Below the pieces are notes generated by a model. It was not told where the DNA came from, did not search any database, and was given only the letters and a program-made list of their open reading frames with translations. Shown here in pieces: positions 1 to 28,325 of a stretch of 28,325 nucleotides of DNA (position 1 is the first letter of the stretch; each line of letters opens with the position of its first letter). Where the stretch lies: assembly GCA_012841565.1 (NCBI GenBank), contig DUUM01000111.1, forward strand, positions 1 to 28,325, in the 5' to 3' direction. The translations under genes were made by a program, and so were the position numbers. The DNA is from Candidatus Epulonipiscium sp. GTDB lineage: Bacteria > Bacillota_A > Clostridia > Lachnospirales > Cellulosilyticaceae.

Positions 1-109
1 ACTTATTCACCTTGGGTTCAGCATAAAAGATATACATAAATTTATATATCATGTAGGCCATAAAGAGATTACCCATTGTATATACAATGTCATAAAGATG
101 GATATTCAT
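1..109 (-). CDS. Sensor kinase of the agr locus, N-terminal fragment
   Basis: An open frame starts at ATG 109-107 and runs off the left edge, giving 36 residues beginning MNIHLYDIVYTMGNLFMAYM. GGAGGAGTAGG lies directly upstream, and only 10 bases separate this start from the stop of the response regulator, so the two genes are co-transcribed. The visible part is hydrophobic and fits the first membrane segment of an AgrC-like receptor kinase. No kinase domain is inside the window. The identity therefore rests on position, next to a LytTR regulator, agrB and agrD, and not on a diagnostic motif. If correct, the protein would bind the exported cyclic peptide and phosphorylate the neighbouring regulator. 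Confidence 0.6.
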   Translation of the reverse strand, partial: MNIHLYDIVYTMGNLFMAYMIYKFMYIFYAEPKVNK

Positions 110-119
110 CCTACTCCTC

Positions 120-827
120 CTATTCTTCATTCACCTGTATTTCTCTTATTTCTTTTCTCCTTGATTGACTAATGGGCAATACATCTCCATTTGACATCAC
201 AATTTCATCATATCTAAACACACTTACATGGTTGTAGTTAATTAAGTATGAACGGTGTATTCTTACAAACTGGTAGTTAAAAACAACAGCAAGAATTTCT
301 TCCATACTACTATAAAAACAATCTTCTTTATCCATTAGCACCATTTTTATTTCTCTGTTGACACTTTCAAAATAAATAATATCTTGGGCAGGTACTTTGA
401 ACCTATCCTTGCCTTTATTATATTTGAAAAAACCCACGGCCTTTTTTGAACGAGCAATGGCTAGATTTAAATCCTCTATTATAATGTTGGGGCTAATGGG
501 CTTGGGAATAAAATGCAGCGGTTGAACATCAAAAAGCTGACGGTCGTAGTCATCCTTGCCCGATATATATACAATCTCAGTTATGTAATCCTTTATTACT
601 TTTCTTATTCGTCTTCCAACCTCAATGCCGTTTATGTTACCCATCTCAATGTCTAGGTAAATCAAATCAAACTGATTTATCTGTTCTATGTAATTTAGCA
701 ATGTTTCACCCGAATAAAACACTTCAATATCTATTTTTAAATAACTTTTTGCGCTATATTTTAAAATAATATGTTCAATTTGAGAGCATATTGATTTATC
801 ATTATCGCATATAGCAATCTTAAACAT
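120..827 (-). CDS. LytTR-family response regulator (AgrA-like)
   Basis: The product has 235 residues. Residues 1-120 form a receiver domain with the acidic pocket around D8-D10 and the phosphoacceptor D59 in DLIYLDIEMG; residues 130-235 form a LytTR DNA-binding domain with the typical RIHRSYLIN signature. This family of regulators binds pairs of direct repeats about two helical turns apart, and two such pairs occur upstream of agrD and of the sigma gene. The ATG at 827 follows AGGGGGTG. A promoter (TTGAAC, 17 bases, TAGAAT) and a leader hairpin precede it, so it has its own transcription start separate from agrDB. The family assignment is firm; the regulatory target assignment is inferred. 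Confidence 0.93.
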   Translation of the reverse strand: MFKIAICDNDKSICSQIEHIILKYSAKSYLKIDIEVFYSGETLLNYIEQINQFDLIYLDIEMGNINGIEVGRRIRKVIKDYITEIVYISGKDDYDRQLFDVQPLHFIPKPISPNIIIEDLNLAIARSKKAVGFFKYNKGKDRFKVPAQDIIYFESVNREIKMVLMDKEDCFYSSMEEILAVVFNYQFVRIHRSYLINYNHVSVFRYDEIVMSNGDVLPISQSRRKEIREIQVNEE

Positions 828-848
828 TTTAAAAACACCCCCTAAAAA

Positions 849-887
849 ACAAATTAGATAGTTGTTGGATCCCTATGTCTAATTTGT
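849..887 (-). promoter_or_regulatory. Leader hairpin with U-tract upstream of the response regulator
   Basis: On the minus strand a 10-base arm ACAAATTAGA is mirrored by TCTAATTTGT, extended by a further TAG/CTA pairing past a two-base bulge, and followed at once by TTTTTT and then the AGGGGGTG ribosome binding site. The layout resembles a weak intrinsic terminator or attenuator in the 5' leader. It could also be an operator palindrome. The stem is AT-rich, so termination, if any, would be partial. Confidence 0.5.
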
Positions 888-910
888 AATCCTTTTAATA
901 TTCTAAACTA

Positions 911-939
911 ATTCTACCTGTATTTTTATCAATGTTCAA
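911..939 (-). promoter_or_regulatory. Promoter of the response regulator/sensor kinase operon
   Basis: On the minus strand TTGAAC (939-934) is separated by 17 bases from TAGAAT (916-911), a good housekeeping-sigma match. Unlike the agrD and sigma-gene promoters, it has a recognisable -35 and no 22-bp direct repeats, which suggests basal rather than autoinduced expression of the two-component system. Confidence 0.6.
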
Positions 940-967
940 CTTAAATTTTAAAAAAGAACCTTCTGGC

Positions 968-992
968 TTTAAGTTTTACAATAAAACTTAAA
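968..992. repeat. Perfect 11-bp inverted repeat after agrB
   Basis: TTTAAGTTTTA and TAAAACTTAAA flank a three-base centre (CAA). It lies between the agrB stop and the promoter of the response regulator. It has few GC pairs and no clean U-tract, so it may be a weak 3' stem-loop of the agrDB transcript or a protein site. It is listed as structure only. Confidence 0.4.
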
Positions 993-1038
993 ACTAACCT
1001 GAAAGTCCTCATAGAATAGAATATTATTAGTTTTATTT

Positions 1039-1614
1039 TTAAATTTTTCTCTTAATCAAATTCTTGATTTTACCCAACATGAGCATAATAGATAGTGTTC
1101 CTAATGATACACTTATACAAATTGAGATTTGTTTCAAACTAATAACCCAAAATAACACAGTCAATCCAATCAAAATACTAAGTATAATGTTTGTTCTCTT
1201 TTTATAAACAGTTTGTTCTACATCGTCTAAAGGTTTATTGCCATCCTCTACAGGCGCTAACACGAAAATAATTATACTTGCAATTGTCATTATGATGAAG
1301 CAAATAAAATTATTCCAAAGAATATGTTTTATTAACCAAAGCACTGCTACCATCATAAATACTGAAAACAAGTAACATCTAAGCTGTGTTTTTGCATGAT
1401 AACCACCTGCATAAGGACGCAACACACCATAAGCGAGTATGAAAATTATACTTTCCCAAGTCATATTAAAGACGAAACCAATTGCTATAATTGTAATAAA
1501 GCTGTATATCAAAATTATCATTTGTTTAAATCCAAAAGAATAAAGCTCTTTATCTTCGTCTTCTATAATATTACAATCCACAAGCTGTTTAGTCAGTTTT
1601 TCTATACCTATCAT
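1039..1614 (-). CDS. agrB: AgrB-type membrane peptidase processing the autoinducer precursor
   Basis: The protein has 191 residues, a normal AgrB length. The diagnostic motif is RPYAGGYHAKTQLRC at residues 66-80, with the catalytic pair H73 and C80 spaced as in Staphylococcus AgrB. Several hydrophobic segments follow. AgrB cuts the C-terminal tail from AgrD and forms the thiolactone ring in the membrane. The ATG shares one base with the stop codon of the AgrD gene, so the two are translationally coupled. No downstream gene follows closely; the two-component genes have their own promoter about 100 bases on. The assignment is secure from the motif and from the adjacent precursor gene. Confidence 0.95.
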   Translation of the reverse strand: MIGIEKLTKQLVDCNIIEDEDKELYSFGFKQMIILIYSFITIIAIGFVFNMTWESIIFILAYGVLRPYAGGYHAKTQLRCYLFSVFMMVAVLWLIKHILWNNFICFIIMTIASIIIFVLAPVEDGNKPLDDVEQTVYKKRTNIILSILIGLTVLFWVISLKQISICISVSLGTLSIMLMLGKIKNLIKRKI

Positions 1615-1757
1615 TAGAATTTACGTAACTTCTTTGCGCCATCTGGCAACTTAGGCTGATGTACAAGTAACATACAAGCAGAGTTAACACTCTTAGCTGT
1701 AACCATTAATGCCGTATTCGCAAGCGCTTTACCACACTTCATTTTTAAGCTTTTCAT
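1614..1757 (-). CDS. agrD: AgrD-type cyclic lactone autoinducer precursor (47 aa)
   Basis: This small gene begins at ATG 1757-1755 after AAGGGGG and ends in TAA 1616-1614, overlapping the agrB start by one base. The 47-residue product begins MKSLKMKCGKALANTALMVT, an amphipathic basic leader. It continues with NSACMLLVHQPKLPDG and a basic tail AKKLRKF. The layout matches clostridial AgrD peptides, which have a Cys ahead of a short hydrophobic stretch and then a QPK-x-P charged tail. By analogy the mature signal would be a five-residue thiolactone ring from C28 to V32, perhaps with a short SA-type N-terminal extension. The exact ends are inference. It is driven by a promoter carrying LytTR-type direct repeats. 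Confidence 0.9.
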   Translation of the reverse strand: MKSLKMKCGKALANTALMVTAKSVNSACMLLVHQPKLPDGAKKLRKF

Positions 1758-1810
1758 AACTAAAACCCCCTTTGTTTTAATATTGTTTTAATATTGCTTT
1801 GATATGCTTA

Positions 1811-1876
1811 ATTATACATAATTTACCTCTTTATACGACTAAATGTAATGAGTTATATGGTTAGATGTAGTGAACT
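1811..1876 (-). promoter_or_regulatory. agrDB promoter with paired 22-bp LytTR-type direct repeats
   Basis: Two tandem 22-bp units occupy 1876-1855 and 1854-1833 on the minus strand. They share the core YTCAYTACATYWA, with AGTTCACTACATCTAA in the first and AACTCATTACATTTAG in the second. Sixteen bases after the second unit lies TATAAT (1816-1811). The -35 position reads GTCGTA and is not recognisable, as expected for an activator-dependent promoter. The predicted start near 1804 leaves about 47 bases before agrD. AGTTCAC fits the published LytTR half-site core (A/C)GTTN(A/G)(T/G). The binding protein is inferred to be the response regulator at 120-827. Confidence 0.75.
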
Positions 1877-1926
1877 AAAGTTTTTTATATATAATTTACA
1901 AACTTATCTACAATTTATGATTTTAT

Positions 1927-2664
1927 TTATCCTGCTTGTTGTGTATGTTTGAGTTCTTTTGAATAATTCGGTTTGTGTAATGGCTCAATATTCTCATAGT
2001 CTTTTGTTTCTTCAATAATAGCTTTCTGGCATGCACTTTTCATACAATCATGATGGATCCTTGAATTTTCTAATCCCATAAATCCACATAAGGCTTTTTG
2101 TACATATATTAATTTACTTATTGAATTTTCTATCTCTAATGTCGTATCTATTTCATGAGGTGTGCTATTAAAACAATATCCCAAAAAGAGGATATTCCGA
2201 TACTCTAATGGTAATAAAGATATTTTTCGTGCCAATTGCTTGATCTGCTCAACGGATAACGGTTGATATCTAATATTATTAAGGCAAGAACTCAACTTCT
2301 CTTGATTTACTATTTTTAAATATTCTTCTTCAATTGTGTGGTCACCATCTCTATGATTGAAATAATCTCCATTTTTCATGTGTGTAATTTGTGTGCGTTT
2401 CCTTATCATCTTTACTATTTCATTTTTCAATATTATAAAGCAGTAGGGTTCTATTTGCTCATATGACAAAGTATAAATTTTGTCAGCACTGTCCATAATG
2501 GCCAAAAACGTTTGTGCTACTGCTTCCTCTGCATCTAGCCTATTTCTTAATATATTGAAAGACATATTATACATTTTCACATTTGTTTCCGAAAAAATGT
2601 TATTCGTAAAATCTATTTCCTCATCTGTCATTGCGTCGAATAGTATAAGTATCAAATTTTTCAT
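1927..2664 (-). CDS. ECF-like RNA polymerase sigma factor under predicted Agr control
   Basis: The protein has 245 residues. Residues about 16-95 read as sigma region 2 (KMYNMSFNILRNRLDAEEAV, then YCFIILKNEIVKMIRKR), and residues about 137-196 as region 4 (LPLEYRNILFLGYCFNSTPHEI). A tail of about 48 residues follows, containing HHDCMKSAC, which is unusual for the family. No anti-sigma gene adjoins it. AGGAG touches the ATG at 2664 with no spacer. A TTG at codon 4 (position 2655) is nine bases from AGGAG and may be the true start; M12 is a third choice. The gene has its own promoter, with the same repeats as agrD. Sigma identity is likely, although region 4 is divergent. Confidence 0.8.
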   Translation of the reverse strand: MKNLILILFDAMTDEEIDFTNNIFSETNVKMYNMSFNILRNRLDAEEAVAQTFLAIMDSADKIYTLSYEQIEPYCFIILKNEIVKMIRKRTQITHMKNGDYFNHRDGDHTIEEEYLKIVNQEKLSSCLNNIRYQPLSVEQIKQLARKISLLPLEYRNILFLGYCFNSTPHEIDTTLEIENSISKLIYVQKALCGFMGLENSRIHHDCMKSACQKAIIEETKDYENIEPLHKPNYSKELKHTQQAG

Positions 2665-2791
2665 CTCCTATATCTTTTTATGTAACCTGTAAGTTCTTAC
2701 AATAGAATTCCCTTAACAATTTAATTGCAAAATCTTTCAACTCCCTTTTATTTTTATATTAATTTTATACACTCAATTATGCTCACTTTAT

Positions 2792-2857
2792 ATTATATAT
2801 ATTTTGTCTATTTATGCGGTTTAATGTAGTGAGTTATGTTGTTTAATGTAATGAACT
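2792..2857 (-). promoter_or_regulatory. Sigma-gene promoter with the same paired 22-bp direct repeats
   Basis: Two tandem 22-bp units lie at 2857-2836 (AGTTCATTACATTAAAC) and 2835-2814 (AACTCACTACATTAAAC) on the minus strand, followed after 16 bases by TATAAT (2797-2792). Spacing within the pair and from the pair to the -10 box is identical, base for base, to the agrD promoter. The -35 position reads ACCGCA, again not recognisable. The predicted leader is about 120 bases. The shared architecture implies the same LytTR activator. Confidence 0.75.
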
Positions 2858-2883
2858 AAGATTTTGGTGCACATAAAGAACTT

Positions 2884-4263
2884 TTACCATTCCTGAGTGT
2901 TACTATCCGTTATAGTTGCTTTTTTCCAGTTCTCTTTCCTATAAACAAGATACCCATAAATACAGATAATCAAATTACTAATACCCATAGAAAACCATAT
3001 TCCTTTTGAACCTATAGTTGTAAAATATTTTAATAATAAAATCATAGGTAACCTAACAAACCATAACCGTCCAATTTCCATATGCATAGAATATTTTGTA
3101 TCTCCAGTTCCTTCGAATATACCTTTAAGAATGCTAAATACCCCCATAAGCGGCATAAATAGAGATATATATTTCAGATACTCTATTGATTGTATAATTA
3201 CCTTATGATCATCCCTAGACCTAACAAAGAAATAAATAACAGGCGTGTTATGTATAAATAACAATACTGATCCTACTATGGAAAAAATTAAAGTTACATG
3301 CATGGCCTTTTTAAAAGCTTCTCGCACCCGCTCTGTTTGCCCACATCCTAGATTTTGACCTGCAATAGAGGTCAAGGACTCCCCAATCCCCATAGATGGT
3401 TGCATAATTAAAGATGTTATTTTATTGACCATCCCAAAGGCTGCAATAGTTGCTACACCATAAGATGCAATAAAAATATTTAGGACCATAAATCCCATAG
3501 CTGAGCCTGATTGCCCCACTGATGATGGTAAAGCAATCTTTATAATTTTTTTTATATTTTCTTTATCAAATCTAAATTTTCGAAAAGAAAGCTTGATATT
3601 TCCTTTGGAATTTATAAGTAGTATCATTCCAACAAAAGTAAGTAAAGCTTTTGAAATAATTGTTGCTACCGCAGCACCACCTATTCCCATATTAAAGGTG
3701 AATATAAAAATCGGATCAAGCACAGCATTAAGTATCCCACTAATACCACCAAGCACTGTAGGCATAATAGTATTTCCCTGGGAGTTCATAATGGCATTAT
3801 AATTAAATATAAAAAAGGTAAAAGGTAAATCTAAAAATGTAAGCCTAAGGTATATTTCGCCATAATAGGCAATTTCATCTTTTGCTCCCATTAACTTTAC
3901 AACCCAAGGAGTGGATAAATACCCTATAGCCGTAAAACATATGGCTGCTAAAAAAGAAATGACAACAAATTGGCTTGCATATTCATTTGCTTCTTTATAT
4001 TTAGAGGCTCCAATAAACTGGGCTAAAAGGGAAGTTCCCGCTATTGAAAGCCCTATTCCTAAAGATGTAAATAAAAAGTTAACGGGCCATACAAATGATG
4101 TTGCAGCAAATTCGGCTGATCCTAATTTGCTAATCCACATGGCATCTACTAAGTTATATAATGTTTGAATTAAATTGTTTAGCATAATGGGGAGTGCTAG
4201 TGTAAGGATTACCTTATACATATTACCCTTAAGTATTAATTCTCTTCGCTGATTTGTCTCCAT
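2884..4263 (-). CDS. MATE family multidrug/small-molecule efflux protein
   Basis: The protein has 459 residues and about 12 hydrophobic segments, the normal size of MATE transporters. The N-terminal half begins with a typical LILKGNMYKVILTLALPIML stretch followed by NNLIQTLYNLVDAMWISKLG, and a second homologous half starts near residue 230 (IKIALPSSVGQS). Members export cationic drugs or metabolites using Na+ or H+ gradients; the substrate here cannot be told. The ATG follows GGAGG. The gene ends just upstream of the sigma-gene promoter repeats with no obvious terminator, so read-through into the quorum locus is possible. Confidence 0.93.
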   Translation of the reverse strand: METNQRRELILKGNMYKVILTLALPIMLNNLIQTLYNLVDAMWISKLGSAEFAATSFVWPVNFLFTSLGIGLSIAGTSLLAQFIGASKYKEANEYASQFVVISFLAAICFTAIGYLSTPWVVKLMGAKDEIAYYGEIYLRLTFLDLPFTFFIFNYNAIMNSQGNTIMPTVLGGISGILNAVLDPIFIFTFNMGIGGAAVATIISKALLTFVGMILLINSKGNIKLSFRKFRFDKENIKKIIKIALPSSVGQSGSAMGFMVLNIFIASYGVATIAAFGMVNKITSLIMQPSMGIGESLTSIAGQNLGCGQTERVREAFKKAMHVTLIFSIVGSVLLFIHNTPVIYFFVRSRDDHKVIIQSIEYLKYISLFMPLMGVFSILKGIFEGTGDTKYSMHMEIGRLWFVRLPMILLLKYFTTIGSKGIWFSMGISNLIICIYGYLVYRKENWKKATITDSNTQEW

Positions 4264-4297
4264 ATTTTTTCCTCCATTATATTTTACAGATTTCTAC

Positions 4298-4306
4298 ATT
4301 ATACCA
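4298..4306 (-). promoter_or_regulatory. Extended -10 promoter of the MATE gene
   Basis: TGGTATAAT (4306-4298, minus strand) is a TGn-extended -10 box about 35 bases before the MATE start. The -35 region (TTCATT at 17 bases) is weak, which is usual for extended -10 promoters. Confidence 0.45.
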
Positions 4307-4324
4307 CTTTTAACGACATTAATG

Positions 4325-4357
4325 AAAAAAATAGAAAGAGATTAATATCTCCTTCTA
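4325..4357 (-). terminator. Intrinsic terminator of the MBOAT/SGNH operon
   Basis: On the minus strand TAGAAGGAGAT pairs with ATCTCTTTCTA (11 pairs, one G-U) around a four-base loop and is followed by seven T. It lies 11 bases past the stop of the SGNH gene. Confidence 0.85.
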
Positions 4358-4367
4358 ATAGATAGTA

Positions 4368-5300
4368 TTATTCTATGTCTTCCAATATTATCTTGGTAAA
4401 AAGCTTTGCTCCAGTTACATTGAGGTGACTAGAATCAAAGAAATACTCAGTATTATTAATAAATCTCTCATCATGAGAATAATCCAGATATCTAACACCT
4501 GGATATTTATCTAACACACTACTAATACTATTCTCGAAATCATTGTAAAATATCTCAGAAAAATGTTCACTATAATATTTAGTAACAGGTGTTGTTATCA
4601 TAATAGGTATTATATTGTTATCTAGACATTTTTGTATTATATCTTCTACAATTAGTATGTTTTCGTCCTTGACCGCCTGCCCCTTTTCTATAAAGTCATG
4701 ATGTGTTTCAGCCGTTTTCTTAGATTCTTCTCGCATCTTTTCCTGAGGTATTGTATAATCCATCTTGTCCTGTTCATACCAAGGTTTATATTCTTTCTCA
4801 TCCTCTACAACTATATATTTAATGTTAGATTCCGCTGTTAATAGGGGCAGAACACCATATTTTAAATAATCACTAAGCGTCAGTTGTTTAATATCCCTAG
4901 GTCCTAAAATCTTATAGTACACTTTGTTATATTTTTGAAAGTTCTCATCCTTATCATCATACCCTAGATAAAAACTTATATACGAGATTGGAATAAACAA
5001 AGTAGATCCTTCTTTAAAATTCTCTATATACTTGTCCAAAATCTTATTATCGTAATGTAATCTTTGGGCAGGCAGAGCGAAATTAAAGCTCGTTCTTTCT
5101 ACATCATCAAATAAAAAAGCATATTGAGCATGAGAGGTGCCTAGGTTAGCCACTTCTATTTCCATTGGAACATGATCAAATTTTTCCGTTGCATTTGCAG
5201 ATTTATATCTGTCTGTATTGATATATAAGTTATTGATGCCTCCTAAAGTCAAAATTAATATCACCAAAAACACCATGCTTTTTTTTATAAGCTCTGTCAT
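4368..5300 (-). CDS. SGNH-like acyltransferase/hydrolase partner of MBOAT (DltD/AlgJ-like)
   Basis: The 310-residue protein starts with a single hydrophobic anchor (residues about 8-25) and is otherwise soluble, so it should face the outside. S56 in NLGTSHA is the likely nucleophile of block I, and D289 and H292 in DSSHLN form the rest of the SGNH triad. It follows the MBOAT gene after 18 bases in the same operon. Known pairs of this kind (AlgI-AlgJ/X, PatA-PatB, DltB-DltD) move acyl groups through the membrane protein onto a cell-surface polymer through the SGNH partner. The acceptor here is unknown. The fold call rests on the three motif residues and on context. Confidence 0.75.
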   Translation of the reverse strand: MTELIKKSMVFLVILILTLGGINNLYINTDRYKSANATEKFDHVPMEIEVANLGTSHAQYAFLFDDVERTSFNFALPAQRLHYDNKILDKYIENFKEGSTLFIPISYISFYLGYDDKDENFQKYNKVYYKILGPRDIKQLTLSDYLKYGVLPLLTAESNIKYIVVEDEKEYKPWYEQDKMDYTIPQEKMREESKKTAETHHDFIEKGQAVKDENILIVEDIIQKCLDNNIIPIMITTPVTKYYSEHFSEIFYNDFENSISSVLDKYPGVRYLDYSHDERFINNTEYFFDSSHLNVTGAKLFTKIILEDIE

Positions 5301-5318
5301 TACCTTATCACCTCAATA

Positions 5319-6770
5319 TTAAAACTGGAAATAAATAAATTCCTGTGATCCAAAACTACCAAAAATCATTATCCACATGATCAAAATATAATATAATAGC
5401 CATCTTACTATCATTGGTTTGGTCTCTATAAGTGCTCTAATACTTATCTTTTCCTGTATTAAATGTCCGAGTTCCATTACTCCTATAGATATAATAGCGA
5501 GTTTAAGCTGAAAACTATCTAGCCCTAATAATAACGCTTGATCATATAGGTTTTCAAAACTACCAACAAACATGTTTTTTATAACATATATAGCTTCAGT
5601 AATACTGTTGGCTCTAAAGAATATCCAGCTAAAACATACTAACGTAAACGTTATCATGACTTGAATTAACTTATGTAAAAACGGAAGTTTATCTAATTTA
5701 ATTAGCCTTACAAACCTTTCTCTCATATTACGAGTCGATATACCAATAATCTGATATAAGCCATGCAAAGCGCCCCAAGCTACAAAGGTCCAGTTAGCAC
5801 CATGCCATAAACCAGATACTAAAAATGTTATCAGTAAATTATAATACCATCTCCACTTTACAACCCTGTTTCCGCCTAAAGGAATATACACATAATCCAT
5901 AAACCACGTTGATAATGATACATGCCATCTTTTCCAAAATTCGGATATTGATCTAGAAAAATAAGGTCTCTTAAAGTTTTCCATAAGTCTAAAGCCCATA
6001 ACTTGAGCTGATCCTATGGCCATATCTGAATACCCTGAGAAATCACAGTATATCTGAAATGCGAATAATAGGGTGGCAAAAATCAAAGGAAACCCCGTAT
6101 ACGTGTAAACATCATTATATACCACATTGACTAACACCGATACTCTATCTGCTATAACTACCTTTTTGAACAATCCCCAAGCCATTAACTTAAGTCCATT
6201 CGTAACTAATTTATAATCAAAATCATGATGCTCCCTAAATTGTGGTAAGAGGTTTTCTGATCTTTCTATAGGCCCGGCTACTAACTGAGGAAAAAACGTT
6301 ACATATAAAGCAAATATCCCAAGATGTTTCTCTGGCCTTATAGTGCCCCTATAAATATCTATGGAATAACTTAGGGTTTGAAAAGTATAGAACGATATAC
6401 CCATGGGTAACAACAGCTTAAATTGAGGCAGATAGAATGGTAGATTTAAGTATTCAAGTACCGTTTTTGCTGAACCATTAAAAAAATTAAAATATTTAAA
6501 AAGAAATAATAAAAACAAGTTTGACACTAAAGTTAGCATCAAGTATTTCTTCCTTTTTAAATCATCATTCGTTTTTCCCATCATCAGGCCTACAAAATAA
6601 TTTATTACAGTTGAAAATATAATCAGTAAAATATAGACAGGTTTCCAAGCCATATAAAAATAATAACTACTGGCTAATAATACAACCCATCTAAATCTAT
6701 AGGGCATCAAAAAATATAAACCTACTACTATAGGAAAAAATATCATATATTGTAAACTATTAAAGATCAT
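5319..6770 (-). CDS. MBOAT family membrane O-acyltransferase (AlgI/PatA-like)
   Basis: The protein has 483 residues with many membrane segments. Family motifs are clear: the start IFNSLQYMIFFPIVVGLYF, the PQLVAGPIER segment near residues 161-170, YCDFSGYSDMAIG near 241-253, FWKRWHVSLSTW near 278-290, and the catalytic-histidine stretch WHGANWTFVAWGALHG with H323 and H336. These enzymes pass acetyl or similar groups from the cytoplasm across the membrane. The ATG follows AGGTGA. With the SGNH protein downstream it makes a two-gene polysaccharide or peptidoglycan O-acylation unit ending in an intrinsic terminator. The exact polymer cannot be read from the sequence. Confidence 0.93.
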   Translation of the reverse strand: MIFNSLQYMIFFPIVVGLYFLMPYRFRWVVLLASSYYFYMAWKPVYILLIIFSTVINYFVGLMMGKTNDDLKRKKYLMLTLVSNLFLLFLFKYFNFFNGSAKTVLEYLNLPFYLPQFKLLLPMGISFYTFQTLSYSIDIYRGTIRPEKHLGIFALYVTFFPQLVAGPIERSENLLPQFREHHDFDYKLVTNGLKLMAWGLFKKVVIADRVSVLVNVVYNDVYTYTGFPLIFATLLFAFQIYCDFSGYSDMAIGSAQVMGFRLMENFKRPYFSRSISEFWKRWHVSLSTWFMDYVYIPLGGNRVVKWRWYYNLLITFLVSGLWHGANWTFVAWGALHGLYQIIGISTRNMRERFVRLIKLDKLPFLHKLIQVMITFTLVCFSWIFFRANSITEAIYVIKNMFVGSFENLYDQALLLGLDSFQLKLAIISIGVMELGHLIQEKISIRALIETKPMIVRWLLYYILIMWIMIFGSFGSQEFIYFQF

Positions 6771-6838
6771 TCGTTTTTCACCTACTTCTGCAGTGCATCA
6801 CCACTACTGTATTAACTACCTTAATATTATTATTATAC

Positions 6839-8308
6839 TTAGGTACCACAAAACGTTCTGTAAGAAGAATCGTAACTTTCTGGCAGCTTCATATACATCT
6901 CATCTACTTGGCTATAATCATAAGGAGATGCTAAAGCTTCCAGTAAATCATGAAACACAGTATAATCTCCTTCTATGGCAGCTTCCAAGGCCTTCTCCAC
7001 TTGATGATTTCTCGGTATGACCTTAGGATTATGCCTTTTCATCTGTTTTTTAGATTTTTCTAAATCTCCTTCTTGTTTTTCAAGCCTTGATTTCCATTTG
7101 CTCTCCCACACTTCAAACTCCTTACTCTTAAATAACCCCGACTTATCTAACCTTTTATAATCTTCTACTGTTAATCCAATAAATGTATTGGTAAAATCCG
7201 ATTTATATTGACTCATTAAAACAAGAAGCTCTTTGATTAAGGCTTCGTCATCTTTTTCTTCGTTCAAAATTCCAAGTTTGAACCTCATACCTTGTAACCA
7301 ATTACCATTGTATAAGTCCGCGTAAGTTTTGATAGCTTCTTCTGCTATTCTTATAGATTCATCAGGGTCAGTACCCAGTAATGGCAATAGAGTTTCAGCA
7401 AACCTTGCAATGTTCCACCCACCAATGTTAGGCTGGTTACCATAAGCATATCTACTATTCCGATCAATAGAGCTAAATACAGTTGCGGCGTCGTAAGTAT
7501 CCATAAAAGCACATGGCCCATAATCAATGGTTTCACCACAAATAACCATATTATCGGTATTCATTACACCATGAATAAATCCTACTAACTGCCATTTTGC
7601 GATAAGAGCCGCTTGTAACCTTATAACTTCTTCTAAAAGAGAAAGATATGGATTTTCAGCACTCTTAAGACTCGGAAAATGACGCTTAATTGTATAATCT
7701 GCAAGCGCCCTAACATCCTCTGTATTCCCAAAATTAGCAGCATACTGGAATGTTCCAACTCTTATGTGACTCGAACCAATTCTTGTTAAAATAGCCCCTT
7801 CAAGCTCTGTCTCCCTGAGCACAGGTTCCCCTGTGGCTACAACTGCTAAGCTCCGCGTTGTTGGAATACCTAGCCCATACATAGCCTCGCTGATAATATA
7901 TTCTCTAAGCATTGGGCCAATAGTTGCCAAACCATCCCCACCTCTGGAATAAGGCGTTCTACCAGAGCCTTTAAGCTGCACATCATACCGCTTACCATCA
8001 GGTGTCAGCTGCTCACCTATTAGCATAGCCCTACCATCACCTAACATAGTAAAGTTCCCAAATTGATGGCCTGCATAAGCCTGGGCTATTGGTGTTCCAC
8101 CAGGTGCCGGGGTATTTCCTACTAAAATCTTTATCCCCTCTTCACTTTTAAGCACCTTTATATTAAGTCCCAATAACTTTCCTAAATCATCATTGAAAAC
8201 CACTAATTCAGGCTTTAATATATCATTGGTTTCAATTTCAGAAAAAAAAATTTTAGGAAGTTCAAGGTAACTATTTTCTAAATTCCATCCTGTATCTTTT
8301 GGATTCAT
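6839..8308 (-). CDS. selO: SelO/YdiU family protein adenylyltransferase (AMPylase)
   Basis: The protein has 489 residues, full length for the family. Hallmarks are [18 protein letters not shown] (residues 77-94), [15 protein letters not shown] (112-126), the pseudokinase active-site HGVMNTDNM (246-254, with D252 and N253) and IDYGP (D262 of the DYG motif). SelO proteins have an inverted ATP pose and transfer AMP to Ser, Thr or Tyr of redox proteins. The C-terminus ends FCGT, putting Cys487 third from the end, where some relatives carry selenocysteine; the codon is TGT, so this is the Cys form. It lies 33 bases downstream of an ArsC-fold gene and is probably co-transcribed with it. Confidence 0.95.
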
Positions 8309-8341
8309 ATTGACATTCTCCCTTTCTAAAATAGTTATATT

Positions 8342-8683
8342 TTAGCTCCAGGTCTCCCATACTTTTGGTTCATACCCTACGGTTGCTTTTTTACCGTTAC
8401 GCACAATAGGTGTTTTAAATAGTTTGGGATTTTCAAGCAACTTGGTTTCTTGATCTTCTGGGCGCAAATATTTAATTAATGCTAATAGGTCTTTGTCCTT
8501 AGCCTTCCCATCAAGGAGGTTTTCCCATCCCCCAACGGCTTGTTTTATATTGTTAAATTCTCCCTTACTCATTCCAAATTGCGCCACATCAATCAGTTGT
8601 ACTTTAACACCCCGCTCTTTAAAATATCTCTCTGCTTTTTTTGTATCAAAACACTTTGATTTTCCAAAAATTTGTATATTCAT
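8342..8683 (-). CDS. ArsC/Spx-family thioredoxin-fold protein
   Basis: The protein has 113 residues and the ArsC-like fold. A single N-terminal cysteine, C11 in GKSKCFDT, stands where arsenate reductases and YffB-type proteins have theirs, and the C-terminal part contains LFKTPIVRNGKKATVGY, which holds the cis-proline (TPIV) of this fold. There is no CxxC, so it is not a typical Spx. It could reduce a mixed disulfide or be a regulator; true arsenate reductase activity is not supported by context, as no ars genes are near. The ATG follows AAGGAG with eight bases between. It precedes selO, whose relatives AMPylate glutaredoxin-type proteins, so a functional link is plausible but unproven. Confidence 0.85.
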   Translation of the reverse strand: MNIQIFGKSKCFDTKKAERYFKERGVKVQLIDVAQFGMSKGEFNNIKQAVGGWENLLDGKAKDKDLLALIKYLRPEDQETKLLENPKLFKTPIVRNGKKATVGYEPKVWETWS

Positions 8684-8695
8684 TGTAATAACTCC

Positions 8696-8992
8696 TTATT
8701 CTATTTGACTTACTCTATTTCTTCCTAATGCTTTAGATTGATATTGGACTCTTAGACCTAATGGCATTATCCCAACTGATTTGCATATATTGATCAAAGA
8801 TTCTCTAACTTACAATTTGCATCCTTAAGTTCCGTCAGTTCTTTTATTTTTGATTCTAAAAGTTAGTATAGCTTTCATTTAAATTAATTAATCTTTCCAT
8901 ATTAAGCAGACTAATTAGTACATGATCTGCATGTCCCACAATCTCATGTGCAAGAAGACTGGCTTATTTTAAAATTTTTCCAAGACATTCAC
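8696..8992 (-). pseudogene. Decayed small gene of about 95 codons, no family recognised
   Basis: This gap upstream of the ArsC-like gene holds coding traces on the minus strand. After GAGGGGG a GTG at 8992 opens VNVLEKF and stops. One frame over, ASLLAHEIVGHADHVLISLL can be read, followed by NMERLINLNESYT. After a further one-base loss the frame gives LLESKIKELTELKDANCKLE. After a third it gives INICKSVGIMPLGLRVQYQS then KALGRNRVSQIE, ending in TAA at 8698-8696, next to the ribosome binding site of the ArsC-like gene. Three single-base deletions plus one nonsense codon restore a continuous protein, so it looks like a recently inactivated gene. I do not recognise the family. Confidence 0.6.
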
Positions 8993-9024
8993 ATCCCCCT
9001 CTTACTCAATAATATATTATATCC

Positions 9025-9033
9025 ATTATACCA
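9025..9033 (-). promoter_or_regulatory. Extended -10 promoter ahead of the decayed gene
   Basis: TGGTATAAT (9033-9025, minus strand) lies about 33 bases before the GTG of the decayed gene. Just upstream is an imperfect dyad (CATTTTAG, CTT, CTAAATG) that could be an operator. It may now be the promoter for the ArsC-like gene and selO. Confidence 0.45.
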
Positions 9034-9085
9034 TTTAGAAGCTAAAATGATACTAAATATACATTTAATCCTCTCATATCTCTGC

Positions 9086-9129
9086 AAAAAAGCCTATAAT
9101 ATTTGGTTTAAGACCAAATATTATAGGTT
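9086..9129 (-). terminator. Strong intrinsic terminator of the GntR/ABC operon
   Basis: CCTATAATATTTGGT and ACCAAATATTATAGG form a perfect 15-bp stem around a five-base loop. On the minus strand six T follow, some 30 bases past the permease stop. Confidence 0.9.
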
Positions 9130-9160
9130 TCTTTAGTTGTTTCACAATTCTATAGGGACT

Positions 9161-9895
9161 CTAGGATGTTTTTACAATGGCCTTTTTAAGTAGAAGATAA
9201 CTCAATCCACCTAATACAACCAATACGACTGCAGATGTAGCCATGAAATAATAAGGATTATAACCATTTGTATAGCCAGAGGTGTAGGCAACAAAGCTGA
9301 ATATCCCACGGCTTATAGCCCCATTGGTCCAATTATACTCAATCAATGGAATCCCTATTATGAAAAATGTTGGAACCCCTACGGATACTATGATTTTCAA
9401 TTTATCATTCATTCTATAATAAAGTATTATAATAAAATAGCCTAACATAGCAGCAACCATATACAGAAAAGTCATCCATAAAAATGTATCTATAAATCTT
9501 ACGAGTGGACTAATCTCTGTTAAGTATCTTCCTCTATAAATTTGCATGAAAAGAGAGTCAAAATTATAGAACGCCTCCCCTAGGGTACCACTAATATTAC
9601 TTATTAAGGCCATAATCATAGAAACAATCATGGTTTTTATGGTGTAACTATAAAATAATGTTTTTCTTGATAAACCATTTTGCAAAAACATCCCAAAGGT
9701 CTCCTTGAGGGAGTTTAAACCTATTATAAAAAGAAAAACAACTGTTGTGGTCTCCATACCACTCACTCTGCCACCGCTGGTGCCAACAGATAAAAAAATT
9801 ATTGGTATCATATACATAGCCAACATAATCCCATAATAAGTAATAATTGCTTTTTTCATTTCAAACATTTGGTATTTTATTGCTTTTTTAAACAT
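9161..9895 (-). CDS. ABC transporter membrane protein (ABC-2-like)
   Basis: The 244-residue protein is mostly hydrophobic, with about six predicted membrane segments and the first near residues 18-38. It has no conserved motif I can name. It is the last gene of a three-gene operon with a GntR repressor and an ATPase, the arrangement of ytr-type transporters in Firmicutes, which respond to cell-envelope stress or antibiotics. The function is assigned from this context. The gap to the ATPase gene is 14 bases. Confidence 0.8.
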   Translation of the reverse strand: MFKKAIKYQMFEMKKAIITYYGIMLAMYMIPIIFLSVGTSGGRVSGMETTTVVFLFIIGLNSLKETFGMFLQNGLSRKTLFYSYTIKTMIVSMIMALISNISGTLGEAFYNFDSLFMQIYRGRYLTEISPLVRFIDTFLWMTFLYMVAAMLGYFIIILYYRMNDKLKIIVSVGVPTFFIIGIPLIEYNWTNGAISRGIFSFVAYTSGYTNGYNPYYFMATSAVVLVVLGGLSYLLLKKAIVKTS

Positions 9896-9909
9896 GATTT
9901 CCCCCCTTA

Positions 9910-10758
9910 TTAATTAGTAAGTTCAATAAACAACTTTTGTAAATCAAGTCTCGTAACCTCTAGTTCAGCAGGTATGCTTGATTTATTAACATCTCCTAAA
10001 ATATAGACACTTTTTAAACCACCTATTGTATCTTGCCCAATGACATTTTTATCTTCCATATAACTATCTACTAAGCTAGTCTTTCCACTAATCGTATATC
10101 CCTTTGACAAAAGCTCTTCACAAGGCTCATTCTTTAAAATCTTCCCATCTTTAATAATAATGATATCTTCTATAATATTTGCAACTTCTTCAATTAAATG
10201 TGTTGATATCACAATTGTCTTTGGTTTTCTTTCATAATTTTCAAGTAACACTTTATAAAACAAATCCCTGTGGTTGGCATCTAATCCTAAAATAGGTTCA
10301 TCAAACAAAGTATAAGGCGCATTAACGGCTAATGCTATAATAACCTTAAAAATAGAGCTATAACCCGTTGAGAGTCCTTTTACCTTTTTATTTAAATCAA
10401 GCTTAAACTTTCTGGCTAAATCTATAGCATAATTCATATCAAAATCAGGATAAAAGTTTAGGCTCCACTTAAAGATATCTTTAATTTTCATTGTTTCAGG
10501 GTAGTATGTCTCCTCACTCATTAAATATAGATTCCTTTGGGCATTATCATTTTCACATGCAGACTCTCCATTTATAGTAATCTCTCCACTATCTGAAAAA
10601 ATACGATTACTGATTATATTTAATAAGGTAGATTTCCCTGCACCATTCCTCCCAAGTAACCCATAAATCTTATTTTCCTCAAAATTTAAACTTACATGAT
10701 CAAGTGCTTGTACTTTTCCATAACTTTTACTTACACTATTAATAACTATAGAATTCAT
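9910..10758 (-). CDS. ABC transporter ATP-binding protein
   Basis: The protein has 282 residues. Walker A is GLLGRNGAGKST (residues 33-44), Walker B is TLFDEP, followed by LGLD, and the switch histidine is in STHLIEE. The signature motif reads GLSTGYSS rather than LSGGQ, a variation common in the YtrB/EcsA-like group. The last 70 residues are an accessory region. It overlaps the regulator gene by four bases and precedes the membrane subunit, so the three are co-translated. The cargo is unknown; export or a role in antibiotic resistance is more likely than uptake because no binding protein is encoded. Confidence 0.93.
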   Translation of the reverse strand: MNSIVINSVSKSYGKVQALDHVSLNFEENKIYGLLGRNGAGKSTLLNIISNRIFSDSGEITINGESACENDNAQRNLYLMSEETYYPETMKIKDIFKWSLNFYPDFDMNYAIDLARKFKLDLNKKVKGLSTGYSSIFKVIIALAVNAPYTLFDEPILGLDANHRDLFYKVLLENYERKPKTIVISTHLIEEVANIIEDIIIIKDGKILKNEPCEELLSKGYTISGKTSLVDSYMEDKNVIGQDTIGGLKSVYILGDVNKSSIPAELEVTRLDLQKLFIELTN

Positions 10759-11123
10759 AAGCTAAACCCCCTCTCTATCATCTGAATAATATCCTCTTTT
10801 TTAAGATTTAGCTTATTAGCTTCTCCTATAAGCTCTGTAATATAAATCTCAAAAAACTGATCCTTACGTTTCTCTATTAGCTTCCTAGTAGCATCTTCTG
10901 AAACAAACATGCCAATCCCCCTTTTTTTATAAATAACACCTTCATCTACCAGAATATTCATTCCTTTTAGCACTGTGGCTGGGTTAACTTTATAGGTTGT
11001 AGAGATCTCTGTTGTAGATGGTATCTGACTTCCCTCTACAAAGATCCCCGATATAATACCATCCTCAATACCTTGTGCTATTTGAATAAATATGGGCCGT
11101 TCATCGTTAAACTTTATTAGCAT
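10755..11123 (-). CDS. GntR-family regulator, YtrA type
   Basis: The protein has 122 residues. A winged-helix GntR domain fills residues 1-75 (RPIFIQIAQGIEDGIISGIF, then GSQIPSTTEISTTYKVNPAT), and a short 45-residue helical C-terminal part gives a dimer arm, as in the YtrA subfamily rather than the larger FadR or HutC types. It is the first gene of its operon and probably represses it through an inverted repeat that overlaps the promoter. Its ATG at 11123 follows a strong AGGAGGTGA-like site. It is probably derepressed by envelope-active compounds, by analogy with B. subtilis YtrA. Confidence 0.93.
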   Translation of the reverse strand: MLIKFNDERPIFIQIAQGIEDGIISGIFVEGSQIPSTTEISTTYKVNPATVLKGMNILVDEGVIYKKRGIGMFVSEDATRKLIEKRKDQFFEIYITELIGEANKLNLKKEDIIQMIERGFSL

Positions 11124-11144
11124 ATAGTCACCTCCTGTTAACTG

Positions 11145-11194
11145 GTTAGTTGGTTGTCTGACTAACTATATCATGTTTGCCGTATAAAGGTCAA
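11145..11194 (-). promoter_or_regulatory. Promoter and operator of the GntR/ABC operon
   Basis: On the minus strand TTGACC (11194-11189) is followed after 18 bases by TATAGT (11170-11165). An inverted repeat GTTAGT-N10-ACTAAC (11145-11166) begins at the -10 box and covers the predicted transcription start. That position suits autorepression by the GntR protein. Confidence 0.6.
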
Positions 11195-11206
11195 TAGGTC
11201 TAAAGC

Positions 11207-11242
11207 AAAAAAAATAAGAATACCTAGGGATTCTTATTTTTT
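11207..11242 (-). terminator. Terminator of the permease-sfsA-BFD operon
   Basis: AAAAAATAAGAAT and ATTCTTATTTTTT form a 13-bp stem around ACCTAGGG. On the minus strand the hairpin ends in a run of eight T. It lies 10 bases after the BFD gene stop. Confidence 0.8.
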
Positions 11243-11252
11243 CTTAATTTTT

Positions 11253-11471
11253 TTAATTTCCTTCTTTAAGTAATTGCTGTATTTTTGCCGTACATCGTCT
11301 GCCACCACAAGCACCACTACCAGCCCCTGTTGCCTCTTGTACCTCTTTAATTGTCTTAGCGCCATTCTTAATGGCATCTTTAATAATCTTTCTCGATATT
11401 CCCTTACATATACACACCTTTGTAAGCTTATCTCTAATTTCATCATTAAGTCCTTGCTCCATCATATCCAC
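11253..11471 (-). CDS. BFD-like [2Fe-2S]-binding protein
   Basis: The small protein has 72 residues with four cysteines at C20, C22, C55 and C60 (CIC, then GSGACGGRRC). The order CxC, about 32 residues, then a cysteine pair in a glycine-rich loop is that of the bacterioferritin-associated ferredoxin domain. The second pair here is C-x4-C instead of the usual C-x2-C, a form I associate with stand-alone clostridial members. It would bind a [2Fe-2S] cluster for electron transfer or iron release. The gene lies six bases after sfsA and is the last gene before a terminator. The start ATG 11471 follows AAGGAG. Confidence 0.88.
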   Translation of the reverse strand: MDMMEQGLNDEIRDKLTKVCICKGISRKIIKDAIKNGAKTIKEVQEATGAGSGACGGRRCTAKIQQLLKEGN

Positions 11472-11476
11472 TCCTT

Positions 11477-12175
11477 TTAAACTTTACACATTACTTCTTG
11501 GCTTATTTCAATACCTTCCCTGGTCACAATACTATCATATGCTAATATTTCTACTCCCTGGCTTTTGGCACTCCCTAAAGCCTCTCCAAATTCTTTATGT
11601 GTTTTTATATTAGGTTTAAAGTATTTTACATCTTTCATTTGAATAACAAAAATAACGTAGGCTAGGTAACCTTCTTTTTTTGCTTCTACAAGCTCATAAA
11701 TATGTTTTAGCCCACGCTCTGTAGGAGCATCCGGAAACAAAACAACACCGTCTTCTTCAAGTGTAACCCCTTTAACTTCTATAAATCCCTTTTGATCTTT
11801 TGTTTCAAAGTAAAAATCAAATCTAGACTTATTATAGGTTTGTTCTCCTTTTAGATAGGTAAGTTCGGCGTTTACACCTGGTAATCTTATTTTCCCATTA
11901 TTAAGCGCTTCATAAATCATCTTATTAGGCACCTGGGAGTCTATATTAATGAGCCTATCTCCTTTTCGAACAGATATTAGAGAATATTTAGTTTTACGTT
12001 TAGGATCATCATTAGGCTGCAAATAAACCCTAACACCTTCTATTAATAATTCCTTACATCTTCCTGTATTTTTAACATGAGCTATTACTACTTCTCCTTT
12101 TAGCATACAGTGGGCTATAAATCTATTGGGTCTTTTAATAAATGTCGCTTCTAGCATGTTTTGGTAAAAAATCAT
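11477..12175 (-). CDS. sfsA: SfsA family protein (sugar fermentation stimulation/DNA-binding nuclease fold)
   Basis: The protein has 232 residues, standard SfsA length. Recognisable segments are an N-terminal OB-like part (EATFIKRPNRFIAHC, then VIAHVKNTGRCKELL) and a PD-(D/E)xK-like core RFDFYF with FIEVKGVTL and FPDAPTERGLKHI. Its precise role is unsettled: in E. coli it stimulates maltose metabolism genes and binds DNA, and the fold suggests a nuclease. The ATG at 12175 begins one base after the permease stop and has AGGAG inside the permease gene, so the two are tightly coupled. Confidence 0.95.
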   Translation of the reverse strand: MIFYQNMLEATFIKRPNRFIAHCMLKGEVVIAHVKNTGRCKELLIEGVRVYLQPNDDPKRKTKYSLISVRKGDRLINIDSQVPNKMIYEALNNGKIRLPGVNAELTYLKGEQTYNKSRFDFYFETKDQKGFIEVKGVTLEEDGVVLFPDAPTERGLKHIYELVEAKKEGYLAYVIFVIQMKDVKYFKPNIKTHKEFGEALGSAKSQGVEILAYDSIVTREGIEISQEVMCKV

Positions 12176-12176
12176 C

Positions 12177-13466
12177 TTATATGGCTCCTAAAATAAAATA
12201 TAGTAAAAATAAAAATGAAATTACATATACTGACTTAGATATTTCTAGCTTCCTACCGGTTATTACTTTTAAGAGTGTATGAAATATAAATCCAAAAGCT
12301 ATTCCATTGGCAATATTAAAAGATAGTGGCATCATCATAAGCATTAAATATACTGGGAATGCTTCTGTAAAATCCTTAAACTTTATATCTTTTATATTGT
12401 AACTAAACATTAAACATCCCACAATCATAAGAATTGGAGAAACTGCGCTCATGGGAATTAGCTTAAACAGTGGTAAAAGAAATATGGCAGGTATAAATAA
12501 TAATCCCGCTACTAAGGACGTTAGTCCGGTCTTTCCACCTGCTGCTACTCCTGCTGCCCCTTCAGCTGCACTGGCTATAGAGCAACACCCTAAAGCAGAA
12601 GCTATGGCTACAGCTATTCCATTAGCTAAGAAAGATTTAGGAAACTTCTCTTCATCTGGAAGCATGCCTAATTGTACACCCATATTTTGAAAAATAGTAA
12701 ACATCGACAATGAAAAAACTGCTATCCAAAAATTAACCGTAAATATCTGGCTAAAATCAAAGGCTAAAACCACCTGATTAAAATTAGTCAATGAGAGAGC
12801 CCCACCTGTTAAAGGAGCCGTATCAACAATTCCAAAGAAATAGCCAATCACTGTCCCTGATATAATACCTATTAAAAAACTTCCTTGTACATTTCTTAAG
12901 TATAAAACCAATATAATGACCAACGTAATAATAGTTGTTAAAGCAACGGGGCTATTTAGCTCACCTAAAGTGACAAATGTGCTTTCAGATGCCACAATAA
13001 TACCACCATTTTTAAGACCTAAAAATGCAACAAATAAACCTATTCCTGCACTCATTCCACTAATTAAAGATTGGGGTATCGTTTCAACAAGTCTACTCGC
13101 AATTTTAGTAACTGATGTCAATATAAAAATAATACCAGCAAATAAAACGACTGCTAGGGCTTGTTGCCACGAAAGTCCAAAGGAGCCTACTAAAGTAAAT
13201 ACAAAAAACGTATTATCTCCCATCCCTGGAACAAGGATTAAAGGTGAATTAGCCAAAAAAGACATTAACAAGCAGGCTACAACTGAGCAAATAATCGTTG
13301 AAATAGCAACCGCCTCATAAGGCATTCCTGTCGTGCTTAAAAGAGCCGCATTCACAGCAATAATATAGGATATAGAAACAAAACTTGTTAGACCTGCAAG
13401 GACTTCTATTTTAATACTACTATTTTCTTTTGATACACCATATAGTTTTTCTATTATATTCGACAT
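12177..13466 (-). CDS. NCS2/AzgA-family purine permease
   Basis: The 429-residue membrane protein has about 12-14 hydrophobic segments. The N-terminus reads IKIEVLAGLTSFVSISYIIA, typical of AzgA/PbuG-type adenine, hypoxanthine and guanine carriers. The conserved loop usually written PGMGLNAFF appears here as PGMGDNTFF (residues 80-88), so two positions differ. Purine transport fits its divergent neighbour deoD. SfsA and a BFD ferredoxin follow in the same operon. No purine riboswitch is visible upstream. I am confident of the family; the substrate is less sure because of the motif change. Confidence 0.9.
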   Translation of the reverse strand: MSNIIEKLYGVSKENSSIKIEVLAGLTSFVSISYIIAVNAALLSTTGMPYEAVAISTIICSVVACLLMSFLANSPLILVPGMGDNTFFVFTLVGSFGLSWQQALAVVLFAGIIFILTSVTKIASRLVETIPQSLISGMSAGIGLFVAFLGLKNGGIIVASESTFVTLGELNSPVALTTIITLVIILVLYLRNVQGSFLIGIISGTVIGYFFGIVDTAPLTGGALSLTNFNQVVLAFDFSQIFTVNFWIAVFSLSMFTIFQNMGVQLGMLPDEEKFPKSFLANGIAVAIASALGCCSIASAAEGAAGVAAGGKTGLTSLVAGLLFIPAIFLLPLFKLIPMSAVSPILMIVGCLMFSYNIKDIKFKDFTEAFPVYLMLMMMPLSFNIANGIAFGFIFHTLLKVITGRKLEISKSVYVISFLFLLYFILGAI

Positions 13467-13510
13467 ATATACCTCTCATTCTTTTTGAATATCATTTCAC
13501 TATCTTACAC

Positions 13511-13540
13511 TTACATCATTAGTCTGATTTATGCTATACT
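13511..13540 (+). promoter_or_regulatory. deoD promoter
   Basis: TTACAT (13511-13516), 18 bases, then TATACT (13535-13540) with TGC in front of the -10 box, making it an extended -10. The start would be near 13547, leaving about 37 bases of leader to the AUG with GGAGG at 13571-13575. Confidence 0.5.
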
Positions 13541-13583
13541 AAATCATATACTATCTATACACACAATAATGGAGGTCTAAATA

Positions 13584-14291
13584 ATGAGTGTTCACATCGA
13601 AGCAAAAATTGGTGAAATTGCAGACAGAGTTTTATTACCTGGTGACCCACTAAGAGCTCAGCATATCGCTGAAACATTTCTTGAAGATGCCGTATGTTAT
13701 AACAACGTTCGAGGTATGCTAGGGTTTACTGGAACATACAAAGGAAAAAAGGTTTCCATACAAGGAACTGGAATGGGTATGCCTTCAGCCTCTATCTATA
13801 TCCACGAACTCATTAATGACTATAAAGTGACCAAGCTTATGAGAATAGGAACCTGTGGTGCCTTGCAAAAAGACGTCCAATTAAGGGATGTTATCATCGC
13901 TCAAGGGGCATCTACGGATTCTGCAATGATTGCACAAGAATTCCCGCAAATTAATTTTGCTCCTATTGGAAATTTTGATCTTTTAAAAAAATCCTATGAC
14001 CTGGGTTTAAAAAAGAATCTTAACTTATTAGTGGGAAATGTTTTCTGTTCAGATACTTTTTATAACACAAATAAAGAAATGCAAATTAAACTTGCCAATC
14101 ATGGGGCTTTAGCCGTTGAAATGGAAACCGCTGCTCTTTATTATTTAGCTGCTAAATTTGGTGTACAAGCACTCAGTATATTAACGGTTAGTGACCATGT
14201 TTTAACCGGAGAGTCAACATCATCCGAAGAAAGACAACTGACTTTCAATGATATGGTCGAAGTTGCCCTTGACACAATTTGCCAAGATTAA
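13584..14291 (+). CDS. deoD: Purine nucleoside phosphorylase, DeoD type
   Basis: The protein has 235 residues, as in E. coli DeoD. Visible features are H4 and the phosphate-binding [10 protein letters not shown] (G20, D21, R24), R43 in [10 protein letters not shown], the nucleoside loop [20 protein letters not shown] with its ribose-binding Met-Glu pair, and the catalytic aspartate in [10 protein letters not shown]. The hexameric enzyme cleaves purine ribo- and deoxyribonucleosides to the free base and (deoxy)ribose-1-phosphate. It is the only plus-strand gene, transcribed away from the purine permease, and the two together form a purine salvage pair. GGAGG precedes the ATG. It ends in a shared bidirectional terminator. 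Confidence 0.98.
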
Positions 14292-14295
14292 TTTT

Positions 14296-14337
14296 AAAAA
14301 GGTTAGTTTCTGTATCGCGCAGAAATTAACCTTTTTT
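14296..14337. terminator. Bidirectional terminator between deoD and the convergent gene
   Basis: GGTTAGTTTCTG pairs with CAGAAATTAACC (one G-T) around TATCGCG, with AAAAA before and TTTTTT after the stem. It serves deoD on the plus strand and the 199-residue gene on the minus strand, whose stop codon lies directly beside it. Confidence 0.88.
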
Positions 14338-14937
14338 CTATAGTCCTTCTAAATTATTTTTACGTTGTTCTTCATACATCACTTTAAATCTTTTACCATC
14401 TTTTTCAATATACACTCCTAGGACCTCTGATAAATCCTTTAAACTTTTTAAATCATTAATCACTTTAATATCATTTCTTCTAACCAACTGTTTAACAACT
14501 TGAACAATATCCTTTTTTTGAGCTTCATCTAATTGAATTTCTTTGCTTAAACAACCTTTATTAATATATGCTAAAGTGGCCCACGCTTGCTCGTCGGTTA
14601 TTTTATTAATATCCATTAAGACCCATGTAAAGTCTTTTCTTCTTTTCTTTTCTGGATATACTTCTTTAAAAAATTCTATAAAGTGATTTTCAGGTTTTGG
14701 ATCAAGTTTTTCAACATATTTACCTAGTTGAGATTTTAATTGGTTTTTTAAGTGCATAAGTGTATTTGGTTTTACAGAGTCTCTTAATTGCTCAATACAC
14801 TCATAAATATAATTGTAATTTTCTATAGCTACCTCTTGATTAGGATTTTCTTTTTGATCTACTCGTATAATCTCAATGTATTCTATAATATTCTTTTTGC
14901 AATTAAGCTCTTTTTTGTATAGTTCTTTATTTACCAT
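14338..14937 (-). CDS. Uncharacterised soluble protein (199 aa)
   Basis: I do not recognise this protein. It has 199 residues, is rich in Lys, Glu, Asn and Ile, and shows no signal peptide or membrane segment. Predicted structure is mostly helical, with a distinctive stretch RRKDFTWVLMDINKITDEQA near residues 99-118, one cysteine pair far apart, and a C-terminal segment SEVLGVYIEKDGKRFKVMYE that may form a small beta unit. Codon use and composition resemble the neighbours. It stands alone between the deoD terminator and the terminator of the next gene upstream. AAAGGTAGAG lies 11 bases before the ATG. It is likely a real gene because nothing competes on the other strand. Confidence 0.7.
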   Translation of the reverse strand: MVNKELYKKELNCKKNIIEYIEIIRVDQKENPNQEVAIENYNYIYECIEQLRDSVKPNTLMHLKNQLKSQLGKYVEKLDPKPENHFIEFFKEVYPEKKRRKDFTWVLMDINKITDEQAWATLAYINKGCLSKEIQLDEAQKKDIVQVVKQLVRRNDIKVINDLKSLKDLSEVLGVYIEKDGKRFKVMYEEQRKNNLEGL

Positions 14938-15035
14938 CTACTTCTCTACCTTTCTCTTTCTAATTTCCTGTGCCCTCTTTATATCTTTTAAACTATTATA
15001 CTATAATCTACAGTCTTTTCATATGTTTTATCACT

Positions 15036-15075
15036 AAAAAAGGAAAGAGCATAGTTTATATGCCCCTTCCTTTTT
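15036..15075 (-). terminator. Terminator of the repeat-tailed secreted protein
   Basis: On the minus strand AAAAAGGAAGGGGCATA pairs with TATGCTCTTTCCTTTTT through two G-U pairs, a 17-pair stem that ends in a T run. The G-U positions are mismatches on the plus strand, which fixes the direction. Confidence 0.85.
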
Positions 15076-15125
15076 ATAATAATTATTATGTACTCTTTTT
15101 CTTGAAAGCACATACTAATTATATG

Positions 15126-15641
15126 TTATTTTTTTACATCGTCTTTAACTTCTACTTTAGTTTCGTCTTTAACTTCTACTTTAGCTTCGTCTTTAACTTC
15201 TACTTTAGCTTCGTCTTTAACTTCTACTTTAGCTTCGTCTTTAGCTTCTATTTTAGCTTCGTCTTTAGCTTCGTCTTTAGCTTCGTCTTTAGCTTCGTCT
15301 TTAACTTCTTCTTTAACTTCTTCTTTAACTTCTTCTTTAACGTCTTCTTTAACTTCTACTTCTTCTACATCTAATATTTCTTTAGGAGTTGATAAAATAA
15401 CTGTTTTTTCTTTATAGTCAACATCAACACCTAAAACATTTGCAGCATCTCTAATTGGTAGATAAATTTTATCTTCAAATACTAATGCGCCTTTACCTTC
15501 TAAAACTTCTTCTCCATCAAAAGTATATTTAACTGTTGGATTAAAATATCCTTTGATTTCTTTTAAAGCTGGCTGTGCAATTACATTAAGACCCATTCCT
15601 GCGATTAAACCTACAACTAAAACTAATTTTCTACTTTTCAT
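15126..15641 (-). CDS. Secreted protein with copper-amine-oxidase-type stalk domain and charged repeat tail
   Basis: The 171-residue protein has three parts. Residues 1-22 form a signal peptide (MKSRKLVLVVGLIAGMGLNV, then IAQPA as a likely cleavage site). Residues about 32-88 match the N-terminal stalk domain found in copper amine oxidases and many clostridial surface proteins (GALVFEDKIYLPIRDAANVL and a TVIL strand). Residues 90-171 are almost only K, E, D, V and A, in repeats of KEEV, then KDEA, then KDEAKVEV. No anchor or enzyme motif is seen. The tail is probably an extended charged rod or disordered polymer for cell-wall or ion interaction; this is inference. AAGGAGTG precedes the ATG. 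Confidence 0.85.
   Translation of the reverse strand: MKSRKLVLVVGLIAGMGLNVIAQPALKEIKGYFNPTVKYTFDGEEVLEGKGALVFEDKIYLPIRDAANVLGVDVDYKEKTVILSTPKEILDVEEVEVKEDVKEEVKEEVKEEVKDEAKDEAKDEAKDEAKIEAKDEAKVEVKDEAKVEVKDEAKVEVKDETKVEVKDDVKK
15132..15356. repeat. Nested 12-bp and 24-bp minisatellite inside the secreted-protein gene
   Basis: On the plus strand, about four near-identical 24-bp units (core TCGTCTTTAACTTCTACTTT) are followed by about five 12-bp units TTCGTCTTTAGC and about four TTCTTCTTTAAC units. All keep the frame, so copy-number change would lengthen or shorten the protein tail without frameshift. The opposite-strand reading frame made by these units is an artefact. Confidence 0.9.
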
Positions 15642-15693
15642 TTAAAACACTCCTTTTTTATAATTGTATTGTATTGTATTGTTTTACTATGAT

Positions 15694-15732
15694 ACTATAA
15701 CACATTAATTAATTAATTGGAATGAAATTCCA
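15694..15732 (-). promoter_or_regulatory. Promoter of the secreted-protein gene with overlapping palindrome
   Basis: TGTTATAGT (15702-15694, minus strand) is an extended -10 box. The -35 position (15722-15717, TTCCAA) is covered by a perfect palindrome TGGAAT-GAA-ATTCCA (15718-15732) that could be a repressor site. Short TTAATTAA and TATTG tandem runs flank the site. Confidence 0.45.
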
Positions 15733-15824
15733 CTTAATACTTTTATGCTTTCTCTAAATTGTAATTACTTTACTATAATCCATCATAATTGAAACGATTT
15801 CGACCATATCAGACCTGCGTCCTA

Positions 15825-16925
15825 TTATCTTTCCTGGCTCTTTAGAAACTCTAAAACCTCATTTGTATTCCCCTCGAATATAATCTCATGTGTGGTTTTT
15901 TGTATTTGGTAATTATACATAGGGTCATAATAATCTCTTAGCATGATTTCTATCCAGTCACGGTGCTTTTTTGGGCTACCTGTCCTAAGCTGCTCTTGAT
16001 AAGCCTGCTCAAATACAGCTAAAATCTCTTTACAACTTTCCTCGCCAAATCGTTTTTTGATTTTCATAACACTTTCCCTGATATAGTCGGCCCATTGACT
16101 TAGTGCTACTTCGTCTGCATATACTTGGCAGTAGTCTTCTTGGGATTGATAGACGTATTCATCCATGGTAATTTCAACGCGCTCCTCAATCGGCACTTTA
16201 AGAACAACTAAATTACCACTATGAAAATGAGCAGCTAATGGTTGTGGTAAAAACCTTGCCCCCACATTTCTTCCTTCATCTTCTAGAATCATATTCTTGA
16301 AACCTTGATGCTTATGGTTAATTAAGGCATAGGCAAGATTATTCTCAAAGTTAATTGGCGTTGGTTGGGGGGTTATTTTACTTCCAAAGGATGACCCCCT
16401 ATGGTTAGCAATGCCTTCAAGATCAATGGCATTCTTAAGTTTTTTAAGTAATATGGTTTTGCCTGATCCTGTGCATCCACCTAATAAAATCGGCGTACTA
16501 ATTAGGGCTGATGGCTCTAGTTGCTCCATTAGATAGTTTCTAAAAGCCTTATAACCACCGTCAAGTCTTAGAATTTGCTCTCCCGTTGCCTCTTTAATCC
16601 ACTCTTGGGATATTTGAGATCGTTGACCACCCCTAAAGCAGTAAATCATCGTCTCTGGATTGTTTTTTATATGATTCTGCCATGCCGTAATTCGGGCTTG
16701 CCTTATATCTCCTGATACTAATTCATATCCTAATTTAACAGCTTCTTCATTTCCTTTTTCTTTGTAGCAGATGCCGACCAAATGTCTTTCTTCATCGTTC
16801 ATTAGGGGTAAGTTTACCGTGTTTATAAAGGCACCTTTTTTAAATTCTATTGGCGCCCGAACATCTATTAAGGGTGTTTGGTTTAATACTATTTTTTCAA
16901 AGTCATTATATACAACTGTTTTCAT
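15825..16925 (-). CDS. mnmH: tRNA 2-selenouridine synthase
   Basis: From ATG 16925 the protein has 366 residues. The N-terminal rhodanese domain carries the catalytic Cys96 in YCFRGGQRS, and the C-terminal part has the P-loop GGCTGSGKT (149-157) of the SelU/MnmH family, followed by HRGSSFG. The enzyme replaces sulfur by selenium in the wobble 2-thiouridine of Lys, Glu and Gln tRNAs through a geranylated intermediate, using selenophosphate. A longer frame opens at GTG 16961, but ATG 16925 has AAAGGTGAG just ahead and overlaps the upstream selD stop by one base, so I prefer it. Selenium donation is questionable because the adjacent selD is truncated. Confidence 0.95.
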   Translation of the reverse strand: MKTVVYNDFEKIVLNQTPLIDVRAPIEFKKGAFINTVNLPLMNDEERHLVGICYKEKGNEEAVKLGYELVSGDIRQARITAWQNHIKNNPETMIYCFRGGQRSQISQEWIKEATGEQILRLDGGYKAFRNYLMEQLEPSALISTPILLGGCTGSGKTILLKKLKNAIDLEGIANHRGSSFGSKITPQPTPINFENNLAYALINHKHQGFKNMILEDEGRNVGARFLPQPLAAHFHSGNLVVLKVPIEERVEITMDEYVYQSQEDYCQVYADEVALSQWADYIRESVMKIKKRFGEESCKEILAVFEQAYQEQLRTGSPKKHRDWIEIMLRDYYDPMYNYQIQKTTHEIIFEGNTNEVLEFLKSQER

Positions 16926-17395
16926 TATCTCACCTTTATTAGCTTTCCAAAGCGTTCGCACGTATGACCTACAGATTCTAGAGATAATCCTGCAAGAGGT
17001 ATTCCTGCATCATCGCAAACAGCCCTGCCGCCTTCAATAACCTTTCTTGCTATTTCTGGTGGCAAAATATTAACTGGCCATCCTAAGATTGATATAGCCA
17101 TCAGGGGCTTTCCTCCCATTGCATAAATATCGCTAATAGCGTTGGTTGCAGCTATTCTCCCAAAGGTATAGGGATCATCTACAATTGGCATAAAAAAATC
17201 TGTCGTACTTAAAATAGACGTCCCATTTCCTATATCAAAAGCTGCTGCATCATCTTTTGTACTGTAACCCACAATAAGATCTGGGTACTCTACTTTAGGT
17301 GTTGTTGTGCGTAAAATTGTTTCTAGTACAGAGGGTGCTATTTTACACCCACACCCTGCACCATGGCTATATTCCGTTAATTTAATTTCTTCCAT
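16925..17395 (-). pseudogene. selD: Selenophosphate synthase with large internal deletion
   Basis: The frame encodes 156 residues, while SelD is normally about 345. Residues 1-136 are a clean N-terminal domain: the active-site loop HGAGCGCKI (C15, C17, K18), the ATP/Mg-binding [17 protein letters not shown], and [16 protein letters not shown], up to AGIPLAG. There the expected continuation (GGHSI and the rest of the second domain, with its Mg-binding aspartate) is missing. The last 20 residues, [19 protein letters not shown], resemble an ordinary SelD C-terminus, so a deletion of about 190 codons without loss of frame is the simplest reading. The remnant is unlikely to be active alone. It lies between hflC and mnmH, overlapping mnmH by one base. 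Confidence 0.8.
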
Positions 17396-17418
17396 TATTT
17401 TGCCTCCATAATAGTTGT

Positions 17419-18342
17419 TTATTGACCTAATATATACTTTAAGTATGGTGACCCAATAGGCATAAGAATAACTGTTTCACCATTGATGGTTTTTTTATAA
17501 GATTCTAAAGTCGTATATAGTTTAAAGAACTCACCATCTTTGCCATAGATATCATTATAAGTTTTAGCTGCTTCACCTTCACCTTTAGCGACTATTAATT
17601 CAGCTTCTGACTTTGCTTTTGCAATAATCTCTTCTACTTCCCTATCTACTTGGGCTGTTATCTTTCTTGCTTCTGCATCCCCTTGAGATAAGTACTCCTG
17701 GGCTTTACTTTCTCTTTCAGATATCATTCGTTTATAGACTGATTCCTCATTTGAAAGAGGTAAGTCTATTCTTTTCATTTTCATATCCACAACTTGTATA
17801 CCATTTTTATTGGTTGTTAAAATATCATTAATCTGATCTTGAACGAGTTTGTCCACTCCGCCTCGGTCATTATCTTCTGAGTTAATAATACCACCATATT
17901 CTAATTTTCCTAGTTCGTTTCGTACATTTGAATAGATAATATTACTCAGGCGTAGCTCTGCTCCTTCAAGAGTTCTAAGAGACTCTATCATATCTATGGG
18001 ATCTGTAATGACCCAAAGCGCATAATAATCTACTACAATTCTTTTTTTATCAAGCGTATTGATTTCAGAAGGTGGAACATCATACAGTAAAACACTCTTT
18101 GGGAGGATATATTTACTTTGAAGAAAAGGTAACTTGAACTTTAATCCTTCTTTATCTTCTACTTTTACTATTTCTCCAAATTGCCTAACCACTGCATATT
18201 CATTAGGTTTTAGTACATATAGATTACTAAGCGCCATAAATATAAGTATAATAATCAATGCAAAGGTTATTACTGGTCCTTTTTTAATACTCAGTTTTTG
18301 TTTTGCATTCACTTCATTTTCGTATATGTTGTTAGAATCCAT
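17419..18342 (-). CDS. hflC: HflC-like SPFH/band 7 membrane protein
   Basis: The protein has 307 residues, with a short cytoplasmic N-terminus, one membrane segment (about residues 24-44) and a band 7 domain starting at [21 protein letters not shown] long coiled coil follows with [20 protein letters not shown], the hallmark of HflC. With HflK it forms a large ring around the FtsH protease and controls its access to membrane substrates. It begins one base after the hflK stop. The gene is followed within 23 bases by the truncated selD, so the four genes look like one transcript. Confidence 0.93.
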
Positions 18343-18343
18343 A

Positions 18344-19354
18344 TTATTTGGCCTCCTTAATTTGGTTGATTGGTAAGTATTTCATCGTACCATCTGCACC
18401 ATCTGTAATATATAATGTAGCATCTTTGAGTATAGCATTTAAGGTGTCTGTAATTAATCTTTGCTTGGTAATATCTTTGTTTTTTGCATATTCTGTATAA
18501 ACAGCATTAAATCTAGCTGTGTCACCTTTTGCTTTTTCTACAAGGGATACGCTGGTTGCTTCTGCCTTGCTAAGTATAGCATCCTTTTCACCTTTCACTT
18601 CATTAATCTTCTCATTTCTATATTTTTCTGCGTTATTTATTTTTGTAAGTCTCTCTTCTCTAGCATCTGTTACGGCTTTAAAAGCGCTATCAACTTCTAC
18701 TGTTGGTAAATCCACGTCTTGTAAGTTTACGTTGATGATTGAGATTCCTAGCTTATATTCTTCTATCAGCGCTGATAAATTATCCCTTATATCCGTAATT
18801 ATTTTAGCACGGCCATCTGTTAAAACATCATCTACCATACTAGAACCCACAACGCCCCTTAGGGATGATGATGTGGCATTATGAAGAATTGTTCTTGGAT
18901 CATTGGTGTTGTATAAAAATGCAATGGGATCATCGATTTTCCACTGAATTTCTAAGTCCGCTAGAATAATATTTTCATCCCCTGTAATCATCTGTGCTTC
19001 TTTATCTTCCACGACCACTTGATCTTGTGCGCTAACTGAATATCCTATGGTTGTTGAGAATGTTTCTTTAGATAACTTATCAACTTTTTGTATAGGGCTT
19101 GGTAACTTTAGTTTGAGACCTGAAGATACTATTTCTGTATTAGGCCTCCCAAAAGTAGATATCACAGCATAGTCCGTTTGATCAACTGTATATACACAAG
19201 TCGTTGCTATGCCAATAGCAATCAGTATGGCCCATCCCCCAATTACATATTTTTTCTTTTCTTTAATTTTATAATTTTTAATGGTTTGAAATATTAAGGC
19301 TCCGAACAATACAACTAACATACTTTGAAATAATTTATAAATCAATAAATTCAT
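18344..19354 (-). CDS. hflK: HflK-like SPFH/band 7 membrane protein
   Basis: The protein has 336 residues. Two hydrophobic segments occur near the N-terminus (about 5-25 and 37-57), one more than the usual HflK. A band 7 domain follows (DYAVISTFGRPNTEIVSSGL, then KLPSPIQKVDKLSK), and then the coiled-coil stretch VEVDSAFKAVTDAREERLTK with KYRNEKINEVKGE, typical of HflK. It pairs with HflC in the next frame. AGGAGG lies before the ATG. No FtsH gene is in the window. It is the first gene of the hflK-hflC-selD-mnmH cluster. Confidence 0.92.
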   Translation of the reverse strand: MNLLIYKLFQSMLVVLFGALIFQTIKNYKIKEKKKYVIGGWAILIAIGIATTCVYTVDQTDYAVISTFGRPNTEIVSSGLKLKLPSPIQKVDKLSKETFSTTIGYSVSAQDQVVVEDKEAQMITGDENIILADLEIQWKIDDPIAFLYNTNDPRTILHNATSSSLRGVVGSSMVDDVLTDGRAKIITDIRDNLSALIEEYKLGISIINVNLQDVDLPTVEVDSAFKAVTDAREERLTKINNAEKYRNEKINEVKGEKDAILSKAEATSVSLVEKAKGDTARFNAVYTEYAKNKDITKQRLITDTLNAILKDATLYITDGADGTMKYLPINQIKEAK

Positions 19355-19392
19355 TAAATCCCTCCTGTTTATAATATTAAATTACCCTATGC

Positions 19393-19432
19393 AAAAAACA
19401 CCACCTGGTTAATCTTGTTAAAGGTGGTGTTT
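19393..19432 (-). terminator. Terminator of the cPGS-like gene
   Basis: AAACACCACCT and AGGTGGTGTTT form an 11-bp GC-containing stem, and an inner TTAA pair narrows the loop. On the minus strand TTTTTT follows. It separates the cPGS-like gene from hflK. Confidence 0.9.
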
Positions 19433-19440
19433 GTATAGGT

Positions 19441-20784
19441 TTACTTACTAAGCTTGTGCTCTTTGATAAAACCATCTAAAACTTCGGTTAGATTTGGACT
19501 TCCCACTTCATCTAACTCGTAGTGTACACGTGTAAATGGCTTATTAATAGTAATAATTCTACTAAGATCCATAGGTGTACCAATAATAACAGCATCACAG
19601 TCTGTATTATTAATGGTTTCTTCTAGGTCTTTCAGTTGTTGTTCACCATATCCCATTGCTGGAAGTAAGTTTTCAACATGTGGATAAATCTCAAACGTTT
19701 CCTTGAGTTTACCGACTGCATATTGACGTGGATCAACTAATTCTTTAGCACCAAATCTCTCAGCTGCAATCGTTCCAGCTCCTAATTTCATACCACCATG
19801 GGTTAAAGTAGGGCCATCTTCAACAACTAAAACTCTTTTACCTTTAATTAGTTCTGGATCATCTATGGTTATCTTAGATTCTGCTTTCATAATAATTGCA
19901 TCTGGATGTACTCTTTTAATGTTATCTGCTACTTGCTGAATAGCCTCTGCCGTAGCACTATCAACCTTGTTAATAAGGGCAACATCTGACATTCTAAGAC
20001 TGACTTCTCCTGGGTAGTAGCTAAGCTCATCCCCTGGTCTATGTGGGTCTAATATTGCTATTGCAAGGTCTGATTGGTAAAATGAAAAGTCATTATTCCC
20101 ACCATCCCAGATAATAACATCACAGCCATCAGGATCATTTTCAGCTGCTCTTACGATTGCTTCGTAATCGACACCTGCATAAATAATGTTTCCACGTTGT
20201 ACGTGTGGCTCATATTCTTCCATTTCTTCAATAGTACATTTATGTTTTTTAAGATCTTCTACAGTTGCAAATCTTTGTACCTTTTGTGCAACTAAATCAC
20301 CATAAGGCATCGGGTGTCTGATCGCTATTACTTTAAGGCCTTTTTCCATTAATAATTCAATGATTTTGCATGATGTTTGACTTTTTCCACAACCTGTTCT
20401 TACAGCACACACTGAAATAACTGGTTTTGTACTTTTAATCATTGTCTTTTTTGAACCCATTAATTTAAAATCAGCACCTGCTGCATTAACAATCGCACTG
20501 ATTCCCATAACAGTTTCATACTTCACATCACTGTATGCAAAAACACATTCGTCTGCTTTAAATTCCTTAATTAAGTCTTGTAATTTATCTTGTGGAAATA
20601 TAGGAATCCCCTCAGGATATAGATCCCCAGCTAGCTCTGTCGGATATCTTCTATCGTCTATATCTGGTATTTGTGCAGCTGTAAAAGCAACTACATTAAA
20701 TTCTTCATTCCCTCTATAGTATGTGTTGAAATTATGGAAGTCTCTCCCAGCAGCACCTATAATTATTATGTTCTTTTTCTCCAT
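19441..20784 (-). CDS. Cyclic 2,3-diphosphoglycerate synthetase-like P-loop protein
   Basis: The protein has 447 residues and matches the bacterial group annotated as cyclic 2,3-diphosphoglycerate synthetase. Residues 1-115 form a Rossmann-like domain (IIIIGAAGRDFHNFN). The P-loop is AVRTGCGKSQTS (127-138). The central part has CDVIIWDGGNNDFSFYQSDL, an NKVD motif like the G-domain base-recognition element, and GGMKLGAGTIAAERFGA near residue 340. In methanogens the enzyme forms a thermoprotectant from 2,3-bisphosphoglycerate; in a mesophilic Firmicute the product and role are unclear. It is monocistronic, with its own promoter and terminator. I am confident of the family and not of the reaction. 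Confidence 0.85.
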   Translation of the reverse strand: MEKKNIIIIGAAGRDFHNFNTYYRGNEEFNVVAFTAAQIPDIDDRRYPTELAGDLYPEGIPIFPQDKLQDLIKEFKADECVFAYSDVKYETVMGISAIVNAAGADFKLMGSKKTMIKSTKPVISVCAVRTGCGKSQTSCKIIELLMEKGLKVIAIRHPMPYGDLVAQKVQRFATVEDLKKHKCTIEEMEEYEPHVQRGNIIYAGVDYEAIVRAAENDPDGCDVIIWDGGNNDFSFYQSDLAIAILDPHRPGDELSYYPGEVSLRMSDVALINKVDSATAEAIQQVADNIKRVHPDAIIMKAESKITIDDPELIKGKRVLVVEDGPTLTHGGMKLGAGTIAAERFGAKELVDPRQYAVGKLKETFEIYPHVENLLPAMGYGEQQLKDLEETINNTDCDAVIIGTPMDLSRIITINKPFTRVHYELDEVGSPNLTEVLDGFIKEHKLSK

Positions 20785-20825
20785 GTTGATTCACTCCTTT
20801 ATTTATCTTTTTATGATCTCAACTA

Positions 20826-20855
20826 ATAATAACACATTAAATGTATAATAATCAA
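20826..20855 (-). promoter_or_regulatory. Promoter of the cPGS-like gene
   Basis: On the minus strand TTGATT (20855-20850), 18 bases, TATTAT (20831-20826). AAGGAGTG precedes the ATG at 20784. Confidence 0.55.
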
Positions 20856-20874
20856 TATGTTTTCGAAAATAATT

Positions 20875-21552
20875 TCAGATAATTTGCGATAGTAACTCTT
20901 TCCTTAGGTTTCTTACTCCTATATCCTTCCAAATCTTCTTAATATAAGTAGGTTTATCAGATAAAACACAAATATAATCCCCCAGTTCTATTGCTTCATC
21001 AATATCATGAGTTACAAAAATAACTGTGGCTTTAGTTTGCCTGCATATTTTTTTAAAATCTTTAAGTAGTTGCATTTTACTTTTAAGATCTAGGCTTTTA
21101 AAAGGTTCATCCATAATTATAATATTCCCACCATAAGCAAGGGCCCTTGCAATACTAACTCTTTGCTTCATGCCACCACTTAAATCAGGCGGATAAAAAG
21201 AAATATAATCTGCCATTCCAATCATCGTAATATAATCTAAAATCCTTTGTTTTAAATCCTGGTCTTTGTATTTACTCTTTAAAACAAGCTTCATGTTATC
21301 ATAGACACTAAGCCATGGAATCAACCGATCTTCTTGAAAGATAAAACTTATTTCTTCTTTTGAAAAACCAATAACTTCCCCTTCATAATCTTGAATAATT
21401 CCTGTAATAATATTTAGCAGTGTACTTTTACCACATCCTGATGGTCCTAAAATACAGGTAATACTTCCTTTTTCAAACGCAATTGATAAATCATCTAATA
21501 CAATTAGGTCTTCAAAAGACTTTTTTATGTTTTTAATAGCGTATTTTCCCAT
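20875..21552 (-). CDS. ABC importer ATPase, SsuB/TauB type
   Basis: The protein has 225 residues. Walker A is GPSGCGKST (residues 36-44), the Q-loop is IFQEDRLIPW, the signature is LSGGMKQRVSIARAL, Walker B is IIMDEPFKSLD and the switch is VTHDIDEAIELGD. The EDRLIPW segment and short length place it with nitrate/sulfonate/taurine/thiamine-precursor importers. It overlaps the permease gene by 20 bases. Substrate cannot be inferred from the ATPase. Confidence 0.94.
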   Translation of the reverse strand: MGKYAIKNIKKSFEDLIVLDDLSIAFEKGSITCILGPSGCGKSTLLNIITGIIQDYEGEVIGFSKEEISFIFQEDRLIPWLSVYDNMKLVLKSKYKDQDLKQRILDYITMIGMADYISFYPPDLSGGMKQRVSIARALAYGGNIIIMDEPFKSLDLKSKMQLLKDFKKICRQTKATVIFVTHDIDEAIELGDYICVLSDKPTYIKKIWKDIGVRNLRKELLSQII

Positions 21553-22309
21553 CTTTAAGACCCTTTCTTATTACTTTTATCAATTCTACAAAAGTTTTAG
21601 CCATTATATCAATGACTAGGGATAATATAACTAGAATAACAATCCATCCTAAAACACCCGCTGTATTTAAATACATCTTTTCAGTTTGAATACTGGTCCC
21701 TATAGAGTTTTGAGGTTGCCCTAAAACCTCTCCACCAATAACAATCTTTAAGCAAAGTCCTATAGATGAGGAAAAGATAGCCATTATATTATTAAGGATA
21801 CTAGGAATGTATATATACCTAATAATATCCACTGTTGATACTTTATACACAGTCGTCATATTTAAAATATTTTTATCAATATTCTTAATCCCTTTTATGA
21901 CGGCTTCATATAATATAGGTAACACGATTATGACTGCTATAAGGACAGGAGCCCTTTGATTGGTCAGCCAAATAAGGGCTAATATTACAATAGCCATTGT
22001 TGGCACAATTTTAAACAAGGAAAGTACTGGTGATAAAAAATCATAGAACCACTTATTAAGCGCTGATAGGATCCCAAGTATAAGTGCTAAAATCAATCCT
22101 ATTAAAAAGCTAACAACTATTCTATTTAGGGTCGTAGCTATTGTAATACCGAAATTGAGACTTGTTATAATTTCTTTAAATGCTATGGTCGTTTCTCTTA
22201 CAGAGGGTAAAACAACACTATTTCCTATCATAGTATGAGAAAGTTCCCATACTATGATAATCATGATGAGTCCTAATACTTTATATTTATTTAAAGTAAA
22301 GCCCTTCAT
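21533..22309 (-). CDS. ABC importer permease, SsuC/TauC type
   Basis: The protein has 258 residues and about six membrane segments. The cytoplasmic coupling loop reads ILYEAVIKGIKNIDKNILNM with YIYIPSILNNI, the usual EAA-like loop of SsuC-type permeases. It overlaps both neighbours (23 bases with the binding protein gene, 20 with the ATPase gene). AGGAGG lies 11 bases before the ATG. Confidence 0.92.
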   Translation of the reverse strand: MKGFTLNKYKVLGLIMIIIVWELSHTMIGNSVVLPSVRETTIAFKEIITSLNFGITIATTLNRIVVSFLIGLILALILGILSALNKWFYDFLSPVLSLFKIVPTMAIVILALIWLTNQRAPVLIAVIIVLPILYEAVIKGIKNIDKNILNMTTVYKVSTVDIIRYIYIPSILNNIMAIFSSSIGLCLKIVIGGEVLGQPQNSIGTSIQTEKMYLNTAGVLGWIVILVILSLVIDIMAKTFVELIKVIRKGLKDGKIRY

Positions 22310-23270
22310 CTGGAATTTTCCCTCCTATGGTCTTAGGTTCTATCTCAAATAGCACCTTAAAGAACTCACTATAGTCATCCTTTGATTGTTCTATGGGTAC
22401 ATATTTCATATTTGCTCTTGTTAGGGCAACCGGTAATACTTGTGGGTTAATTGCTAACTCTAATTCTGCCGCATACACCCCTAATTCTTCAGGCGTTTCA
22501 TTTGCCCAGTTGATACTTTTTTCATATTCAACTAGAAATTTCTCTACAAATTCTTTGTTTTCTAAAATTATATCTTCCTTAATAATTAAGCTGCTTTGAG
22601 GATATCCATTTAGGGAATCATGGGCGTTTTTCCATTCTTCATTAAAGTCTAATATAATATTAGTATTTGGTTTTTTACCTAAAATAGTTGTAAGCATTGG
22701 CTCTGGAACAGAAGCTATAGCTATTTTTCCACTTAAATAGTTAGGTGCAAGCTCTGTTGCTCCGTTTAAGTAATTAATCGTTACATCTTGATCTGCTTCT
22801 ATTTCTTTAAGTTTTAATATGTGGCGAAGTATAATGTCTGGGGTTAGATTTTTTCCTATAGTCGTGATTTCTTTTCCTATTAATGCTTTGGGATCTCTAA
22901 TGGCTTCCTCACTAATTAAATAAAACGACCCCCAACTACCGGTTGCTGCAATTTTGTATCCTAATTCTTTGTTATAAGTTTGAGCTGCTAAGTTGGATGG
23001 TACGATGGCAATATCAGCCTCTTTAGATAATACTTTAGCTGCTAGTGCATCTGTTGTTTTTTCAACCGTGTACTCTAGAACTATATTCTCAGCTATTAGA
23101 TCGTTTTCTTTAATCATTTTTGTCATCGTAAGGGCAGGTATACCATCTGGAACACTTACCTTAAGTATTTTTGGCTCAATTGGCTCCACTGTCTCTACTG
23201 GTTTAGCGCAACCTACTCCTAAAATCATGATTAATATGGGTAGAATTATTCTTATTAGTTTCTTTTTCAT
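22287..23270 (-). CDS. Substrate-binding lipoprotein of the SsuABC-type importer
   Basis: From ATG 23270 the protein has 327 residues, beginning MKKKLIRIILPILIMILGVG before the lipidated cysteine, a clear lipobox. It then has a periplasmic-binding fold of the NMT1/THI5/SsuA group (KVSVPDGIPALTMTKMI, AIVPSNLAAQTYN, ASVPEPMLTTILG). A longer frame opens at TTG 23279, but it spoils the signal peptide only slightly, so the start is uncertain by three codons. Ligands in this family include sulfonates, taurine and pyrimidine thiamine precursors; none can be chosen here. The gene follows the HD-GYP gene with under 30 bases between and has no visible promoter. Confidence 0.9.
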   Translation of the reverse strand: MKKKLIRIILPILIMILGVGCAKPVETVEPIEPKILKVSVPDGIPALTMTKMIKENDLIAENIVLEYTVEKTTDALAAKVLSKEADIAIVPSNLAAQTYNKELGYKIAATGSWGSFYLISEEAIRDPKALIGKEITTIGKNLTPDIILRHILKLKEIEADQDVTINYLNGATELAPNYLSGKIAIASVPEPMLTTILGKKPNTNIILDFNEEWKNAHDSLNGYPQSSLIIKEDIILENKEFVEKFLVEYEKSINWANETPEELGVYAAELELAINPQVLPVALTRANMKYVPIEQSKDDYSEFFKVLFEIEPKTIGGKIPDEGLYFK

Positions 23271-23298
23271 TGTATACAAGCTCGTCTCTATTTGTAAT

Positions 23299-24381
23299 TT
23301 ATATGTTTATAATTTCTATTATGGTAAGATTCGTATTGTCGAAATCATTTTTAAGATTTATATAATGCTCTTCTTTGTTATTTTCTTTGTTATCCTTTTC
23401 TATTAATTTGATTTTAGGGCGAGTTGAAGCATCTGGGTAATTCTCTACAACTATGCCCTCAACTCCATTACTTAATTTAACACACGTTCCTAATGGGTAG
23501 GCTGCAACTTTTCTAATAAAAACATTGACTAGTTCAAAATCAAAGTGGGTCCCAGCTCCCCCCATAATATATTCCATTGCCTCTGAGGGCAGTAATGCTT
23601 TTTTATAGTATCTGTTAGAAACTAAAGCATCATATACATCTGCTATTGCAATGATCCTTCCAAATAAGAATATTTCTTCTCCAGCCTTGTTCTGCGGATA
23701 CCCGGTACCATCGTATTTTTCATGGTGTTGTAAGACGCCAAGGTTGGTTTGGAATGGAAAGTCAAATGTAGATTTCATATATTTATAGCCATTCATAGGA
23801 TGTTCCTTCATTACCTCGAATTCTTCCACTGTAAGTGGGGCTACTTTATTGAGCAGTTCTTGGTTTATAAATACTTTACCTATATCATGGAGCAATGCAG
23901 CCATTCCCAGGCTTGATAATTCTTCTTGGGTTAGATTGATTGATATTCCAATAATGATTGAAAGCACACACACATTTACGCTATGATGGTATGTATATTC
24001 ATCAAAGGATTTAATATCTACCATATTAACCATCACATGTTTGTTGTTTATGAGCTCCTCAATCATGTCTTCCACATATGTGTTAGCCATAGACATATTC
24101 TTGCTAAGATTTGAGGACTCTTTTTGTATATCTATAAATATATCTTTTATTTTTTCGACTGTATTTAGTCTTAGCTCCTCATTTATGACGCTCTCAACTT
24201 CTATACCCCTTGATAACTCATCCTCTACATATAGTCCTTGTATATCTAGTTCAATGACCTTAGATATATATTGTTGTCTGATATTGCTACCTTCTCGTAG
24301 TAAAAGGCTTCCATTTTTATTATAGATGCTTTTGCCAAGCAACATTCCTTCTTGTAAGCAAAATGTTGGTATAAATCGCAT
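23299..24381 (-). CDS. HD-GYP domain cyclic-di-GMP phosphodiesterase
   Basis: The protein has 360 residues. An N-terminal region of about 60 residues (EGMLLGKSIYNKNGSLLLRE) and a helical linker precede the HD domain, with the YHHSV metal ligands near 131-135 and the HD pair H165-D166 in ALLHDIGK, and the family motif HHEKYDGTGYP at 219-229. The set of residues looks complete for hydrolysis of c-di-GMP. The last 60 residues form a small beta extension (YPLGTCVKLSNGVEGIVVEN), often seen in this family. It starts three bases after cvfB and runs into the ABC importer genes, so it is part of a longer operon. No receiver or sensor domain is present. Confidence 0.93.
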   Translation of the reverse strand: MRFIPTFCLQEGMLLGKSIYNKNGSLLLREGSNIRQQYISKVIELDIQGLYVEDELSRGIEVESVINEELRLNTVEKIKDIFIDIQKESSNLSKNMSMANTYVEDMIEELINNKHVMVNMVDIKSFDEYTYHHSVNVCVLSIIIGISINLTQEELSSLGMAALLHDIGKVFINQELLNKVAPLTVEEFEVMKEHPMNGYKYMKSTFDFPFQTNLGVLQHHEKYDGTGYPQNKAGEEIFLFGRIIAIADVYDALVSNRYYKKALLPSEAMEYIMGGAGTHFDFELVNVFIRKVAAYPLGTCVKLSNGVEGIVVENYPDASTRPKIKLIEKDNKENNKEEHYINLKNDFDNTNLTIIEIINI

Positions 24382-24384
24382 TTA

Positions 24385-25227
24385 TTAATCCTCCACCTTT
24401 TCAATACCTACTTCTGTAATCTTAATTATTCTTTCTTTATATAATCCTCCAATAGCCTTCTTAAAAGATCCTTTACTCATTGCAAATTCCTTGTTAATTT
24501 CTTCTGGTGAACTTTTATCATTGAGTGGTAAAAATCCACCGCTTCGCTCTAATTTACTTAAAATAAAGGCTGCGTCTTCACCTACTTGTATAACCGCTTT
24601 TTCCCTAAGGCTCAGATCTAATTTACCATCATCTCTTGCCTGTAGTACTCTTGCTTCAATTTTATTTCCTACTTTATAGTTACCATAAAAATCGCTTGCG
24701 TGTATTAAACCAAAAAACTTATTATCCACTGCTACTAATGCCCCAAAATCTTCTTTAATACTATAAATCGTACCTGTTATTCGATCATTTTCTTTGTAAG
24801 GTGATTCGCTACTCAGAAGTCTTTCTATATACATCGTTGCAGACAATCTGTCACTTTTATCAATATAAAGTCCAAATAAATATTTTCGTCCTTTTTCTAC
24901 TGGAAAAACCTGCTCTGTAAAAGGTAAAAAGAGGTCTTTTTCTAATCCCCAGTTTAAAAATGCGCCTATTTCGTTTACTTCAATAACTTTAAGAACCTCA
25001 AGTTCACCTAGGGTTATCCGTGGGGTATTGGTTGTTGCAATAAGGCGATCTTCAGAGTCCCTATATACAAACACCTCTATATCGTCTCCTACACTGGCAC
25101 CTTCTGGGACCTGTTTTTGTGGCAATAAAATATCATTGTATTCACTTTCTTCACTTGTATTTAAATAAACACCTATTAGAGATTCTCTAATAATTTTCAA
25201 ACTTTGTACTTTACCTAATGCTATCAT
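24385..25227 (-). CDS. cvfB: CvfB-type S1 RNA-binding protein
   Basis: The protein has 280 residues, the usual CvfB size. Three S1-like OB repeats fill about residues 1-215 (one reads VIEVNEIGAFLNWGLEKDLF, another YSIKEDFGALVAVDNKFFGL), and a C-terminal winged helix follows (SPEEINKEFAMSKGSFKKAI). In Staphylococcus CvfB affects virulence and RNA metabolism. The ATG follows AGGAGG. A terminator separates it from pgsA, so it probably starts a new operon including the HD-GYP gene. Confidence 0.93.
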   Translation of the reverse strand: MIALGKVQSLKIIRESLIGVYLNTSEESEYNDILLPQKQVPEGASVGDDIEVFVYRDSEDRLIATTNTPRITLGELEVLKVIEVNEIGAFLNWGLEKDLFLPFTEQVFPVEKGRKYLFGLYIDKSDRLSATMYIERLLSSESPYKENDRITGTIYSIKEDFGALVAVDNKFFGLIHASDFYGNYKVGNKIEARVLQARDDGKLDLSLREKAVIQVGEDAAFILSKLERSGGFLPLNDKSSPEEINKEFAMSKGSFKKAIGGLYKERIIKITEVGIEKVED

Positions 25228-25270
25228 TTATATTTCCTCCTATTCAATTAAAAATGGTTTGTAAAATCAA

Positions 25271-25306
25271 TTAAAAGTAGCAAGGCTAAATTTTCCCTGC
25301 TACTTT
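25271..25306 (-). terminator. Terminator after pgsA
   Basis: On the minus strand AAAGTAGCAGGG pairs with CCTTGCTACTTT (12 pairs, one G-U) around nine bases and is followed by TTTTAATT. It closes the fhs-folD-rimO-pgsA run. Confidence 0.8.
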
Positions 25307-25313
25307 CTTATTA

Positions 25314-25877
25314 TTATATGTCTTTGCCAAATACCTCTTTGTTTTTCAGAATATACTCGACTCCGGATATAACTGTAGAAATTAAAGCGCCATATATTAA
25401 AAATGTAGCCAATGCTTTTATATACACGTTCGCAACGGGAATAAGTAATATAATAATCATAAAAATTTGAAAGTTAGTTTTAATCTTTCCCCACCAACTT
25501 GCTGCTATAACCACATTTTTGGATGCTGCTATAATGCGCACACCAGATATGGTAAATTCTCTTATTAATATGGTAATAACAATCCAAGCGGGCAAATTTC
25601 CAGCCGGAACTGGCCCGATTTCAATAAGAGCTACCATTGCCGCTGTAACTAGCATTTTGTCGGCTAATGGATCTGCAAATTTACCAAAATCTGTAATCAG
25701 ATTTTGGGACCTTGCAATATAACCATCTAAAAAATCAGTAAAACTAGCAAGTGAAAAAACCCCAAGTGATACCCATAATCTTAGTTGCATGGTCTCACTC
25801 CATGGTAATAGTAACGTAGCCATAAAAACAAATACTAAAACAACTCTAGATACTGTTAATTTGTTAGCTAGGTTCAT
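25314..25877 (-). CDS. pgsA: CDP-diacylglycerol-glycerol-3-phosphate 3-phosphatidyltransferase
   Basis: The protein has 187 residues and about five to six membrane segments. The CDP-alcohol phosphotransferase motif is complete: D48, D51-G52, A55-R56, G65, D69 and D73 in DFLDGYIARSQNLITDFGKF followed by ADPLADK. It makes phosphatidylglycerophosphate, the first step to phosphatidylglycerol. The start overlaps the end of rimO by 14 bases, with GGAGAG inside rimO. The rimO-pgsA pairing is common in Firmicutes. Confidence 0.96.
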   Translation of the reverse strand: MNLANKLTVSRVVLVFVFMATLLLPWSETMQLRLWVSLGVFSLASFTDFLDGYIARSQNLITDFGKFADPLADKMLVTAAMVALIEIGPVPAGNLPAWIVITILIREFTISGVRIIAASKNVVIAASWWGKIKTNFQIFMIIILLIPVANVYIKALATFLIYGALISTVISGVEYILKNKEVFGKDI

Positions 25878-27210
25878 CTTCCATCTCTCCGATCAAGTCA
25901 TATTCATGTGCGTTTAAAATCTTAACATTCACCATATCACCCGATATTAACTCTCCGTCATATTCAATGAAAACCTTTCCATCAATATCTGGTGCATCTT
26001 TGTATGTTCTTCCAATATATACTTGCTCATCCGGTAATTTACCCTCAATAAGCACTTTGGTTGTCCTACCTACCATTTCTTCGTTTTTATCAATACTAAT
26101 GTGTTGTTGTAAATTCATAATAATATCTCTTCGCTTATCCATGATTCTTTGATCAATTTGATTTGCCATAATGGCTGCTGGTGTCCCTTCCTCTTGAGAG
26201 TAGGTAAATACCCCTAGCCGATCAAATCTAGTTTTTTCTACAAAGGCCACTAGACTTTCAAATTGCTCCTCAGTTTCTCCTGGAAAACCTACAATTAATG
26301 TTGTCCTTAAGGAAATTTCTGGGATTTCATGACGCATTTTTGCTATTACTGTATCTAGCTGCTCTCTAGAGCTTCTTCTTCCCATTTGTTTTAACACTTC
26401 ATTATCGGCGTGTTGAATAGGCATATCTATATATTTACATACTTTAGGCTCATTTTTAATGGCCATAATTAACTCATCTGTAATTTCTTCAGGGTAGCAG
26501 TATAATACTCTTATCCACTCTAATCCTTCAATTTTACCTAGTTCATGTAGTAATTCAGGTAATCTTTTTTTACCATAAAGATCTATTCCGTAGCGTGTTG
26601 TATCTTGCGCTACTAAAATTAATTCCGTTACACCTTGTGCTACCAGGTTTTTGGCCTCCAGTAGTAAACTTTCCATTTCTCTACTTCTATATTTCCCCCT
26701 AAGCTGAGGAATAATACAATACGTGCAAAAGTTATCACAACCTTCTGCAATTTTAAGAAAGGCATAATAGCCAGCTGTTGTGAGTATTCTTGGTGTTTCA
26801 TGGTCCATAGCCCTGTCTATATCACTAAAATGTGTAACCTTTTCGCCTTTACCTTCTAAAACCTGAGTAACAATAGTTGCTATTTCATCATATGAGGTCG
26901 TTCCTATTACGGCATCTACTTCAGGGATCTCTTTTAGAATTTCATCTTTATAACGTTGCGCCATACATCCCGTTACAATTAGCGCCTTACAGTTGCCTGT
27001 TTCTTTGTATTGGGCTAGTTGTAGTATGTTTTCAATGCTCTCTTCTTTTGCATCTTCTATAAAGCAACAAGAGTTTAAAACGAGTACATCTGCCTCGCTT
27101 TCATCCCCAATAAGGGCAAAGCCTGATTTATTTAATATTCCCAACATGTTTTCTGTATCCACTAGGTTTTTATCGCAACCTAGTGATACGAATGCTATTT
27201 TAGTTCCCAA
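25864..27210 (-). CDS. rimO: Ribosomal protein S12 methylthiotransferase
   Basis: The protein has 448 residues. The N-terminal domain holds the auxiliary-cluster cysteines C12, C48 or C49 and C82; the radical SAM motif is C158, C162 and C165 in CDNFCTYC; a TRAM domain ends the protein (VLIEGKLPDEQVYIGRTY). It adds a methylthio group to the conserved aspartate of S12. SLGCDKNLVDTE at the start distinguishes it from MiaB. The start codon is TTG (27210-27208), nine bases after GGAGG, and lies within the last codons of folD. Confidence 0.97.
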   Translation of the reverse strand: MGTKIAFVSLGCDKNLVDTENMLGILNKSGFALIGDESEADVLVLNSCCFIEDAKEESIENILQLAQYKETGNCKALIVTGCMAQRYKDEILKEIPEVDAVIGTTSYDEIATIVTQVLEGKGEKVTHFSDIDRAMDHETPRILTTAGYYAFLKIAEGCDNFCTYCIIPQLRGKYRSREMESLLLEAKNLVAQGVTELILVAQDTTRYGIDLYGKKRLPELLHELGKIEGLEWIRVLYCYPEEITDELIMAIKNEPKVCKYIDMPIQHADNEVLKQMGRRSSREQLDTVIAKMRHEIPEISLRTTLIVGFPGETEEQFESLVAFVEKTRFDRLGVFTYSQEEGTPAAIMANQIDQRIMDKRRDIIMNLQQHISIDKNEEMVGRTTKVLIEGKLPDEQVYIGRTYKDAPDIDGKVFIEYDGELISGDMVNVKILNAHEYDLIGEMEDEPS

Positions 27211-28069
27211 TTATATTTTCCTCCAATATTTTCGAAGCTGATATGACGCAGTTATTCATAAGCATGGCGATCGTCATAGGACCAACGCCGCCAGGTACTG
27301 GGGTGATTAAACTGGCCTTTTCAATACATCCGTCAAAATCTACATCTCCGCAAAGTTTTCCATTTCCTAGCCTATTCATTCCTACATCAATAATCACTGC
27401 ATCTTTTTTAATCATATCTTTTGTAATAAGTTTTGGCACACCTACGGCCGCTACTATTATATCGGCTTGTCTTACAATGTCACCCAAGTCTTTTGTTCTA
27501 GAGTGACAGATTGTTACAGTACCGTGCTCTTTTAATAATAACATACTTATAGGCTTTCCTACAATATTACTTCTTCCCACAACAACACAGTGCTTTCCTT
27601 CGATTGTAACATTAGAGCGTTTTAATAATTCAATAATACCTGCTGGTGTACAAGACACAAAGCCTTCTGCCCCCACCACAAGGGCGCCAACGCTCATAGG
27701 ATGAAATCCGTCTACGTCTTTTTTAGGGTTAATTGCAAGCAAAACCTTTTGCTCATCAATATGTTTAGGTAATGGCAGCTGAACAAGTATACCATGTACG
27801 GCTGGATCATTATTAAGTGTCGCAATAAGTTCCAAAACTTCCAGCTCACTAACTTCACTTGGCATTTCATACGAAAAAGATTTAATACCTATATATTCAC
27901 AGGCTTTCTTTTTACTTCCCACATACACTTTAGAAGCCGGGTTATCACCCACGAGAACAACTGCAAGTCCAGGATGCACGCCTTTTACTTTAAGGGCGTC
28001 TACCTTGGATATAAGCTCATCCTTAACTAAGTTTGAAATATGCTTACCATCTATAATTATATTTTCCAC
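27200..28069 (-). CDS. folD: Methylenetetrahydrofolate dehydrogenase/cyclohydrolase
   Basis: From GTG 28069 the protein has 289 residues. Visible features are the catalytic Y49 and K53 in SKVYVGSKKKACEYIG, the family signature GILVQLPLPKHID, and the nucleotide loop VVVGRSNIVGKPISMLLL. A longer frame opens at ATG 28090, but its codons contain the AAGGAGAG that serves the GTG, so GTG is the likely start. The enzyme converts methylene-THF to formyl-THF and adjoins formyl-THF ligase, a C1-folate pair that fits an anaerobe. It overlaps rimO by 11 bases. Confidence 0.97.
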   Translation of the reverse strand: MENIIIDGKHISNLVKDELISKVDALKVKGVHPGLAVVLVGDNPASKVYVGSKKKACEYIGIKSFSYEMPSEVSELEVLELIATLNNDPAVHGILVQLPLPKHIDEQKVLLAINPKKDVDGFHPMSVGALVVGAEGFVSCTPAGIIELLKRSNVTIEGKHCVVVGRSNIVGKPISMLLLKEHGTVTICHSRTKDLGDIVRQADIIVAAVGVPKLITKDMIKKDAVIIDVGMNRLGNGKLCGDVDFDGCIEKASLITPVPGGVGPMTIAMLMNNCVISASKILEENIIGN

Positions 28070-28097
28070 TTTATCTCTCCTTAAAATCATTCTTTTA

Positions 28098-28325
28098 TTA
28101 AAATAGTCCTTTTATTTTACCCTCTTTATCTACATCAATGGCATTTGCTGCAGGCTTTTTAGGCAATCCTGGCATTGTCATTACATCCCCTGTTAGGGCA
28201 ACAATAAATCCTGCTCCGGCTGAAACCCTCATATCACTTATAGTAATTGTAAAGCCTGTAGGCCGGCCTAGTAAGGTTGGATCATCTGATAGTGAATACT
28301 GATTTTTCGCCATACACATTGGTAG
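28098..28325 (-). CDS. fhs: Formate-tetrahydrofolate ligase, C-terminal fragment
   Basis: The last 75 residues are present; the frame is open to the right edge and starts [20 protein letters not shown]. The segment [20 protein letters not shown] with [14 protein letters not shown] is the diagnostic C-terminus of formyl-THF ligase. The rest, about 480 residues, is outside the window. The enzyme makes 10-formyl-THF from formate and ATP, used in C1 assimilation or purine synthesis. folD follows after 28 bases. Confidence 0.96.

Follow-up and report, generated by a model that had tools for sequence, protein, structure and literature searches.

The agr genes and the twin promoters

The window, the whole stretch of 28,325 nucleotides that was analysed, begins on the minus strand with an agr locus, upstream of which lies a gene that joins part of an ECF sigma factor to part of a DUF4367 membrane protein (the chimera gene). 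The agr genes were assigned as follows.

2..130, minus strand: start of the next ORF, 43 aa up to the window end (open ORF)
120..827, minus strand: LytTR response regulator, AgrA-like, 235 aa (PF04397, 62 bits; PF00072, 46.5 bits)
1039..1614, minus strand: agrB, processing protease, 191 aa (PF04647, 155 bits)
1614..1757, minus strand: agrD, autoinducer prepeptide, 47 aa (TIGR04223, 49.6 bits, cutoff 19)

These scores, with both matches of the regulator above the gathering score, bear out the original prediction that agr genes are present. The ORF at 2..130 possibly encodes the sensor kinase, a label taken from gene order. A hairpin followed by TTTTTT is located on the minus strand between agrB and the regulator gene (828-905), directly before the Shine-Dalgarno sequence of the latter. 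The folding energy was -14.6 kcal/mol with a z-score of -2.5 for the 78-base piece and a z-score of 0.4 for a longer piece; the hairpin is a possible terminator or attenuator limiting expression of the regulator. Promoter and terminator scans of window 1-4400 yielded results at chance level, and Rfam returned no matches in the window at the gathering threshold. Elsewhere on the minus strand, an ORF of 156 aa at 16925-17395, which we take to be selD-like, overlaps the start of the next gene, presumably mnmH/selU-like. Full-length SelD is about twice that size and the selD gene is apparently truncated. The ORF at 15126-15641, also on the minus strand, encodes a protein with a long tail of KVEVKDEAK-type repeats.

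A paired direct repeat of 13+9+13 bp was common to the minus-strand promoters of agrD and the chimera gene.

1811..1816, minus strand: TATAAT -10, agrD promoter (exact match)
1843..1855, minus strand: proximal direct repeat, agrD promoter (pattern match)
1865..1877, minus strand: distal direct repeat, agrD promoter (pattern match)
2792..2797, minus strand: TATAAT -10, chimera promoter (exact match)
2824..2836, minus strand: proximal direct repeat, chimera promoter (pattern match)
2846..2858, minus strand: distal direct repeat, chimera promoter (pattern match)

The order on the minus strand in both promoters is TAGTTCA(C/T)TACAT, 9 bases, TAACTCA(T/C)TACAT, 26 bases and TATAAT. The repeat pattern matched twice in the window against none expected (100 shuffles), confirming the claim that the promoter of the presumed sigma gene carries the paired repeats of the agrD promoter. 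The further claim that the repeats stand equally far from TATAAT also held, the -10 lying exactly 61 bp from where the first repeat starts in both promoters with a repeat period of 22 bp in each. Judged after the fact, the common offset is itself unlikely to arise by chance because exact TATAAT occurs at only ~0.0014 per base on the minus strand. In-register alignment of the two promoters revealed identities of 12/13 and 12/13 in the repeats (24/26 together), 5/9 in the linker, 17/26 in the spacer to the -10 and 6/6 in the -10, compared with 17/69 just upstream and 10/33 just downstream of the block. Since the similarity is confined to the stretch from the repeats to the -10, the conserved block is best viewed as a control element and not as a remnant of a longer duplication. 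An origin of the twin operators solely in a recent duplication of a long promoter segment was rejected, similarity being at background directly outside that stretch. A search of the kind suggested with the original prediction, for further copies of the 22-bp pair, revealed no third pair within the window, the next best score being 18 versus 34. Allowing up to 3 mismatches, the operator was found in none of 392 genomes of the order that contains Defluviitalea and is thus no general motif in that sample.

The period of 22 bp and the position of the repeats fit described LytTR activator sites by analogy. AgrA binds pairs of direct repeats ahead of the P2 and P3 promoters (PMC4227749), and the SilA sites are 10-bp repeats with 11 bp between them (PMC2766830). 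The agrD half-sites agreed in register with 6 and 5 of 8 positions of the published 9-bp LytTR consensus, and chance pairs inside agrB fit that consensus better. With the fit to the consensus partial, the operator was assigned to the linked LytTR regulator from gene linkage and site geometry. The twin promoters lend good support to shared control of agrD and the chimera gene by the agr regulator, and putative co-regulation is the best reading of them.

The two halves of the chimera gene

The chimera gene and its parts are as follows.

1927..2664, minus strand: sigma/partner chimera gene, 245 aa from ATG
2272..2664, minus strand: ECF sigma portion (region 2 with linker), aa 1-131 (35 aligned sigma factors, 46-61% identical)
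1930..2283, minus strand: partner portion (region-4-like HTH domain with tail), aa ~128-245 (53 aligned partner proteins, 44-64% identical)

An alternative TTG start at 2655 yields 242 aa, is better spaced from AGGAG and agrees with the 242-aa database entry P0001. A search with the chimera protein returned 92 matches at E 1e-5 or better that were sorted by alignment span. Thirty-five, sigma factors of mostly ~185 aa, aligned only within residues 1-134; 53, mostly of ~324 aa with DUF4367 (PF14285), aligned only within residues 110-244. Only three matches aligned over the full length, the window's own entry together with P0002 and P0003. The remaining match (P0007, 6 contigs) is a separate fusion in which the start of region 4 is kept and, probably through a frameshift, likeness to the partner disappears shortly past the join; judging from this case the sigma/partner gene pair seems prone to fuse. 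The join of the two halves in the window protein lies near residues 128-131.

The region 2 score with Pfam was 20.4, below the gathering score of 24, and the TIGR02937 score was 28.7 bits against a cutoff of 42.9. NCBIfam sigma models matched the piece of residues 1-131 alone, and some spanned both domains, in each case below their cutoffs. The alignments to ECF sigma factors indicate that region 2 is real despite the Pfam score. No Pfam region 4 was found in the chimera among the matches listed up to E 1. PF14285 also gave no match, the protein ending before the transmembrane helix and DUF4367 domain. As judged from the sequence, the chimera has neither a true region 4 nor the transmembrane helix and outer DUF4367 domain, and its C-terminal half derives from the cytoplasmic N-terminus of a DUF4367 membrane protein of the type encoded beside such sigma factors. 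Thus, of the sigma region 2 and 4 motifs originally described, region 2 stands and what was read as region 4 is a domain of a DUF4367 protein; the label of ECF sigma factor holds for the N-terminal half and fails for the C-terminal half. Fold matches of a structure model at residues 135-200 predict for the partner-derived domain a fold similar to that of region 4 or of a LuxR-type HTH. In an hhalign comparison with the sigma profile, the partner profile aligned to the region 4 segment, with a probability short of significance, and Foldseek with the partner model returned E-values all above 0.5.

A fourth chimera, P0213, emerged from a profile search. The four chimeras formed one group in separate trees of the two halves with support of 99/97 and 96/94 (27 rows each); P0213 has long branches, and with it left out the support for the other three was 99/98 and 99/97. 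The window protein, P0002 and P0003 have in common a tail, SK(E/D)LKH(T/R)Q, that occurs in none of 23 partner rows and from which the tail of P0213 differs. P0002 and P0003 are without 23 linker residues. Of 37 near-invariant sigma columns the window protein kept 29, P0002 24, P0003 22 and P0213 24; the corresponding numbers for 34 near-invariant partner columns were 25, 20, 20 and 21. The grouping of four diverged members into a single clade by either half suggests one old fusion event whose frame has been maintained, and not recent decay. One in-frame deletion together with an earlier stop in an intact pair would be sufficient to produce the architecture of the chimera.

Intact relatives and distribution

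Sigma factor and partner are encoded by separate genes at six loci, L001 to L006, from Alkaliphilus (L001, a MAG), two Tissierella (one of them Tissierella sp. P1, L002), Defluviitalea (L003, D. phaphyphila), a Tissierellaceae MAG and a Clostridiales MAG. The start of the sigma gene is missing in L005 and the partner is split in L003. At L001, L002 and L003, region 2 with the linker and the N-terminal part of the partner are homologous to the halves of the chimera; in contrast to the chimera, there are two genes, region 4 and the transmembrane and DUF4367 parts are present, and the loci have a promoter motif of their own. In L001 the sigma and partner genes overlap by 35 bp, and by eye the partner has one hydrophobic stretch before the outer domain, for which reasons the DUF4367 partner is probably an anti-sigma factor. 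No paper with both 'DUF4367' and 'sigma factor' was found among the open-licence papers searched. Soluble partner domains exist, as P0053 and P0064 are partner proteins ending before the transmembrane helix; P0064 and the sigma factor P0004 may be neighbours, the longest contig of each having 255,746 bases.

The chimera gene adjoins agr, whereas no agr relatives were found in the flanks of the intact loci. Relatives of AgrB or the regulator were absent from the ORFs of at least 70 aa at E 1e-5, and tblastn up to E 0.1 revealed none of AgrD, AgrB or the regulator within flanks bounded by contig ends. Operator-like pairs in the six loci scored at best 16.6 compared with 34 in the window, and none of the best three per locus was upstream of the sigma gene.

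At L001, L002, L004 (one mismatch) and L006, the gene next after the partner is preceded by TGTCCC-N15/16-CGTTATA and a TAGGTAAGAA-like sequence, a strongly conserved promoter-like motif that is the probable target of the intact sigma factors. Two further copies, one with a mismatch, are downstream in L001, and in L003 the motif precedes another gene. The motif was therefore present in five of the six loci; L005 is without it, and a copy occurs outside the locus in the same genome (G005). The distant loci L037 and L038 also carry the motif. The TGTCCC-N15/16-CGTTATATAGGTAAGAA sites are at the following positions.

L001: 11528, 12193 and 12379
L002: 5796
L003: 3541
L004: 11535
L006: 4826
L037: 3003
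L038: 385

In L001, L002 and L006 the gene behind the motif encodes a protein of 143 aa, apparently secreted as judged by eye. The long motif pattern matched 4 of the 6 genomes, once each, with no match in the reversed control; the short N15 form with one mismatch gave 9 matches versus 22 in the control over the six genomes, no better than the control. A variant, TGTCCC-N17-CGTTGTA/CGTTATA, lies inside the sigma coding sequence at five loci (L001:10193, L002:4454, L004:10199, L005:233 and L006:3492), matches that may be merely conserved codons. In the window, the motif with up to 3 mismatches occurred 13 times versus 17 in the reversed sequence, the best match having 2 mismatches, and no target promoter of the TGTCCC type was found there for the chimera. 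The region lost from the chimera is the one expected to read TGTCCC.

The distribution of such genes was evaluated in genome samples. AgrB matched at E 1e-15 in 75 of 383 genomes of the Defluviitalea-containing order, and no ORF matching the sigma profile was found within ~1.5 kb of AgrB in 30 loci taken from those 75 genomes (a few loci being shorter). With this profile the window gene was recovered at 174.6 bits and a further ECF-like ORF of L001 at 35.8 bits. Adjacency of a sigma-like gene to agr looks rare. No fused match was detected in 393 genomes of the order of G001, 10 of which had any match, or in 392 genomes of the order of G631, 19 of which had any match; a close unfused pair was found in G001 and G003 and a distant one in G982 and G1023. 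For RimO, the top identity among the matches listed from 391 genomes of the class was 61%, and the five best-scoring genomes belong to the Defluviitalea-containing order, of which the host is therefore probably a deep lineage. Plasmids, phages and viral contigs gave no match, leaving a mobile-element origin without support. None of 120 AgrB matches listed out of 472 was on a contig of the length recorded for P0002 (2,795 bases), P0003 (4,207) or P0213 (1,292), a result that speaks weakly against an agr link common to the other chimeras. Among the matches listed from the open-licence papers searched, no report of an agr-linked sigma/partner chimera was found, as judged from titles and abstract openings.

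Possible function and comparison with known systems

In the best explanation of the results, sigma region 2 is joined in frame to the cytoplasmic region-4-like HTH domain of the partner by an old fusion that deletion and an earlier stop would have created. The chimera promoter is assigned to the agr circuit since agrD and the chimera gene are preceded by the same LytTR-type operator at an equal distance from the -10; the operator would act in activation. As the autoinducer accumulates, the phosphorylated LytTR regulator would turn on agrDB and the chimera gene. The soluble chimera may then bind the RNA polymerase core via region 2, with the partner-derived HTH standing in for region 4, to yield a sigma-like initiation factor with altered specificity that would be controlled by supply and not by a membrane anti-sigma factor. 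Weighed against its rivals, a role as such an initiation factor is the most likely, with about an even chance of being correct, and the explanation as a whole is also evenly balanced between right and wrong. A second regulatory layer through the chimera is possible. The most far-reaching form of the proposal is tentative and stands well below even chances: a sigma factor would have given up the region 4 that reads the -35 and taken on the region-4-like domain of its membrane partner instead, escaped membrane anti-sigma control and, placed in this lineage behind an Agr operator, become a cell-density-controlled initiation factor with rewired promoter choice.

The main rival, rather unlikely in our estimate, is a decoy or dominant negative that binds the RNA polymerase core, or a putative intact sigma factor or partner encoded elsewhere in the genome, without directing transcription, quorum sensing thereby switching an ECF response off or on by titration. 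The missing region 4 and the origin of the retained domain in a supposed inhibitor are in accord with titration, for which mimicry of EcfG by PhyR to sequester NepR, described in PMC8103513, offers a precedent; the predicted two-domain layout nevertheless resembles a complete ECF sigma factor. Less likely still, and a long way from probable, is a self-inhibited chimera in which the partner-derived domain locks region 2 in cis until released by proteolysis or a ligand. The overlap and single hydrophobic stretch seen by eye in L001 make the partner a probable anti-sigma factor, and a title cited in PMC8103513 refers to regulatory domains fused in ECF41, but inhibition of the sigma factor by a DUF4367 partner is itself presumed and no release device is visible. 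It is very unlikely that the gene is decaying, the deletion scar of a sigma/partner pair that is by chance behind an agr-type promoter. Two conserved domains have been lost and P0007 exemplifies another fusion, one that loses partner likeness soon after the join; however, long frames persist in four diverged members that fall into one group, and conservation between the chimera and agrD promoters is sharp. An agr-controlled ECF sigma factor of the ordinary kind, as first proposed, can practically be dismissed since, for all the intact region 2 and the sub-cutoff NCBIfam models that span both domains, it is already contradicted by the sequence in the missing canonical region 4, the likeness of the C-terminal half to DUF4367 proteins and the low TIGR02937 score.

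If the preferred reading of a sigma-like initiation factor is correct, gene fusion would have converted a membrane-sensing sigma/partner pair into a soluble, transcriptionally controlled regulator wired into quorum sensing. A region-4-like domain in the DUF4367 partners of sigma factors would further suggest that the partners act by imitating region 4, and the conserved promoter motif at the related intact loci would be a ready reporter for tests of such imitation.

The locus resembles known Agr systems in AgrD, AgrB, the LytTR regulator and paired direct repeats that precede the autoinducer promoter at a spacing of about two turns of the helix, as described for AgrA (PMC4227749) and SilA (PMC2766830). 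It differs in that the period is 22 and not 21 bp, the half-sites match the published consensus in part, and the second likely target gene is a sigma/partner chimera. The original prediction held that Agr output through a dedicated ECF sigma factor is not known as a standard arrangement. A sigma-like neighbour of agr does look rare (none of the 30 loci); for peptide signalling to a sigma factor, ComDE-ComX of Streptococcus pneumoniae is a precedent. ComX belongs to another group of sigma factors and is complete. According to PMC6066662 and PMC4739721, the AgrA-family regulator ComE recognises paired direct repeats, and an alternative sigma factor gene is among those that it upregulates, so that a peptide signal, an AgrA-family regulator and paired repeats at the signal operons and the sigma gene are common to both systems; the pneumococcal signal is CSP and not an Agr cyclic peptide. 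This precedent for a pathway from peptide signal through an AgrA-family regulator to a sigma factor renders the idea less unusual than first claimed. ECF41 and ECF42 sigma factors keep region 4, unlike the window gene in which it is replaced by the partner-derived domain, and SigO-RsoA, a split sigma factor, is a further possible analogue. The likeness to ECF41 and ECF42 is a region 2 with an extra domain in cis, and that to PhyR is a sigma-like protein under two-component control, both described in PMC8103513; PhyR is itself the response regulator, whereas the chimera is a likely transcriptional target. What is new here is the apparent quorum control of a rewired sigma-partner chimera.
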